Shown here: positions 1 through 64,000 of the stretch, one piece after another | Layout: the number at the start of each line of letters is the position of its first letter | Numbering within the stretch: position 1 is the first letter of the stretch | Assembly (NCBI RefSeq): GCF_000518245.1 | Contig: NZ_JADF01000008.1 | Location: 214,043-278,042, forward strand | From: Brachyspira alvinipulli ATCC 51933 | GTDB taxonomy: Bacteria > Spirochaetota > Brachyspiria > Brachyspirales > Brachyspiraceae | Length of the DNA stretch: 64,000 bases | Direction of reading: 5' to 3' | Notes under the pieces: generated by a model | Databases searched by the model: none | Told to the model about the DNA's origin: nothing | The model's input: only the letters and a program-made list of their open reading frames with translations | Translations under genes and position numbers: made by a program

Positions 1-1819
1 GAAAAAATTATTTTCTTCAGATATTGATATAGGTAAAATAATATCCGAAATAAAGGCAGAATACTCAGGAAAATCTCAAACTTCAATACCTTCTTTATTA
101 AAAAATCTTAAATACAGAAAAGAAGAAATTAAAGATGAATTGAATGAATTGTATAATAAAGCAAATACAGAAGTTAATAAAAAAGATAATTTAAAAGAAT
201 TAAATGAAGAATTAAACAAAAATGATATTTTAATAAAAGAAAAAATAGCAGAATATGGAAAACTCAATGAAACTATACATTCTCAAAAGAATTCTGAATT
301 AAAGAATATCAAACTTGAACTAATAAAATTAATAAATGACTTTAATAAAAAAGATAAATTCTTAAGCGAAAATATATATTTGAAAGAAGATCATTCTCCT
401 AAAATAAATGAGATAAGTAAAAAAATAGATGATTCTCAAAATAATATATCATATTTAAATGGAAAAATAGAAACAATAAAGAAGTCTGTAGAAGAAAAAA
501 ATAATACTGATTATGAAAGCAGAAAAATAAGAATAGACAGAGCAATAAAAAAAATAGACGACTTAATGAAAAAGAATCACAAAATACCAAAAGCTGTTTT
601 TTTATCTATTGTTGTTGTAATAGCTTCATTTCTTAGTTTATATTTTAAAAACCCATATTGGTTTTTGATAATATTGCCTTCAATACCTTTCATGTTTATA
701 AAAGAAGGAAATAATGATAAAACTATAAATGATATTTTAGATACACTTCCTGAACTGAGTATAAGAAGCAGTAATTTAGAACTTTCATCACTAAAAGATA
801 TACTGACAAAAGAATTGGCGAAAATAGAATTAATACTTTCTAAAAATGATGATGAAGAATTGAATAATTATATAAAAGAACTTGAATCTAATATGCAGAA
901 CTTAGATATTTACAATAAAGAATTATCAATTTTTTTTAAAAAGTTAAATGTAAGAGATAAAGAAAATTATTATGAAATCAAGAGCGATTATGATTCAATT
1001 TATAAAAACACAGAAGAAATATTTTCGAAATTAATGATGGAAGCAAAAAAACTTGGATTTAAAGATATACCAACATTGGAAGCTGATTGTTTTAGAGTTT
1101 TAAAAGAACTTGATGAAAAAGGTATAAATCCGGATAATTTTAATGAAATGGAATTAAGAAGTCTTGAAAACAGATTAAAAGAGCTCGAAAAAGAAATAAA
1201 ATATATAGAAAACAATATGAATAAAATACTTTCCAATATATCCTACATAAAAGGAGAACTTAATAGTGCAGATGATGTTCATAATAATATAGTAGAACTT
1301 GAAAGTGAATTAAAGAAGAATGATGAGGAAATTATAGAATTAAACAAGAGAAGAAATGCTTTAGAATTATTAGAAAATATGCTTTCTAAAATCAATAGAA
1401 AAAATGATGATATATTTGAATCCCTTTCTAATGAAGCTAAAGTATTATACAATCATATAACAGGAAAAGATTTATCCGATAACGGCATAATGATGTCAGG
1501 ATTTGATAAAAATAAAATAATGGTTAAAGATAAACAGAATGAAAGCAGAAATGTTGAGCTTCTTTCCTCAGCTACAAAAGATGCTGTTTATATAGCTATG
1601 CGTCTTTCTATACTGACAAAAATACATGAAGCTGGAAGGTTAATATTATTAGATGATCCTTTTATAACATTTGACAATAAGAGAACTAAAGAGGCATTAT
1701 CATTCATAAAAGAATATTCCAAAAAATATCAAATTCCTGTGGCAATATTTACAAAAGATATTTTCATAAGAGATATAATAAAAGGATATGAAGAAGCTGT
1801 AATACATGAATTATCTTGA
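1..1819 (+). CDS. YhaN-like SMC-type ATPase, 3' part (5' end outside window)
   Basis: The frame is open from base 2, so the gene begins before the window; the first in-window start-like codon (TTG at 140) is inside it and not a true start. The visible part is a long charged coiled coil, interrupted about 150-190 codons after base 140 by two hydrophobic membrane segments around a short turn. It ends in an ABC/SMC-type head: a signature-like LLSSATKDAVYIAMRLS stretch and the Walker B run LILLDDPFITFD. A coiled-coil ATPase with a central membrane hairpin fits the YhaN family of SbcC/RecN-like ATPases (established knowledge), often paired with an SbcD-like nuclease, which would lie upstream if present. 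The Walker A motif is not in view. The role in DNA repair or end processing is inferred. Confidence 0.75.
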   Translation, partial: KKLFSSDIDIGKIISEIKAEYSGKSQTSIPSLLKNLKYRKEEIKDELNELYNKANTEVNKKDNLKELNEELNKNDILIKEKIAEYGKLNETIHSQKNSELKNIKLELIKLINDFNKKDKFLSENIYLKEDHSPKINEISKKIDDSQNNISYLNGKIETIKKSVEEKNNTDYESRKIRIDRAIKKIDDLMKKNHKIPKAVFLSIVVVIASFLSLYFKNPYWFLIILPSIPFMFIKEGNNDKTINDILDTLPELSIRSSNLELSSLKDILTKELAKIELILSKNDDEELNNYIKELESNMQNLDIYNKELSIFFKKLNVRDKENYYEIKSDYDSIYKNTEEIFSKLMMEAKKLGFKDIPTLEADCFRVLKELDEKGINPDNFNEMELRSLENRLKELEKEIKYIENNMNKILSNISYIKGELNSADDVHNNIVELESELKKNDEEIIELNKRRNALELLENMLSKINRKNDDIFESLSNEAKVLYNHITGKDLSDNGIMMSGFDKNKIMVKDKQNESRNVELLSSATKDAVYIAMRLSILTKIHEAGRLILLDDPFITFDNKRTKEALSFIKEYSKKYQIPVAIFTKDIFIRDIIKGYEEAVIHELS

Positions 1820-1886
1820 ATTATTATTTCTTGTATTTTTATCAATTTATTTATAAAATATAAATAAAAAATATAGTGATAATATT

Positions 1887-2984
1887 ATGAAAAGAATAGG
1901 TATATATATAGATTTGGAAAATGTAAGTCATTTAAGCTACGATGTAAATTTTGAATCAATGCTTAATAATATGTTTTTATTCTATAAGAATAATTTAAAA
2001 GATAAGGATATTTGCTACTCTGTTAAAAAAGCTTATGGGGATGCAAAGTCAATAAAAAAATATTCCAAAAAGCTAAGGGATTTACATATTGATGTAATCT
2101 ATTCTGTACCTGTAAATAAAGCTAAAAATATGGCGGATATGATTTCTTCAATAGATGCATTTGAAGATTTTGTTATATATAAAAAAATAGATATAGCTAT
2201 CTTTGTTACAAGAGATGTTGATTACAGTGTAGTTGTTGAAAGATTAAGCCGATATGGTGCTATAACTGCAATGGTTACAATATTTGATAATGCTAAAAGA
2301 GATATATTTAAAAATTCATGCAATCATATATTTAAAATAGAAGATTACAAAATAAATGAAAAAGAAGAAAAAGAAATAAAAACAGAAAATAAAATAGAAA
2401 AAAATGACTTTCTATTATGTTTTTATAATAAAATAACTGAAATTTATAATGGCATCAGCAGTACTGAAACTATAAAAATATCTATTTCGGATATATGCAA
2501 TAAATTAAATGAAGATTTCAATCTCAAGAAAGGTAAAAGTGCAATAGAACAAACACAATTTAAAAAAATGAAAAATGTTCTTAAATATTTAAATAATAAT
2601 GGTATAGAAACTAAAATAGATGGAGATGATTTCTATATAAATGATATTGATGTATTCAAAAATATAATGGGCAATATTTTAAATTTGAGCAGTTATGATA
2701 TAAGCAAAAAAGATTTACTATTATCATTTAAAGATATATTAAATAATTGCGAAGAAAATAAAAATATACCATTGGCTAACACTATGAATGAAATAAACAA
2801 GAAATTTAATATAGGCAATGGTTCTAGTGTAATGAAACATACTAAATTTAAAAGACCTAGCAAATTTATAGATTATATAATAAAAAAAGATATCCCTATT
2901 GAATTAACCAACAAAGGAAACAGCTTCATTATAAAAGATAAAAATAAAACACTTGAAATGCTTGAAAATATAGCATATGAATAA
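1887..2984 (+). CDS. NYN-domain (LabA/DUF88-like) RNase with two OST-HTH (LOTUS) domains
   Basis: Residues 1-155 look like a NYN PIN-fold nuclease: IGIYIDLENVS at the start with the first acidic residue, MADMISSIDA in the middle and TRDVDYSVVVERLSRYG as the third acidic cluster. Two similar winged-helix units follow, at about 175-250 and 270-355, each with a helix-rich start, a KKM/KRPSKF-type segment and an ending like DDFYIND or GNSFIIKD. I read these as tandem OST-HTH/LOTUS domains, known in other proteins to bind RNA, including G-quadruplex RNA. A basic-acidic linker (about 155-175) joins the parts. NYN plus OST-HTH is a known bacterial architecture of uncertain role; RNA cleavage is inferred. 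The gene stands alone between the YhaN-like gene and tyrA, with a weak ribosome site. Confidence 0.8.
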   Translation: MKRIGIYIDLENVSHLSYDVNFESMLNNMFLFYKNNLKDKDICYSVKKAYGDAKSIKKYSKKLRDLHIDVIYSVPVNKAKNMADMISSIDAFEDFVIYKKIDIAIFVTRDVDYSVVVERLSRYGAITAMVTIFDNAKRDIFKNSCNHIFKIEDYKINEKEEKEIKTENKIEKNDFLLCFYNKITEIYNGISSTETIKISISDICNKLNEDFNLKKGKSAIEQTQFKKMKNVLKYLNNNGIETKIDGDDFYINDIDVFKNIMGNILNLSSYDISKKDLLLSFKDILNNCEENKNIPLANTMNEINKKFNIGNGSSVMKHTKFKRPSKFIDYIIKKDIPIELTNKGNSFIIKDKNKTLEMLENIAYE

Positions 2985-3020
2985 AATAAAATAATCTAAA
3001 TTTATTTATAAGGAAAAAGC

Positions 3021-3872
3021 ATGTCAAATATAACTGTTATAGGAATGGGATTAATGGGAGGTTCTTTAATCAAAGCATTAAAAGCGAGCGGTAAAAATTA
3101 TAATGTATGGGCTATAGATACAAATAAAGAAAATATAGATTGTGCATTAAAAGATAATTATATTGTAAAAGGAGAATATAACTATAATAATATAGAAGAT
3201 GCTCTAAAATGGTCTGATATTATTATGATATGCACTTTGCCGTCTATAGCATTAGATATAATAAATAAATATAAAAGTTTAATTGATAATAATAAAATAC
3301 TTTCTGATTTCTGCGGAGTAAAAACTGATATTTTTAATAATACAAAAGATAAAAAATATGTAGGACTTCATACAATGGCTGGAAAAGAAAAAGGAGGATA
3401 TTTAAACTCCTCTGAAAACTTATTTAAAAATTCAAATGCCATTATAACACATAATGAAAATGCAAATGAAAATGATATAAAAATAATAGAAAATTTAGCA
3501 AAAGATATAGGCTGTTATAAAGTAATAGTTTCAACAGCTAAAAAGCATGATGAAATGATAGCTTTTACTAGTCAGCTTATGCATATAGTTGCATGCTCAA
3601 TAGTAAATCATAAAAGTTTTTTAGAATCTTTAGGTTATGAAGGAAATAGTTTGGGAGATCATACAAGAGTTGGTACAATAGATGCTAATATGTGGAGTGA
3701 ATTATTCATGTTTAATAGTGAGTATTTGTCTGATTCTCTTGGTAAATATATACAATGTTTAAATGACTTTAAAGATGCTTTAGACAGCAAAGACAGAGAA
3801 GCATTAAAAAGTTTAATGCTCAATTCAAATAATGTAAAAAATGAATGGTTAAATAGAAAAAATGTTAAATAA
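3021..3872 (+). CDS. tyrA: Prephenate dehydrogenase
   Basis: This enzyme oxidatively decarboxylates prephenate to 4-hydroxyphenylpyruvate in tyrosine synthesis. The N-terminus has the Rossmann motif VIGMGLMGGSL (residues 6-16). Later come GLHTMAGKEKGGY, matching the family HPMAG substrate loop with Thr in place of Pro, and HDEMIAFTSQLMHIVACSI, matching the conserved helical H-D-x-x-x-A-x-x-S-x-L-x-H segment. At 283 residues it is a monofunctional enzyme without chorismate mutase or ACT domain. An AAGGA ribosome site lies just before the ATG. It is 36 bp downstream of the NYN gene and may share its transcript. Cyclohexadienyl (arogenate) specificity cannot be excluded by eye. Confidence 0.88.
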   Translation: MSNITVIGMGLMGGSLIKALKASGKNYNVWAIDTNKENIDCALKDNYIVKGEYNYNNIEDALKWSDIIMICTLPSIALDIINKYKSLIDNNKILSDFCGVKTDIFNNTKDKKYVGLHTMAGKEKGGYLNSSENLFKNSNAIITHNENANENDIKIIENLAKDIGCYKVIVSTAKKHDEMIAFTSQLMHIVACSIVNHKSFLESLGYEGNSLGDHTRVGTIDANMWSELFMFNSEYLSDSLGKYIQCLNDFKDALDSKDREALKSLMLNSNNVKNEWLNRKNVK

Positions 3873-3885
3873 TTATAATTATATA

Positions 3886-3913
3886 TTGACATATATTAAA
3901 AATATGTTAGAAT
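3886..3913 (+). promoter_or_regulatory. Sigma-70-type promoter for a candidate small RNA
   Basis: TTGACA at 3886-3891 and TAGAAT at 3908-3913 are separated by 16 bp. No open reading frame follows within 200 bp, and RNase R has its own promoter further down, so this promoter probably drives a non-coding transcript starting near 3920. Confidence 0.6.
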
Positions 3914-3917
3914 ACAC

Positions 3918-4030
3918 TAACAAAGGTTAAGAAACCTGAACAAATTGTCAATTCTTTGTATCTCTGGGTACAATATATTTTATAACCTTCATTTAATTAA
4001 ACTGTGTATCCCCCCATTTTGGGGGGCTAA
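3918..4030 (+). ncRNA. Candidate structured small RNA of about 110 nt
   Basis: This non-coding stretch follows a good promoter. AAGGTTA (3923-3929) can pair with TAACCTT (3983-3989), closing a domain that contains ACAAA/TTTGT (3940-3944 with 3954-3958). AGGTT (3924-3928) can instead pair with AACCT (3933-3937), so two folds compete. The region ends in a C6-ATTTT-G6 hairpin (4010-4026), very striking in DNA this A+T-rich, but without a following T tract. It matches no RNA family I recognise: no SRP, tmRNA, RNase P or common riboswitch core. It could be an independent small RNA or a control element for the downstream RNase R gene. Family and function are unknown. Confidence 0.4.
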
Positions 4031-4091
4031 TAAATAAATGCTTTCTTAAAATAAAAAACCATTTACAAATTAACTTGTAAAATAAAGTAAT

Positions 4092-4119
4092 TTGACATTA
4101 TAAATAATATTGCTATAAT
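4092..4119 (+). promoter_or_regulatory. Consensus promoter of rnr
   Basis: TTGACA (4092-4097) and TATAAT (4114-4119) are exact consensus hexamers with a 16-bp spacer. Transcription should start near 4126, giving a leader of about 60 nt before the RNase R start codon. AAGGTTAA occurs in this leader and also at 3923-3930 in the candidate RNA upstream. Confidence 0.75.
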
Positions 4120-4184
4120 AAAATTACTATTTATAATAAATAAAATTTTATTTTTTAATACTGTATTAAGGTTAACTTAAAATT

Positions 4185-6137
4185 ATGAAAATATTAAAAT
4201 TATTGAAGAGAATAGATAAAGCAAAAGAATTGGATATATCTGTATATAAAAGAGAATATATAGAAACTAAAAAGGATAAGCTTCGTTTTGAAAAAATGCT
4301 TCAAAAGGCAGTTTATATGGGACTGGTAATGAAGAAATCTAATACTTTAAAACTCACTAATGAAGGAAAAATATATTTAGATAGAGAATTAAAACAAATA
4401 AAAGAAAAAGATATATCAAAAGAAGCAAAAGGAAAATCGAAAGATAAAAAAAGTGATAAAGGCGGTAAAAAAACAAGCATACCAAAACCAGAAATAAAAA
4501 TAGATATTAATAATGCAAAGAAAGATGCTGAGATAATAGCAAAAGCCTATAATGTACCAATAGAATTCCCAAAAAAATGTTTGGAAGAAGCTAAACTACT
4601 TCCTAACAGCATGGAAAATGTAGAATTAGAATTCGACAGAATAGATTTAAGAGATATAAGAACTGTAACAATAGATGGAGCAGATTCAAAAGATTTTGAC
4701 GATGCTATAAGTATAGAAAAATTAAATGATGGTTATAAATTAGGCATTCATATTGCTGATGTCAGTCATTTTGTAGTTATGGGAAGTGCTTTAGACAGAG
4801 AGGCTAGAAAGAGAGGAAACAGTGTTTATTTAATTGATACTGTTTATCCTATGTTTCCGCATGAGCTTTCAAATGGGATATGTTCTTTAAATGAAGGTGT
4901 AAGCAGATTTACAATGACGGTATTTGTAACTATAGACAATAAAGGAAATGTAAAAGAAAGTACTTTTCATAAAAGCGTTATAAAATCAAGCAGAAGATTA
5001 ACTTATGATTATGCTCAGGATGTTTTAGACGGCATAGAAGAAGATGAAGATTGGCTTGTAGAATTATTGAAAAATGCTGATGATGTAAAAAAAATACTTC
5101 TTCAAAAAAGAATAGATAATGGAAGTATAGAGTTTAATCTTAATGAAACACAGATAATATTGGATAAAGGCGGAAATCCTAAAGACTTTTTCATTGGCGA
5201 GAGAAAAGAAACCCATAAAATAATAGAAGAATTAATGCTTATTGCTAACTGTGAAGTAGCTAAGAGATTAAAAAATATAAAAGGTTCTATATACAGAGTA
5301 CATGACAGTCCAGATCAGGAAAAACTCGATACATTCACAAGAATAGCATTTAACAGAGGCTACAGAGTTACAAGAGATGCAGACGGTAATTTGGATTTTC
5401 ATTCATTTATAGAATCTATAATGGGGAAGCCCGACGAAAAATTACTTCTTACCCTACTCTTACGTTCTATGAAGCAAGCTATATACGATGTTAATAATAT
5501 AGGTCACTTCGGATTAGGTTTTGAATATTATACTCATTTTACTTCGCCTATAAGAAGATATACAGACTTACTTACTCATAAACTTTTAAAACAGTCATTA
5601 GAAAGAATAAATAATTTAAAACCTACTATGCAGCAATTTTATACAAATTCAGCTCAATGGTGTTCAAGAACAGAAAGGATAGCAGTTGAATGCGAGAGAA
5701 GTTTGGATAAAGTAAAAGCTGCTAGATTTATGAAAGACAAAGTAGGAAATGAATATAATGGAATAGTAAGTGGTGTCACAAATTTTGGAATATTCGTTGA
5801 AATAGAAGACAGAGGAATAGAAGGCTTAATAAGATATGCCACTTTAAAATCACATTATCGTTATGATGAAAACGAACAGGCAGCATACAGTGAGGAAGAT
5901 GGTAAATGGTACACATTAGGCGACAGAATAAGAATAGTAGTTTATAAAGTTGATGTAAAAGAATTGTTCATTGACTTCATACCAGCAAGCGAATTTGATA
6001 ATAGTTTTGATGACAGGGATATAATAGACAGCAGAGATTTTTTAAAGAAAAAGAAAAAAGATTCAAAAAAATCTAAATCATCTAAAAGTAAAAATAAAGA
6101 AAAGAAAAAATCAAAGAAATCCAAAAAAAGAAAATGA
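4185..6137 (+). CDS. rnr: Ribonuclease R (RNase II family 3'-5' exoribonuclease)
   Basis: This processive exoribonuclease degrades structured RNA. Residues 1-75 resemble the winged-helix domain of RNase R. A Lys-rich linker (70-105) follows, then the RNB catalytic domain, with IDGADSKDFDDAIS at 163-176 carrying the metal-binding aspartates and HFTSPIRRYTDLLTH further on. An S1 RNA-binding domain follows (about 550-620, NGIVSGVTNFGIFVEI), then a strongly basic Lys/Ser tail (about 630-650). At 650 residues it is shorter than the roughly 800 of well-known homologues, probably because the cold-shock domains are reduced to one or lost. It has its own consensus promoter and a terminator just after the stop. 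The ribosome site is weak, with AAGG about 12 bases upstream. Confidence 0.9.
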   Translation: MKILKLLKRIDKAKELDISVYKREYIETKKDKLRFEKMLQKAVYMGLVMKKSNTLKLTNEGKIYLDRELKQIKEKDISKEAKGKSKDKKSDKGGKKTSIPKPEIKIDINNAKKDAEIIAKAYNVPIEFPKKCLEEAKLLPNSMENVELEFDRIDLRDIRTVTIDGADSKDFDDAISIEKLNDGYKLGIHIADVSHFVVMGSALDREARKRGNSVYLIDTVYPMFPHELSNGICSLNEGVSRFTMTVFVTIDNKGNVKESTFHKSVIKSSRRLTYDYAQDVLDGIEEDEDWLVELLKNADDVKKILLQKRIDNGSIEFNLNETQIILDKGGNPKDFFIGERKETHKIIEELMLIANCEVAKRLKNIKGSIYRVHDSPDQEKLDTFTRIAFNRGYRVTRDADGNLDFHSFIESIMGKPDEKLLLTLLLRSMKQAIYDVNNIGHFGLGFEYYTHFTSPIRRYTDLLTHKLLKQSLERINNLKPTMQQFYTNSAQWCSRTERIAVECERSLDKVKAARFMKDKVGNEYNGIVSGVTNFGIFVEIEDRGIEGLIRYATLKSHYRYDENEQAAYSEEDGKWYTLGDRIRIVVYKVDVKELFIDFIPASEFDNSFDDRDIIDSRDFLKKKKKDSKKSKSSKSKNKEKKKSKKSKKRK

Positions 6138-6152
6138 TATTCAATTAACAAT

Positions 6153-6189
6153 AAAAAAGGCTTCTCATACTATTATGAAAAGCCTTTTT
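6153..6189. terminator. Bidirectional intrinsic terminator between rnr and the TPR/NHL gene
   Basis: AAAAAAGGCTT (6153-6163) pairs with AAGCCTTTTT (6180-6189). The stem is followed by T-rich sequence on both strands, and it lies between convergent genes. Confidence 0.85.
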
Positions 6190-6208
6190 ATTTTATTATA
6201 AACTTTTA

Positions 6209-8311
6209 TTATGGTATCACATAACCTGATTCTTCTTCTCCATACATGTATCTGTATTGAACTCTTATATTCAATGCTCTAAACTGACCTGATTGAGATA
6301 TATTTCTAAAACTATTATAATATATGAAATATCTTCCAAAATCAATATTCTTCATTTTGTTAAGTTCTCCTGTATAATCTATAGATAGATCAGCATTTAT
6401 AGTATACCCATAAGTATTCTGAGTCATCAAATCCAAGAAGTAATTAGACTTATTAGTACCAATATATACTTGATTCAATGATACAGCATTATTTTTAGCA
6501 AAACTTGCAATATCTCCAAAATTCATCATATCAAATACTCTGTCATCTGGACTGCTTACAGTAAAATGTATAATAGCAGTTTTCTTAAAGCTATTTCCAG
6601 AAAGCCTTATAGCCTCATAATAAGCATCATCTAAAGCAGATATACCGCCTGTAAAATGGAAGGCATTGGCATTTTCAAGTATTCTTAAATTCCTAGCATC
6701 ATAATTATCAGCTTTATAAACTTGATCATTATAATGCATAACAAGAACTTCATCATTATTAGTTAAACTTCTAGTAAAGTTGCTAATCTCTTCTTTAATT
6801 CTTGATTCATAAGGTCTTGCAGCCTCGCTATCTTCTATTAAATATATAAATCTATATTCATGAAGCTCAGGAGCATCATATAATCCAACTTTCAAATCAA
6901 CTGTTCCATTTTCTTTAACATAGAAATTCTCAGCTGTTAATCCTACTACAGGATTAGTAAGTCTATCTCTAACAGTAACAGAAGCTACAACAACAGGGAA
7001 TTTATTTAAATATTCTCTGTCTACAAATACATCTAAGTTAGCATAATACTCTTCTTTTCTTGTATAAACATCTACTCTTCCAGACATGAAATCTGTAAGA
7101 TATATAGCCCCATTAGGTCCTTCAGATACAGAAGTAGGTGTTACTGTGTATCTTTCAGAGTTATTAAACAGTGTGAAATTTTTAGAATTTATATCATAAT
7201 AAAAAACTTTATTTCCATCTGCTATATATAAATTTCCATCAGAAGAAAATGAAAGTCCTCTAGGTTCATTAAACATTTCATGTTTTATAGTTTCTATATA
7301 ATTTCCGCTTAAATCAAATTTCTGTATTCTTTTGTTACCCATATCAGCAACATATATATTTTCATTATTAACTACAATGCCAGCAGGTGCAAAAAATTCT
7401 CCCTCATTCTCTCCAAGTCTTCCAAAATTATATAAAAAATTACCATCAATATCAAATACAACCACTCTATTATTTCCAGTATCAGAAACATATAAATTAC
7501 CATCATTATCAACTACAACAGAAGAAGGTCCAAGAATCTGACCATTACTAACTCCAGATACACCTATATTAGTAATATAATTACCATTAGAGTCATATTT
7601 AAATATTTTATCTTTTTTAGTATTTGCTATATAAATATTTCCATTTTTATCAATAGTGAAGCCTCTAGGATTTTCAAGTTTTTCATAAGGATAAACTCTT
7701 GCTACAAACTGCAAAGCTTTTCTCCACCAGCTTCTCTGAGGAGTTTCTAATCTTTTACCATAAGAAATTTTGCTAATCAAATTACCATTTATATCAAATT
7801 TCTTTAAAGAAGAGTCGCTGTAATCCAATACATACAAACTTCCATCAGGCATAACCTCTACCTGTATAGGCTGATTTATATTTTTTAGAAAATTAGCATT
7901 TGTAGAAAACGCTTTTAAATAAATAAAATTGCTAAGTACTTCATCTTTAGTTTCTGTTATATTAGCAGAATCATATTTATTAATTTTAGAAAGTACAATA
8001 GGATCCTCATAACCCATTCTAGCAATATTAAGCCATTCATTAACAGCTAAAGACATATAACCAGCTTTATATAAAGATTTGCTGTACCAATATCTTATAA
8101 ACTTATCAGTAGGATTTGTATTAAGAGAGTTTCTAAAACTAGCTATAGCAGCATCATAACGTTCTTGATTATAATAGTGCACCCCTCTTAATAACTCTCT
8201 GTATGAGTCATAAGTTTCTGTGTTTACATAATACGGAGTTTTATCGAAAGTGTATGAAAGCGATACGGTCATTAAAAATGATACCATAATCGCTAGAAGT
8301 TTTATTCTCAT
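6209..8311 (-). CDS. Exported TPR - NHL beta-propeller - VWA-like protein
   Basis: I do not recognise a named gene, but the parts are clear. Residues 1-20 form a Sec signal peptide (basic MRIK, then a hydrophobic core). Residues 35-115 hold one or two TPR units (GVHYYNQERYDAAIASFRNSL). From about 145 to 420 runs a series of NHL-type blades, each with a variant of NPRGFTIDKNGNIYIANT, as in six-bladed propellers. The last 270 residues contain a beta-sandwich-like segment and a region resembling a von Willebrand A domain (ESRIKEEISNFTRSLTNNDEVLVM), with no clear metal site. It probably acts in the periplasm or outer membrane in protein contacts; no enzyme activity is suggested. It lies 39 bp downstream of tRNA-Thr on the same strand. 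Confidence 0.75.
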   Translation of the reverse strand: MRIKLLAIMVSFLMTVSLSYTFDKTPYYVNTETYDSYRELLRGVHYYNQERYDAAIASFRNSLNTNPTDKFIRYWYSKSLYKAGYMSLAVNEWLNIARMGYEDPIVLSKINKYDSANITETKDEVLSNFIYLKAFSTNANFLKNINQPIQVEVMPDGSLYVLDYSDSSLKKFDINGNLISKISYGKRLETPQRSWWRKALQFVARVYPYEKLENPRGFTIDKNGNIYIANTKKDKIFKYDSNGNYITNIGVSGVSNGQILGPSSVVVDNDGNLYVSDTGNNRVVVFDIDGNFLYNFGRLGENEGEFFAPAGIVVNNENIYVADMGNKRIQKFDLSGNYIETIKHEMFNEPRGLSFSSDGNLYIADGNKVFYYDINSKNFTLFNNSERYTVTPTSVSEGPNGAIYLTDFMSGRVDVYTRKEEYYANLDVFVDREYLNKFPVVVASVTVRDRLTNPVVGLTAENFYVKENGTVDLKVGLYDAPELHEYRFIYLIEDSEAARPYESRIKEEISNFTRSLTNNDEVLVMHYNDQVYKADNYDARNLRILENANAFHFTGGISALDDAYYEAIRLSGNSFKKTAIIHFTVSSPDDRVFDMMNFGDIASFAKNNAVSLNQVYIGTNKSNYFLDLMTQNTYGYTINADLSIDYTGELNKMKNIDFGRYFIYYNSFRNISQSGQFRALNIRVQYRYMYGEEESGYVIP

Positions 8312-8350
8312 AAATCCTCTTTATAAAATATGATATTTTTTGCGAACAAA

Positions 8351-8422
8351 GCCCACTATCGGGATTGAACCGATGACCCTCACCTTACCATGGTGATGCT
8401 CTACCTGCTGAGCTAAGTGGGC
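8351..8422 (-). tRNA. tRNA-Thr (anticodon GGT)
   Basis: The minus strand folds as a 72-nt cloverleaf. The acceptor arms are GCCCACT and AGTGGGC. The anticodon stem is TCACC/GGTGA with loop ATGGTAA, giving anticodon GGT. The T arm is ATCGG-TTCAATC-CCGAT. CCA is not encoded. A strong promoter lies directly upstream at 8435-8463. Confidence 0.95.
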
Positions 8423-8434
8423 AATTTGCAAAAT

Positions 8435-8463
8435 ATTATAAAATTACAGAATAAAAAAGTCAA
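8435..8463 (-). promoter_or_regulatory. Promoter of tRNA-Thr
   Basis: On the minus strand TTGACT (8463-8458) and TATAAT (8440-8435) are 17 bp apart, placing the start a few bases before the mature tRNA 5' end at 8422. Confidence 0.8.
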
Positions 8464-8494
8464 GCAAACATATAAAGATTTTATTATGTTAACT

Positions 8495-9211
8495 TTATTT
8501 TATATATCCTATAATGTTTTTAACGTAATTTTTTGTCTCTTCAATATTTGGAATTCTTTGAAGTCTATCAACCAAAGCAGGTCCTGCATTATAAGCTGAT
8601 AATGACAAATCAAGTCTTCCATCATATCTATTAAGCATTTGAGATAAATATCTGCTTCCAGCCATAATATTAGTATATGGATCTTTTAACATTTCTTCAT
8701 CTGTTATGCCTAATCCTACACCAGTTTGAGGCATTATCTGCATCAAACCAACCGCACCTTTATGACTAACAGCATCAGGTGCATAATTTGATTCCTGTTT
8801 TATAACAGCTTTAATCAAATTTTCTGGTAAAGAATATTTCTCTGCTGCTTCTTTTATTATATCATCATACTTAGTAGGGAAATTGGCAACAGAAGCCTTT
8901 TTATATGCACTAAGAGCTTTAGCAAAATTGTTTGTAGAATCATCATATACTCCAAATGAAATTTTACCGTTAAACCCTTCAGCATCTATAACTTTACCAT
9001 TATTTAATTTTTTATTAGTATCATTAATAATAGAACCATCCGCATTAAGGTTATCAACTTTGTTATTTTCACTGCTTGCCATAGCCTCATTTAAATGTTC
9101 AGCAAAAGGCTTTACAGGAAGCTTAGTATTTAAAGGAGCAAATCCTAACTTACCAAAACTATCTTGAATCTCTCCTATTCTAACTTGTATTTTTTGTATA
9201 GATTCTATCAT
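8495..9211 (-). CDS. Lytic transglycosylase (SLT family) closing the flagellar operon
   Basis: The C-terminal half (about 115-238) is a soluble-lytic-transglycosylase domain. The probable catalytic Glu140 sits in IKQESNYAPDA, followed by GAVGLMQIMPQTG and LSLSAYNAGP. These enzymes cleave the glycan strand to form 1,6-anhydro-muramic ends. The first 110 residues are low-complexity and polar, and there is no Sec signal peptide. Together with its position as last gene after fliJ, this suggests export through the flagellar type III apparatus and wall remodelling for the rod or filament, a job FlgJ does in enterics; that is inference. It lies 26 bp after fliJ. Confidence 0.85.
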   Translation of the reverse strand: MIESIQKIQVRIGEIQDSFGKLGFAPLNTKLPVKPFAEHLNEAMASSENNKVDNLNADGSIINDTNKKLNNGKVIDAEGFNGKISFGVYDDSTNNFAKALSAYKKASVANFPTKYDDIIKEAAEKYSLPENLIKAVIKQESNYAPDAVSHKGAVGLMQIMPQTGVGLGITDEEMLKDPYTNIMAGSRYLSQMLNRYDGRLDLSLSAYNAGPALVDRLQRIPNIEETKNYVKNIIGYIK

Positions 9212-9237
9212 AAATAATATCCTCTTTTTATACTAAA

Positions 9238-9690
9238 TTAATATTCATAAGCATCACTGGAGACATATTCTTTCTTCCATTCATCCAGTTTAGCCTGTTC
9301 TTCTTTATTCATCATTTTCTTATATTCTAACAATTTCTTCTCTTTTAATAATTCAACTGCCCTTCTCTGTCTTGAAGCCTCCTGCAAAATTTCCTGTCTC
9401 TTTCTAAGCTCTATACTAATTTCTGCCATATTATCTTCATGTATAGATATTTGACAATTAAGGGCATTTATATATTCTCCTAAATATATACTCATTGAAA
9501 GCATTTCATCGTTATTCTCTATGCTATCAACATATTTAATACCATCATCTATTTTTAATAAGCAGCTATCTTTACCATCACGCTCTTTATTATATTCCGC
9601 CGAAACTTCAGCCACTTCAGCCTGCCTTTTTTTTTCTATATTTTTTCTAAGTTTATATAAAGGCTCCAAATTAAAATTAAATCTCTTCAT
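9238..9690 (-). CDS. fliJ: Flagellar export chaperone FliJ
   Basis: The product is 150 residues, almost entirely charged coiled coil (many Glu, Lys, Arg), starting MKRFNFNLEPLYKLRKNIE, the usual FliJ opening. FliJ sits at the centre of the FliI ATPase ring and helps cycle export chaperones. I start it at 9690: a longer frame begins at a TTG (9708), but that TTG overlaps the GGA ribosome site serving the ATG at 9690. Sequence similarity within this family is low, so the call rests mainly on length, coiled coil, N-terminus and position directly after fliI. Confidence 0.85.
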   Translation of the reverse strand: MKRFNFNLEPLYKLRKNIEKKRQAEVAEVSAEYNKERDGKDSCLLKIDDGIKYVDSIENNDEMLSMSIYLGEYINALNCQISIHEDNMAEISIELRKRQEILQEASRQRRAVELLKEKKLLEYKKMMNKEEQAKLDEWKKEYVSSDAYEY

Positions 9691-9720
9691 AAAAAATAAA
9701 TCCAACAAAAATCAAATTAT

Positions 9721-11178
9721 CTACAATATAACAACATCATTACCCGCATATTCTACATTGTCGGAAATATCTTTTCTATCATCTGCTTTTTTTACATCTC
9801 CGCTGTTTACTAAATCCTCTTCTATCTCCTCCTGAGAATAGAACATAGATAAAAGAGCTTCTTTACTGTCAGCAAAACTTGAGACCTCATAAACATCTTG
9901 CTGCAAATATCTATCCATCATAGGTTTATAATCAATAGCTCTATCAACATCAGGCATGCTTCCTTTAGCATAACCTCCTATCATTATAAGTTCTTTAGCC
10001 TCATTATAATCAGCACTCATTTTTAAAAACTTTATGGCTGCTTTTTTATGCATACTAGAAACTACTTCACTCATAATTCTAGATATACTTTTATTAACAT
10101 CAATAGCAGGGAAATGTCCTCTATTAGCTAAATCTCTAGATAAAACTATATGTCCATCTAATATACCTCTTACAGTATCTGTAATAGGTTCATCCAAATC
10201 ATCCCCCTCAACCAATACATTATAAAATGCTGTAATAGTTCCTTTTGTTGATGTACCTGTTCTTTCTAAAAGTTTAGCAAGTTCGGAAAATACGCTAGGA
10301 GTATAACCTCTTGTAGTAGGAGGCTCACCTCTTGAAAGCCCTATCTCCCTTTGAGCTAAAGCAAAACGTGTTACAGAGTCAACCATAAACATAACATTTT
10401 TGCCTTTATCTCTAAAATATTCAGCTATAGTAGTAGCAGTATAAGCAGCACGAACTCTCAAAAGCGGCGCATCATCACTTGTAGCAACTACTATTATACT
10501 TCTTTTTAATCCTTCTTCTCCAAGGTCTCTTTCTATAAAATCCCTTACCTCTCTTCTTCTCTCACCAATTAATGCTATAACGTTAACATCAGCATTAGTA
10601 TTTCTTGCTATCATAGATAAAAGTGTAGACTTACCAACACCTGTACCACTCATTATAGCCATACGCTGACCTTGTCCAACTGTTAAAAGCCCATCAATGG
10701 CTCTTACACCAGTTTGTATATGTTTTTTTATTCTAGGCCTATTCATAGGATTTACAGAGGAATGCGAAACCGGTATTGGTGTTTCATAAAAATTATGTCC
10801 TCCACCTGCTAAAGGCTTACCTCTTGCATCAAGTACTGTTCCTAATATTTCATCACAGCACATAACTGATAAAGGCTTATCAAAAGAATACACCATGTTT
10901 CCGAAAGTTATACCATTTACTGGTCCGTAAGTAGCTAAAAGTATATCCTGATTTCTAAAACCTATAGCCTCCGCATCAACATAAGAATTATCATTCATGT
11001 ATATACGGCACATATCTCCAAGTTTACAGAAAGGTCCTTCACTAATTACTAATGATCCTATAACCTCTTTAACTTTCCCATAAGATTTTAACAAAGCAAT
11101 ATCATCTACAACTTTTCTGTATTTATCAAATGTTTTTTTTACTTCTTTATTAAAATCTACATTTTCTTCTTTTATCAT
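9721..11178 (-). CDS. fliI: Flagellum-specific export ATPase FliI
   Basis: This F1-beta-like ATPase energises flagellar type III export. The P-loop SGTGVGKST is at residues 177-185. Family stretches GERRREVRDFIERDLG, MVDSVTRFALAQREIG and GEPPTTRGYTPSVF are all present. At 485 residues it is slightly longer than usual, with an acidic C-terminal tail of about 40 residues past the normal end. It is 18 bp downstream of fliH and 30 bp upstream of fliJ. Confidence 0.96.
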   Translation of the reverse strand: MIKEENVDFNKEVKKTFDKYRKVVDDIALLKSYGKVKEVIGSLVISEGPFCKLGDMCRIYMNDNSYVDAEAIGFRNQDILLATYGPVNGITFGNMVYSFDKPLSVMCCDEILGTVLDARGKPLAGGGHNFYETPIPVSHSSVNPMNRPRIKKHIQTGVRAIDGLLTVGQGQRMAIMSGTGVGKSTLLSMIARNTNADVNVIALIGERRREVRDFIERDLGEEGLKRSIIVVATSDDAPLLRVRAAYTATTIAEYFRDKGKNVMFMVDSVTRFALAQREIGLSRGEPPTTRGYTPSVFSELAKLLERTGTSTKGTITAFYNVLVEGDDLDEPITDTVRGILDGHIVLSRDLANRGHFPAIDVNKSISRIMSEVVSSMHKKAAIKFLKMSADYNEAKELIMIGGYAKGSMPDVDRAIDYKPMMDRYLQQDVYEVSSFADSKEALLSMFYSQEEIEEDLVNSGDVKKADDRKDISDNVEYAGNDVVIL

Positions 11179-11196
11179 AAACCAACCCTATCAATA

Positions 11197-12099
11197 TTAA
11201 AAACCTTTTATAGGTTCTACTTCTTTAATTGCAGTTTCTATTTCATTCAATTGAGTATTTATTCTAGCATCAATATCGCCGAAATCAGTTTCTATCATAC
11301 ATCCGCCAACATCAACATTAGGGTCTTCCAATACTGTTACACCTTCAATTTTATCAAGCATTTGATAGAATTCATCTTTGTGTCTAGCAGAAACTTCCAA
11401 ATCATCAATATTAACTCTTATAGTGATTTTTGTTCTGCCTTTGATTCTCCTCAAAGCCTCTTGAATATTTCTTATAACTATACCTTTATCTCTTTCTGTA
11501 AGCATTTTTACAACACGCTTAGCTATAAGTACAGCTACTTCAATCACTTGAGCTTCTGCCGCATCTATTATTTCATTTCTCTTATTAATAGTTTCAGCAA
11601 GTATTTTTTTCATTTTTTCTGTTAATTTAATCAAATCATTATTGCTGTCAGAAAAAGATTTTTCAAAACCTTCATCATATCCTTTTGCATAACCTTCTTT
11701 ATAAGCAGCATCTTTTATAGATTCAGATTCACTTTGTATTTTTTCTTTCTCTGCATTAGCATCCTGTATTATTCTTGAAGCATCAACTTTAGCCTGCTCA
11801 GAAATAACATGTGCCTCATTTTGTTTTGATTTAAATATTTCAAAAGCCTGTGTTTTAGCATCTTCAATAATTCTCTCAGCTTCATCAACAGCCTTTCTTC
11901 TCATGTCTCTTAAATCATCTTCCCATTGAGCTCTAAGTCCGGCAATCTCTGCCTCAATTTCCTCAATAGAAGGACCTCTATATTCTTCCTGTGCCTCTTC
12001 ATAATCTAATTCTTCCTGAGATTTATGATGAGGTACAGCAATATTTACTTTTTGAGTAAGTTCTACAATACTTTTGGATTTAAAAACCTTTTCCGGCAT
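11197..12099 (-). CDS. fliH: Flagellar export ATPase regulator FliH
   Basis: FliH binds FliI and links it to the C ring. The 300-residue product has a variable N-terminus, then a long Ala/Glu/Lys-rich coiled coil (about 50-150, with AYKEGYAKGYDEGFEKSF near its end). It ends in the conserved C-terminal domain with VAVLIAKRVVKMLT, IRVNIDDLEV and a closing GGCMIETDFGDIDARINTQL. That ending is typical of FliH and of V-ATPase E-type stalk proteins. It lies between fliG and fliI, 42 bp after fliG. Confidence 0.93.
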   Translation of the reverse strand: MPEKVFKSKSIVELTQKVNIAVPHHKSQEELDYEEAQEEYRGPSIEEIEAEIAGLRAQWEDDLRDMRRKAVDEAERIIEDAKTQAFEIFKSKQNEAHVISEQAKVDASRIIQDANAEKEKIQSESESIKDAAYKEGYAKGYDEGFEKSFSDSNNDLIKLTEKMKKILAETINKRNEIIDAAEAQVIEVAVLIAKRVVKMLTERDKGIVIRNIQEALRRIKGRTKITIRVNIDDLEVSARHKDEFYQMLDKIEGVTVLEDPNVDVGGCMIETDFGDIDARINTQLNEIETAIKEVEPIKGF

Positions 12100-12141
12100 A
12101 TTAAAACTCCTAATTAATAATCAAAACATATATAATTAACA

Positions 12142-13173
12142 TCAAACAACCATTTCGTCTTCGCCAGCACGAGCAACAACGATATCACCTTGTTCTTCAA
12201 GTTTACGTATGATATTAACGATTTTTTGCTGAGCTTCTTCAACATCTTTAAGACGAACAGGTCCCATAAAGTCCATATCCTCTTTAAGCAATGCAGCAGC
12301 ACGTTTGGACATGTTTCTATAAACTTTATCCTGAGCATCTGTATCAACACTCTTAAGTGCTTTAGCCAAATCACTTGAATCAACCTCACGAAGTACTTTC
12401 TGTATAGCTCTGTCATCAAGCAATACAATATCTTCGAATACAAACATACGTTTCTTGATCTCTTCTGCAAGTTCCGGATCGTCTTCCTCCAAACTTTCGA
12501 TAATACTTTTCTCAGTAGATCTATCAACACTGTTAATGATTTCTACTATAGAATCGATACCACCGGCTGAAGTAAAGTCTTCACTGGCAAGAGTAGAAAG
12601 TTTTCTTTCAAGTACCCTTTCAACCTCTCTTAAAACCTCTGGAGAAGTTCTGTCCATTATAGCAATACGTTTAGCTACATCAGGCTGAATCTCTGTAGGC
12701 AAAGCTCCCAATATGCTAGCTGCTTTTTGAGCTTCCAAATACGCCAAAATAAGTGCTATAGTCTGAGGGTGTTCACCTTGTATGAAGTTCAATAAGTGAG
12801 CTGGGTCTGTACGGCGTATAAAATCAAAAGGTCTAACCTGTAATGAAGATGTTAATCTATTGATTATATCGCTTGCCTTCTGACTACCCACAGATCTTTC
12901 AAGTAAGTCTCTAGCATAATCTATACCACCTTGAGTTATAAAATCCTGAGCTATCATCATCTCTTGGAATTCTCTAAATACAGCATCCTTATCCGCTGCT
13001 TCTATGTTTTCAAGTCTAGCAATATCAAATGTAATCTGCTCTATTTCCTCTTCCCTCAAGTGTTTAAATATCTCACTTGATGTTTCCATACCAAGTGATA
13101 CTAGAAATATAGCAACTTTTTGACGTCCGCTTAAAACACGTTGCTTTTTATCTTTTTCTTTCTCTGCAGGCAT
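12142..13173 (-). CDS. fliG: Flagellar motor switch protein FliG
   Basis: FliG is the rotor protein that contacts the MS ring, the rest of the C ring and the stator. The 343 residues match the usual length. Markers are GRQKVAIFLVSLG near the N-terminus, the middle-domain EHPQTIALILAYL (the conserved EHPQ motif) and a C-terminal domain with MFVFEDIVLLDDRAIQKVLREVD, which carries the charged torque helix. This stretch is slightly less A+T-rich than its surroundings, as expected for a highly conserved gene. It is 41 bp downstream of fliF. Confidence 0.97.
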   Translation of the reverse strand: MPAEKEKDKKQRVLSGRQKVAIFLVSLGMETSSEIFKHLREEEIEQITFDIARLENIEAADKDAVFREFQEMMIAQDFITQGGIDYARDLLERSVGSQKASDIINRLTSSLQVRPFDFIRRTDPAHLLNFIQGEHPQTIALILAYLEAQKAASILGALPTEIQPDVAKRIAIMDRTSPEVLREVERVLERKLSTLASEDFTSAGGIDSIVEIINSVDRSTEKSIIESLEEDDPELAEEIKKRMFVFEDIVLLDDRAIQKVLREVDSSDLAKALKSVDTDAQDKVYRNMSKRAAALLKEDMDFMGPVRLKDVEEAQQKIVNIIRKLEEQGDIVVARAGEDEMVV

Positions 13174-13214
13174 AATTTTTCTCCTAATATTTTATTTTAT
13201 AACTCAATTTATTT

Positions 13215-14918
13215 TTAACTCTTATCATCAGCCATCCAAGTACGAAGCAACTGAGCTACATCTTCAGGTCTTTCATGGCTTACACGTATAACTTCATCCA
13301 TAAGTTTCTTACGTGCTGCATCTTCTAAACTCATCTCGCTTATAGGCTCTTCATTAGCATTCATCATAGCCTGTCTGCGCATTTCCATTTGTTTACGTTC
13401 AAGCTCTTCTTCTCTAAGTCTGCGTCTTCTAGCAAGCTCTTTCTGTATAGCTCTTATTGCTAATGCCAATACAAATAATATGAGTAAAGAAATCATTGTT
13501 ATTATTAATGTTTTCTTTATAAATCTATCACGCATAAGTTTAGCATCTTCAGCATTGAATCTATCCCAATGGTCAAACTGAATATGTGTTACACTTACTT
13601 GGTCTCCTCTTTTCAAATCATAACCAATAGCTGCTTGTACTAAAGCTGTAACATTATTTATTTCTTCTGTTGTTACTGGATGATACTCTCTTACATAACT
13701 ATTTCCATTAGTAATTACAGGATCTCCATTAACATCATAAACCTTTGTCCATCTTCCATCTAAAGCAACTGCTGCAGATATTTTTCCTATTTGATAACTT
13801 CCTTTCTTAATAGCTTCATATCTTTTACTCAATTCATAATTGTCTTGAGAATCAGTTTTTGTATAAGTCTGCCATCTGTCACTTTTATCTTTATATCCAG
13901 GAGGTACATTTTCTTCTGCTCCAGCAGCACCTTGAGGTATAAATTGCTGTCCTTTCCAGTCTTCTGTTACTGTACGGCTTGAAACCTGAACTTTATTAGT
14001 AAACTGACTGTCATCATAAGGTGTTGTAGGATCATCTTCTTTTAATATTATTGGAAGAACTAAATTATTTGTTACACTAACTTCGTCCCATATAAGTTCT
14101 AATGCTATTGTTGTTTCTACTCTGTTAGTATATATTCTTCCTAATGTTTGTCTTATTTTATTTTCTATCTTTTTTCTTTCTCTATCAACTATTTTTAACT
14201 CTTCCTGAGCTACTTTTAATTTTAAATTAGCAGCTTCATCTGTAAAATCAGTTAATACATATCCTGTACTATCTGTAATTGTTACAAACTCAGGCTTTAA
14301 TTTATCAACACCCATAGCTATTAACTGCTGTAATCCTCTAACAGTTTTTGGGTCTCTTAAAATTTCTTCTTTAAAAGGCTGAGCTCTAATAACTACTGAA
14401 GCTGTAACAGGTGAATCTATATCTGTTAAATATTCCTTTTTAGGAAAGGCTAAATCTACTGTAGCTTCCTGAACAAAATCTAATTTAGTTAAAAGCTGTG
14501 TAATAGCTTTAGTTAATGATCTTCTTTTGTTAATATCAAGTTCAACATCTGTTATACCTATACGAGGAGCATCAAATAATTCCCATCCATCAACTCCTGT
14601 AGGCATTCTTCCCTCTTTTACTAACTCTAACTCTGCTTTTGCTTTGTCATTTTGATTATTAAGAGTGATAAAACCATTTCTGTACTGATATTTTATGTTA
14701 TTAGCATCTAAAACAGCTATAACATTTCTAGCATCCTCTTGAGTCAAAGCATTTTGAAATAATAGAGTACCTGTTCTTCTTGATGTTAGCATTATTGTAG
14801 CTACTATTGCACCAAGCCCTATTACTAAAACACCAATCAAAATTGCTTTTTGCAATGTTGTTGTTTTAGAAAAAATATTTTTTATTTGACTTGTCAATTT
14901 ATTTATAAAGTCCTGCAT
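13215..14918 (-). CDS. fliF: Flagellar MS-ring protein FliF
   Basis: FliF forms the MS ring in the inner membrane. The 567 residues have a transmembrane helix near 22-45, ring-building domains with the hallmark GRTGTLLFQNALTQEDARNV-like start and GVDGWELFD (about 110), and a second transmembrane helix near 480-502. A basic cytoplasmic tail ends with EDVAQLLRTWM, the part known to bind FliG. The ribosome site AGGTGG lies 8 bases before the ATG. It is first in the operon fliF-G-H-I-J plus transglycosylase, with a promoter about 115 bp upstream. Confidence 0.97.
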   Translation of the reverse strand: MQDFINKLTSQIKNIFSKTTTLQKAILIGVLVIGLGAIVATIMLTSRRTGTLLFQNALTQEDARNVIAVLDANNIKYQYRNGFITLNNQNDKAKAELELVKEGRMPTGVDGWELFDAPRIGITDVELDINKRRSLTKAITQLLTKLDFVQEATVDLAFPKKEYLTDIDSPVTASVVIRAQPFKEEILRDPKTVRGLQQLIAMGVDKLKPEFVTITDSTGYVLTDFTDEAANLKLKVAQEELKIVDRERKKIENKIRQTLGRIYTNRVETTIALELIWDEVSVTNNLVLPIILKEDDPTTPYDDSQFTNKVQVSSRTVTEDWKGQQFIPQGAAGAEENVPPGYKDKSDRWQTYTKTDSQDNYELSKRYEAIKKGSYQIGKISAAVALDGRWTKVYDVNGDPVITNGNSYVREYHPVTTEEINNVTALVQAAIGYDLKRGDQVSVTHIQFDHWDRFNAEDAKLMRDRFIKKTLIITMISLLILFVLALAIRAIQKELARRRRLREEELERKQMEMRRQAMMNANEEPISEMSLEDAARKKLMDEVIRVSHERPEDVAQLLRTWMADDKS

Positions 14919-14965
14919 TAGAATACCACCTAATAAAAGTTATCTTTAGAATTTATCGGTTATAG

Positions 14966-15074
14966 TTATGTTTACTTTATAAAAAAATTATGTTTATATA
15001 AAGGTTACATAATTAATTTATCTTTTTTATGAATATTAGTTTACATAATTATTTTTGTCAAGAAGTAAACATAA
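14966..15074. repeat. Repeated 9-mer TTATGTTTA around the fliF promoter
   Basis: TTATGTTTA occurs at 14966-14974 and 14988-14996, and its reverse complement TAAACATAA at 15066-15074. TTACATAATTA occurs twice (15005-15015 and 15041-15051). The sites flank the predicted promoter and could be regulator sites, though such words are not very improbable in DNA of this composition. Confidence 0.35.
15033..15061 (-). promoter_or_regulatory. Promoter of the fliF operon
   Basis: On the minus strand TTGACA (15061-15056) and TAATAT (15038-15033) are separated by 17 bp, with a leader of about 110 nt to fliF. This is housekeeping-type, not a sigma-28 or sigma-54 site. Confidence 0.7.
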
Positions 15075-15149
15075 TATTTTCGATATTATTAATTGACTTT
15101 TTAGATTTTTTTATTAAATTCAATATTTTTAAGCACTTGTTAGTAAACG

Positions 15150-15629
15150 CTAACATTTTTTTATGAAATTTAGAACTAAATCCAAAGCGAAGCATACACT
15201 TTTTTCTCTAACTTCATCTCTGTTTCCTGTGAAGACATTTTTATATGCTTTTATATATCCATCTGCTGCTAAACATATCCAAACCAAACCTACAGGCTTA
15301 TCTTCAGTGCCTCCGGAAGGTCCTGCAATACCGCTTATTGATATAGAAATATCACTATTCATTATTTTTCTGCTGTTTTCAGCCATCTCAAGTACACACT
15401 CTTCACTTACCGCTCCATACTTTTCTAATGTATTTTCGCTGACATTTATCATCTTATGCTTTATTTCATTAGAGTAAGTTACAAAAGAACCTTCAAAACA
15501 TTCTGATGAACCACTGACTGATATAATAGAGGCTGCAAATAATCCTCCAGTACATGATTCTGCTGATGTTATTTTAAGTCCTCTTTTTATCAAAAGTTCA
15601 ACTACTTCTTTAGATTTTTCATAATTCAT
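15150..15629 (-). CDS. CinA C-terminal-type nicotinamide-nucleotide amidohydrolase (PncC)
   Basis: This is a stand-alone copy of the C-terminal domain of CinA, which deamidates nicotinamide mononucleotide to nicotinate mononucleotide in NAD recycling. The 159 residues are the normal size. Key parts are TSAESCTGGLFAASI near the N-terminus, GSFVTYSNEIKHKMI, YGAVSEECVLEMA and ISISGIAGPSGGTEDKPVGLVW. The stop codon lies inside a perfect hairpin TGTTAG-6 nt-CTAACA, whose T tract is on the opposite strand, so it is not a convincing terminator for this gene. It is followed 231 bp later by fliF. Confidence 0.9.
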   Translation of the reverse strand: MNYEKSKEVVELLIKRGLKITSAESCTGGLFAASIISVSGSSECFEGSFVTYSNEIKHKMINVSENTLEKYGAVSEECVLEMAENSRKIMNSDISISISGIAGPSGGTEDKPVGLVWICLAADGYIKAYKNVFTGNRDEVREKSVCFALDLVLNFIKKC

Positions 15630-15828
15630 ATAAATATCCTAAACATTGACTTTAATACAGTATCAAATTAATTTAAATTTAATCCTTAATTTCAATTCTA
15701 GCATTATATTAATATATAGTATACATATTTTTAAATAGTTCAAGTAAAAAATAACAAATTATATAGCTTAAAAAATTAATTATATTTCTTTATAAAGAAT
15801 TATAATACGTTTTATACTACAAAATTAG

Positions 15829-15856
15829 TTGACAATAAAAAAAATTATGTTAAAAA
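15829..15856 (+). promoter_or_regulatory. Possible promoter of the TPR gene
   Basis: TTGACA (15829-15834) is followed after 16 bp by TAAAAA (15851-15856), a poor -10 box. The start would be about 40 bp before the ATG. The rest of the divergent 271-bp interval shows only A+T-rich sequence. Confidence 0.4.
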
Positions 15857-15900
15857 TATGCACAATTTTTATATTATTTATTTTAACTTAATTAACAATT

Positions 15901-16563
15901 ATGAATGAAATTGAAGAATTAATAAAAGAAATAGAAAACTCAAAAAATGATAATGCTGTATGCACTAAATCTTTAAAAGAAATTACAAAAATATTTAAAA
16001 ATGCTGATTTGAAAGAAAATGATACTGATAATTTTCTAAAATTATGCACAATTACAGTTGATAAACTTTTTTATTTACAGCGTTATAATGATATTATATA
16101 CATCAAAGAAAATATTTTTAATATAAAAGATAAATTTACTAATATCAATGATATTTTATTTCTATATCCATCAGCTATAAGCAATTTAATGCTTGGTTTT
16201 AATACTAAAGCCATAAAAGAATTAGAAGAATTAATAAACAATTATGATATAGAAAGTGTTCGGATTCCGCCATTACAAAATTTTTTAGCAGAGGCTTATT
16301 TAAGAGATAAAAAATTTGAAAAGGCAGCAGAAACTTATGAGAAATTCATACATATAATCGAAACTAATGCTATGATGTGGAATGATTATGGATATGCATT
16401 AGAATGTCTTGGAAAAATAGAAGAAGCTAAAAATGCTTACTCAAAATCTTTAGAATTAGATCCTAAATTCATATTTGCAAAAAATAATTTAAAAAAATTA
16501 ATCAAAGAAAATATATTAAGCAAAATACAAAAATTATTTAATAAAAATAAACAAAACAGTTAA
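15901..16563 (+). CDS. Small TPR protein
   Basis: This 220-residue cytoplasmic protein has no signal peptide. Residues 1-110 are helical and acidic. At least two canonical TPR units lie at about 130-195 (FLAEAYLRDKKFEKAAETYEKF and WNDYGYALECLGKIEEAKNAYSKSLELDP), then a basic tail. TPR arrays mediate protein-protein contacts; the partner is unknown. No Shine-Dalgarno site is visible before the ATG. It stands alone between a divergent cinA-type gene and dus. Confidence 0.75.
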   Translation: MNEIEELIKEIENSKNDNAVCTKSLKEITKIFKNADLKENDTDNFLKLCTITVDKLFYLQRYNDIIYIKENIFNIKDKFTNINDILFLYPSAISNLMLGFNTKAIKELEELINNYDIESVRIPPLQNFLAEAYLRDKKFEKAAETYEKFIHIIETNAMMWNDYGYALECLGKIEEAKNAYSKSLELDPKFIFAKNNLKKLIKENILSKIQKLFNKNKQNS

Positions 16564-16755
16564 TTATTTTCATATATAAGAGTTTCCCTCAAAACTTGTG
16601 TTATCGAACTTGTTTCAGAACTACTTGGCAAAATTAGCTGTATAATTCTAAACATAATTTTAAATTTGTTAATTTAGTTTGTAGGAAGTATATTATGTTA
16701 TTGAAGTTTTTTATTAATTATTATATCATATCGGACAAATTAACGGGAAGGAAAT

Positions 16756-17733
16756 ATGAATAGAAATATAATAATAGAGGGTGTAAATATACCTTCAAGA
16801 TTCTTTTTAGCTCCAATGGCAGGATACACTGACTATGTATTTAGAAGATTATCAAGAAGATTTGGCGCAGGACTTCTTATAACAGAATTGGTAAGTGCTG
16901 CTGCTTTAGCTAGAATGGTGAAAAAAACATACAGATACATGGAGCATAAAGATGATGAATACCCCGTATCGCTTCAATTATTCGGAGCAAATGAAGATGA
17001 TTATAAAAAAGCAATAGAAATAACAGATTTAACTGGTTTTTCATTTATAGATATTAATATGGGATGTCCTACCAAAAAAGTAGTAAAAAATAATGGAGGA
17101 GCTGGATTGTTATCTGATACTGATAAAATGGTATCTATATTAAAAGCTGTAAAAAGCGTTTCAAAACTTCCTGTAAGTGTAAAAATAAGACTTGGGCTTA
17201 AAAGAGGAGAAGGCGGTGAAATAGAAAGAGCATTAGCATTAAAAGAAAATGGGGCTTGCTTTCTTACTTTGCATGGAAGATATGCAAGCGATTTATACAG
17301 AGGAACTGCAGATTGGGAAGCTATAGCAAAAGTTAAAGAGGCATTAGGTAAAGATTATATATTAATAGGAAATGGAGATATAAAAAATAAAGAAAACGCT
17401 GTAAAAGCTTTTGAAACATCAAATGTAGATGGAATAATGGTAGGAAGAGGTGCTATTGGAAATCCTTGGATATTTAGAGAACTTAATACAATATTTGATG
17501 ATAACAATAACTATGACAATAAAATTAATGAAAATGACAATTTAATAAATATCATAAAAGAACATGTAAATGGATGCTGTGAACTTTATGGAGAAGTAAG
17601 CGGAATACATTTTATGCGTAAATTTATTATGAAATACCTAACAGGCTATAGAATGGAAAACAAAATAGAACTTATGAAATGTGAAAGTAAAGAAGAATTA
17701 TTTAGAATATTGGATAATATAATAAAAAACTAA
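16756..17733 (+). CDS. dus: tRNA-dihydrouridine synthase (DusB-like)
   Basis: This flavoenzyme reduces uridines to dihydrouridine in tRNA D-loops. The 325-residue FMN TIM barrel shows FFLAPMAGYTDYVFRRLSRR (about 17-36), INMGCPTKKVVKNNGGAGLL with the catalytic Cys, SVKIRLGLK, LHGRYASDLYRGTADW and the C-terminal FMN-phosphate loop VDGIMVGRGAIGNPWIF. The exact Dus subfamily is less certain; the sequence looks most like DusB. The ribosome site GGAAGGA is strong. The 192 bp upstream are less A+T-rich than other gaps and carry two copies of ACTTGT but no gene. Confidence 0.93.
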   Translation: MNRNIIIEGVNIPSRFFLAPMAGYTDYVFRRLSRRFGAGLLITELVSAAALARMVKKTYRYMEHKDDEYPVSLQLFGANEDDYKKAIEITDLTGFSFIDINMGCPTKKVVKNNGGAGLLSDTDKMVSILKAVKSVSKLPVSVKIRLGLKRGEGGEIERALALKENGACFLTLHGRYASDLYRGTADWEAIAKVKEALGKDYILIGNGDIKNKENAVKAFETSNVDGIMVGRGAIGNPWIFRELNTIFDDNNNYDNKINENDNLINIIKEHVNGCCELYGEVSGIHFMRKFIMKYLTGYRMENKIELMKCESKEELFRILDNIIKN

Positions 17734-17736
17734 ATA

Positions 17737-17772
17737 TAAAAAGGCCTGCAATAAATACTGCAAGCCTTTAAT
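17737..17772. terminator. Bidirectional terminator between dus and the PTS gene
   Basis: AAGGCCTGCA (17741-17750) pairs with TGCAAGCCTT (17759-17768) with one mismatch, flanked by A-rich and T-rich tracts. It lies between convergent genes. Confidence 0.85.
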
Positions 17773-17787
17773 TATTAATCAATTATA

Positions 17788-19254
17788 CTATTCTTTTTTT
17801 ACTAACTTTTTAAATTCATCAGCCAAGAATTGAACATCTGTACCAACTATAACCTGAACAGAAGTTTTACCAGGTTTTAATACACCAGGGAAACTTTTCT
17901 TTATTTCTGCATCATTAATTATAGTATTATCTTTAACTTCTAATCTTAATCTAGTAGCACAGTTATCTATATCAACTATATTTTCAATTCCTCCCAATAA
18001 AGGAAGTAAAAGTATAGCTTTATCAGCATAAGATTTATTAGAAGCACCTACAGATACTTCTCCATCATCTGTATCATCTTCTTCTCTTCCAGGTGTTTTA
18101 AGATTGAATTTTCTAATAGCAAAGTCGAATATAACAAAATACAAAGCAAAAAATACTATACCTTGTAAAATAAGCATATACCAATGAGTAGCTAATGGGT
18201 TTTTAGTAGATAAAAGCAAATCAATAAAACCAGCAGAGAATCCGAAACCAGCCATCCATTTGAAGCTTGCAGATATTATCAAAGATATACAAGTTAATAA
18301 AGCGTGTATCAAATATAGTACAGGAGCTACAAACATAAATGAAAACTCTATTGGTTCAGTAACACCAGTAAAGAAACTAGCAAAAGCAGCTGCAAGCATT
18401 ATAGATTTAATTTTGTTTTTATTTTCAGGTTTAGCATTTTTAATGAAGGCTAAACAAGCACCAACAAGTCCAAACATCATTATAGGGAAGAAACCTGCTT
18501 GATACATACCAGTAACACCCACTGTAGCTGTACCTGCATCTATAGAAGCCTGACCGCCTAAGAAATTAGGTATATCATTAATACCAGCAACGTCAAACCA
18601 GAATACAGAGTTAAGAGCATGGTGCAAACCAACAGGAATTAAAAGTCTGTTAAAGAATCCGTATATACCAGCACCTATAGGGCCAAGACTTATAATAGCT
18701 TCACCAAATGATACCAAACCGCCATAAATTGCAGGCCAAATAACCATTAATACAAAAGAAACTACCATCATTACAACAGATGTAATTATTGGTACAAATC
18801 TTCTTCCGCTAAAGAATGCTAAAAATTCTGGTAATTTTATCTCAGCAAATTTATTATATAAACCGCCAGCTATAACACCACAAAGTATTCCTATAAATTG
18901 GTTATTAATTTTAGCAAAACCAGCAGGTACTTGATCAACAGGCTTACTCTGTATCATAGCAACTGTAGCAGGAGCTAAAAGAGTTGTAACCACAAGAAAA
19001 GCAACTAAACCAGCTAAAGCAGCAGCACCATTTCTATCTTTAGACATACCGAAAGCAACACCAATAGCAAAAAGTATAGGCATATTATCTATAATGGATC
19101 CGCCTGCCTTAATGAAGAAAGCTGCAACTGGACTTCCACCGCCCCAACCATTAGGGTCTATCCAATAACCAATACCCAAAAGAATAGCTGCTGCAGGTAA
19201 TACAGCAACTGGAACCATTAAGGATTTACCTATTCTTTGTAGATAATTAAACAT
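17788..19254 (-). CDS. PTS EIICB permease, glucose/N-acetylglucosamine family
   Basis: This protein imports and phosphorylates a hexose. The EIIC part (about 1-370) starts MFNYLQRIGKSLMVPVAVLP and has many membrane helices. The sugar-site region contains LLIPVGLHHALNSVFWF, closer to N-acetylglucosamine permeases than to glucose permeases in my reading, and GVTEPIEFSFMFVAP. The EIIB part (about 410-488) carries the phosphorylated Cys432 in DNCATRLRL. It has no EIIA domain, which fits the separate EIIA encoded divergently 350 bp away. A GGAGG ribosome site precedes the ATG. Substrate choice between glucose and GlcNAc is not settled. Confidence 0.88.
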   Translation of the reverse strand: MFNYLQRIGKSLMVPVAVLPAAAILLGIGYWIDPNGWGGGSPVAAFFIKAGGSIIDNMPILFAIGVAFGMSKDRNGAAALAGLVAFLVVTTLLAPATVAMIQSKPVDQVPAGFAKINNQFIGILCGVIAGGLYNKFAEIKLPEFLAFFSGRRFVPIITSVVMMVVSFVLMVIWPAIYGGLVSFGEAIISLGPIGAGIYGFFNRLLIPVGLHHALNSVFWFDVAGINDIPNFLGGQASIDAGTATVGVTGMYQAGFFPIMMFGLVGACLAFIKNAKPENKNKIKSIMLAAAFASFFTGVTEPIEFSFMFVAPVLYLIHALLTCISLIISASFKWMAGFGFSAGFIDLLLSTKNPLATHWYMLILQGIVFFALYFVIFDFAIRKFNLKTPGREEDDTDDGEVSVGASNKSYADKAILLLPLLGGIENIVDIDNCATRLRLEVKDNTIINDAEIKKSFPGVLKPGKTSVQVIVGTDVQFLADEFKKLVKKE

Positions 19255-19604
19255 ATATCCTCCATAAAAATTCTAAAAAAATTTTCTTTCTATAATATAA
19301 GTATATTACTTATTTTTTTATAATCAAGTATTATACGATTTATAAAAAATATTTTTTATATTTTTGTGACATAAAGATTAAATTATATTATATTTTTGAT
19401 ATAAAATTAACAACTTTTAATTATTAAACAATTTAATATATATAATTAAGTATTATATGTAGTACAAATGTTTTTTTATGCATACAAAATTTTATTTACA
19501 AATATAAAAAATAAACATAATTAATTAAATTTTTAACATACAAAGTTATTTACTTTATAAATCTTTATGTTAAAATCATAAAACAAAGAATATTGGAGGC
19601 ATAT
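19255..19604. promoter_or_regulatory. Divergent regulatory region between the EIICB and EIIA genes
   Basis: This 350-bp non-coding gap serves both PTS genes. A perfect dyad ATAAGTA-TAT-TACTTAT lies at 19297-19313, about 43 bp before the EIICB start. AAGTATTATA recurs at about 19325 and 19446. For the EIIA gene, TTTACT (19549-19554) and TAAAAT (19571-19576) are 16 bp apart, about 30 bp before the ATG. No transcription-antiterminator hairpin was recognised. Confidence 0.4.
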
Positions 19605-20069
19605 ATGGGTTTATTCTCTAAAAAAGTAGAAATAAAAAGTCCGATAAATGGAAAATTAGTAGATGTTACAGAAGTAAAAGATGAAGCTTTTTCAAGCAAA
19701 GCATTAGGAGATGGAATGGCTATTATTCCAAGTGATGGAAAAATTTACTCTCCTGTAGACGGTGAAGTTGTTACAATGGTAGATACTAATCATGCAATAG
19801 GTTTATCATCTAAAGGTATAGAAATACTTATACACATAGGTATGGATACTGTAAAATTAGAAGGTAAACATTTCAAAGCTCATGTTAAGGAAGGAGATAA
19901 AGTAAAAATAGGTACTTTATTAATAGAATTTGATAAAGAGGGTGTAGAAAAAGAATATGATATTACTTCTCCAATAATAATACCTAATTTTTCTGAATTA
20001 AAATCATTAGATAAAACAGAACCTAGAACTGTATCTGTAGGCGATGTTATAATGACTGCTACAAAATAA
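19605..20069 (+). CDS. crr: PTS EIIA-Glc component
   Basis: This soluble phosphocarrier takes phosphate from HPr and passes it to EIIB. The 154 residues match the family. Markers are IKSPINGKLVDVTEV, GDGMAIIPSDGKIYSPVDG, VDTNHAIGL (His63) and ILIHIGMDTVKLEGKHF with the phospho-accepting His77. I start it at the ATG at 19605: the frame extends 12 bases further to a TTG, but that TTG is part of the TTGGAGG ribosome site. It probably serves the divergent EIICB permease and perhaps other permeases elsewhere. Confidence 0.93.
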   Translation: MGLFSKKVEIKSPINGKLVDVTEVKDEAFSSKALGDGMAIIPSDGKIYSPVDGEVVTMVDTNHAIGLSSKGIEILIHIGMDTVKLEGKHFKAHVKEGDKVKIGTLLIEFDKEGVEKEYDITSPIIIPNFSELKSLDKTEPRTVSVGDVIMTATK

Positions 20070-20080
20070 ATTTTATAAAT

Positions 20081-20110
20081 AAAAAAGAGGGGCTAAAATC
20101 CCTCTTTTTT
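20081..20110. terminator. Bidirectional terminator between crr and the response regulator
   Basis: AAAAAAGAGGG (20081-20091) pairs with CCCTCTTTTTT (20100-20110) around a short loop. It lies between convergent genes. Confidence 0.88.
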
Positions 20111-20123
20111 AATAATTAAATAA

Positions 20124-21467
20124 TTAATCTTTAATATCTTCTTTTAATTTCCTGTAAAGAGTGGCTCTTTCTATACCTAGTATTTTAGCCACCTGCGCTT
20201 TATTAAAATTATTTCGGCTAAGTAAATGATTTATATACATCCTTTCAAGTTCTTCTAAAGTAACATTTCCATCTACTACAAAATTATCCTCATTGTTATT
20301 TTTCAATGCCCAATCCGGTATATTATTTTCATCAATCTTTCCGTCTTTACTGAGAACAACCATAGTTTCAATAGTATTTCTCAATTCTCTTACGTTTCCT
20401 TCCCATTGAAGAGATGATAATATTTTGTACACTTTTTTATCAACAGAAGTTATTTCTATAGAATGCACCTTTGAAAATTCTTTTATAAAATTATCTATTA
20501 AAAGAGGTATATCCTCTCTTCTTTCTCTAAGAGGAGGCATTTCTATCTTTATAACGTTAAGTCTGTAATATAAATCTTCTCTAAACTTACCCTCTTTAAT
20601 TTCTTCTGATAATTTTTTATTTGTAGCAGCAATAACTCGTATATCAACATCTATAGGAGTATTGGAACCTACCCTTTCAATTACCCTCTCTTCAAGCACC
20701 CTTAAAAGTTTAACCTGAACAGCCTGATTAATTTCTCCTATTTCATCCAAAAATATAGTACCTTTATTGGCAGCCTCAAATCTTCCTATCTTTTTATCAA
20801 TAGCCCCTGTAAAAGATCCTTTTTCATGTCCGAATAATTCACTTTCAAGCACCCCTTCAGAAAGTGCAGCACAGTTTACAGTTATGTAAGGCTGTTTTGC
20901 TCTATCTGATATTTGATGAATAGCACTTGCAACTAATTCCTTACCTGTTCCGCTTTCTCCTTCTATCAATACAGTAGCTTTAGTTCTAGCTACCTGTTTT
21001 ATAGCCTCATATACCTTCAATATCTTAGGACTATGGCCTATCATTCCATAAAAACTTTCATGATAATCTACACGTTTTTCTAAAGTTTCATTAGTTTTTT
21101 TAATATTCTTACTTTCTAATGCTCTAGCTATTATTAAAAGCATTTTATCAAGATTAAAAGGCTTTGTCATAAAATCATAAGCTCCAAGCCTCATCATCTC
21201 AACCGCTGTTTCTACATTACCATGACCAGTTAAAACTATTACAGGTATATGTTTATCAAATTCTAAAATCTCTTTTAAAAATTCCTCACCTGTTTTTTCA
21301 GGCATTTTTAAATCTGTTATAACTAAATCAATCCCGCCTTTATAAACAGTTTCTATACCTTTTTCTCCATTTTCTGCAGTTACTACCTCGTAACCCTCGA
21401 ACTCCAATGACTTTTTAATTCCGTCTCTTATATTTTTCTCATCATCTATTACTAATATCTTAGGCAT
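20124..21467 (-). CDS. NtrC-family sigma-54-dependent response regulator
   Basis: The 447 residues have three domains. A receiver (1-120) carries the phospho-acceptor Asp52 in LVITDLKMP. A sigma-54 AAA+ domain (about 140-380) shows Walker A GESGTGKE, GHEKGSFTGA (the sigma-54 contact loop, Ser replacing the usual Ala) and FLDEIGE. A Fis-type helix-turn-helix ends the protein (KAQVAKILGIERATLYRKL). It should activate sigma-54 promoters on phosphorylation by the kinase encoded just upstream. The kinase stop and this start are 3 bp apart, so they are co-transcribed. The target genes are not evident in the window. Confidence 0.93.
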   Translation of the reverse strand: MPKILVIDDEKNIRDGIKKSLEFEGYEVVTAENGEKGIETVYKGGIDLVITDLKMPEKTGEEFLKEILEFDKHIPVIVLTGHGNVETAVEMMRLGAYDFMTKPFNLDKMLLIIARALESKNIKKTNETLEKRVDYHESFYGMIGHSPKILKVYEAIKQVARTKATVLIEGESGTGKELVASAIHQISDRAKQPYITVNCAALSEGVLESELFGHEKGSFTGAIDKKIGRFEAANKGTIFLDEIGEINQAVQVKLLRVLEERVIERVGSNTPIDVDIRVIAATNKKLSEEIKEGKFREDLYYRLNVIKIEMPPLRERREDIPLLIDNFIKEFSKVHSIEITSVDKKVYKILSSLQWEGNVRELRNTIETMVVLSKDGKIDENNIPDWALKNNNEDNFVVDGNVTLEELERMYINHLLSRNNFNKAQVAKILGIERATLYRKLKEDIKD

Positions 21468-21470
21468 AAT

Positions 21471-22652
21471 TTATAAATCCGTTTCTAAAAATTTTTGATT
21501 TTCCTGCTGCAATGGGAGTTTTATTATAAACTCGCTTCCTTTGCCGTATTCACTTTCTATTGAAACATTACCATTATGAGCTTCTATTATACGCACTACA
21601 TTTGTAAGACCTAATCCTGTACCATGTCTTTTTGTAGTAAAATATGGTTCAAATATTTTATTTAAAGTTTCATCATTCATTCCAATACCAGTATCTTTTA
21701 TGCTTATAACAGCATAATTATCCATAGTCTTTAACTTTATATAAATCTCTTTCTTCTTATCATCTGCATTATCTGTCATAGCATCTATTGCATTTTGTAT
21801 TATATTAATTAATGACTGCTTTATGTATTTAGCATCCAATTTTAATATTAAATTATCTTTATCAAATTTTATATCTATATTAATATTGTTTTGTTCTATC
21901 TCATATTTTAAAAATGACACTGTAGACAAAATTAACTCATTGATATTAACATCTTCAATATCCAATTCCAATTTACGTACTGAAAATAAAAATGAATTAA
22001 TAGTTTCTTCCAATCTGCCTATTTCTTCTTTTATTATATCAGAATATTCTTTAAAATCCTTATAGCATTGACAATCATTATCCATATTCTTTTTTATTAT
22101 CTTTTCTATAAGCTGAACATATATTGAAATAGATCCAAGCGGATTTTTTATTTCATGTGCCACTCCGGCAGCCAATGTAGTAAGGGAAGCTAATTGTTCT
22201 GCTCTTTTTAGTTTTTGAGTACTTTCATAAGTTTTTGTTATATCAAATGCTTTTATAAGAGTTCCTATTATTCTTCCGCTATCACCTATTGGCAGTATAG
22301 TTATCTGCAATATTCTTTCATTATAATTATCTTTTAATAATTTTGTTTCTGAATCATTTATACTTATAAATTCTAATATGCTTTTACCTATATCATTATT
22401 ATGCATATATTTTGAAAGCAATTTACCTTCTGAATTTCTAGGTATTGAAAATAAAAAACAAGCCTTTTTATTAATTTCTTGTATTATACCTTTATTATCT
22501 ATTGCAATTATACCCTCTTCAAGATTTTCTATAATCATATTTTGAGAATATAAAAGTGTTGTAAGCCTTTTAAATACTTTTTTCTTTTCTATGTCAGAAA
22601 CTTTATCGAAATTCTGCAAAATTTTATCAAAAAACTGATTAGTCCTATTCAT
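21471..22652 (-). CDS. PAS-domain sensor histidine kinase (NtrB-like)
   Basis: This 393-residue cytoplasmic kinase has no membrane segments. A PAS-like domain lies at about 35-140 (LEEGIIAIDNKGIIQEIN). The HisKA helix LTTLAAGVAHEIKNPLGSI carries the phospho-accepting His166. The ATP-binding domain shows SLINIIQNAIDAM (N box), ISIKDTGIGM (G1) and FEPYFTTKRHGTGLGLTNV (F and G2). It pairs with the adjacent NtrC-type regulator. Because it is soluble, the signal is probably internal, as for NtrB. The ribosome site is weak, and no upstream gene is co-transcribed. Confidence 0.92.
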   Translation of the reverse strand: MNRTNQFFDKILQNFDKVSDIEKKKVFKRLTTLLYSQNMIIENLEEGIIAIDNKGIIQEINKKACFLFSIPRNSEGKLLSKYMHNNDIGKSILEFISINDSETKLLKDNYNERILQITILPIGDSGRIIGTLIKAFDITKTYESTQKLKRAEQLASLTTLAAGVAHEIKNPLGSISIYVQLIEKIIKKNMDNDCQCYKDFKEYSDIIKEEIGRLEETINSFLFSVRKLELDIEDVNINELILSTVSFLKYEIEQNNINIDIKFDKDNLILKLDAKYIKQSLINIIQNAIDAMTDNADDKKKEIYIKLKTMDNYAVISIKDTGIGMNDETLNKIFEPYFTTKRHGTGLGLTNVVRIIEAHNGNVSIESEYGKGSEFIIKLPLQQENQKFLETDL

Positions 22653-22731
22653 TCAATAAAGTATAATAAAAATACAAAAAACTTCAATAGCAAAAAATTA
22701 CAACACTTTTAATCTAATGAACTATTAACTA

Positions 22732-23907
22732 TTAAGCTAAAACATTTTTATCAACATTGGTTTTACTCATTGCTAATCTTATTATTACAGATATAAATGT
22801 TAATATCAAAAACATTATTCCGCATAATGTGATATTTTTTATTCCTATATTTGAAATAAATAATCCTCCTACAGAAGTACCAATAGTAATACCTAAATTA
22901 CCAAATGATATAAAAAGACCATTTGAAAATTCAGGAGCTTGAGGAAGAGCAGATGTAATCCAATACTGTTGTATGTTATTACCCATTCCATACACCATTC
23001 CCCATATAAATGCAATAGCAAACATTATATAAAATATTTCTCCTGTTATAAACACTAAAATATATATTGCTATAAATATAAAAGGATAAATAGTCACAAA
23101 TTTTAATGCATTTTTGGCCAAAAATTTACCTGCTAAAAAATTACCTATTATGCTTGATATTCCAAACAAAAATAATATTATACTAGAATATCTGCCGGTA
23201 ATATTTGATATAGTTCTAATATATTGAGCAAAATAACTATAAACAGATGCCATAGATGCTGCAACCAAAGCTACAGTTGATAATGACACCCAAGTAATAG
23301 GAAGTTTTAATACAGCAAGCTGTGAACCATAAGAAAGTTTTTTAGTTACAGGCATTGAAGGAACTAAAAATAATATACTAATAAATGATATTATATTTAA
23401 AGAAGCCGCAAACAGCATTGAAGCTCTATAAGAATACATTTCAGCAATAAAATTCGAAGCAGGCGTTCCTATTACTATACCAGCAGAACATCCCATCATT
23501 ATTATAGCAACTACTTTTGGTATATCTTTTTCCTCAACTGTTTCTGAAGCAATAGTAAATGACATTGAACAGTAAATAGGATGGAAAATAGCTGGTATTA
23601 TTCTAAATATCAAAAGTATATTAAAACTATTAGTAAATGCTGATACTATATTACTTATTATAAATACTGCAATTACTATTAACATAGATATTTTTTTATT
23701 AATACCAGAAAATAGCAAGGGCATTATTATACCAGATATAGCTATAGTAAATGCAAAAGCACTGACTAATATGCCTGCTTTATCTATTGTTATATTAAAT
23801 GTATCAGAAATTATAGGAAGTACCCCTACTATTCCTATTTCTGTATTCAATATTGCAAATATAGCAAATGCCAATACTAATACTAAAAGATTATTACTTT
23901 TTTTCAT
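22732..23907 (-). CDS. MFS transporter, drug/sugar exporter type (DHA1/AraJ-like)
   Basis: This 391-residue membrane protein has about 12 hydrophobic segments. The opening with TEIGIVGVLPIISDTFNITIDKAGILVSAFA and the following ISGIIMPLLF segment are typical of the DHA1 group (AraJ, YdhP, arabinose or drug efflux). The helix-4 region LLIFRIIPAIFHPIYCSMS resembles motif C-type segments. An AAGGAGAA ribosome site precedes the ATG. Substrate is unknown. The gene is monocistronic, 79 bp from the kinase gene. Confidence 0.85.
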   Translation of the reverse strand: MKKSNNLLVLVLAFAIFAILNTEIGIVGVLPIISDTFNITIDKAGILVSAFAFTIAISGIIMPLLFSGINKKISMLIVIAVFIISNIVSAFTNSFNILLIFRIIPAIFHPIYCSMSFTIASETVEEKDIPKVVAIIMMGCSAGIVIGTPASNFIAEMYSYRASMLFAASLNIISFISILFLVPSMPVTKKLSYGSQLAVLKLPITWVSLSTVALVAASMASVYSYFAQYIRTISNITGRYSSIILFLFGISSIIGNFLAGKFLAKNALKFVTIYPFIFIAIYILVFITGEIFYIMFAIAFIWGMVYGMGNNIQQYWITSALPQAPEFSNGLFISFGNLGITIGTSVGGLFISNIGIKNITLCGIMFLILTFISVIIRLAMSKTNVDKNVLA

Positions 23908-24012
23908 AAGAAATATTCTCCTTAAAGATTTTTAAGGAATTATATCATTTGAGTTAACTCCAATATCAATATGTAATTTTTAAAATATTTTAAAAAAGTA
24001 ATTTTTTGCAAA

Positions 24013-24040
24013 TTGACAATACTAATTATTCTATTATAAT
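24013..24040 (+). promoter_or_regulatory. Promoter of the cytidylyltransferase gene
   Basis: TTGACA (24013-24018) and TATAAT (24035-24040) with a 16-bp spacer lie inside the longest open frame, which argues that the true start codon is further downstream at 24072-24075. Confidence 0.78.
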
Positions 24041-24074
24041 AAAAAAACTTTTAATTAAAAATATAGGTATTATG

Positions 24075-24755
24075 ATGAAAAAAATAGTTATTATATTAGC
24101 ATCAAGAATAGGTTCAACCAGACTTCCAGAGAAAGCATTAAAACCTATGGCAGACTGCGGAAGCATGCTTGAACTTATTATAAAAAGATTAAGAAGCTCA
24201 AAAAAAGCAGATGATGTAATTGTAGCCACAGAAAAAAAATCATTAAATGCTTTTAAAAACATATTTGATAATCTTAAATGCAATTATTTTGTGGGAAGTG
24301 AAGATGATGTATTAGACAGATATACAAAAGCAGCTTCTAAATTCAATGCCGATATTGTTGTACGTGCTACAGGGGATAATCCATTAGTAAGCATAAAAGC
24401 ATTGGATATGATTATAGATTATCATATAGAAAAAAATGCTGATTTAAGCCATTATGATTTACTTCCTTACGGCAGCGGAGTTGAGGTTATAAATTATGAT
24501 GTTTTGAAATATGCTAATGATAATTCTAATGATAATTTTGAACATGAACATATTACTCAGTACCATTATAGAAATCCAGATAAGTTTAAAATAGAAAATC
24601 CTAAAGTAAATAATGATTTTGCTATGCCTGAACTAAGAACAACAGTTGATACCATAGAAGATTACAATAATGTATGCTCTATATTTAAAAAATACAATAA
24701 TGATATATATATAGATGTTGATACTATAATAAGTGATATAAGAAATGGCAGATAA
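24075..24755 (+). CDS. SpsF-like cytidylyltransferase family protein
   Basis: This 226-residue nucleotidyltransferase-fold protein is of the SpsF/CMP-KDO-synthetase-like group. It opens with KKIVIILASRIGSTRLPEKAL, whose ASR-GSTRLP-KAL pattern is the nucleotide-binding signature, then VRATGDNPLVS and DLSHYDLLPYGSGVEVIN. Such proteins activate sugars with CMP for surface polysaccharides, but the exact substrate is unknown. The longest frame starts at 24006, but the promoter lies inside that extension. I prefer the ATG at 24075, 7 bases after AGG; the adjacent ATG at 24072 is possible. Its last 11 bases overlap the GIY-YIG gene. Confidence 0.82.
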   Translation: MKKIVIILASRIGSTRLPEKALKPMADCGSMLELIIKRLRSSKKADDVIVATEKKSLNAFKNIFDNLKCNYFVGSEDDVLDRYTKAASKFNADIVVRATGDNPLVSIKALDMIIDYHIEKNADLSHYDLLPYGSGVEVINYDVLKYANDNSNDNFEHEHITQYHYRNPDKFKIENPKVNNDFAMPELRTTVDTIEDYNNVCSIFKKYNNDIYIDVDTIISDIRNGR

Positions 24756-25119
24756 TAAAAGTAAATATTATATTTATATAATACTTTGTGAAGATAATTC
24801 TTATTATACAGGAATTACTAATAATTTAATTAATAGATTTAATAAGCATAAAAAAGGAAAAGGTGCTAATTACACAAAATTTCGTAAACCTTTGAAATTT
24901 TTATCTGCTTGGGAAGTCGATAATGTTAATATTGCTCTCAGTATTGAACATTATATAAAAAGTAATAATAAAAAAACAAAAATGCTATTTGTAGAAAATA
25001 ACAGACTTCTTAAAACTTACTATGTAAAAGAGATGAAAAATAAAAAAAACTACAAAGATAAAATAAAAGTAAGAAGCATAAGTAAAAAATATATAAATAT
25101 AATAAATAATAATCTTTAA
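24745..25119 (+). CDS. GIY-YIG nuclease-superfamily protein (UPF0213-like)
   Basis: This small protein of 124 residues has an N-terminal single-domain GIY-YIG fold: YYIYIILCEDNSYYTGITNN, with a following Arg in NRFNKHKKG and a Glu in LSIEHYIK further on. The usual GIY motif is YIY and the YIG motif is YTG, as common in the YhbQ/UPF0213 group. The C-terminal 45 residues are basic. Members are small stand-alone proteins of poorly known function, possibly in DNA repair. It overlaps the preceding gene by 11 bp and is presumably translated from the same mRNA. Confidence 0.82.
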   Translation: MADNKSKYYIYIILCEDNSYYTGITNNLINRFNKHKKGKGANYTKFRKPLKFLSAWEVDNVNIALSIEHYIKSNNKKTKMLFVENNRLLKTYYVKEMKNKKNYKDKIKVRSISKKYINIINNNL

Positions 25120-25314
25120 ATATACAAAATTTTCTAAATTTATAATTATTAAGTATAGATATACCAACATAAAATGTTTACATTTTTAATTTTTATGATA
25201 TTATTTAATAGTTAGGGGTTTCTGTGCAGATATAGTATCGTGATGATCATTAGTATATGATACATTTTTATTGCCATAAATATTATCATTAAAATAAATT
25301 TAATGGAGTCTTAT

Positions 25315-27252
25315 ATGTTTAAAAAAGTAAGTTTGAAATTTCAAATTACAATTGCAATATTACTTCCTATTATATTAATTGTAGTTATATCTAACTTATT
25401 TATACAATTGTATACTAGTAAAATAAGTAAAGATTTATCTTATAAAATATTAGAAGAAAGCTCTTTTAAAGAAGCTGATGGTATAAAATATAATATACAA
25501 AAACATTTATATAATGTAATGGGATTAAAGGTAAATATAGAGAATCTTTATAATTCAGGTATAAAAGACAGAGAAATTTATAAACAAGTAACATCTGTAT
25601 TTTTTGATAATCTCCCAAAATCTATAAATGGACTTTCAGTAGCTTTTGAACCTAATATTATTGATGATGATGCTAATTACATTAATTCAGATAATTATAA
25701 ATCAGCCAATGGAAGATTTAATTATTATATATCAAGAAATGGAGAATCATATTTATCTATAGATACTTTTAATGTTGATTATTATACAGAACCTAAAAGA
25801 ACAGGTGAAGTATATGTATCAGGCATGTACAACTCAACCGTTAATAATGATACTATACTGTTTACTTTATGTATTCCAATTAAACCTGATAATAAATTTA
25901 TAGGTGTTATATATGTTGATATTTTCGCAGACTCTATCACTTCTTTATTAAACGATAATAAATTATTTGAAGGCACAACAATTGAATTATATGATCAACA
26001 TGGAAATGTAGTATATGATAGTTATAATGTAAAAAATATTTCAAAAAACATTTATGAAGCATATCCTCATTATAAACAATACAATGTTTTTGAAAATATG
26101 CAGTCAGGTAAATTTTTAATAATGGAAGTTTATGGAGAAGTAGCTAAAATGGATTATACTTACGCTTTTTCTTCTATAGAAATAGTTAAAGGTGTACATT
26201 GGGGATTAGCTATCTCAACTCCTAAAAATGAAATATTAAGAGATACCAATATTATGAGAAATGTATTAATCATCATATTAATTGTAATTATAGTATTGCT
26301 TTGCTTACTCATTCCATTTATTATAAGCGGTAAGGTATCTAATATAATAAGTGATTTATCAAAAGATATTGTTGCTTTATCAGACGGAGATTTAACTAGA
26401 GAAATACCTGCCAATTTTAATAATAGAAAAGACGAATGGGGTGATATTGCTAGAGGCTGGGATAAAGCAATGAATAATTTTAATAAAGTAATTAATACTG
26501 TTAAAAATTCAGCAGAACAAGTTTCTACAGCAGCAAATGAAGTTCTTATTGGAAATAATGATTTATCTCAAAGAACAGAATCACAAGCATCTAGTTTAGA
26601 GGAAACAGCAGCATCCATGAATCAAATGGCTAGTGCTATAAAAGAATCAGCAGAAAATGTAGCTACAAGTACTGTTATGGTTGCAGAAGCTAAAGAATAT
26701 TTAAATAAAGCAGGTGATATAGTAGAAGATAGTGTAAGTAAAATGGATGCTGTTTATGATGCTAGTAATAAAATTATGGATATCACCAAATTGATAGAAA
26801 ATATAGCTTTTCAAACTAATATATTAGCTTTAAATGCTTCAGTAGAAGCAGCACGTGCTGGAGATCAAGGAAGAGGATTTGCTGTTGTAGCTAGCGAAGT
26901 AAGAAACTTAGCTCAAAATACTCAAGAATCTGTAAAAAATATTACATCATTAATAACTGATAGCAATGAAAAAATTAATTTAGCAGCTAAAAGTGTAAAA
27001 GAGTCTAAAGAAATATTTATTGAAATATCAGATAAAATGGATAATGCTTCTAATTTAATGGAAAAGATAAATATAGCAGCTCAGGAGCAGGAAAAAGGAA
27101 TTGAACAGATTAATACTGCCATTAATAATATGGATGCTTCCGTACAGAAGAATGCTTCTTTAGTATCAGAAGCTACTGCAGCATCAGAATCATTACTAAA
27201 TGAAGCTAATGAATTGATTAAATCTATAGAGTATTTTAAATTGAAAAATTAA
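25315..27252 (+). CDS. Methyl-accepting chemotaxis protein with extracellular dCache-like sensor
   Basis: The 645-residue chemoreceptor has a first membrane helix at about 9-35 and a periplasmic Cache-type sensor (about 40-310, with [17 protein letters not shown] and a later [10 protein letters not shown]). A second helix lies at about 320-345, then a HAMP linker and a long signalling hairpin, whose tip [23 protein letters not shown] contacts CheA/CheW. It ends EYFKLKN without a CheR-docking pentapeptide. I start it at the ATG at 25315, because GGAG lies between the upstream in-frame ATG (25303) and this one. It is closely similar to the receptor at 38.5 kb. Confidence 0.92.
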
Positions 27253-27262
27253 TTTTTATAAT

Positions 27263-28276
27263 TTACTTTTTCTTATTATACTTTTTGTTTAGAACTCTTG
27301 AAGCACAATCTAAACTGTAATCAGCAAAATCTTGTTTATCTTTCATATAATAAGCAAGACCTCCAACCATAGCAGCATTATCTGTGGTATATTTTAATGC
27401 AGGCAAATAGCATTCAAAATCTGTAGAATTTCCAAATCTTTCACGTAAATAACTATTACATGCTACTCCGCCTGAAAGTGTAACTCTTTTTATTCCTGTT
27501 TTCTCAACATATTTTAAAGTCTTTATATATAATGGTTCTATAGCACTTATTTGAAATGCTGCTGCTATATTTTCATTTGTAGCTTCATACCCATTTTTTA
27601 AATATTTTTTTGTTGAATATACACATGCAGTTTTAAGTCCGCTGTATGAAAAATTAAATTCATCCATTCCATTTAAAAGCACAATAGGATACTTTATAGC
27701 ATCTTTATCCCCTTCTTTTGCCATTTTATCTATTATAGGTCCGCCAGGATATCCTAAATTTAAAAACTTTGCTACCTTATCATAAGCCTCACCTACAGCA
27801 TCATCTAATGTAGTACCTACAACTTTATATTCTCCATGATCATAAACTTCAGTTATTATAGTATGCCCTCCTGATACAACCAATGCTATATATGGAAACT
27901 CTATTTTATTTGTAAGATGAGGTGAATATATATGTGCTGCTATATGATCCAATGCTATTAATGGCTTATTTAATGAAAATGCCAAAGATTTTGCTGCACA
28001 TACACCTACAAGCAATGAACCTAAAAGTCCTGGTCTATTAGTTACAGCAAATAAATCTATATCATTAAATGTAAGATTAGAATCATTTAATGCCTTATCT
28101 ATTACATAAATAATAGCCTCTAAATGCTTTCTTGCTGCTATTTCCGGTACCACTCCTTGAAAATCTTTATGAGCATCTATTGATGAACTCAATACTGATG
28201 ATAAAACATTATCTCCATTCTCTACTATTGCAACTGATGTATCATCGCATGAAGTATCTATAGCTAATATTTTCAT
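27263..28276 (-). CDS. tsaD: tRNA N6-adenosine threonylcarbamoyltransferase TsaD
   Basis: TsaD transfers threonylcarbamoyl to A37 of ANN-decoding tRNAs. The 337-residue ASKHA-fold protein opens MKILAIDTSCDDTSVAIVE. It carries the metal-binding LDHIAAHIYSPH, LVVSGGHTII, GEAYDKVAKFLNLGYPGGP and the late GGVACNSYLRE and DNAAMVGGLA. A GGAG ribosome site precedes the ATG. It converges on the chemoreceptor gene with only 10 bp between the stops and no hairpin terminator in view. Confidence 0.96.
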   Translation of the reverse strand: MKILAIDTSCDDTSVAIVENGDNVLSSVLSSSIDAHKDFQGVVPEIAARKHLEAIIYVIDKALNDSNLTFNDIDLFAVTNRPGLLGSLLVGVCAAKSLAFSLNKPLIALDHIAAHIYSPHLTNKIEFPYIALVVSGGHTIITEVYDHGEYKVVGTTLDDAVGEAYDKVAKFLNLGYPGGPIIDKMAKEGDKDAIKYPIVLLNGMDEFNFSYSGLKTACVYSTKKYLKNGYEATNENIAAAFQISAIEPLYIKTLKYVEKTGIKRVTLSGGVACNSYLRERFGNSTDFECYLPALKYTTDNAAMVGGLAYYMKDKQDFADYSLDCASRVLNKKYNKKK

Positions 28277-28397
28277 TATTTTCTCCAGTTATAATTTATT
28301 ATATTAAATAAACATTAAAATTATTACGAAAATGTTTATACAAATATATATTTTTTTAAGATATTTGTAAATAGTTTAAAGAGAGATTAAATAATAT

Positions 28398-29273
28398 ATG
28401 CTGGATAATAATAAGATATTTGACTATATTAGTGAGAATGATAATATAAAGAGAATAAAAATATCTCATTCTATAAGAGGTGTATCTCAAAGTTTTGGAG
28501 AACTTCCAGAAATGGATTTAGAAATAGACCTTGATAAAGAATATAAAGACTATAAAAATGAAAAAGACAATGAATTAGATAATGTTATAAAAAAACTAAA
28601 TAATATATTATTATCAAAATTAAAAGAAAAAAATATTACCACAAAAGATAATATAGTATTATACGCAATAGCCCCTAACAGCATATTAGTATCCATTGCT
28701 TATATATTGGAAAAACATCAGTACCATTTCAATTTTCTTCCTAAACCTAAAGATTCTGCATCTTGGGGATTCAAAGATATTGAAATAGATGAACCTGAAT
28801 TAAAAAGTTTTATAGATAGTAAATCGAATGTTTTAAGAATAGATAATATAAATCAGCCTATAGGAATAATACTTTCCGGAAAATCCAATATAGATAATAT
28901 AGAGCAAGTTTATAAAGATGATAAAAATTTAATAATAAATAAAGGATTTGATTATTCTTACAGCAATATAATAACTATAACTCATCAATTAATATTAGAA
29001 GAACATTCTCATAAAAGTTTGCTTAATAAACATTGTTATTATTTATTCACAAAAAAAATAGATGAAATATTTGAAGATATTTTAAAATACAAAAAATTAA
29101 AAGAAGTTCATATACTAAGTTCAATACCAGCAAATGGACTTTTATATCTTGGAAAGAAGATAGCAAGTTATGAATATGATCATTTAAATTTTTATATTTA
29201 TAATTACAGTAAAGATAATGACAGATATGAACTTGGTACTATATTAAATACCAATTTATTAGAAGGATGTTAA
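28398..29273 (+). CDS. Orphan SAVED-like (CARF-like nucleotide sensor) protein
   Basis: This 291-residue soluble protein shows two similar Rossmann-like halves. The first has NIVLYAIAPNSILVSIAYILE followed by PKDSASWGF (about 85-125). The second has EVHILSSIPANGLLYLGKKI followed by YNYSKDNDRYELG (about 236-280). These match the two halves of SAVED domains as I know them: a hydrophobic strand, a conserved Pro, a helix with Leu-Gly, then an aromatic strand. SAVED domains sense cyclic oligonucleotides in CBASS defence and are normally fused to a nuclease or other effector; here there is none, nor a cyclase next door. Function is unknown. A terminator hairpin overlaps its stop. Confidence 0.62.
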   Translation: MLDNNKIFDYISENDNIKRIKISHSIRGVSQSFGELPEMDLEIDLDKEYKDYKNEKDNELDNVIKKLNNILLSKLKEKNITTKDNIVLYAIAPNSILVSIAYILEKHQYHFNFLPKPKDSASWGFKDIEIDEPELKSFIDSKSNVLRIDNINQPIGIILSGKSNIDNIEQVYKDDKNLIINKGFDYSYSNIITITHQLILEEHSHKSLLNKHCYYLFTKKIDEIFEDILKYKKLKEVHILSSIPANGLLYLGKKIASYEYDHLNFYIYNYSKDNDRYELGTILNTNLLEGC

Positions 29274-29317
29274 TAACAGGCTAAATATATGGCAGCCTGT
29301 TATTAAATCATTTTTTA
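29272..29317. terminator. Terminator after the SAVED-like gene
   Basis: AATAACAGGCT (29272-29282) pairs perfectly with AGCCTGTTATT (29294-29304). TTTTTT follows at 29311 on the plus strand. It lies between convergent genes and begins within the stop codon. Confidence 0.8.
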
Positions 29318-29322
29318 ATTTA

Positions 29323-29625
29323 TTACTTGCTTTTTAATTCTTCTAGATATCCAGAAGATTCAAGTTTTTGTTTGAACTCTTCTTCAGAAAGAATATTTTT
29401 TATACCTATAACTTTTATTCCTTTTTTATCTGCATATTTAAAATTATCAACAAAAGTTACAGGACAGAAAATTAAATCATAATCTTCTGTTTCACCTATA
29501 CTTAAATCGGAATGATCTATTTTTAAATTTTCTATTCCTAATTTTATTAAAGCCATTTGAGCTTTTTCTTGCATCATTAAACTAGTACCTGTTCCATTGG
29601 CACAAACAATTAATACTTTCAACAT
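29323..29625 (-). CDS. Solitary PTS EIIB-like protein (ascorbate/lactose-type fold)
   Basis: This 100-residue protein begins MLKVLIVCANGTGTSLMMQEK. The Cys with its following loop, and the helix after it, fit the phosphocysteine loop of UlaB/GatB/LacB-type EIIB proteins; IENLKIDHSDLSIGE is also reminiscent of UlaB. No EIIA or EIIC gene is adjacent. I start it at 29625, where GGGAG sits 8 bases upstream; the longer frame (29640) begins in that ribosome site. It is 22 bp downstream of a flavoprotein gene and probably co-transcribed. It may serve a permease elsewhere or have a regulatory role. Confidence 0.72.
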   Translation of the reverse strand: MLKVLIVCANGTGTSLMMQEKAQMALIKLGIENLKIDHSDLSIGETEDYDLIFCPVTFVDNFKYADKKGIKVIGIKNILSEEEFKQKLESSGYLEELKSK

Positions 29626-29647
29626 TATTATTACTCCCATTTAATTA

Positions 29648-30610
29648 TTATTTATTCATCAATTCATAAATATGCTTTACTATATCAAAACCAGCATTCA
29701 AAGCCTTAGCAATAGAACCGCCTGATTTATATAATATATCTCCAGCAATATAAAGATTTTCAACCGAACTTTCATGATTATTTTTTACTATAGGCACACC
29801 ATGTTCATCAAGATTTATATCACATCTTTTCAAGAAATCTATAGGAGCAACACCGCCTAAAGCATATATTACTCTATCATAAGTATCCTCTGTACCGTCT
29901 GTATAATGTACTAATACTTTTCCACCTTTATCTTCTATAGATGTAATATCAATACCTAGTTTAGCTTTTACTTTTCCGCTTGCGATATCTTCCTTTATAG
30001 TTTCAAGGTTTTTTTCATTAGGTCTTGTAAACTCGGATTTTCTATAATTAATAGTTACATCATTATCTTTTCCTAGCAAGTAAGCATATTCAACAGCAGA
30101 GTTTCCTCCTCCTACTACCAATACCTTTTCATTTTCTTTACATTTATAAATATTAAAATTTACAACATTATTCAAACTTGCAGGTATAGCATAATCAGGT
30201 TTATTAGGTCTTCCCATTTTACCTATAGAAGCTACTACATATTTAGAAATATATTTTTTATTGTCTGCTGTATTTACTTCCAAATACTCCCCATTCTTTT
30301 TAATAGATTCTACTTCTGTATTGAACATAGCTTCTATATAGTTTCCAAATAAACATTGGCTAAATAAATCTAAAACATCGCCTTTAGTAGCTGTCTCAAA
30401 TTTAATATTTCCCCTTAAGTCTAAACTTTCTCCTTTATAATCTTTGTCTACTCTTTTATCATCTTTATAAAATTTTCTTATAGTAGTAGAGTGATTATCT
30501 CCTTTTTCTATTAAAAGAACTTTTTTCATTTCTAATATAGCAGCCTCAACTGCAGATGCTATACCTCCTGGACCTCCGCCTACTATAATTAAATCATATT
30601 TATTATCCAT
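29648..30610 (-). CDS. FAD-dependent pyridine-nucleotide oxidoreductase (YpdA/TrxB-like)
   Basis: The 320-residue two-dinucleotide-domain flavoprotein has an FAD site YDLIIVGGGPGGIASAVEA (about 5-23), an NAD(P)H site EKVLVVGGGNSAVEYAYLL (about 165-183) and a closing NLYIAGDILYKSGGSIAKALNAG. It lacks the redox-active CxxC of thioredoxin reductases. It resembles the YpdA-type disulfide reductases and related uncharacterised enzymes. The substrate is unknown. It is followed at 22 bp by a solitary PTS EIIB gene, an unusual pairing. Confidence 0.82.
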   Translation of the reverse strand: MDNKYDLIIVGGGPGGIASAVEAAILEMKKVLLIEKGDNHSTTIRKFYKDDKRVDKDYKGESLDLRGNIKFETATKGDVLDLFSQCLFGNYIEAMFNTEVESIKKNGEYLEVNTADNKKYISKYVVASIGKMGRPNKPDYAIPASLNNVVNFNIYKCKENEKVLVVGGGNSAVEYAYLLGKDNDVTINYRKSEFTRPNEKNLETIKEDIASGKVKAKLGIDITSIEDKGGKVLVHYTDGTEDTYDRVIYALGGVAPIDFLKRCDINLDEHGVPIVKNNHESSVENLYIAGDILYKSGGSIAKALNAGFDIVKHIYELMNK

Positions 30611-30711
30611 AATTTTTTCCTCCTTTTTTATAAAGTATACAATTATATTGTATTATAAAAATTAATAATATTATAAGAAAAATACTATATTAAAAAATTG
30701 AAAATTATAAA

Positions 30712-32885
<2,174 letters not shown>

Positions 32886-33926
32886 TTATAAATTTTCAAC
32901 AGCTACTTTTATACAATTGTCTTCTTTTTTATCAAATATCTCATAACCTTTTAGTATATCATCCAATCTTACCCTATGAGTAATAAGCAAATCTGTATTT
33001 ATTTTACCTTCAGATATTAACTTCAAAATTCTATCACTATGAACAGCATCAACTCCGCCTGTTTTGAATATTAAATTTTTTCCATACATAATATTTAAAG
33101 GAAGTGATTGAGGTTTTTCATACATTGCCACTAATGCTACTACAGAATTAGGTCTTGCTATCTTCCAAGCTAATTCAAATGTATTTTCTCCGCCTGCTGC
33201 TTCTATAGTTCCGTCAGAAAGTCTGCCGTTATTTATATCTTTTATATATTCTTTTATATTATTAACTTTATTAGGATTTAGAAAAAAGTCTGCTAATTTA
33301 TTTTCTTTTGCAATATTTAATCTGTCTTCATCTATATCAATGGCTATTATTTTTTTAGCACCAAAAACTCTTGCACTCATCATAGCACAAAGTCCTACAG
33401 GTCCTGATCCTATTATAGTAACAGTATCATCATTTTTTATTTCGCAAAGCTCAGCACCGAAATATCCGCTTGCTAAAATATCACCTACAAATAATGCATT
33501 ATCATAAGTTACATTTTCCGGAAGTATATTCAATGACATATCCGCATAAGGCACTCTTACATATTCAGCCTGACATCCATTAATACGGCATCCTATTTCC
33601 CAGCCGCCTTTTTCACAATTATTAATAAATCCATTTTTACAATAATAACATTCTCCGCAGAAAGTTATGCAGTTTCCTGATACTCTGTCGCCTTTCTTTA
33701 ATTTCTTGACTTCACTTCCAATTTCTACAATCTCACCTACAAATTCATGTCCAAGTACAATATTTTCTTTTGCTCTTGGTACTGCTCCGTTTATTATATG
33801 AAAATCACTTGTACATATGCTGGATAATGTAACTTTTACTATTGCATCTTTAGCATCTGTTATTTTTGGATTTTCTATTTCTTTTAATTCTATTTTCTTA
33901 TTTCCTAAATATACTAAACCCTTCAT
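32886..33926 (-). CDS. Zinc-dependent medium-chain alcohol/polyol dehydrogenase
   Basis: The 346-residue MDR-family enzyme has catalytic-zinc ligands in SSICTSDFH (Cys near 37) and LGHEFVGEIVEIG (His-Glu near 59-60). The structural-zinc lobe is CITFCGECYYCKNGFINNCEKG, broken here by its four cysteines. The Rossmann site is VTIIGSGPVGLCAMMSA. The substrate cannot be set; the family includes alcohol, threonine and sorbitol dehydrogenases. It is divergent from the NADAR gene, 78 bp apart, and monocistronic. Confidence 0.87.
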   Translation of the reverse strand: MKGLVYLGNKKIELKEIENPKITDAKDAIVKVTLSSICTSDFHIINGAVPRAKENIVLGHEFVGEIVEIGSEVKKLKKGDRVSGNCITFCGECYYCKNGFINNCEKGGWEIGCRINGCQAEYVRVPYADMSLNILPENVTYDNALFVGDILASGYFGAELCEIKNDDTVTIIGSGPVGLCAMMSARVFGAKKIIAIDIDEDRLNIAKENKLADFFLNPNKVNNIKEYIKDINNGRLSDGTIEAAGGENTFELAWKIARPNSVVALVAMYEKPQSLPLNIMYGKNLIFKTGGVDAVHSDRILKLISEGKINTDLLITHRVRLDDILKGYEIFDKKEDNCIKVAVENL

Positions 33927-33948
33927 TTTTATTCCTAATTTTATAATT

Positions 33949-33977
33949 TTGATGTTTTAATAATTTAATGATATACT
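33949..33977 (+). promoter_or_regulatory. Promoter of the NADAR operon
   Basis: TTGATG (33949-33954) and TATACT (33972-33977) with a 17-bp spacer are followed by a short leader and an AAGGA ribosome site just before the ATG at 34005. Confidence 0.6.
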
Positions 33978-34004
33978 CTTATAAAAGTTTTACAAGGATT
34001 TTTT

Positions 34005-34802
34005 ATGCAAAATATAATGCCTCCTATATGGTTTGTAAATAGTAGTTCTTATAATAAGGTGTTTAGTAATTATTTTAATAAACTTTCAAATGATGATAAA
34101 GAGGAGTATAAAAAACTCTTTGAAGAGCCTATAATATTTAAAGGTTTTTATGATACTAATTTAATAACTAATAATATATTTTTAAATAACAAAAAACAAA
34201 AATATTCTTTGGATAAACTTCAAAAAGATTTTAATAAAGGTAAAAAAATAGACTTTTTATTTTTCTACGGGCATACTTCTGATAAAAAAGAAATTACTAA
34301 ATCATCATTAAGTCAATGGTATATTAAAGATTTTAAAGAGAATGATTTAACATTTAATTGTATGGAAAAGTATATGATGTATAATAAGGCATTATTATTT
34401 GATGATAAAGACATAGCTCAAGAAATTTTAAATAGTAACCAGCCAAAAGCTATAAAAGAACTTGGAAGAAAAGTTAAAAATTTCAATGATGAATTGTGGG
34501 ATAAAATGAAATACAAAATAGTATTTACAGGTAATTATTATAAATTCTCACAAAACACCGATTTAAGAAATTTTTTATTAAACACAAAAAATAAAGTATT
34601 AGCTGAGGCTAGCCCTTATGATAAAGTATGGGGAATAAAGATGAAATATGATGATGAAAATATAGAAAATCCATTCTGCTGGAAAGGAAAAAATTTATTA
34701 GGTTTCGCTTTAATGGAAGCAAGATATGAAATAAAAAGAGTATATAAAAATTATGATATAATAGATTGGAAAATTTTTTATACTAAATATAATTTGAATT
34801 GA
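34005..34802 (+). CDS. NADAR-domain protein (YbiA-like, possible ADP-ribose N-glycosidase)
   Basis: The 265 residues comprise a lineage-specific N-terminus (1-80) and a NADAR domain (about 84-245). Signatures are FFYGHTS (86-92), SQWY (103-106), FNCMEKYMMYNKALLF (117-132), KELGRKV (151-157) and LAEASPYDKVWGIKM (199-213). NADAR proteins hydrolyse N-glycosidic bonds: YbiA acts on riboflavin-pathway intermediates, and others are reported to remove ADP-ribose from guanine in DNA as antitoxins to DarT-like toxins. Which applies here is open. The next gene is an ADP-ribosylglycohydrolase 36 bp away, which favours an ADP-ribose role. Domain identity is seen; the substrate is inferred. Confidence 0.82.
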   Translation: MQNIMPPIWFVNSSSYNKVFSNYFNKLSNDDKEEYKKLFEEPIIFKGFYDTNLITNNIFLNNKKQKYSLDKLQKDFNKGKKIDFLFFYGHTSDKKEITKSSLSQWYIKDFKENDLTFNCMEKYMMYNKALLFDDKDIAQEILNSNQPKAIKELGRKVKNFNDELWDKMKYKIVFTGNYYKFSQNTDLRNFLLNTKNKVLAEASPYDKVWGIKMKYDDENIENPFCWKGKNLLGFALMEARYEIKRVYKNYDIIDWKIFYTKYNLN

Positions 34803-34838
34803 TTTAATCTTTTATACAAAAATAGGAGCAGACATCAA

Positions 34839-35780
34839 ATGAATTTAGAAGATAAATTAAAATCCTCAATACTTGGACTTGCTGTTGGTGATGCTGTAGG
34901 CGTACCTTATGAGTTTATACCAAGAACAAAAATGAAATCAAAACCTGCTTATGATATGATAGGAAACGGTACTCATAATAAAGATGCTGGAACATGGTCA
35001 GATGATACTAGTTTAACATTATGTCTTCTTGACAGCATTCATAATAAAAATATAGATTACAATAACATTATGGATAAATTTGTATTATGGTATGATAAAG
35101 GATTTTATACTGCAGACGGAATTACATTTGATATAGGAATAACAACAAGTGATGCTATAAATAATTATAAAAATGGCAAATCTCCTTTAAAATCAGGATT
35201 AACAGATGAATATAGCAACGGTAATGGTTCTCTTATGAGAATACTGCCTATAGCATTTTATATAAAAAAATATTTTAATAGCCAATTATTTGAAAACAAT
35301 GAAATTATAAACATCATATACAATATTTCTTCATTGACTCATGGACATAAAAGAAGTTTAATAGCATGTGTTATATATACCGCAATAGCTTTAAATTTAA
35401 TAAATAATATGAATATTGAAGAAGCTATTAATAAAGCTCTAAAAGATTCTTATAATTATTATAAAAATGAAAAAGAACTCAATCATTACGGCAGAATATT
35501 TGAGCCAGATTTTAAAAATATCAATGAAGAAAAAATAGAAAGCGGAGGATATGTTGTGCATACATTAGAGGCTTCTATATGGATATTATTAAATACTTTA
35601 AATTATAAAGATGCTGTATTAAAATCTGTAAATTTAGGTTATGATACAGATACAACTGCTGCTGTTGTCGGAGGACTTGCCGGATTATATTACGGTATAG
35701 ATAATATTCCAAATGAATGGATAAATACTCTAATTAATAAAGAGCTTATAATTTCAATTTGCAATAATTTTTTGAATTAA
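34839..35780 (+). CDS. ADP-ribosylglycohydrolase (DraG/ARH family)
   Basis: The 313-residue all-helical enzyme of the DraG/ARH family removes ADP-ribose from modified macromolecules using two metal ions. Metal-binding motifs are intact: WSDDTSLTL (Ser54-Asp-Asp-Thr57), GNGSLMRILP (128-137) and LGYDTDTTAAVVGGLAGLYYG (266-286) with the late Asp pair. The N-terminal SILGLAVGDAVGVPYEF is also standard. An AGGAG ribosome site precedes the ATG. It sits second in a three-gene operon after a NADAR gene. The target (protein, nucleic acid or free ADP-ribose derivative) cannot be told from sequence. Confidence 0.92.
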   Translation: MNLEDKLKSSILGLAVGDAVGVPYEFIPRTKMKSKPAYDMIGNGTHNKDAGTWSDDTSLTLCLLDSIHNKNIDYNNIMDKFVLWYDKGFYTADGITFDIGITTSDAINNYKNGKSPLKSGLTDEYSNGNGSLMRILPIAFYIKKYFNSQLFENNEIINIIYNISSLTHGHKRSLIACVIYTAIALNLINNMNIEEAINKALKDSYNYYKNEKELNHYGRIFEPDFKNINEEKIESGGYVVHTLEASIWILLNTLNYKDAVLKSVNLGYDTDTTAAVVGGLAGLYYGIDNIPNEWINTLINKELIISICNNFLN

Positions 35781-35796
35781 TTAGTATGGGGATTGT

Positions 35797-36441
35797 ATGA
35801 CAAAGAATAATTTTTCTATTTTGTATAAGTTGATAATAATTATAATTGGAACTTTTGCTGTATTTCTTGGGATTTTTTATGATAATAATAATTTTAAATT
35901 TAATATAGAAACTTTGTATTATTTTACTTATCAAAGCAATATACTTGTAATAATTTATTTTTTAATAGATGTAATTAATATTATAAAGAATAAAGAAACA
36001 TTTTATCCAAGATTTAAGGGTGCTGTTACAATGTCAATAACTGTTACATTTTTGGTATATCATTTCCTATTAAGCCCTACATCAGGAGAATTAAATGGAT
36101 TAGATTATGTAAGAAATTTAATGGTTCATTATATAGTACCTATTATGACGATTTTAGACTATATTATATTTGACATTAAGGGTATTTATAAAATAATAGA
36201 TCCTATTCTTTGGCTTTTAATACCTATTATATATTTTGCTTTTATATTAATAAAAGCAAAAATAGGAAAACCTTTTTCAGATGGAAGTTATTATCCTTAT
36301 TTTTTTGTAGATATAGATAAATATGGTTTAAAAATTGTAATGAGAAATGTATTTTTTATTACATTATTTTTCACCGTATTAGGATATATAGAATATTTTA
36401 TAGATAAATTACTAATTAAATTAGGAAAAAATAAAATATAA
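35797..36441 (+). CDS. Pr6Pr/AIG1-like six-helix membrane protein
   Basis: This 214-residue integral membrane protein has about six hydrophobic segments. It resembles the FAR-17a/AIG1/Pr6Pr group: YYFTYQSNILVIIYF near residue 42, YHFLLSPTSGE, MVHYIVPIMTILDYIIFD near 110-127 and SYYPYFFVDIDKYG near the end. Some animal relatives are lipid hydrolases of the threonine-protease type; the bacterial role is unknown. It follows the ADP-ribosylglycohydrolase by 16 bp, so it is probably the third gene of that operon. Whether it has a functional tie to ADP-ribose removal is open. Confidence 0.72.
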   Translation: MTKNNFSILYKLIIIIIGTFAVFLGIFYDNNNFKFNIETLYYFTYQSNILVIIYFLIDVINIIKNKETFYPRFKGAVTMSITVTFLVYHFLLSPTSGELNGLDYVRNLMVHYIVPIMTILDYIIFDIKGIYKIIDPILWLLIPIIYFAFILIKAKIGKPFSDGSYYPYFFVDIDKYGLKIVMRNVFFITLFFTVLGYIEYFIDKLLIKLGKNKI

Positions 36442-36481
36442 AAATTATTATTATTGCTATGCCCACCTTCACATATAATTA

Positions 36482-36499
36482 GCAAATAAATTTATTTGC
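36482..36499. repeat. Perfect 18-bp palindrome in a convergent gap
   Basis: GCAAATAAA is directly followed by its reverse complement TTTATTTGC. It lies in a 155-bp gap between convergent genes, followed by a G+C-richer stretch (about 36500-36532) with a GTCT/AGAC pair. No T tract makes it a convincing terminator. Confidence 0.5.
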
Positions 36500-36596
36500 A
36501 CGTCTGTACCCTGTAGACTGGCTTCGTATCGCTTTTATATTCTTAACTATAATAAATTATTATTTTATATATTTCAAATTAAGTACACTATAAATA

Positions 36597-38198
36597 TTAA
36601 ATAGAAAAATCTGTACTAGAATCCTCCGAATAATGCAATGTATATATATCACCGTCATAAGGTATAGAAGCTATCTTAAAATGACTGCAATCTATATTAT
36701 CTTTTATTTTATCTATAACTTCATTTAAGATAAGCCTAAATGCAATATCAGTATTAACCACTATTGATAATAGATTAATAACATATTTTCCTTTTATATT
36801 TTCAGTCTCTCCAGCATTCCAATTATAAAAAACTCCAACACCATTCCAATTTAAAACAGAATTTAAAATATTTACTATATTTTCTATCACATTATTATAT
36901 TTCTCTGGTAATTCATTTTCAAAAGGTTCTATCTCAAACTGTAAAATCAAATAAGAGCAATCTTCATTAAAAATTTTTTCATAATCTTCATATTCTTTAT
37001 AAAACTCATCTAAAAAATTTTTATACTCCCTTGCATTATCACATTCATATTCTTCAACTTTACCAGTATTCCCAACTATACCCGTATGTTTTATTATGGT
37101 ATTATCATTATCTATCCAGCATTCAGCATAATACCAATAATCATCTTCTTTTTTATATAGAGTAACTATGTTAGGCAATTCTTCCAAATAAGGATCTAAT
37201 GGCATACCATAAGAATCAAAAATGTCATCAGCAACTTTTTTATATTCAGAATCAGAATTAAATTTCTTTTTAATAATACTGCTTTCTCCTGTTTCTTTAT
37301 TTTCAAATTCTGCTTCAATAGTATAATCTATATTAAATCTTACAAATATTAATTCTAAATTTTCATTTTCTTTTATTACGGTACTTACTTCTCTTAATTC
37401 TTCTAAAGAATTTTTTATTAATTCTTTATCAAATTTAGATATGGCTGCCTCATTCATAATAAACATACCATTTATCAATTTATCATCAATGTAAAATTTA
37501 AAAGAACAATAAGGATTATCAGCTTCCCAATCTATAGGTTTAATAATATCTTTAATAGCTTGTAATTTTTCTTCATCACATAATATATAAGCTATAGATT
37601 TTAATTTATCCTCTCCATAATCAAGACCTTCTAATAATTTTTTATCACTATCTTCATTGATATAATGATAATGTAAAGCCTCTATAGAATAATAATTTTC
37701 TAATTCCTCAGCTTGCCTTGAAAACTCATAATCTCCAGGAACTAATTCTAATCCCTTATTATTAGCCTCTACAGCTCCTTGTTTATCACCAAAATGCAAT
37801 CTTAATCTAGCAAGTTCAAGCCATCCCCAAGGATAGTCAGGTTCTTCAATAACTCCTTTTTCAGAATACTTCAAAGCCTCTTCTAATTTACCGCAATATA
37901 TAAGAGAACATGTATATCTGTAATACCAAGTTCCGCAGCCTTTAGCATTTTTTTCAGAGTATTTCATAAATTCTTTTGACATATAATAATGCTCATAATC
38001 ACCTATATTATTACAAGCATAAGAATACCATAATGCTATATCTAAATCTTCTTGTGCTTCTTCTAATGTAAATCTATTTTCTTTTATACCTTTTTCAATA
38101 AAATCTTCTAAATAGGATAACATTTTATAAAAATATCCGCCTTTATCTGTTTTAAAAGATTTTAAAATTTCAATATCTTCACTGTGTAATAATCCCAT
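36597..38198 (-). CDS. Uncharacterised acidic TPR protein
   Basis: I do not recognise the family. The 533 residues are very acidic, with no signal peptide or membrane segment. Residues 50-170 contain three or so TPR-like helical pairs (LWYSYACNNIGDYEHYY, GTWYYRYTCSLIYCGKLEEAL, WGWLELARLRLHFGDKQGAV). The C-terminal 340 residues look like alpha/beta modules, including a stretch with VTLYKKEDDYWYYAECWIDN and HTGIVGNTGKVEEYEC, and a last module ending IPYDGDIYTLHYSED. No catalytic motif stands out. It is monocistronic and near other accessory genes. A contact or toxin-immunity role is possible but unsupported. Confidence 0.7.
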   Translation of the reverse strand: MGLLHSEDIEILKSFKTDKGGYFYKMLSYLEDFIEKGIKENRFTLEEAQEDLDIALWYSYACNNIGDYEHYYMSKEFMKYSEKNAKGCGTWYYRYTCSLIYCGKLEEALKYSEKGVIEEPDYPWGWLELARLRLHFGDKQGAVEANNKGLELVPGDYEFSRQAEELENYYSIEALHYHYINEDSDKKLLEGLDYGEDKLKSIAYILCDEEKLQAIKDIIKPIDWEADNPYCSFKFYIDDKLINGMFIMNEAAISKFDKELIKNSLEELREVSTVIKENENLELIFVRFNIDYTIEAEFENKETGESSIIKKKFNSDSEYKKVADDIFDSYGMPLDPYLEELPNIVTLYKKEDDYWYYAECWIDNDNTIIKHTGIVGNTGKVEEYECDNAREYKNFLDEFYKEYEDYEKIFNEDCSYLILQFEIEPFENELPEKYNNVIENIVNILNSVLNWNGVGVFYNWNAGETENIKGKYVINLLSIVVNTDIAFRLILNEVIDKIKDNIDCSHFKIASIPYDGDIYTLHYSEDSSTDFSI

Positions 38199-38408
38199 TT
38201 ACAATACCCAAAATATAACATTATATATATTTTAACATATATAATAAAAATGTAAATATTGTTCATAATATCAAAAATCAATTACAAATTATAATTTATT
38301 ATTGTTGTTAATAAAAATTGTTCGCATAAACTGTATTACAAAAACCTATAACTCATACACTCATAATTTTTAAATATTTCAAAATTTTATATAATCTCCA
38401 TAATAAAA

Positions 38409-38446
38409 AATCTAGTATATGTTAATCACATACTAGATTTAAGATA
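38409..38446 (-). terminator. Terminator of the second chemoreceptor gene
   Basis: AATCTAGTATATG (38409-38421) pairs with CATACTAGATT (38429-38439), and on the minus strand a T-rich run follows. It lies 25-60 bp past the chemoreceptor stop. Confidence 0.75.
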
Positions 38447-38471
38447 AAAATAATTTTTAAATAACGTTAAT

Positions 38472-40412
38472 TTAAGATTTCAATTTAAAATAATCTATAG
38501 CTTTAATTAATTCTTTAGATTCATTTAATAAAGCCTCAGATGCAGAAGTAGCTTCTGTAACTAGCGTTGCATTTTTCTGTAATGAAGCATCCATATTGTT
38601 TATAGCCATATTAACTTGTTCTATACCTTTTTCATGCTGCTGAGATGCCACATTTATTTTATCCATTATACTTGATGCACTATCCATTTTTTCAGAAATT
38701 TCAATAAATATATCCTTAGATTCCTGTACACTTTTAGCAGCTAAATGTATTTTTTCATTACTATCTGTTATTAATGAAGTAATACTTTTAACAGATTCCT
38801 GAGTATTTTGTGCTAAGTTTCTTACCTCAGAAGCAACAACAGCAAATCCCTTTCCCTGTTCTCCAGCACGTGCTGCCTCAACAGAAGCATTCAAAGCAAG
38901 TATGTTAGTTTGAAAAGCAATATCTTCTATAATTTTTGTAATATCCATTATCTTTTTACTTGACTCATAAACATCATTCATCTTATTAACACTATCTTCA
39001 ACAATAGTTCCCGCTTTATCTAAATATGATTTAGCATCAGAAACCATAGAAGTACTTTGAGAAACTCCATCAGCAGATTCTTTTATAGCACTAGCCATTT
39101 CATTCATAGAAGCAGCTGTTTCTTCTAAACTTGATGCCTGAGACTCTGTTCTAACTGATAAATCATTATTACCTAATAAAACTTCATTTGCAGCATTAGA
39201 TACCATTTCAGCCGAATTTCTTACTGTATTAATAATATTATTAAAATTATTCATAGCTCTTTCCCATCCGCGAGCTATATCTCCCCATTCATCTTTTCTA
39301 TTTCTGAATCCTTTAGGTATCTCTATAGTTAAATCTCCATCTGCCATACCTAATATATCTTTAGATAGCAATACTATTATTTTTGATACTCTATTTCTAA
39401 TAATAAGAGGAGTCATTATGGAAGCTATAATCAATATTATAATCAATACTGCAATTACGATATTTCTTAATATATAACTATCTCTAAATAGTATATCATT
39501 AGGAACCAATATTTTTAAAATCCAATATTTTCCTTCCATTATTTCTATAGGAGCAAATATATATGTTACATCTTTTTTCAATTTTTCACTATATGCCTGA
39601 AGCATTACATTATTACCGGATTTTACATTGTCTAAAACATTATAATCTTTATAATAAGGGTATACATCATAAATATTTTTGAATATATTAGCTTCGTTTT
39701 GACCATCATAAATAGTATCTCCTCCATCATCATATAGAGCAATCTCTGTACCTTCAAAAGGTTTAACATCTTTCAATAATACACTTATAGAATCAACAAA
39801 AATATCTGCTAAAATAACTCCTATAAATTTATTATTATCATCTTTTATAGGAATACACCATGTAAATAGGATCGCACCCTCAGTAACAGCAGATTCATAT
39901 ATTCCAGTCATATAATTATTACCAGTTCTTTTAGGCTCAGTATAATAATCTAAATTATAACTATTAGCTGGTAGATAAGCAACTCCATTCTTTGATACAT
40001 AGTAAGTAAATTTTCCATTATTAACACCGTATTCATCTGAGTTAACATAGTTTGCATCATTATCAATTATATTAGGTTCAAAAGCAATAGAAAGTGCACT
40101 TATATGATCTGAAAGAGCATTAAAAAAATTATATGTATGTTTCTCATAAGCTTTTCTATCTCTTATTCCATCTTTATATAAATTTTCAAGAACAATTTTT
40201 AATCCTATTATATTATGTAAACTTGTTTCTATCCTATTATTCATATCATTAGCCTCATATTTGGCTGTATCACGCAATATTTTATACGAAAGATTTTTGG
40301 TAACTTTATTAACATAAGAAATAATAAAAACATTTGATATAATTATCATTATTAATATTGGTACTAATATAGCAACAGTTATTTTAAATTGTAAACTTAT
40401 CTTTTTAAACAT
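38472..40412 (-). CDS. Methyl-accepting chemotaxis protein, paralogue of the 25-kb receptor
   Basis: The 646-residue chemoreceptor has the same plan as the one at 25.3 kb: a helix at 9-35, a Cache-like periplasmic sensor (about 40-310, with [18 protein letters not shown]), a second helix at about 317-340, HAMP, and a signalling domain with [23 protein letters not shown]. The cytoplasmic part is nearly the same as its paralogue; the sensor is also clearly related but more diverged, so the ligands may be similar but not identical. It ends DYFKLKS with no pentapeptide. A strong AAGGGGAAA ribosome site is present, with a terminator downstream. Confidence 0.93.
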
Positions 40413-40599
40413 ATAATTTCCCCTTATTAAATAATATTTTAATCAAAATAAAATATTTTTCAATAAAAAACCTTTTTATTAAAAAAAATATTAGTAAAAA
40501 AAATAAAATATTAGCATATTTACATATACAAATAAATAATAACTTTATTTTTTTGTAATATAATATATAATTAGTAAAAAAATAATAAAAGAGGTCTTT

Positions 40600-40803
40600 A
40601 TGGAAGTATCAGATAGAAGTTGGATTGTTACATTACTTTTAGCTATATTCTTACCTTTTCACAGATTTTATGTTGGTAAAATATGGACTGGAATACTATT
40701 CTGGCTTACAGCTGGAGGATGTGGAATATGGTATATAATAGATATTGTAATGATACTATTAGATAAATTCACTGATAAAGAAGGCAGAAAGTTAAGAAAA
40801 TAA
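40600..40803 (+). CDS. TM2-domain small membrane protein
   Basis: This 67-residue protein has two hydrophobic helices separated by a short turn, with the TM2 pattern LLAIFLPFHRFYVGKIWTG and a Gly-rich GGCGIWYIIDIVMIL second helix. An AGAGG ribosome site precedes the ATG. TM2 proteins are widespread and of unclear function, perhaps in envelope processes. It has a basic C-terminal tail and stands alone 70 bp before the Na/Pi gene. The 190 bp upstream are extremely A+T-rich. Confidence 0.85.
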   Translation: MEVSDRSWIVTLLLAIFLPFHRFYVGKIWTGILFWLTAGGCGIWYIIDIVMILLDKFTDKEGRKLRK

Positions 40804-40873
40804 TTTTACTGACTTTTTAATACTATAGTGATATCTCATAAATTAAATTATTAAACTAACTTCGGATAAATAT

Positions 40874-42544
40874 ATGTTTCTAGACTTAACTTTCTCATTA
40901 ATAGGCGGTTTTGGACTTTTCATGTATGGTCTGAAAGTATTTTCGGATGGTTTACAGGAAAGCACAGAAAATGCTTTAAAAGAAATTTTACATAAAGTAA
41001 CTCAAAATAAAGTATTTGGAATAGCTTTAGGTTTTTTGATAACAGCTATAGTACAATCAAGTAGTGCTGTTACAGTTATGGCTGTAAGTTTCGTAAATGC
41101 AAATATACTTACACTCTCTCAAGCTATCAATATAATACTTGGTGCTAATATAGGTACTACAGTTACAGGATGGATAATATCATTAAATATAGATGTTCTT
41201 GCATTACCTTCTCTTGGTATAGGTTCAATCATAGTAATATTTGGTTCTGAAAATAGAAAGCTAAGATTCTTTGGTGAAATACTAATGGGTTTTGGTATGA
41301 TTTTCTATGGACTTATACTTATGAAAATGGCTTTTGAAGGAGTAAGAGGTTCTGAAGATTTTGAAAAAGTATTTTTAATGGCAAATGCTGATACTATGTA
41401 TGGAAGATTCCTATGCGTAATCATTGGTATGGTTGTTACAGCTATAATACAATCAAGTAGTGCTGCATTAGGTGTTACAATATCTCTTGCAACCGTTGGT
41501 TTAATAGATTACCCTACTGCTGTTGCATTAATACTTGGACAAAACATAGGTACTACTATAACAGCTGTACTTGCAACATTAGGAGCATCTACCAATGCCA
41601 AAAGAGCAGCCCTAGTTCACTGTTTATTTAATATCATAGGTGTTATATATATGTTCTTCCTATTCCCATACTACATCAAATTAGTTAATACAGTAGTAGG
41701 ATTTATGAACATAGGATCACCTGATCTAATTGTAGATAATAAGTATGTTAATATATCATTTTATATTGCTGCGGCACATACAATTTTCAATATAGTAAAC
41801 GTTATAGTATTCTATTTCTTAACTGAAAAATTAGAAAAGATTGTATGTTTCATTATAAAAGATAAAGATTCTGAAAAACATATAAGTGTTCTCGTAGACA
41901 GACTTTTAAATATGCCTATATCGGCTGAAATAGAAGTTAGAAAAGAAGTAGCATATATGGGAGATATTGCTAAAAAAATGCTTGCTAGAATACAGCAGTT
42001 ATTTGATAATCCAAGTGAAAGGATCTTAAACAAAATAAGAGATCATGAAAAAATGCTTGATAATACAGATAATGAAATACATACATTCTTGCTTAAATTA
42101 CTTGGAAAAAATACATTAAATTCTGCTGATATTGCCTCATTAATTAATATAAGTACATATTATGAAAATTTGGGAGATAATTTAAAAGATTTAGCAAAAG
42201 CAATAATTAAAGGAAATGAAAAAAAGACTTTATTTAATGAAACTCAAAAAAATGATATATTAAAAATGCTTGATAATAATATGAAATTTATAGATTATTT
42301 GTCTAGCTTAATATTAGAATACTATTCATTAAATAAAGAAAAAACTTATGAAGAAGCTATGCAGAAATACCATGAAATAAAGGGATTTTATTATGAAGCA
42401 AGACAAAGACATTATGATAATGTTGATAAATCATTAATACCTGCTTTGAATGCCCATTTATATGGAGATGTATTAGTTTATTTCAACAGATCTATCTCTA
42501 ATCTTGTTAATATAGTAGAAGCTCTAACAGGAAAAGATAAATAA
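40874..42544 (+). CDS. Na+/phosphate cotransporter with C-terminal PhoU-like domain (NptA/YjbB type)
   Basis: The 556 residues begin [24 protein letters not shown]. Two inverted-repeat transport halves each carry the QSSSA motif ([13 protein letters not shown] near 62 and [13 protein letters not shown] near 195), followed by ILGANIGTT and ILGQNIGTT. The last 200 residues are a helical PhoU-like domain. Such proteins exchange phosphate coupled to sodium; some act in export. The gene is followed at 20 bp by the GDP-fucose genes, so phosphate transport and sugar-nucleotide synthesis may share a transcript. Confidence 0.9.
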
Positions 42545-42564
42545 AATTTAAAAAGGATAATATT

Positions 42565-43500
42565 TTGAAAAAAGTATATATAGCTGGCCATAAAGGTTTA
42601 GTAGGCAGTTCAATAGATAGAATGCTTACAAAAAATGGTTATACAAACATAATAAGAAAAACACATTCAGAATTGGATTTAAGAAACAGAGAAGATGTTT
42701 TTAACTTCTTCAAAAAAGAAAAGCCAGATTGGGTATTTTTATCTGCCGCTAAAGTAGGCGGAATATACGCTAATAATAAATACCCGGTTGATTTTTTGCT
42801 TTATAATTTGCAAATTCAAAATAATATAATAGAAGCATCTTATGAAAACAATGTGGAAAAATTAATGTTTTTAGGTTCAAGCTGCATATATCCTAAAGAA
42901 TGCCCTCAGCCTATCAAAGAGGAGTATTTACTTTCTGGATATTTAGAAAGCACAAACAGACCTTATGCATTAGCCAAAATTGCTGGAATAGAACTATGTG
43001 ACGCATACAATAGACAATACAATACAAATTACATTGCTGTTATGCCTTGCAATCTTTATGGAATAAATGATAATTACCATGAAGAAAATGCTCATGTAAT
43101 ACCAATGCTCATTAGACGTTTCCATGAAGCAAAAATGAATAATTTAAAAGAAACAGTTATTTGGGGAAGCGGAACTCCTTTAAGAGAATTTATGTTTTCT
43201 GATGATTTAGCAGAGGCTTGTCTTTATTTAATGGAAAATAAAAATGCCAATGATATAGGAAAATTTATAAATATAGGTTCAGGTAAAGAAGTAACTATTA
43301 AACAATTAGCAGAATTAATAAAAAAAGTTATAGGATTTGAAGGAGAAATAAAGTTAGACAGTTCTAAACCTGACGGCACTATGAGAAAATTGCTTGATGT
43401 TTCAAAAATTAATTCTTTAGGCTGGAAATATAAAACAGAATTAGAAGATGGATTAAAAATAGCATATAATGATTTTTTAAATAACTACAATAAAAAATAA
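42565..43500 (+). CDS. fcl: GDP-L-fucose synthase
   Basis: This enzyme epimerises and reduces GDP-4-keto-6-deoxymannose to GDP-L-fucose. The 311-residue SDR protein has [14 protein letters not shown] at the N-terminus, [28 protein letters not shown] with the catalytic Ser, and [12 protein letters not shown] with the Tyr-x-x-x-Lys pair. [20 protein letters not shown] follows, in two typical blocks. The start is TTG, with AAGGA 7 bases upstream. It lies between the Na/Pi gene and gmd with 20-21 bp gaps. Confidence 0.95.
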
Positions 43501-43521
43501 TAAAATTATAAGGAATACTAA

Positions 43522-44523
43522 ATGAAAAAAGCACTTATTACAGGAATTACAGGACAAGATGGTTCTTATTTAGCAGAACTTTTATTAGAAAAAGGTTATG
43601 AAATACATGGAATAATTAGAAGAAGTTCTTCTTTTAATACAGAAAGAATAGATCATTTATATAAAGATCCACATATTAATGATGTAAGAATGTTTCTTCA
43701 TTATGGAGATTTATCAGATAGTTCTAATCTTTCAAGATTATTAGAAAAAATAGAACCAGATGAAATATATAACTTAGCAGCCCAAAGCCATGTTAGGGTT
43801 AGTTTTGATATGCCTGAATATACAGCTGATGTTGTAGGACTTGGTACAATAAGAATATTAGATGCAATAAAAGAAACTCAAATAAAAACAAAATTCTATC
43901 AAGCATCAACAAGCGAATTATATGGTAAAGTTGTTGAAACTCCTCAAACGGAAAAAACTCCTTTCTACCCTAGAAGTCCTTATTCTTGTGCTAAATTATA
44001 CTCTTATTGGATTACTGTTAATTATAGAGAAAGTTATGATATGTATGCATGCAATGGTATACTATTTAATCATGAAAGCCCTAGAAGAGGAGAAACTTTC
44101 GTAACTAAAAAAATCACACATGCAATAGCTAAAATACTCAATAAAGAACAAGATAAATTATATTTAGGAAATTTAGACTCAAAAAGAGACTGGGGATATG
44201 CTAAGGATTATGTCGAAGCAATGTGGCTTATGCTTCAGCAGGAAAAAGCTGATGATTATGTTATAGCTACTGGAGAAACTCATTCTGTAAGAGAATTTCT
44301 TGATGAGGCTTTTGGACTTGTTGGACTTGATTGGAAAAAATATGTTGAAATAGACCCTAGATATTACAGACCTGCTGAGGTTGATTTATTATTAGGAAAT
44401 CCTGCTAAAGCTAAAGAAAAACTAGGATGGACACCAAAGACAACATTTAAAGAATTAGTAAAAATAATGCTTGAATATGATTTAAAAAATGTAGGATTAA
44501 GCTTGGATAAATTCAAAAGTTAA
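43522..44523 (+). CDS. gmd: GDP-mannose 4,6-dehydratase
   Basis: This enzyme makes GDP-4-keto-6-deoxy-D-mannose, the first step to GDP-fucose. The 333 residues start [20 protein letters not shown]. They carry [15 protein letters not shown], the catalytic [11 protein letters not shown] and [13 protein letters not shown], plus [17 protein letters not shown] and [19 protein letters not shown]. All hallmark parts are present. AAGGA precedes the ATG. It is co-transcribed with fcl upstream and the fucosyltransferase 7 bp downstream. Confidence 0.96.
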
Positions 44524-44530
44524 AAAATTC

Positions 44531-45631
44531 ATGGGTAAAAAATTAATTTTAAAAAAGAATTTGATAGAATATCTAGTATGGCTTATTCCAATTAAAAGTA
44601 TTAGAAATAGCATAAGAATTAACTCTATCTATTTAAAAGATTTGGGTTATAAAATAAATTATAATCATTATAAAGAAAGTATTAAAGATAAAAAAACTTT
44701 CTTTATTAGAAATGATTGGGATGTAAATGAAAAAGACTTTTTAAATAACTATTTCTACAATCTTATAAAAAATAATTATATTAATGATTTAGAAATTAGC
44801 TATAATCCGGATATAGAATTTTTTGCACCTGTTGGTAAAAGGTATTTTTTAGAAAAATCTAATGCAAAAATTAAAATATTTTATACTGGGGAATGCGTAT
44901 CAAAAAGTACTATAAATAAAATATGGTCTCAATATTCTGACAATTGTATTAATGATGTAGATTTATCACTTGGATTTGATAAACTCGATGAAAATAAATA
45001 TACAAATTATGTACGCTTCCCTATTTGGATATTTTATCATTTTCACGGATTACTGGATAATAAAAACTACACTAAAGATAATATAAGAAAAGTTATAGAT
45101 GATATAAATAATGCTAGATCAAAAAAAAATAAATTTGCCTCATTAGTGGCAAGCCATGATGTATCTGGAATAAGAAATCAAATGTATAAGCAAATTTATA
45201 AAATAGATACTATATCATGTCCAAGCAGATTATTTCACAATGATAATACATTAAAAAAGGATTTTAATAATAATAAAATAGAATATTTAAAAGATTTTAA
45301 ATTCAATATATGTCCTGAAAATACTATTAGTGAAGGATATGTAACTGAAAAACTTTTTGATGCATTCAAATCTGGAAGCATACCTATATATAATGGAGAT
45401 GAAAATATAGAGTCAGATTTAGTTAATAAAAATGCATTACTGTTTTTCAAAAAAGATGAAGATAATAAAGAATTAATAAAAGAGATAGATAAATTAAATA
45501 AAGATGATAAATTATTTGATTCATTTCAAAAACAAATAAAAATATATGATTCTATGATAGACTATCTTTGGGAAAGAAGAATCAAAATTTTAAATAAATT
45601 AGAAACACTTATTAATGAAAAACTAATTTAA
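44531..45631 (+). CDS. Family GT10 alpha-1,3-fucosyltransferase
   Basis: The 366-residue protein carries the alpha-1,3-fucosyltransferase motif KFNICPENTISEGYVTEK (about 257-274), followed by LFDAFKSGSIPIYNGD. A fitting N-terminal half contains KIFYTGE and DLSLGFDKLD. These enzymes move L-fucose from GDP-fucose to GlcNAc or glucose in glycans. It follows gmd by 7 bp, directly after the genes that make the donor. The extreme N-terminus is basic and amphipathic with no signal peptide; the C-terminal heptad repeats of Helicobacter enzymes are absent. The acceptor is unknown. Its TAA overlaps the stop codon of the opposite-strand transglycosylase gene in a shared TTAA. Confidence 0.9.
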   Translation: MGKKLILKKNLIEYLVWLIPIKSIRNSIRINSIYLKDLGYKINYNHYKESIKDKKTFFIRNDWDVNEKDFLNNYFYNLIKNNYINDLEISYNPDIEFFAPVGKRYFLEKSNAKIKIFYTGECVSKSTINKIWSQYSDNCINDVDLSLGFDKLDENKYTNYVRFPIWIFYHFHGLLDNKNYTKDNIRKVIDDINNARSKKNKFASLVASHDVSGIRNQMYKQIYKIDTISCPSRLFHNDNTLKKDFNNNKIEYLKDFKFNICPENTISEGYVTEKLFDAFKSGSIPIYNGDENIESDLVNKNALLFFKKDEDNKELIKEIDKLNKDDKLFDSFQKQIKIYDSMIDYLWERRIKILNKLETLINEKLI

Positions 45632-47019
45632 CGGTTAATTGGTATTCTTAAAAATATTTCCATACCAATAGAAAGTACATTGCTCTCTAATTTATTCCAT
45701 GCCTTTATCTCAGAAATATCTATTTTAAATTTTCTTGCAATAATCCAAAGTGTATCGCCTGCTCTTACATGATACATTATATCTTTATACTCATAATCAG
45801 GCGGCGGTAAAGATTCAAAATATACAAATCTTCCCTCTCTTATTCTCTCCTGCTCCTCTTCATACTGTGCTAAATCAACCTGTTTAGCATTATCTAATCC
45901 CTGAATAGGAATCATTACCTGCTGACCTATATTTAAATTTCTTGATTTCAATTTATTAATTTCAACTATAGCATTCATAGGTACATTATAAAATCTTGCC
46001 AAATGAGAAAGAGTTTCATTCATTTTTACTTCATGTCTTCTAAATGTTACTCTCTCCTCAGGTTTTATTTTACCGAATGTATCATAAAATAATTTTTCTT
46101 TACCCTCTGGTATTCTTAAAGGATATCTAACCATACCTGGAGGTGTTACTCCCCTTGCTAAATGAGGATTCAAAGCCTTCAAATCTGCAGTATCAACCTC
46201 TATCATTTTAGCAATAATAGATAAATCAGCTGCATCATCAACATAAACTAAATCTCCCTGAGGAAATACAACTTTAGGCTTATTTATTTGAAAACCAAAT
46301 TTCTCAGGATTTTTAGCTATTATAACAGCAGCAACGTATTTTGGTATATATTCCTGTGTTTCTTTAGGTAAAACTCCTGCATTCAACAAATCCTCAAAGT
46401 CATTGCTTTTAACTTCTCTTATAGCCTTTGATATTCTTCCTCCTCCTGCATTATAAGCAATTAAAGCTATAACCCAAGATTTGAAATTTTTATCAAGCCT
46501 CACTAAATGATCTGCTGCTGCTTTTGTTGAACGTTCCGGATCGAATCTGTCATCAGACCAATAATTAACTTTAAGATTATATATAGCACCTGTCATAGGC
46601 ATAAACTGCCATAATCCGGCTGCTCCTGCATGAGATATAGCCTGAGGATTAAAACTGCTTTCAATAATAGGAAGATAAACTAAATCTTCTGGAACTCCTT
46701 TTTCTTTAAAAACCTCTTTTATATAAGGTAAATATATTTGAGCTCTATCAATTATGGTCTGCATATAAGGCTTCCAGCTGCCTTGATATTTACTAATATA
46801 ATATGAAACTCTATCGCTTCTAAAATTATTTACATCAAATCCTCTCAGTTCTACTACTTTGATATCGCGTCCTAAAGATTCTCCAAATACACTAAGCTCA
46901 TACAGATTAGCACCTTCTAATGCCTTTCTTATATACATATCAAATGTATCACAAGAATTGACAAACAACATCATTATTATAAGGAAAATAATTACTATAA
47001 CTTTTTTTACTCTTTTAAT
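45628..47019 (-). CDS. MltD-like lytic transglycosylase with two LysM domains, probable lipoprotein
   Basis: The catalytic SLT-type domain shows YLPIIESSFNPQAISHAGAAG (broken at the Glu, residue 105 counted from 46974), LWQFMPMTGAIY and VIALIAYNAGGGRI. Two C-terminal LysM wall-binding domains follow (NETLSHLARFYNVP and GDTLWIIARKFKID). From the first ATG (46974) the protein begins MMLFVNSCD, only half a signal peptide. Reading 15 codons further up in the open frame gives a basic, then hydrophobic run ending VNSC, a full lipoprotein signal, beginning at an ATT codon (47019) 7 bases after GGGCGGG. No ATG, GTG or TTG lies between 46974 and the in-frame stop. I therefore propose the ATT start; the ATG at 46974 remains the alternative. 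Confidence 0.85.
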   Translation of the reverse strand: MKRVKKVIVIIFLIIMMLFVNSCDTFDMYIRKALEGANLYELSVFGESLGRDIKVVELRGFDVNNFRSDRVSYYISKYQGSWKPYMQTIIDRAQIYLPYIKEVFKEKGVPEDLVYLPIIESSFNPQAISHAGAAGLWQFMPMTGAIYNLKVNYWSDDRFDPERSTKAAADHLVRLDKNFKSWVIALIAYNAGGGRISKAIREVKSNDFEDLLNAGVLPKETQEYIPKYVAAVIIAKNPEKFGFQINKPKVVFPQGDLVYVDDAADLSIIAKMIEVDTADLKALNPHLARGVTPPGMVRYPLRIPEGKEKLFYDTFGKIKPEERVTFRRHEVKMNETLSHLARFYNVPMNAIVEINKLKSRNLNIGQQVMIPIQGLDNAKQVDLAQYEEEQERIREGRFVYFESLPPPDYEYKDIMYHVRAGDTLWIIARKFKIDISEIKAWNKLESNVLSIGMEIFLRIPINR

Positions 47020-47134
47020 AAGATTACCCGCCCATTTTTATTTTAATATATTAAACAGTATTATTTAAAGATTTGCAAGCTGTTTATATTGTTAAAATCG
47101 GATATTATGACTAATAGTTTAATACCTATGCAAT

Positions 47135-47166
47135 AAAAAAGAGATGGAAAATACCATCTCTTTATT
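47135..47166 (-). terminator. Terminator of the oppA-like gene
   Basis: AAAGAGATGG and CCATCTCTTT (about 47138-47163) form a perfect stem. On the minus strand it ends in a T run, 12 bp past the stop. Confidence 0.88.
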
Positions 47167-47177
47167 ATATTTGATAA

Positions 47178-48809
47178 TTATTTTTCTAAATATGCATAGA
47201 AGAATTTATGGAATCCTAATGGATTATAAACTACATCTTTTAGTTTAGGAGTAACAAGTAAAGGTTCAGTAAAGAAATAAAGCGGTATAGCTCCCATATC
47301 TTCTTCTATAAGAATTTTTTCAGCTTCATGCATAGCTTTCATTCTTATATTATTATCATCTGTAGACATAGCCTGACCTATTAAATCATCATATCTTTTA
47401 TTACTGTATCCGCCATTATTTTGAGTATTATAACTAGTAAATAAACTCATCATAGACATAGGATCAGAATAATCAGCAGACCAATAAAGCCTTCCTATCA
47501 TAAAATTTTTATCTAATAAAGTCTGTCCAAGCAAAGCATTGTCTATTTGTGTAATAGTACAATCTATATTAAGATGTTCTTTCCACATTTGCTGAACGGC
47601 TTCAAATATACCTACATGATTACCAGGATCTGTTTTGAATTCTAAAACAGGGAAACCTTCTCCATTAGGATAACCTGCTTCGGCTAGCAACTGTTTAGCC
47701 AATTCTATATTTTTAGCATATCCTTCTTTTGATATATCATATAAATTTCCACCGTTTATTCTAAAATCGCCATCAATATCTCCTACTTCATAAGGAACCC
47801 AGCCACCTGCTGGTTTCTGTCCTCCCTTTGTAACATTTTCTACTATATAGTTTCTGTCTATAGCAAGAGATAACGCCTTTCTCACTCTAGGATCTTTTAA
47901 ATATTTATTAGTTACATTAATAGGATAATAATATGTAGCTATAAGAGGCTTAATTTGTATTAATCCTTCAGTTGTAAGAGTAGGAATATCCTGCTGAGGT
48001 GGTTCATAAGCCATATCTAATGTTCCATCTTTTATACCAGCTACAGCTGCTGCACCATTTTGCATAAATACAAAAGTTATTTTATTTGCAACTATCTCAT
48101 CAGCATTCCAATATTTATCATTTTTTACCATTACTATATTTTCATCTATATTACGTTCAGACATAACATAAGGACCATTTCCTATATATGTTTCAGGTTT
48201 TAAAGTCCAATCATCGCCATATTTGCTTATTATATCTTCTCTCAAAGGTGAAAATGTAGGGAAAGCTATAACCTCTAAAAAGTATGCTGTAGGAGCTTCT
48301 AATTCAACAACTAATGTATGATCATCAATGGCTTTAATTCCTAATGCCTCAACAGGTAATTCTCCTCTGGTAATAGCCATAGCATTTTTAACTGGCTCAT
48401 GCTGATAACTATATTCACTGGCTACTTTAGGATCAACCTGTCTTCTCCAACTATATACAAAATCTCCTGCAACTACCGGTTTTCCGTCTGACCATGTAGA
48501 ATTAGTTCTCAAATAAAATGTATATACTTTTCCGTCATCACTAATATCCCAGCTTTCAGCAACTCCTGGTACTATTTTATTATTTCTATCCCTTATCGTT
48601 AATCCTTCAAAAACATGAGATATATAAATAACACCATATATTTGAGCATTTAAACTTGGATCTATAGTTTTAGGCTCAACACTTAAATTTACTATTATTC
48701 CTCTATTATCTTCATCATTATTCTTAGAACATGATAAAGAAAAAAAAGACATAAAAAATACAAGATATATACCAATAATATATGATAAAACAATTCTAAT
48801 ACTTTTCAT
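47178..48809 (-). CDS. oppA: Oligopeptide ABC transporter substrate-binding lipoprotein (OppA-like)
   Basis: The 543 residues begin with a lipoprotein signal ending FFSLSCSKNN (Cys near 27). SBP_bac_5 features follow: VNLSVEPKTIDPSLN, VFEGLTIRDRNNKIVPGVAESW, YTFYLRTNSTWSDGKPV and the later DYSDPMSMMSLFTSYN. It captures peptides in the periplasm for an Opp permease. No oppBCDF genes are adjacent, so it is an orphan binding protein, as is common in spirochaetes with several OppA copies. Ribosome site GGGG is present. Confidence 0.92.
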   Translation of the reverse strand: MKSIRIVLSYIIGIYLVFFMSFFSLSCSKNNDEDNRGIIVNLSVEPKTIDPSLNAQIYGVIYISHVFEGLTIRDRNNKIVPGVAESWDISDDGKVYTFYLRTNSTWSDGKPVVAGDFVYSWRRQVDPKVASEYSYQHEPVKNAMAITRGELPVEALGIKAIDDHTLVVELEAPTAYFLEVIAFPTFSPLREDIISKYGDDWTLKPETYIGNGPYVMSERNIDENIVMVKNDKYWNADEIVANKITFVFMQNGAAAVAGIKDGTLDMAYEPPQQDIPTLTTEGLIQIKPLIATYYYPINVTNKYLKDPRVRKALSLAIDRNYIVENVTKGGQKPAGGWVPYEVGDIDGDFRINGGNLYDISKEGYAKNIELAKQLLAEAGYPNGEGFPVLEFKTDPGNHVGIFEAVQQMWKEHLNIDCTITQIDNALLGQTLLDKNFMIGRLYWSADYSDPMSMMSLFTSYNTQNNGGYSNKRYDDLIGQAMSTDDNNIRMKAMHEAEKILIEEDMGAIPLYFFTEPLLVTPKLKDVVYNPLGFHKFFYAYLEK

Positions 48810-48921
48810 AATAAAACCCCTTTATATTAAACTATTTTCATAATTGTTAATTAATAGTTTATATAATTTAAAAATGTTAGTCAACAAAAAATAAAAAAAT
48901 ATGTAAATATTATATGCCTTA

Positions 48922-49908
48922 TTATATTTCATTTTTACATTCATTCATATTATAAAAATCAATTATATTTTTTATGGAAATGCTTACCATATTGGATACT
49001 GCTTCATCTGTATAAAAAGCAGCATGAGGAGTTATTATAACATTATCCATTTTGAATAATTCTTCTATTATATTATCTTCTAAAATCTTATCCTCAATAT
49101 TTTTATTTGCATAAAGAATTTCATTTGTATAAACATCTAATGCCGCACCTGCTATATGCTTATTTTTAAGAGCCTTAAGTAAATCAATATTATTAACTAT
49201 AGCTCCTCTACTTACATTAATAATATAAACACCTTTTTTCATTTTTTTTATAGCATCTTTACAAAGCATTTCATTAGTTTCCTTTGTTGCTGGAACATGA
49301 TATATTATAACATCACTATTTGCATATAATGTATCCAACGAAACATATTCAGCATAATTTTTTATTTCATCTTTTTGAGTTCTTGAATATACAAATATAT
49401 TTTTAGGGTAAAATCCTTTTAAATGTTTAATAGTTAATGTTCCTATTCTTCCAGTTCCTATAACTCCAATACTCAAATTTCTAATTTCTTTACCTATTAA
49501 TCCATTACGTACATAATTTCTATTAGCCCCATTAATAAGTAAATTATTATAATGTCTAATAAGAGAAAGTAATGAAAGTATTGTAAATTCACTCACAGAA
49601 TTAGGAGAATATGAAGGAACATTTGCAATTCTCATACCAACTTTTTTAGCATGATTAATATCTACATTATCAAATCCAACTGCCCTTGTACTCATGTATT
49701 TAATACCATATTCTATAAGTTTGTCAATAACTTTATCTGTTATCTCATCTCTAGCATTGAATAATACTGCATCATACCCTTTAGTTTCTTCTACATTATT
49801 TATATTTAAATAATATTTATGTAAATCTAACTCTATATTATACTTTTCTTCCATAAGTTTAAAAGATTCTATTTCATCATCAAAAACAGAATATACAACT
49901 ATTTTCAT
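48922..49908 (-). CDS. D-lactate dehydrogenase-type D-2-hydroxyacid dehydrogenase
   Basis: The 328-residue enzyme reduces a 2-keto acid to the D-hydroxyacid with NADH. Key parts are RAVGFDNVDINHAKKVGM with the catalytic Arg region, the Rossmann site IGVIGTGRIG, IINVSRGAIVNN with the second conserved Arg, ALDVYTNE and the late ITPHAAFYTDEAV with the catalytic His. The D-LDH subgroup fits best (like LdhA or D-HicDH); the exact acid is not proven. It is monocistronic between oppA and a gene of unknown function. Confidence 0.88.
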   Translation of the reverse strand: MKIVVYSVFDDEIESFKLMEEKYNIELDLHKYYLNINNVEETKGYDAVLFNARDEITDKVIDKLIEYGIKYMSTRAVGFDNVDINHAKKVGMRIANVPSYSPNSVSEFTILSLLSLIRHYNNLLINGANRNYVRNGLIGKEIRNLSIGVIGTGRIGTLTIKHLKGFYPKNIFVYSRTQKDEIKNYAEYVSLDTLYANSDVIIYHVPATKETNEMLCKDAIKKMKKGVYIINVSRGAIVNNIDLLKALKNKHIAGAALDVYTNEILYANKNIEDKILEDNIIEELFKMDNVIITPHAAFYTDEAVSNMVSISIKNIIDFYNMNECKNEI

Positions 49909-49991
49909 AATTACACCTTTACAGAAATTTCATAAATATGAATTATTATGACTTAGAAACTAAAAAATACCAACATCCCAAACTTATAAAA

Positions 49992-51032
49992 TCAAGTTTG
50001 GAAAAAGAACACATAAACTATAGAAATGAAAACAATTATTATAACAGCACCAAGTCCAAGCATTGCTATTTTAAATGTATCCATTTTAGGAAGTAGCTTT
50101 TTAATAAAAGACTCATTTTTGCTAGAAGAAAATTTTTCATCATCTTTTTCCGGCATAGTATATACATCTTTACTAGGATTAAATATTTTTAGTTTAATAG
50201 GCTCAGATTCTTCTATTAAACAACAATATCCCTCTATCAATTTTAATAAAATTTTTATTGATTTTTCTTCAACATTCTTCTCTAAAACTTCTGCTGGAAC
50301 TAAATATTTAGAATATTTATCCTGCTTTCCATTAAGTTCAAGATATATTATATTCTCTTCAACTGTATTAGAGTTAATACTTACAATAACTTTATCTCCA
50401 GGCTGTATATCATTAATAGATTTTCCTGCTACAGGATCAACTATAAATGAAGCATTTATAAGTTTATAATTAGGTGTAGAATTTTCAGTTGCTTTTGATG
50501 AAGCTTCATTCTTATTTTCAGAATTTCCTGTTGATTGAGGATTAGACATATTTTCTAGTTCTTTATGTAAATTTTCCATAGCTAAATTAACATCATCTAT
50601 GCTTATTACATTATGAACTATATCAAATGTACCTATATGAAAATCCATAAATCTATTCATTGCACTTGAAAACATATCTATAATAGATATAATATTATTA
50701 TTATTATGATATACAATAATATTATTTATATTTCTATCTTCTGATAAAATATTATTAACTGATTCTTTAAATTTATTGAAATATGAACTGCCTACAGTAT
50801 TAAGTTTATTATATATTTCTATATGTTTATATAATTCTAATAAATCAGTATATGAGTTTAAAAATTTCAATAGCTTATGATCACCTGAGATAACAAAAGT
50901 CATATCTATAAGTTTACTATAAAATTTATCTATAAAAAATACCATATAAATATATTTATCCAAATCACTATATTCTGCTGATATTCTTATAGCTAAAACT
51001 TCTTTTTCTGTATTTATTTTTTGAGATGCCAT
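49992..51032 (-). CDS. Unknown C-terminally membrane-anchored protein
   Basis: I do not recognise it. The 346 residues have a helical N-terminal half with Asn/Ile-rich stretches (residues 1-150), an acidic Ser/Asn-rich linker (about 160-195) and a beta-rich segment (about 195-285, NDIQPGDKVIVSINSN). It ends in a single hydrophobic helix (about 323-344), as in tail-anchored proteins. PilZ-like folding of the beta part is conceivable but not shown. I start it at MASQK (51032), with AGG-TTGG upstream; the longest frame begins 78 bp earlier in implausible Ile/Asn sequence. Its stop lies within a CCAAACTT/AAGTTTGG hairpin (49978-50001). Confidence 0.6.
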   Translation of the reverse strand: MASQKINTEKEVLAIRISAEYSDLDKYIYMVFFIDKFYSKLIDMTFVISGDHKLLKFLNSYTDLLELYKHIEIYNKLNTVGSSYFNKFKESVNNILSEDRNINNIIVYHNNNNIISIIDMFSSAMNRFMDFHIGTFDIVHNVISIDDVNLAMENLHKELENMSNPQSTGNSENKNEASSKATENSTPNYKLINASFIVDPVAGKSINDIQPGDKVIVSINSNTVEENIIYLELNGKQDKYSKYLVPAEVLEKNVEEKSIKILLKLIEGYCCLIEESEPIKLKIFNPSKDVYTMPEKDDEKFSSSKNESFIKKLLPKMDTFKIAMLGLGAVIIIVFISIVYVFFFQT

Positions 51033-51210
51033 AAAGCCAATACCTATATAAAAATTAATTTTATCTATTATATAGTTAATTATTATATCATAGTTTAAGA
51101 TAATAAACAAGTGTAAAAATTAATTATATATTAAATAAGCACTTGATTTTTTTTATTTTAATTATTATAATTGACTATTCAAAATAATTTCTTAAATATA
51201 AGAGGGCTTT

Positions 51211-51891
51211 ATGAGCAAAATGCAGAAAAATGCTGAGTTAATACTTGCATATATTTACAACAATAGATTAATATTTATTTCAGCTTTTGTACTTATAATA
51301 GTGATAATAGCTGGTATTTTAGTATATAGAATGAATATAGAAAGCCAGGATGAAAAAATTAATATAGACTTTGAATCTGCATTAGCATTATATAATGTGT
51401 ATCAAAATTCACAATTACCAGATGATCAATTAAACAATCCAGGTTTGATAATAGATATAACAAGCAGATTTCAAAAAGTATATTCTGCTGCTAAAGGAAA
51501 AAATCTAAAATTAAGAAGTGCTTATGCATTAGGTTCAGTATATTATGATGTAGAAAACTTTAAAGAAGCAGAAAAATACTATCAAGAAGTTGCCAACTCT
51601 AGAGGATTCTATTTACAGGAAAGTGCAATATATAATTTAGCTAATACACAAATAGATTTAAGTAATTATACTCAAGCTGCTAATACTTTAGAAAACTTCA
51701 TGAAAGCATACCCTAAAAGCTATTTAATACCTCAGGCAGCTTTAACATTATCCGATGTTTATTTAGCTCAAAATGATAAAACAAAATCAATAAATGTACT
51801 TAAAACATGGATGAGTCAAAATACAAATAATACTGAATATTTGAATAAATTTAGAGAAACCATAACTCTTATAGAAAATAATATTTATTGA
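51211..51891 (+). CDS. Membrane-anchored TPR protein (YfgM/BamD-like topology)
   Basis: The 226-residue protein has one membrane helix at about 21-40 preceded by a short cytoplasmic tail. A periplasmic TPR region (about 75-220) contains SAYALGSVYYDVENFKEAEKYY, SAIYNLANTQIDLSNYTQAA and LTLSDVYLAQNDKTKSI. This topology resembles YfgM (DUF2133-type) proteins, which contact the secretion machinery, but the identity is not certain. The ribosome site is AGAGGG. It is followed at 57 bp by the helicase gene. Confidence 0.72.
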   Translation: MSKMQKNAELILAYIYNNRLIFISAFVLIIVIIAGILVYRMNIESQDEKINIDFESALALYNVYQNSQLPDDQLNNPGLIIDITSRFQKVYSAAKGKNLKLRSAYALGSVYYDVENFKEAEKYYQEVANSRGFYLQESAIYNLANTQIDLSNYTQAANTLENFMKAYPKSYLIPQAALTLSDVYLAQNDKTKSINVLKTWMSQNTNNTEYLNKFRETITLIENNIY

Positions 51892-51948
51892 TTGTTAATT
51901 AATTTTAATCTATAAAATAATTATATACTATATTTAAGGAAAAAAAAA

Positions 51949-53643
51949 TTGAATAAAAATGCTCCGCTCATAGTTCAGGGTGATGGTACTATTCTTTTAG
52001 ATGTTAGCACAAAACATTTTGAAGAAATTAGAAATTTTATGCTGGTATTTGCAGAACTTGTAAAAAGCCCTGAGTACATACATACTTATAGAATAACATT
52101 GGTATCATTATGGAATGCTGCTAGTTTAAATTATACCTCAGAACAAATAATAAGTTTTTTAAAAAAATATACATCTTATGAAATACCAAAAAATATAATA
52201 AAGCAAATAGAAACAAGTATAGAAAAATATGGCAGAATTAAAATAATAAGAGAAAATGATAAATATTATTTAATAAGTGAAGATAAAAACATTATAGATG
52301 AAATACTTCACTATAAAGCCATGATAAAATACATAAAATCAGAAATTAATGAAAATAAATTAGAAATAGATCCTACATACCGAGGTCATATAAAATTAGC
52401 ACTTATTAATATAGGATACCCTGTTCAAGATTTAGCAGGATATAAAACAGGAGAAACATATAATTTTAATTTAAGAAAAAACCTAGCATCAAGCGGAGAT
52501 GAATTTGCTTTAAGAGATTATCAAAAGAACTCTGTAGAAGCATTTTATGCCGATGGAAAACCAGAAGGCGGTGCTGGAGTAATAGCTTTGCCATGCGGTA
52601 CCGGTAAAACTGTTGTAGGTATTGTTGCTATGCATAAAACACAAACAAAAACACTGATAATAGTTACAGGTGTTACAGCATGCAGACAGTGGAGAGATGA
52701 AATTTTAGATAAAACTGATATTCCTCCTGAAGATATAGGTGAATATAATGGTTTAAACAAAGAAATAAAGCCAATAACAATAGCAACATATAAAATTCTC
52801 ACTTATAGAAAAAATAAAGAATCTCCATTTGTACATTTTGAGTTATTCTTCCAATATAATTGGGGATTAATAATATATGATGAGGTGCATTTGTTGCCAG
52901 CTCCTATTATTAAACTTACAAGTGAAATTCAAAGTATGAGAAGATTAGGGCTTACTGCTACTTTGGTAAGAGAAGACGGACTTGAAAAAGATGTATTCTG
53001 TCTTATAGGTCCTAAAAAATTTGATATACCTTGGCGTGAATTAGAGGAAAAGAAATTTATTGCAGAGGCATATTGTTATGATATAAGAATACCATTAGAT
53101 GACAGCCATAGATCAGATTATGTTATATCCAGTGATAAGGTAAAATTTAGAATAGCTAGTGAAAATGTATTAAAATATACTATAGTAAAAAAGATTATAG
53201 AAAAACTAAAAGGTAAAAATATACTTATTATAGGCCAGTATTTAGATCAATTGGATGAAATGAAAAATAGAACCGGATATACAATAATTACTGGAAAAAC
53301 ACCTCAAAGCGAGAGAGATGTTATATATAAAAAATTTAAAACAGGTGAAATTACAACTCTTATAGTAAGTAAAGTTGCTAATTTAGCTGTGGATTTGCCT
53401 GATGCCAATGTTCTAATACAAATTTCCGGTACATTTGGTTCTAGACAAGAAGAAGCACAAAGACTTGGAAGAGTACTTCGCCCTAAAAAAGGTGAAAATA
53501 AAAGTTACTTCTTTTCTATAATTACAACTGATACCAAAGAAGAGGATTTTGCACATAAAAGACAATTATTCCTTACAGAACAAGGTTATCACTATGAACT
53601 TCTTGATAAAGATTCATTTGAGGAATTGGAATTCAATAATTAA
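51949..53643 (+). CDS. XPB-type DEAD/DEAH-box DNA helicase (SF2)
   Basis: The 564 residues form a bacterial XPB-like 3'-5' helicase. An N-terminal damage-recognition-like domain (about 1-180) precedes LRDYQKNSVEAF (Q-like motif), GVIALPCGTGKTVVGI (Walker A), LIIYDEVHLLPA (DEVH box), LGLTATLVREDG (motif III with the RED motif of XPB) and SRQEEAQRLGRVLRP (motif VI). These occur scattered in bacteria and act in DNA repair or recombination in vitro. The start is TTG, with AAGGA 9 bases before it; no nearer ATG fits. It probably shares a transcript with the preceding TPR gene. Confidence 0.92.
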   Translation: MNKNAPLIVQGDGTILLDVSTKHFEEIRNFMLVFAELVKSPEYIHTYRITLVSLWNAASLNYTSEQIISFLKKYTSYEIPKNIIKQIETSIEKYGRIKIIRENDKYYLISEDKNIIDEILHYKAMIKYIKSEINENKLEIDPTYRGHIKLALINIGYPVQDLAGYKTGETYNFNLRKNLASSGDEFALRDYQKNSVEAFYADGKPEGGAGVIALPCGTGKTVVGIVAMHKTQTKTLIIVTGVTACRQWRDEILDKTDIPPEDIGEYNGLNKEIKPITIATYKILTYRKNKESPFVHFELFFQYNWGLIIYDEVHLLPAPIIKLTSEIQSMRRLGLTATLVREDGLEKDVFCLIGPKKFDIPWRELEEKKFIAEAYCYDIRIPLDDSHRSDYVISSDKVKFRIASENVLKYTIVKKIIEKLKGKNILIIGQYLDQLDEMKNRTGYTIITGKTPQSERDVIYKKFKTGEITTLIVSKVANLAVDLPDANVLIQISGTFGSRQEEAQRLGRVLRPKKGENKSYFFSIITTDTKEEDFAHKRQLFLTEQGYHYELLDKDSFEELEFNN

Positions 53644-53670
53644 AAAATTAGATTATATAGCCTTGTAAAA

Positions 53671-54024
53671 CTACCCTATTGATATTCCATTTTCGCATTC
53701 TTCTTTTGTTGTTAATAGTACCACTTCTCCATTATCTTTAACTGCACCTAGTACTAAGCATTCAGAAAAAAAGTTAGCTATTTGCTTTTTTGGAAAATTA
53801 ACAACAGCTATTATGCGTCTTCCTATTAAATCTTCTTTTTTATATAATTTAGTTATCTGAGCAGATGATACTTTAACTCCCAATGCTCCAAAATCAATTT
53901 TTAATTTATATGCAGGTCTTTTAGCTTTAGGAAAATCATCAGCTTCTATTATAGTACCTGTTCTGATATCAAGTGCCATAAAGTTATCAAAACTGCATTC
54001 TTCTTTTTTATCTTCTATTTCCAT
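53671..54024 (-). CDS. csaA: CsaA-like tRNA-binding-domain protein
   Basis: This 117-residue OB-fold protein is of the CsaA/EMAP-II type. Typical parts are FMALDIRTGTIIEADDFPKA, then KLKIDFGALGVKVSSAQIT and RRIIAVVNFPKKQIANFFSECLVLGA (here split at the Lys). CsaA-type proteins bind tRNA and have been described as chaperone-like in secretion. I start it at 54024, because GGAG sits 6 bases upstream and the longer frame starts at the TTG in that site. It converges on the helicase gene. Confidence 0.86.
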   Translation of the reverse strand: MEIEDKKEECSFDNFMALDIRTGTIIEADDFPKAKRPAYKLKIDFGALGVKVSSAQITKLYKKEDLIGRRIIAVVNFPKKQIANFFSECLVLGAVKDNGEVVLLTTKEECENGISIG

Positions 54025-54181
54025 TATAAACTCCAAAACAAAACTATTTATAATATTTTATTTGTATATTAAAAAATTGTCAATTATATAAAAATATAAA
54101 GTTCTTTAGTTTAGTATTAAAATTTCGATATTAGTAACACTATTAAGGAATATTTTAAATTAAATAAAAAGGCAATATTTA

Positions 54182-56329
54182 ATGAAAGGCAAACGTATAA
54201 TAATAATAGGAGCTGGGCTATTGCAGGTTCCAGCCATACAAATCGCACAGGAAATGGAACTATATACAATAGTTTTTGATTATAATAAAGATGCTCCAGG
54301 TATGAAGATAGCAGATTATCCTATGATAATGTCAACTAGAGATGTTGATGGAAGTGTAAGGGCAGCAAGAGATTTGAGTCAAAAAATGGAAATACATGGG
54401 GTTATTACAGTAGGTACTGACGCTTCTACAACTGTTGCTGCTGTTGCAAATGCTTTGGGACTTCCAGGAAATAGATTTGAAGATGCTTATGCTGCATCCA
54501 ATAAAATTAGAATGCGTGAAAGATTTAAGAAAAATAATGTCCCTCAACCAAATTTTTTTCCTGTATGGAATTATGAAGAAGCAATGGAAGCATACAAACA
54601 CTTAAATACACCGGTTGTTGTTAAACCTGCTGATAATATGGGAGCCCGTGGTGTAATGAAAGTATCAAATGAAAATGATATATTAGCTGCTTTTAACAGA
54701 GCAAAAAGTGCATCACCTTCTGGAGAAGTTATAATAGAAGAATTTATGGATGGTCCGGAACTTTCTATTGATATGCTTATATATAATGATGAAATATATG
54801 TTACTGGAGTTGCTGATAGAATAATAGAATTTCCTCCATTTTTTATAGAAACAGGACATATTATGCCTTCTGCTTTAGAAAAAGAAAAACTAGATGACGC
54901 TATTAATGTAATGAAAGCAGGTATAAAAGCATTAAATCTAAAAATCGGGGCTGCTAAAGGTGATATAAAAGTAACAAAAAATGGTGCTATGGTTGGTGAA
55001 ATTGCTGCTAGACTTTCAGGTGGATTTATGAGTGCCTATACCTACCCTCTTGCTACTGGTGTAAATTTAATAAAAAATGCCATAGAAATAGCTTTAGGAA
55101 ATCCTCCAAGCGATTTAAAACCAAAATGGGATAAAGTATCAGTAGAAAAAGCATTTCTTCCAGGTACAGGAATAATAGAATCCATTGATGGTGTTGAAAA
55201 TGCTAAAAAAATAGAAGGTATTAAAGAAGTATTTATTAAAACAAAATCTGGAGATATATTAGTTACACCTACAAACAATTTAGAAAAAGCAGGTAATATA
55301 ATAGCTGTAGGAGATACAAGAGATGAAGCTATAGCAATAGCAAATAAAGCTATGAGCTGTGTACATTTCAAATTAACAGATGAAAAAAGTATTACTATAG
55401 ATGAAATCAAAAAAGTCGCTAAAGAAAAACTATCATCTAATTCAAATGTTTCATATTTATTTGCAGAGGATACTGAAGATAAAACAGGACTTTCTGAATA
55501 TAATTTCAGCCCTAGTGTAATTCATAAAGAACCAGAGGCAAATATAGAAACCAATCTATTTAATATGCATTTATCTCAGCCTACTATAATAGATACAATT
55601 CACAATTTAAAAGAAGCAATAAACGGCATTATGGATATAAAAGAATATTATGAAACAATTATAGATGTGGCCTCTAATTGTGAAGTACTTGCCATATTTA
55701 ATGACTTTAATGACAATGAAATATTTGAACTATCATTAAAAACTATAAGTGGAAGAAAAAGAGGCATTATTATGATAGATGCCAATAATACCTTAGAAAT
55801 AGTAACACAAAAATTACAATTAGCAGAAAAAAATGGTGCTTGCGCTGTTGGTATAGATTTTTCTTACTGCTATAATATAAATGAATTAAATAAGATACAT
55901 TTTAAATCTGAAAAAGATTTAGCAAAAATAGTTAAGCAATTAGATATACCTTTAATCATAAAAGGGATATCTAGTAATAGAGATTTGGATAATATAAAAT
56001 TATCTCATATAAATAATGTTTATCTTTCAAATAATAATAAGTATGCATTAAAAGGTATGGAAAAAGTTGCCGATACTGTTGATAAAGTGGATTTTAATTC
56101 AAATCAACACTTTAATATACTTGCAGAATCTCCTAGATATGGAGTTGATGTATTTAAATATTTAGTATTGGGAACAAATGCTGTTTGTGTTACTGAAGAA
56201 AGTTTTATTTCTATTATAGGAAAAGGAAGAAAGGGACTTGAATATTTATTATATTCAAATAGAGATAAATTAGAAAAGATGATAAAGCTATTTGGACAAA
56301 CAGGCGATGTTAATTATATTAAATATTAA
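54182..56329 (+). CDS. ATP-grasp protein fused to a degenerate FMN-oxidase-like TIM barrel
   Basis: Residues 1-410 are an ATP-grasp ligase: RIIIIGAGLLQVPAIQIAQEM, VITVGTDASTTVAAVAN, VVKPADNMGARGV, VIIEEFMDGPELSID and VGEIAARLSGGFMSAYTYP. They resemble PurK/CarB-like carboxylate ligases of unknown substrate. From about 455 to 715 the sequence resembles an alpha-hydroxyacid-oxidase barrel: PLIIKGISSNRDL at 590-602 and GVDVFKYLVLGTNAVCV at 654-670, then GRKGLEYLLYSNRDKLEKM. The catalytic SNHGGR-like stretch is replaced by SNNNKY (616-621), so oxidase activity is probably lost. The fusion has no named family that I know. It heads a three-gene set, 24 bp before the GGDEF-like gene. Confidence 0.78.
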   Translation: MKGKRIIIIGAGLLQVPAIQIAQEMELYTIVFDYNKDAPGMKIADYPMIMSTRDVDGSVRAARDLSQKMEIHGVITVGTDASTTVAAVANALGLPGNRFEDAYAASNKIRMRERFKKNNVPQPNFFPVWNYEEAMEAYKHLNTPVVVKPADNMGARGVMKVSNENDILAAFNRAKSASPSGEVIIEEFMDGPELSIDMLIYNDEIYVTGVADRIIEFPPFFIETGHIMPSALEKEKLDDAINVMKAGIKALNLKIGAAKGDIKVTKNGAMVGEIAARLSGGFMSAYTYPLATGVNLIKNAIEIALGNPPSDLKPKWDKVSVEKAFLPGTGIIESIDGVENAKKIEGIKEVFIKTKSGDILVTPTNNLEKAGNIIAVGDTRDEAIAIANKAMSCVHFKLTDEKSITIDEIKKVAKEKLSSNSNVSYLFAEDTEDKTGLSEYNFSPSVIHKEPEANIETNLFNMHLSQPTIIDTIHNLKEAINGIMDIKEYYETIIDVASNCEVLAIFNDFNDNEIFELSLKTISGRKRGIIMIDANNTLEIVTQKLQLAEKNGACAVGIDFSYCYNINELNKIHFKSEKDLAKIVKQLDIPLIIKGISSNRDLDNIKLSHINNVYLSNNNKYALKGMEKVADTVDKVDFNSNQHFNILAESPRYGVDVFKYLVLGTNAVCVTEESFISIIGKGRKGLEYLLYSNRDKLEKMIKLFGQTGDVNYIKY

Positions 56330-56353
56330 TTAGCACAAAATTAGGTAACTATT

Positions 56354-57391
56354 ATGGAAGCTAAACAAATAAACATGTCAAAATCATATATATACGGTTT
56401 CTTTGCCGCTATGATAAGTACATTGATATACAGTGCCGTTATTATACCTATTTACATACTGCTAATATCATCAAATCAGCAAAATTTCATGGTATATTTA
56501 TTGTATGCTCTTGATGTATGGGTATGGATATGGATTGGTATATCTATATTATATGCATTTATAATAGTATTAATGCAGCCTACTAAAGCATATAGTTCAT
56601 TAAGTAAAAGCATAGAAAATTTACTTTTCTTTATAGTTACTTCATTGATAATTATACTATCTCTTAGTTATGTACCAGAAATACAAAAACTTTTATATAA
56701 AAAAGATTATACATTTTACAGCAGTATATTAGCTATAGGATTATTTTTCATATCAATACAATTAGCATATAGTATAAAGAAATTAATTATATTTATGTAT
56801 AAAACTATATTATATAATTTAGGATATAGTATAGAAGATGAAATATTAGATTCAGATAATGAAGATGAAAATGATGAAAACTACAGTACTATAAAAATTA
56901 GAAATGCAGAATATGAAATATTTTCTAATACTATAAAAAATGTTATAGCATTTTCACAAAGATATAAGCATGCTGTTGGAATAATAGCCTTTGGCATATC
57001 AAATAATAAATCTATAATAGAAGATTTTGGAGTTGATGGATATAACAAAATTAAAGATGAACTTATTAAGGCAATAAAGAAAAATGCTAGAATAGGTGAA
57101 AATCAATGCTTGGTTAATGAAAATGTTATATATTCAATAATATATGCTAATGAAGAGGAATCTTGGAAAGCTACAAAAAGATATTATAAAGCATTAAAAA
57201 ATTATAACTTTGAATATAATGGCGAAAGTGTAGATATTAATATATCTATGGCCGTAAGCGGATTTGATTTTTCAAGTAATAAATCGAACAAGATGTCAGT
57301 TTATGTCATCAAGGAAAATTTAATGAAGAAAATTAAAGACGCTTTAAATGAATCAGAAGAAACTGGAAGTCCAGTTATATATTATGAATAA
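56354..57391 (+). CDS. Membrane protein with degenerate GGDEF-like domain
   Basis: Four hydrophobic helices (about 9-38, 46-70, 85-105 and 120-140) precede an acidic linker. A soluble domain of about 160 residues (185-345) has the flow of GGDEF domains: IIAFGISNNKSIIEDFGVDGYNKIKDELIKA, broken here at the acid, and VDINISMAVSGFDF near the end. The loop that should carry GGDEF reads ENQCLVNENVIYSII, so cyclic-di-GMP synthesis is not expected. It might bind a nucleotide or a partner. It lies 24 bp after the ATP-grasp gene and 18 bp before the TPR gene, so it is part of one operon. Confidence 0.6.
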   Translation: MEAKQINMSKSYIYGFFAAMISTLIYSAVIIPIYILLISSNQQNFMVYLLYALDVWVWIWIGISILYAFIIVLMQPTKAYSSLSKSIENLLFFIVTSLIIILSLSYVPEIQKLLYKKDYTFYSSILAIGLFFISIQLAYSIKKLIIFMYKTILYNLGYSIEDEILDSDNEDENDENYSTIKIRNAEYEIFSNTIKNVIAFSQRYKHAVGIIAFGISNNKSIIEDFGVDGYNKIKDELIKAIKKNARIGENQCLVNENVIYSIIYANEEESWKATKRYYKALKNYNFEYNGESVDINISMAVSGFDFSSNKSNKMSVYVIKENLMKKIKDALNESEETGSPVIYYE

Positions 57392-57409
57392 TAAAAAGGG
57401 AAAAGAATC

Positions 57410-58771
57410 GTGGAAGCTTCATTAATTATAATATTAGTGCTAATAGTTTTATTGGGTTTCGCAACCAATTATGTTATAAAAAGTGGGTCATATCCTATAA
57501 AACTAAAAAAAATTGTTCAGGCTTATAATGATCAAAATTATGATGTAGCCATGAGAGAAATAAATAATTTAGACCCTAAGTATAAAAAAGATGCAAATAT
57601 ATTATGGATGAGTGCTAATATATATTATAAGCAGCAGCAGTATATACTGGCTATGGCAGCATTGCAGAATATGATAGATGGTGCATATTTTTCTAAAGAA
57701 TTAACAGAATTAACTGTAAGAGAATTCCTAGCAAAAATATATGAACAAACAGGCAATACTAAAAAAGCAATAGATGAATATGATATGATTACAAAAATAA
57801 GAGATAATGATTATGATTCTCTATTTAAAGCAGGTAATGTTTGTTATCAATATGGAGAATGGGTACAAGCTCAAAAATATTTATCATTAGCTGTAGGACA
57901 TAATGACAGTAACCCTCAGTTATTATATATGTTGGCATACTGTTTTTATAAAATCCGTTCATACCATGCTGCCCAGCAAAACATAGAAAAAGCTATAGCA
58001 TTGGATTCTACAAATGCTCAGTATCACCTATTACTTGGTGAAATATTATCTTCAAGCAGAGACTTCCAAAATGCTATTAAAGAATTAGAAATTGCTTATG
58101 ACAGTAATGAGATATCAGATAAAGATAGTATATCTTTAAATCTTGCTAATTCATATTATGAACTTGGAAATTATAGTAAGGCAAGAGAATATTATGGACA
58201 GGTATTAAATAAAGAAAATGTACCTAATGAAAAAGTAGTAGATGAAAGATATAGATATGCAGAAACTTTAGTTAAAAATAAACAATTTGAAGCTGCAGTA
58301 AAACAATGGGAAATAATAAAATCAATTAGAAATATATACTTAGACGTTGATCAGAAATTAAAAACATATAGTTCTATCATTGCTAATAATGCATTCAGAA
58401 CTGCTTTGGAAATGGATATTATAGAATATTTGGAAAAGTATTTCTACAGAATATTAACATTAAATGGTTATGTAGTTACAGATCATACTAAGAAATCAGA
58501 TACATTAGTATTTTTCGTTACTATAAAGAAATTTGGTTCTGAGGGACAATCATATAAGAGTACATTTGCTTTAGATACTTCCGGATATCCTATGAGACAG
58601 GAAACTGTAGATCAATTTATGGAATATGCAAGAGTATATAAGAGTGCTCACTCATTCCTAATAAGTATAGGTGACTTTGCACCTAACCTAAAAATTGATG
58701 ATACAGTAATGATTATTGAACCAGAAAGATTTGAAGCTATTATTGAAGGTGTTATATCATTTAGTGATTAA
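57410..58771 (+). CDS. Membrane-anchored TPR protein with possible nuclease-fold C-terminus
   Basis: The 453 residues have an N-terminal membrane helix (1-22) and TPR repeats from about 30 to 300 (QNYDVAMREIN, LLYMLAYCFYKIRSYHAAQQN, NLANSYYELGNYSKAREYYGQVL). The C-terminal domain (about 335-453) has YLEKYFYRILTLNGYVVTDHTKK and later FMEYARVYKSAHSFLISIGDFAPNLK. Its layout resembles Mrr-type restriction-endonuclease-fold domains, but the acidic-Glu-x-Lys active site is not evident. The start is GTG with AAGGGAAAAG upstream. A strong terminator ends the operon. The domain call at the C-terminus is tentative. Confidence 0.65.
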   Translation: MEASLIIILVLIVLLGFATNYVIKSGSYPIKLKKIVQAYNDQNYDVAMREINNLDPKYKKDANILWMSANIYYKQQQYILAMAALQNMIDGAYFSKELTELTVREFLAKIYEQTGNTKKAIDEYDMITKIRDNDYDSLFKAGNVCYQYGEWVQAQKYLSLAVGHNDSNPQLLYMLAYCFYKIRSYHAAQQNIEKAIALDSTNAQYHLLLGEILSSSRDFQNAIKELEIAYDSNEISDKDSISLNLANSYYELGNYSKAREYYGQVLNKENVPNEKVVDERYRYAETLVKNKQFEAAVKQWEIIKSIRNIYLDVDQKLKTYSSIIANNAFRTALEMDIIEYLEKYFYRILTLNGYVVTDHTKKSDTLVFFVTIKKFGSEGQSYKSTFALDTSGYPMRQETVDQFMEYARVYKSAHSFLISIGDFAPNLKIDDTVMIIEPERFEAIIEGVISFSD

Positions 58772-58809
58772 TGTAAGTAAGATTAGCTCATTTATTATAC
58801 TCTATTAAT

Positions 58810-58848
58810 AAAAAAGGTTATGATAATATTTTTATCATAACCTTTTTT
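58810..58848. terminator. Strong bidirectional terminator between the TPR gene and tsf
   Basis: AAAAAAGGTTATGATAA (58810-58826) pairs perfectly with TTATCATAACCTTTTTT (58832-58848). It ends in T runs on both strands between convergent genes. Confidence 0.93.
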
Positions 58849-58871
58849 AAGTTTAATTAAAATCTCTATTA

Positions 58872-59729
58872 TTAATTTAAACCTAAAGAAACTATTACAA
58901 AGTTTTTAATGTTTGCAGTAGCACCTGCTTCTTTAGATATTTCATCTATCAAACTTTTAATAGATATTTTGTTATCAGTAAATAATTTTTGGTCTATAAG
59001 AACAGACTCAGAATACCAAGAACTCATTTTACCTTCAACTATTTTTTCTACCATATTTTCTGGTTTTCCAGCATCTCTAACTTGTTTTTCAAAGATTTCT
59101 TTTTGCTCTTTAACAGCATTTGCATCAACACCTTCTCTATTCAAAGCTAAAGGTTTTTCACTAGCAACATGCATAGCAATTTGATCAGCTATTTCTTGAC
59201 ATTTTCCTTTAGGCTTAACATCAAATTCAACTACAGCAACTAGTTTATTGTTAAAGTGAGCATAAGTACCGAAGAAACCGTCTGTTTTCATAACTTTTAC
59301 ATCTGCAAGAACAGTTTTTTCACCCCATTTCTGTATACCTTCATTTATCATGCCTTGAATAGTATCTCCGTTAGGACCTTTAGCATTTAAAAGTGCATCT
59401 ACAGAAACATCAGAAAGCTCCATAGCTGTATTTGAAATTGCTTTAGCTAAATTTATGAATAATTCATTTTTAGCAACGAAATCTGTTTCACATTGAAGTT
59501 CTATACAAGCAACTTTAGTTTTATCATCATTAACACAAAAACCTATAGAACCCTCTTTAACTGTACGTTCATTTTTTTTAGCAGCAACAGCCGCACCTTT
59601 TTCTTTAAGAAGGCGAATTGCCTTATCCATATCACCATCAGTTTCTTGAAGAGCTTTTTTGCAGTCCATTATACCTACACCAGTACGCTCTCTAAGTTCC
59701 TTGATAGTATCCATACTAATATTTGCCAT
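58872..59729 (-). CDS. tsf: Elongation factor Ts
   Basis: EF-Ts recycles EF-Tu-GDP. The 285 residues begin with a UBA-like domain, IKELRERTGVGIMDCKKAL, near residue 9. VACIELQCETDFVAKNELF follows, the contact that displaces Mg2+ in EF-Tu. The dimer-type core then shows MHVASEKPLAL and the coiled coil. An AAAGGATAAAATT ribosome site precedes the ATG. It is 45 bp downstream of rpsB, the usual order. Confidence 0.97.
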   Translation of the reverse strand: MANISMDTIKELRERTGVGIMDCKKALQETDGDMDKAIRLLKEKGAAVAAKKNERTVKEGSIGFCVNDDKTKVACIELQCETDFVAKNELFINLAKAISNTAMELSDVSVDALLNAKGPNGDTIQGMINEGIQKWGEKTVLADVKVMKTDGFFGTYAHFNNKLVAVVEFDVKPKGKCQEIADQIAMHVASEKPLALNREGVDANAVKEQKEIFEKQVRDAGKPENMVEKIVEGKMSSWYSESVLIDQKLFTDNKISIKSLIDEISKEAGATANIKNFVIVSLGLN

Positions 59730-59774
59730 TAATTTTATCCTTTATATTAAAATATTTTATTTATAGTTTGCAAA

Positions 59775-60587
59775 TTAATCATCATCTTCCTGAGAAACAC
59801 CATACTGTTCAGCAATAGCCTCAGCAGCTTCTGTAGCACTATTATCATAAACTTCTTCAACTATCTCAGAAGAAGAATCTGTTTTAGCTAATGTTTCTTT
59901 ACCTGCTTCATTTTGTCCTTCTATAACAGCAGAAGCAACAACACCTGCAAATAAGCTGATAGCTCTAATAGCATCATCGTTACCAGGTATAGGATGATCT
60001 ATAACTTCAGGGTTACAGTTAGTATCAACAACAGCAACAACTGGTATTCCTAATTTTCTAGCTTCACTTACAGCAATGGCTTCCTGCATCGGATCTATTA
60101 CAAAAAGCATATCTGGTAAATTTTCCATATCTTTAATACCAGCAAAGTTTTTCTCTAATCTTTCTTTTTCTTTAAGAAGAAGTATAACCTCTTTTTTAGG
60201 AAGTTTATCAAATGTACCATCAACCTCTTCTTTTTCTATTCTTTTAAGTCTTGCAATACTTTTTTTGATAGTAGCAAAATTTGTAAGCATACCTCCAAGC
60301 CAGCGATTATTAACATAGTACATATCGCATTTCTCAGCAGCTTCTTTGATGCTTTGTGATGCTTGTTTTTTAGTTCCAACGAAAAGAACATTTCCGCCGT
60401 TTCTAGCCATTTCTTTAACAGCATCATAAGCTTTTTTAACATAAGTTAAAGTTTTCATAAGGTCAATGATATAAATATCATTTCTCTCTTGGAAAATAAA
60501 AGGCTTCATTCTAGGATCCCATTTTCTAGTTGGGTGTCCGAAATGTACGCCTGCCTCTAAAAGGTCTTTCATAACTGGTAATGACAT
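59775..60587 (-). CDS. rpsB: 30S ribosomal protein S2
   Basis: S2 is a 30S assembly protein. The 270 residues start [20 protein letters not shown], with [45 protein letters not shown] and [26 protein letters not shown] (broken at Val). It has an extended acidic tail after about 235. I start it at the ATG at 60587: AAGGA is 7 bases away, whereas the upstream in-frame ATG (60593) is only one base from it. A terminator-like hairpin ends 14 bp before this start. It is co-transcribed with tsf. Confidence 0.97.
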
Positions 60588-60600
60588 AATCATATCCTTT

Positions 60601-60635
60601 AAAATAAAAATAGAGTACCGACTACGGCACCCTAT
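60601..60635 (-). terminator. Terminator-like hairpin in the rpsB leader
   Basis: On the minus strand ATAGGGTGCCG (60635-60625) pairs with CGGTACTCTAT (60620-60610) over a TAGT loop, giving 11 pairs including two G-T. TTTTTATTTT follows at once. The T run stops just before the rpsB ribosome site, so it is placed as an attenuator. It could also be a protein-binding hairpin. Confidence 0.65.
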
Positions 60636-60741
60636 CCATAAATTCCAGACATTATTTTAAAACATTAATAGTATAAAAAATCATAATGCTTTGATTACTA
60701 ATTTAAGTAACAACGTCTTTTCTATATTCAAAATTTATAAT

Positions 60742-60792
60742 GAATAATTAAGAACGTTTTGCTATTATGGAAAAGTTTACCAATATAATCGG
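60742..60792 (-). repeat. Leader repeat copy A (rpsB)
   Basis: About 52 bp resemble the stretch at 61151-61201, with roughly 83 percent identity counted by eye. The common core is CTATTATGGAAAAGTT followed by CCAATA. It lies at the start of the presumed rpsB transcript. On the minus strand TATTGG can pair with CCA-TA-ATA around a 9-nt loop in both copies. Confidence 0.55.
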
Positions 60793-60800
60793 TGTATAAT

Positions 60801-60829
60801 ATACTATCATATAATAAAAAAAATGTCAA
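60801..60829 (-). promoter_or_regulatory. Promoter of rpsB-tsf
   Basis: On the minus strand TTGACA (60829-60824) and TAGTAT (60806-60801) are 17 bp apart. A start near 60794 gives a leader of about 205 nt. The interval from 60830 to 60902 shows nothing further. Confidence 0.6.
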
Positions 60830-60902
60830 TTATTTTTTATTAAAGTAAATTAGATTTTATATTTACCATAATAACTTTATAAAACTATAAAATAATTGTA
60901 TA

Positions 60903-61100
60903 TTACTCACCTGCTAATACAATTAACAATACAATACTGATTATTATTATAAATGTATTGATTAAAGCTAATATGAATAATATACGTTTAATATATAGAA
61001 TTATTTTTTTATTTATACTATCATCTTTAATACTCTTTTGAACAATATGCAATATTGCGGACAATGAAAATAATATAATTATAAAAATAATAAAAAACAT
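60903..61100 (-). CDS. Small two-helix membrane protein of unknown function
   Basis: This 65-residue product consists of two long hydrophobic helices (about 2-18 and 39-62) joined by a charged, Lys-rich loop. Such hydrophobic frames can arise by chance in A+T-rich DNA, and the ribosome site is weak (GAG 4 bases before the ATG). In its favour, the balanced charge loop looks protein-like, and the leader repeat shared with rpsB lies about 50 bp upstream on the same strand. No known family is recognised. Confidence 0.45.
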   Translation of the reverse strand: MFFIIFIIILFSLSAILHIVQKSIKDDSINKKIILYIKRILFILALINTFIIIISIVLLIVLAGE

Positions 61101-61150
61101 AAACTCATTATATTACAAGTACAATAAATATTCAATTATCTTGACATTAA

Positions 61151-61201
61151 GAATAATTTAAAAACATTTTACTATTATGGAAAAGTTCTCCAATACAGCC
61201 G
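61151..61201 (-). repeat. Leader repeat copy B (upstream of the small membrane protein)
   Basis: This is the partner of the 60742-60792 element, with the same 16-bp core and same orientation. It lies about 50 bp before the small minus-strand frame and about 100 bp before msrB on the other strand. Confidence 0.55.
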
Positions 61202-61238
61202 TCATCATATATAAAAGTTAATAATGTTTTAAATAAAT

Positions 61239-61266
61239 TTGTAAAAAATATAAATAGCATTATAAT
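61239..61266 (+). promoter_or_regulatory. Promoter of msrB
   Basis: TTGTAA (61239-61244) and TATAAT (61261-61266) are 16 bp apart. A leader of about 25 nt with an AGAGG ribosome site follows. Confidence 0.65.
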
Positions 61267-61297
61267 ATTATAAATAAAAGTTAGAGGTATATAATAA

Positions 61298-61660
61298 ATG
61301 GAAAAAAGAGAACTTACAGAAGAAGAAAGAAATGTCATTATTTTCAAAGGCACAGAATACCCTTTTATAGGTGAATACAATGATTTTTTTGAGGAAGGTA
61401 TATATTGCTGCAAACAATGCGGGGCAGAATTATACCGCTCTGAAGACAAATTCAAATCTCATTGCGGATGGCCTAGTTTTGATGATGAAATAAAAGGTGC
61501 AGTAAGGCGCTCATTAGATGAAGACGGATACAGGATAGAAATTACATGCAATAACTGCGGCGGGCATTTGGGACATGTATTTCAAGGAGAACATCTTACA
61601 GAAAAAAATATAAGACATTGTGTAAACTCTATATCATTAATATTCAAACCTAAAAAATAA
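61298..61660 (+). CDS. msrB: Peptide methionine-R-sulfoxide reductase MsrB
   Basis: MsrB repairs R-methionine sulfoxide in oxidised proteins. The 120 residues carry two zinc-binding pairs, in [11 protein letters not shown] (Cys38 and Cys41) and [14 protein letters not shown] (Cys84 and Cys87). CGWPSFD and the catalytic Cys108 in [12 protein letters not shown] are also present. It is a stand-alone MsrB without a fused MsrA. It has its own promoter and may relate to oxygen tolerance of this presumed anaerobe. Confidence 0.96.
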
Positions 61661-61679
61661 ATTTTATTAGGAGATTATT

Positions 61680-61888
61680 ATGGAAAATAAAGAAAACATT
61701 ATAAAACTAATAAATGAACTTAGTATAAATAACTCTACCAGTGAAACATTAAATATAAATAATACGGTTTTTTATAAAAATAAAATGCTTTAATGATGGC
61801 ATCTTATTTTGGTTTTGATGATATAGTTAAGAATTTAATAGGAAATAATAGAACATTAATATTATATAAATCAATTCTAAGCAAGTAA
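61680..61888 (+). pseudogene. Degenerate ankyrin-repeat gene fragment
   Basis: A good ribosome site (AGGAG) precedes an ATG opening a 37-codon frame that ends at 61793. A second frame of 31 codons begins in the TAATG overlap (ATG at 61793) and reads MMASYFGFDDIVKNLIG, which looks like part of an ankyrin repeat (consensus A-x-x-x-G-x-x-x-I-V-x-x-L). I read this as a frameshifted, truncated remnant. Two small co-translated peptides are possible but less likely. From 61889 to the terminator at 61962 nothing further is seen. Confidence 0.45.
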
Positions 61889-61961
61889 AGATTCTATTTT
61901 TCACTACTCATAAATATAATAAGTAAAAATATATATTATACAAAACAAAATATTTTTAATA

Positions 61962-62000
61962 AAATAAAAGGGCTTATATAAAAATATATAAGCCCTCTAT
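61962..62000 (-). terminator. Terminator of the Ala/Gly symporter gene
   Basis: GGGCTTATATA (61970-61980) pairs perfectly with TATATAAGCCC (61985-61995) around AAAA. On the minus strand TTTTATTTT follows. Confidence 0.9.
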
Positions 62001-62024
62001 ATTCAGAAACTATAAATTATATAT

Positions 62025-63452
62025 TTATTTTTCTTTACTATCTCTTTCTTTCTTAAAGTCCTGATAACCTTTAGATAAAACAGCAACTGTACCACTTAAA
62101 GCCAATACACCTATAATGTTAGGAATAACCATCATAGCGTTAAAACAGTCAGATAAAGACCATACTAAATCAACTTTTAAAGTAGAACCAATAAATATAA
62201 ATATTATAGCAAGAATAGAATAAACTCTTACAGCTTTTTCACCAAATAAATATCTAATGTTCTGTTCACCGAAGAAATACCAAGCAATGATTGTAGAAAA
62301 TGCAAAGAAGAATAAAGATATAGCTACAAACATAACACCTATGCTTCCAAATTTAGTTTTGAAAGATTCCTGTGCTAAACCTATACCTTTAAGTGTTTCA
62401 GGAATAGTAGCTTGAGTTACATTACTATTATATACTTGATCTAAAACTCCAGAAGTAAGCATTACTAAAGCAGTTAAAGTTACTACTAGGAATACAGCAA
62501 ATACACCCATTATAGCAACAGCACCTTGTTCACATGGATGTTCAACGTCAGCTAAAGCGTGAGCGTGAGGAGTAGAACCCATACCAGCTTCGTTAGAGAA
62601 TAAACCTCTTGCGATACCTAAACGTACAGCATTCATTACAGCAATACCTATAGTACCGCCTACTACAGCCTGAGGATCAAAAGCACCTACAAATATCATT
62701 CTGAAAGCCTCAGGTATTTTACCTATATTAAGAATTAAGAAAGCAAGAGCACCTAATATGTATAATACACCCATTATAGGAACTATTTTTTCTGTAGTCT
62801 TAGCTATTCTTCCTATACCTCCTAAGAATATGAATCCTGCAAGTACAGCAACTACTATACCGATTATCACTTTATTAACACCAAAAGCGTTATTGAAAGC
62901 AACACCTATAGAGTTTGACTGAACCATATTACCCATAAATCCTAAAGCAAGAATTATCAATATAGAAAATAATCCTGCTAAAAATTTACCAAAACTATTT
63001 TTAAATGCCTGTCTTATATAATATGAAGGACCACCTATCCATTTACCTTCTTTAGTTTTTTCTCTAAAATGAATAGCTAAACTAGCTTCAGCAAATATAG
63101 TAGCCATACCCAAAAATGAAGATACCCATAGCCAGAATACCGCACCAGGACCGCCTGCTAATAAAGCAGTAGCTGTACCTGTTAAGTTACCTGTACCAAC
63201 CTGACCAGCTATAGAAGTAGCTAATGATTGGAAAGAACTGATTTTTCCTTCTTCTGTACCTGATTTTTTTGATGTTTTTGTGAAACTGCGTTTAGCACTA
63301 TAAACAAACTCTCTTACTTGAACAAATTTTAATCTAAAAGTAAGAAATAGACCTGTACCTACTAATAATATAATTAGTAAAGGATCCCATAAAAACCCGG
63401 CAACCTTATTAACTATTACTAATAATTGATCATTAAATTGTTCAAATGTCAT
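62025..63452 (-). CDS. Alanine/glycine:cation symporter (AGCS family)
   Basis: The 475-residue transporter has about 11 hydrophobic helices. Family marks are ATSIAGQVGTGNLTGTATAL near 88, PGAVFWLWVSSFLGMATIFAE, and GLFSNEAGMGSTPHAHA near 290. It imports alanine or glycine with Na+. The neighbouring upstream gene on the same strand is a probable glycine-reductase subunit, which suggests glycine supply for Stickland-type fermentation. An AGAGG ribosome site is present. The leader carries a small peptide frame and hairpins. Confidence 0.94.
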   Translation of the reverse strand: MTFEQFNDQLLVIVNKVAGFLWDPLLIILLVGTGLFLTFRLKFVQVREFVYSAKRSFTKTSKKSGTEEGKISSFQSLATSIAGQVGTGNLTGTATALLAGGPGAVFWLWVSSFLGMATIFAEASLAIHFREKTKEGKWIGGPSYYIRQAFKNSFGKFLAGLFSILIILALGFMGNMVQSNSIGVAFNNAFGVNKVIIGIVVAVLAGFIFLGGIGRIAKTTEKIVPIMGVLYILGALAFLILNIGKIPEAFRMIFVGAFDPQAVVGGTIGIAVMNAVRLGIARGLFSNEAGMGSTPHAHALADVEHPCEQGAVAIMGVFAVFLVVTLTALVMLTSGVLDQVYNSNVTQATIPETLKGIGLAQESFKTKFGSIGVMFVAISLFFFAFSTIIAWYFFGEQNIRYLFGEKAVRVYSILAIIFIFIGSTLKVDLVWSLSDCFNAMMVIPNIIGVLALSGTVAVLSKGYQDFKKERDSKEK

Positions 63453-63503
63453 AACTTTTACCTCTTAATTCTTAGATTTTTTAATAAACAAAACTTCATT
63501 GAA

Positions 63504-63597
63504 TGTCTAAAATAGACAAAAAAATGAATAGCCCAAACTTAAACCAATAACTAATTTCTAATAAAAATCAGAAATACCAATGAATAGTTATATTGGA
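63504..63597 (-). promoter_or_regulatory. Structured leader of the Ala/Gly symporter gene
   Basis: CCAATAACTA (63544-63553) can pair with TAGTTATATTGG (63586-63597, two-base bulge), enclosing ATTTCT/AGAAAT (63555-63560 with 63571-63576). A separate perfect hairpin TGTCTA-AAA-TAGACA lies at 63504-63518. The long hairpin begins within the last codons of the small frame at 63588-63623. No riboswitch family was recognised. Confidence 0.4.
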
Positions 63598-63623
63598 TAA
63601 GCTGCATGATAAAGTACAAGCAT
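63588..63623 (-). CDS. Possible leader peptide (11 codons) of the symporter gene
   Basis: ATG at 63623 is preceded by a perfect AGGAG at a 6-base distance. It opens the short frame MLVLYHAAYPI, whose last codons lie inside a hairpin arm. Two consecutive Ala codons are notable next to an alanine/glycine transporter. A chance occurrence remains quite possible. Confidence 0.3.
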   Translation of the reverse strand: MLVLYHAAYPI

Positions 63624-63660
63624 AATAAACTCCTATAATTTTAATATTTTTTAATGAAAA

Positions 63661-63708
63661 TAAAAAAAATGGAAACACTAGATATTATTTTTAATAACTA
63701 ATGTTCCC
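63661..63708 (-). terminator. Strong terminator after the glycine-reductase fragment
   Basis: On the minus strand a 17-base arm GGGAACATTAGTTATTA (63708-63692) pairs with 63687-63671 over an AAAA loop, with 14 of 17 Watson-Crick pairs plus wobbles. An 8-base T run follows at 63669-63662. Confidence 0.85.
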
Positions 63709-63776
63709 ATAATTTGCAAAACTAGTAAAAGAGATTACTATAATTGTAATTAGTCTTTATGATGGATAATCTTAAA

Positions 63777-64000
63777 CTAAGATATAAATCCGCCTTTTTT
63801 CAAAATAGATTCTGCATTTTCTTTATTCTTTTCACTCACTAATATGATAGGCCCAGTACAACCCATACCAGACTCAGCATATATACCATTTTCCATAACT
63901 AATTCTACAGCTGCATCTAAATCCATAACTTCTACACCAGGTATTTGAGCAGTTACAACTTCTTTTGCTACTGTAGGTTTAGCCTTCTCTCCACTGCCAG
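63777..64000 (-). CDS. grdD: Probable glycine/sarcosine/betaine reductase component C subunit (GrdD-like), 3' end
   Basis: The last 74 codons of a minus-strand gene entering from the right edge are visible. The product ends with GVEVMDLDAAVELVMENG, then IYAESGMGCTGPIILVSEK and a final KKGGFIS. The IYAESGMGCTGP stretch and ending match, from memory, the C-terminus of the PlsX-like component C subunit of glycine reductase, which releases acetyl phosphate. Only a fragment is seen, so the subunit assignment is moderate. Glycine reductase is used in Stickland fermentation; the next gene downstream is a glycine/alanine symporter. From 63709 to 63776 I see nothing else. Confidence 0.62.
   Translation of the reverse strand, partial: GSGEKAKPTVAKEVVTAQIPGVEVMDLDAAVELVMENGIYAESGMGCTGPIILVSEKNKENAESILKKGGFIS

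Follow-up and report, generated by a model that had tools for sequence, protein, structure and literature searches.

Adjacent NADAR and ADP-ribosylglycohydrolase genes in Brachyspira: a possible lineage-restricted cluster of orphan ADP-ribose erasers

The window, that is, the whole 64,000-nucleotide stretch of DNA that was analysed, contains three closely spaced genes on one strand next to a divergent alcohol dehydrogenase gene. The features are as follows.

32886-33926, minus strand: Zn-dependent alcohol dehydrogenase, divergent from NADAR
33927-34004, no strand assigned: 78-bp intergenic region between the alcohol dehydrogenase and NADAR genes; likely promoter region
34005-34802, plus strand: NADAR (YbiA-type) hydrolase, 265 amino acids; domain at residues 87-243 plus an N-terminal extension of ~85 residues
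34839-35780, plus strand: ADP-ribosylglycohydrolase of the ARH/DraG fold (ARH), 313 amino acids; PF03747
35797-36441, plus strand: Pr6Pr-family six-helix membrane protein, 214 amino acids; NF038065

Open reading frames and domain matches agree with the original prediction on the position and strand of all three genes and on the gaps between them, 36 bp between NADAR and ARH and 16 bp between ARH and Pr6Pr. Stretches resembling ribosome-binding sites (AGGA, GGAG, and GGGGA) were seen by eye upstream of the three starts. Because the gaps are this short and no terminator-like site was found in the region of the trio, the three genes are likely co-transcribed. A single promoter is plausible; the 33927-34004 region is kept together with NADAR in five Brachyspira genomes at 86-100% identity, and promoter-like matches at the locus (33) are not commoner than chance (28 +/- 5.7 in shuffled sequences). 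No Rfam match was found in 33.0-38.5 kb.

The first protein is assigned to the NADAR superfamily by its match to PF08719 (E 6.5e-50; 170 bits against a cut-off of 35.1), and it also scores 167.6 bits with TIGR02464, the riboflavin N-glycosidase model, whose curated cut-off is 73.7. In the predicted structure the domain is mostly well modelled and the N-terminal part of ~85 residues is of low confidence; a fold search with this model returned, among solved structures at E <0.001, only 8bau (P. nicotianae NADAR) and E. coli YbiA (2b3w). Seven of the eight positions that contact ADP-ribose or act in catalysis in 8bau are identical here (E43, K50, R79, and W89 correspond to E121, K128, R155, and W165, and E125, D130, and W133 to E201, D206, and W209), the sole substitution being that of R93 by K169. 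E121 and K128 are invariant across 21 sequences, and E201, aligned to P. nicotianae E125, is likewise invariant. By a published subfamily rule, Glu at this position denotes YbiA and Asp the DarT1-linked (BC4488-type) NADARs (PMC11543638), and because residue 201 is Glu, the sequence places the Brachyspira protein in the YbiA subfamily and not with the DarT1-antitoxin type. It has in common with 2b3w and 8bau the fold, the ADP-ribose site, and the subfamily-defining Glu, whereas the ~85-residue N-terminal extension is a feature of the Brachyspira protein; moreover, E. coli ybiA sits in the LexA-controlled dinG/rhlE/ybiB operon, and the Brachyspira gene does not. As an enzyme, it would be an N-glycosidase that removes guanine-linked or soluble ADP-ribosyl or ribosyl adducts, or that pre-empts damage by riboflavin intermediates.

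The second protein belongs to the ARH/DraG ADP-ribosylglycohydrolase family (PF03747, E 2e-74, 251 bits). In an alignment of 18 sequences the motifs SDD and DTDT are invariant and FDIG nearly so, and we take these three to be the paired Asp/Thr metal site of the fold; NGNGS and LTHxH are also kept, with rare exceptions at most. The motifs of both hydrolases had been described as intact, and the residues of the ADP-ribose site in the one and of the metal site in the other are indeed present. The closest solved relatives of ARH are 8za7 and 6dre. Lmo0067 (8za7), a Listeria member of the ADP-ribosylglycohydrolase family, aligns over the full length (residues 4-312, E 2.2e-77) and has the same motifs. 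The Tri1 ADP-ribosylarginine hydrolase (6dre) aligns with the ARH domain end to end, but the alignment begins at position 66 of the Tri1 model, the N-terminal extension of Tri1 being missing, and the score of 211.8 bits falls below the equivalog cut-off of 490; in addition, no ADP-ribosyltransferase (ART) toxin was found next to the Brachyspira ARH. A Tri1 immunity hydrolase in the strict sense was thus rejected on score and on the missing extension. By analogy with these relatives, ARH probably has a binuclear Mg2+ site and would strip ADP-ribose from modified proteins, arginine being the likeliest acceptor; without the Tri1 extension, catalysis would be its only mode of action.

The third protein matches NF038065 at 82.1 bits (cut-off 30), and its predicted model (mean pLDDT 90.9) has six long helices, in keeping with the six-helix membrane protein originally proposed. 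T44 is nearly invariant and H111 invariant; the two resemble T47 and H131 of ADTRP, one of the ADTRP/AIG1 hydrolases, which we record as a lead only. A hydrolase of the AIG1/ADTRP (FAR-17a) kind was considered and set aside, since neither Pfam nor the PDB gave a sequence match and a fold search of the PDB gave nothing significant; none of 26 Pr6Pr sequences matched an AIG1-family Pfam model at E up to 10. The best fold resemblance is a moderate one, to six-helix proteins encoded by baculovirus ORFs (the better matches have TM 0.68-0.74, and the lowest E is 3.6e-3). The literature library searched contained no paper on Lmo0067 or Pr6Pr.

The survey of gene content and adjacency covered 26 Brachyspira genomes and 172 others, together a 198-genome Spirochaetota sample, as well as viral loci and plasmid records; other bacterial phyla lay outside the adjacency survey. 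NADAR occurs in 16, ARH in 17, and Pr6Pr in 22 of the 26 Brachyspira genomes, the ARH total including a distant subtype (G001 and G002), split frames (G004 and G024), and a remnant only (G006). NADAR and ARH adjoin in just three, the genome under study (G000), G020, and G018, and 13 of the 16 NADAR genomes have no ARH adjoining it; in G008 and G022 NADAR adjoins the same alcohol dehydrogenase without ARH, and elsewhere it stands among other gene sets. Ankyrin-repeat-like and other recurrent families adjoin NADAR in several species (loci L033-L038 and L041), suggesting a rearranging region. Pr6Pr adjoins ARH in 13-14 Brachyspira species, usually at another locus: beside an intact ARH in G000, G020, G018, G014, G023, G022, G005, G025, G003, and G008, and beside a broken one in three, G024, G004, and G006. 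Pr6Pr is thus a genomic companion of ARH within the genus, and since it is intact next to the split or remnant ARH (L054, L055, and L056), it is not dependent on ARH.

Outside Brachyspira, the 172 Spirochaetota genomes yielded NADAR in 6, ARH in 70, and Pr6Pr in 14, and a comparison of coordinates gave no adjacency of any pair of the three. In viruses, where 80 loci with NADAR and 80 with ARH were examined, the two genes were never together within ~5 kb and no Pr6Pr was seen; no plasmid record had both NADAR and ARH among the matches listed (60 each). A search of genome contigs with a single ARH sequence returned two Brachyspira contigs only, both from known trio carriers. The proposed adjacency of NADAR and ARH therefore recurs, in three species of two diverged lineages and not in a single species, yet within only one genus of the collections searched. 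The further suggestion of a new three-part system is not supported, given this limit and the separate inheritance of ARH-Pr6Pr and NADAR elsewhere.

Where it occurs, the trio is old and not a recent accident, and it has stayed intact over a long time, because between G000 and G018 NADAR, ARH, and Pr6Pr have diverged much like gyrB (synonymous distances of 0.68, 0.63, and 0.53 against 0.70; these and the following distances were each estimated from one pair of genomes with a simple method). Purifying selection acts on each gene of the trio, with dN/dS of 0.12-0.19 for G000 against G020 and G018. A grouping of the three trio carriers as one clade is rejected by GyrB (AU p 0.0007), whereas the ARH and the Pr6Pr sequences of these genomes each form one clade with 100% bootstrap. 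Most simply, the trio is ancient, has persisted in two lineages, and has been lost or split up elsewhere; an old transfer of the trio between the two lineages is possible. The genes downstream of the trio are conserved too, and its persistence is therefore not specific. Between G008 and G014, the distances for ARH (0.31) and Pr6Pr (0.21) are smaller than that for gyrB (0.58); both genes are thus younger than the species split, as horizontal transfer would give, which suggests that ARH-Pr6Pr moved between species separately from NADAR. NADAR itself looks transferred in the G022-G016 pair, where its distance is 0.41 against 0.73. Such patchiness, decay, and transfer fit accessory genes of the immunity type, but equally any dispensable gene.

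The original prediction had found no ART in the window. This stands for the flanking genes between 27 and 47 kb, the part covered by our Pfam and NCBIfam scans, in which none was found, and no DarT was found in the whole G000 genome. A search with the ART model PF03496 gave no match, but its control was silent as well. As far as the tests reach, then, the description of the two hydrolases as orphan erasers with no writer nearby holds. In two other Brachyspira genomes, G005 and G007, a DarT gene does occur, with a gene for a DarG-like macrodomain protein directly after it (DarG recognized by eye); these pairs (L077 1438-3158 and L078 1438-3157) lie downstream of what appears by eye to be an isoleucyl-tRNA-synthetase-like gene.

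As enzymes, NADAR and ARH are unremarkable representatives of families already known. The reading we prefer, with about even confidence, is a lineage-restricted cluster of independent orphan erasers, an ARH serving immunity and a YbiA-type NADAR, and not a dedicated three-part system. By analogy, ARH would confer broad immunity, countering ADP-ribosyltransferases that arrive with phages or from rival bacteria.

The alternative that survives best takes NADAR for a damage-control N-glycosidase of the riboflavin pathway, the YbiA/COG3236 role, unrelated to ADP-ribosylation and only coincidentally next to ARH. A match to ribD was found in all 26 Brachyspira genomes, in 25 of them over its cut-off, and the riboflavin intermediates that YbiA-type enzymes use are for that reason probably made in the genus. 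Because NADAR is YbiA-type and ribD universal, this role retains some weight, and the TIGR02464 score far above cut-off speaks for it as well. However, NADAR is missing from 10 of the 26 genomes although all match ribD, and it is not near ribD (contigs C15 and C4, respectively). Furthermore, every NADAR that the Ahel group tested, YbiA among them, cleaves ADP-ribose from guanosine in vitro, and in a myxobacterium a YbiA serves as antitoxin to an ART, although YbiA gives no protection against DarT1 in cells (PMC11125620). A grouping with the riboflavin-pathway YbiA enzymes, together with inaction on ADP-ribose, was to count against the original prediction: the grouping is borne out by Glu201, TIGR02464, and ribD throughout the genus, and the prediction is touched in that part only. 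On balance we regard the riboflavin role as rather unlikely.

Less probable is a dedicated eraser-only module made as one transcript, in which NADAR would serve nucleic acids and ARH proteins while Pr6Pr anchors, senses, or transports. Tight spacing on the same strand, intact active sites, and an old arrangement common to two diverged lineages are what such a module would look like, and Iyer et al. 2022 predicted writer-less, ARG-centred systems against viral ARTs with NADAR as an occasional partner (PMC9503650). The Brachyspira locus has in common with those systems an ARH without a coupled ART or sirtuin, as judged from Pfam and NCBIfam scans of the neighbours. However, the scan of flanking genes (27-47 kb) showed none of their other partners, the Nudix/WYL regulator, rhodanese-phosphatase, and chaperone, and the recurrent ARH partner in Brachyspira is instead Pr6Pr. 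The arrangement is, moreover, confined to 3 of 26 Brachyspira, with 13 of the 16 NADAR genes and the majority of ARH genes elsewhere, and is absent from the other collections searched; we consider the module improbable.

Quite improbable, too, is that the locus supplies antitoxins to an ART toxin encoded far away in the genome: both families include antitoxin or immunity proteins (the DarT1-linked NADARs and Tri1), but G000 lacks a DarT, and the DarT genes of the two other Brachyspira are each followed by a DarG-like gene of their own. The specific case of a DarT1 antitoxin was rejected, since no DarT was found in the genome and E201 marks the wrong subtype; with DarTG1 the Brachyspira protein has only the NADAR superfamily in common. 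Most doubtful is an old eraser set kept by selection in a few Brachyspira, in which Pr6Pr would work with ARH, its repeated neighbour in the genus, against ADP-ribosylation by phages or rivals and NADAR would cover nucleic acids.

Even as a cluster of independent erasers the locus keeps some interest, because ARH and Pr6Pr are repeatedly paired in Brachyspira and because the trio is old in both lineages that carry it. A layer of bacterial immunity made up of ADP-ribose erasers without a writer has been predicted but hardly put to the test. The locus would allow such a test on a small scale in a gut spirochaete, and close relatives with an intact, a broken, or no copy of each gene provide natural comparisons. 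A new three-part system would matter more, if true, but the distribution does not support one.

Two further observations concern other parts of the window. A SAVED_TM protein (28398-29273, plus strand), which PADLOC assigns as a CBASS-type effector (E 1.1e-92), is encoded between TsaD and an oxidoreductase gene and looks orphan, no nucleotide cyclase being found among the immediate neighbours scanned. At 42565-45631 (plus strand), genes for an epimerase, a GDP-mannose 4,6-dehydratase, and an alpha-1,3-fucosyltransferase-like protein follow one another in a row and may constitute a surface-fucose pathway.

Follow-up and report, generated by a model that had tools for sequence, protein, structure and literature searches.

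The fusion gene and its two halves

In the stretch of Brachyspira alvinipulli DNA analyzed here (64,000 nucleotides in all, referred to as the window), an open reading frame on the forward strand at positions 54,182–56,329 encodes a 715-residue fusion protein, in which an ATP-grasp ligase of the L-amino acid ligase (LAL) type is followed by a degenerate barrel of the FMN_dh type; the start codon is ATG. The host genome is 3.42 Mb in size and its nearest named relatives are Brachyspira species. The frame is full-length and uninterrupted in 24 other Brachyspira genomes, which establishes it as a real gene and rules out a frameshift or a chance reading frame; in the 25th (G014) the orthologue is seen only as a fragment at a contig edge.

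Residues 1–400 (54,182–55,381, forward strand) comprise pre-ATP-grasp, ATP-grasp and LAL_C2 domains, as judged by Pfam, invariant columns and solved relatives. The ATP-grasp_4 match (residues 142–282, E=5.5e-15) and that to LAL_C2, the L-amino acid ligase C-terminal domain 2 (residues 326–398, 55,157–55,375, forward strand, E=4.6e-18), both lie above the curated cut-offs. Six residues, K148, E186, E193, D261, E273 and R277, are invariant in 51 aligned sequences, and from general knowledge of the ATP-grasp family we take them to be of the nucleotide- and metal-site type. The solved structures closest to the ligase part are 4dim (E=1.1e-25) and an L-amino acid ligase, BL00235 (PDB 3vot, E=2.3e-25); the latter resembles the window ligase in its combination of ATP-grasp and LAL_C2, although identity is low and BL00235 has no barrel. 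By analogy with this family, the ligase is putatively active and would convert a carboxylate to an acyl phosphate that is then joined to an amine. The gene neighborhood gives no hint of the substrate because no conserved operon partners of the fusion gene were found across 80 loci.

The linker that follows (residues 411–439, 55,412–55,498, forward strand) aligns with a segment that carries the pattern CxxCxxC[DN]GxxC...PGxGG in intact relatives, and here it has none of the four cysteines. The barrel itself occupies residues 440–706 (55,499–56,299, forward strand). Pfam FMN_dh (PF01070) matches residues 577–706 with E=9.2e-13 and 48.4 bits against a curated cut-off of 24.9 (E=1.5e-13 when the C-terminal part is scanned alone), and a profile made from the barrels of intact homologues matches residues ~436–706 (E=1.4e-35). 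Since the latter match spans the entire region, the whole barrel is covered, not its second half alone, and the FMN_dh-like signal that the initial annotation placed in residues 455–715 is recovered by both profiles. No NCBIfam equivalog matched the 715-residue protein above its cut-off, the hits being limited to resemblances to ligases and lactate dehydrogenases, and in a single-sequence search the solved relatives closest to the barrel were flavocytochrome b2 and lactate/glycolate oxidases (E ~1e-5).

AlphaFold modeled the window protein (mean pLDDT 88.1, pTM 0.59) with eight strands alternating with helices in this region, and homology together with this predicted strand/helix order is the basis for a tentative assignment to the TIM-barrel fold. 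Each domain is modeled with confidence, but as the pTM indicates it is uncertain where the barrel sits against the ligase, and no contact that would explain regulation was seen. In the model of the intact relative L090 (pLDDT 90.0, pTM 0.57), residues 431–439 around the Cys motif are among the lowest-confidence stretches.

Residues lost from the barrel and the spread of the fusion

Residues were tabulated from one alignment (A3) that includes 44 intact-type relatives. Residue roles, given in glycolate-oxidase (GOX) numbering, including those of D285, G286-G287 and G308-R309-P310, are presumed from knowledge of the FMN_dh family. All 44 intact-type relatives keep the four cysteines and the equivalents of K230, R257, DGG, R289 and GRP, and at the catalytic His position 36 have H, six R and two K. 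In the window protein the four Cys-motif positions are occupied by S, S and gaps. At residues 616–621 (56,027–56,044, forward strand) SNNNKY replaces SNHGGR, with N618 in place of the catalytic His and Y621 in place of the substrate Arg, as the initial annotation had noted; the losses in fact extend further. At residues 648–654 (56,123–56,143, forward strand) AESPRYG replaces xDGGxRxG, so that ESP stands for DGG, with the Asp and both Gly gone and Arg652 kept, and at residues 671–673 (56,192–56,200, forward strand) TEE replaces GRP, which contains the presumed FMN-phosphate-binding Gly-Arg. Thus the equivalents of D285, G286-G287 and G308-R309-P310 are missing along with the four upstream cysteines, and what is left of the flavin set is K594 (55,961–55,963, forward strand), the counterpart of the active-site Lys K230 of GOX, and R652, the R289 equivalent, plus S616-N617. 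Pfam, the family profile and this residue table together bear out the earlier reading of an ATP-grasp ligase joined to a catalytically degenerate FMN_dh-type barrel. Homology to the alpha-hydroxyacid dehydrogenases and oxidases of PF01070 (glycolate oxidase, lactate oxidase, flavocytochrome b2, MftD) is detectable across the barrel; unlike these enzymes, however, it lacks the catalytic His, the substrate Arg, the FMN-phosphate Gly-Arg and DGG, and it sits behind a ligase.

The degenerate state is not that of the fusion in general. In lineages other than Brachyspira and the sister genus, CxxCxxC[DN]GxxC and PGxGG lie just ahead of the barrel and are followed by IKG, SNHGGR, DGGxRxG and GRP, whereas the Cys motif is absent from the window protein and from every Brachyspira and sister-genus member examined. 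FMN_dh bit scores run from 232 and 190 for the intact L085 and L084 to 62 for L080 of the sister genus and 48 for the window protein. The initial annotation had considered that homologues might retain the catalytic residues; distant homologues indeed do, and Brachyspira and the sister genus have lost the whole site. Because whole-site loss is limited to these two genera, the degeneration is a derived event in a normally intact fusion. L083, which belongs to another, third genus in the family, retains DGG, GRP and the Cys motif but has Lys in place of the catalytic His, an intermediate state. Seven non-Brachyspira fusions (L091, L098, L106, L109, L114, L119 and L130) carry SNRGGR, apparently a separate loss of the oxidase residue with the rest of the flavin site seemingly kept. 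The CxxCxxC[DN]GxxC...PGxGG segment lies just before the barrel in L085–L146, and in the alignments shown the solved-structure matches do not cover it; it resembles a metal-binding or Fe-S site, here within a subfamily of FMN_dh.

We searched 61 genomes (the host's own, 25 congeners and others drawn from its family, order and phylum). A ligase match was present in all of them, and reading frames of 720–800 residues that carry both parts were found in all but one of the 25 congeners (24) as well as in the majority of the remaining families covered. Scanning species genomes yielded 239 relatives, the best 80 of which include named Brachyspira species, many Spirochaetota metagenome-assembled genomes (MAGs), one labeled Brevinema, Leptospiraceae MAGs, and MAGs labeled Coatesbacteria and Nitrospinota (labels as deposited). 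Most non-Brachyspira relatives are ~39–45% identical to the window protein across nearly its full length, with the same domain order. The Spirochaetota fusions L085–L146 are also of similar length, and the ligase part of most spirochaete relatives with the fusion is 55–73% identical to the window ligase; they keep the Cys motif, SNHGGR (or SNRGGR/SNKGGR), DGG.R and GRP, none of which is whole in the window protein.

This domain order has been noticed before: Leptospira interrogans LA2659 was annotated in 2010 with FMN-dependent isomerase and ATP-grasp folds (PMC2964297), and we liken it to the window fusion by that published annotation. The type 2 isopentenyl-diphosphate isomerase of the LA2659 annotation was rejected as an assignment for the window protein, TIGR02151 giving 11.3 bits (E=0.12) against a cut-off of 281. 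The initial annotation knew of no named family with this order, and apart from the one Leptospira annotation we likewise found none in Pfam, NCBIfam or the literature searched; the order itself, however, is not new, being widespread in Spirochaetota and present in MAGs labeled as other phyla as well as in LA2659. For the retained pseudoenzyme state in Brachyspiraceae we found no description in the literature searched. The fusion was already known, as an annotation; the retained pseudoenzyme state is seemingly new.

Other arrangements of these domains were also encountered. L055 and L056 (genomes G047 and G058) have an intact Cys-motif barrel on a divergent ATP-grasp part, ~24–29% identical to the window ligase, and the same two genomes hold a closer ligase homologue without a barrel (39–46% identical, reading frames of 427–453 residues). 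In L059, L060 and L061 (genomes G036, G059 and G048), the ligase has another C-terminal extension of ~130–150 residues instead of the barrel; these extensions share a W..G..QG..Y..DT pattern, with no Pfam match in the two that were scanned.

Timing of the change and selection on what remains

The ligase topology obtained with IQ-TREE recovers a monophyletic Brachyspira (support 96) and groups it with the sister genus (support 63). Branch lengths for the barrel were compared with those of the ligase on the same topology: the Brachyspira stem measures 1.94 substitutions per site for the barrel versus 0.045 for the ligase, the sister-genus tip 1.96 versus 0.23, and the L083 tip 1.25 versus 0.21, the long barrel values being near saturation and hence to be read as large, not exact. 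The remainder of the tree totals 20.6 for the barrel and 14.9 for the ligase.

Among the Brachyspira sequences and one sister-genus sequence, median dN/dS was 0.04 over residues 1–320; the barrel gave ~0.24, most close pairs lying at ~0.08–0.19. The ratio of barrel dN to ligase dN was 3.4 in Brachyspira versus 0.97 in intact pairs, for which this ratio alone was used because their dS is often near saturation. Purifying selection still acts on what is left of the barrel, and the raised dN ratio combined with a dN/dS of ~0.24 means that constraint has been relaxed or changed, yet the barrel is not free of it. Eight residues, E649, S650, T671, E501, F509, R527, Y490 and N666, do not vary in either degenerate genus and depart from the intact set or from its main residue; since these new invariants are common to both genera, at least part of the change in the barrel was shared by them and was afterwards maintained.

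Possible roles of the altered barrel

On balance we favor, as a reading that is somewhat more probable than its negation, a putatively active LAL-type ligase carrying an ancestral flavoenzyme domain that has become a retained pseudoenzyme barrel, kept for a supportive role. The fusion is old and normally equipped with an intact FMN_dh site and the four-Cys motif. Brachyspira and the sister genus have lost Gly-Arg-Pro, Asp-Gly-Gly, the His, the Arg and the Cys motif, with hardly any change in the ligase. The barrel presumably no longer performs hydroxyacid-oxidase chemistry and, going by its residues, probably no longer holds FMN; it would be kept because it stabilizes, multimerizes or regulates the fused ligase. 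In the intact relatives, it is natural to suppose that the ligase is coupled to a flavin-dependent step that oxidizes the same acid or the product, with the Cys motif perhaps holding a metal or an Fe-S center. The present role of the degenerate barrel is probably non-enzymatic, because the catalytic, flavin-gripping and cysteine residues are gone and yet selection preserves the barrel.

We also considered that the flavin pocket of Brachyspiraceae might have been rebuilt as a new ligand-binding or catalytic site, perhaps a metabolite sensor, that controls the fused ligase, instead of persisting as an inert scaffold. Within the genus, positions at the C-terminal ends of the eight strands, on the old active-site face, are better conserved than other barrel positions (mean entropy 0.44 bits as against 0.78; p=0.033 in a single circular-shift test with strand ends taken from the AlphaFold model), and E649, S650 and T671 of the shared new invariants are located at such ends. 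However, this p value is modest and uncorrected, and strand-end sites may be conserved for folding; we regard a rebuilt pocket as a tentative possibility, less likely than not. If true, an ancient two-enzyme fusion would have become a ligase with a built-in sensor.

Let us assume, alternatively, that the redox activity moved in trans, an intact stand-alone FMN_dh-like gene taking over and letting the fused barrel decay. A stand-alone relative of ~340 residues is indeed present in 24 of the 26 Brachyspira genomes, the host's own included; in the other two, G014 and G020 (both ~85% complete), none was seen. The host's copy (337 residues, G000:C6:210357-211346, L002:1411-2421:-) is a homologous, unfused barrel of the same subfamily as the fused one, with an intact Cys motif, CKACAICNGRVC, and SNHGGR. 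In the genomes with an intact fusion, the fused barrel is the sole copy, except in G049, which agrees with such a transfer. In contrast, the degenerate fusion of the sister genus g2 (G026 and G028, 98–99% complete) is not accompanied by any stand-alone copy at E<=1e-15, and the stand-alone protein is ~40% identical to a fused intact barrel, which does not support a recent excision as its source. Transfer in trans thus seems to us rather unlikely. The census also contains lineages with a ligase and no barrel match (G035, G036, G040 and G052) or with a ligase and weaker, partial barrel matches in short reading frames elsewhere (G038, G048, G050 and G059). Because some lineages hold the ligase without the barrel, ligation does not depend on the barrel in general, and because some lack both an intact barrel and an in-trans replacement, neither is required by every lineage.

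The initial annotation had proposed allosteric sensing of FMN or of a hydroxyacid, or a scaffold. In the sensing case, the barrel would bind FMN in an altered manner and act as a flavin or redox sensor. In its favor, K594 and R652 are retained in the window protein, but these positions are not universal among the degenerate relatives (S and S in L080, C for R652 in L079), and with the phosphate-binding Gly-Arg, Asp-Gly-Gly, the substrate Arg and the catalytic His all lost the proposal is unsupported. FMN sensing by the window barrel is unlikely, and we consider altered FMN binding quite improbable as an account of why the barrel persists; a scaffold or another regulatory role is possible. Least probable, and only barely credible, is that the barrel is a useless remnant drifting to loss, as its very long branches and the lack of a recognizable barrel in some lineages might suggest, since the full-length frame in 24 other congeners, a barrel dN/dS well below 1, the shared new invariant residues and the confidently predicted fold all speak against ongoing pseudogenization.

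The role of the barrel is open to direct test, since nature offers the whole range from intact and His-changed to degenerate and barrel-free forms. This study brings to light a conserved spirochaete ligase-flavoenzyme fusion and, within it, what would be a clearly bracketed case of a pseudoenzyme, in which one half of a conserved fusion has been gutted, with intact, partly changed (L083) and degenerate relatives standing side by side.
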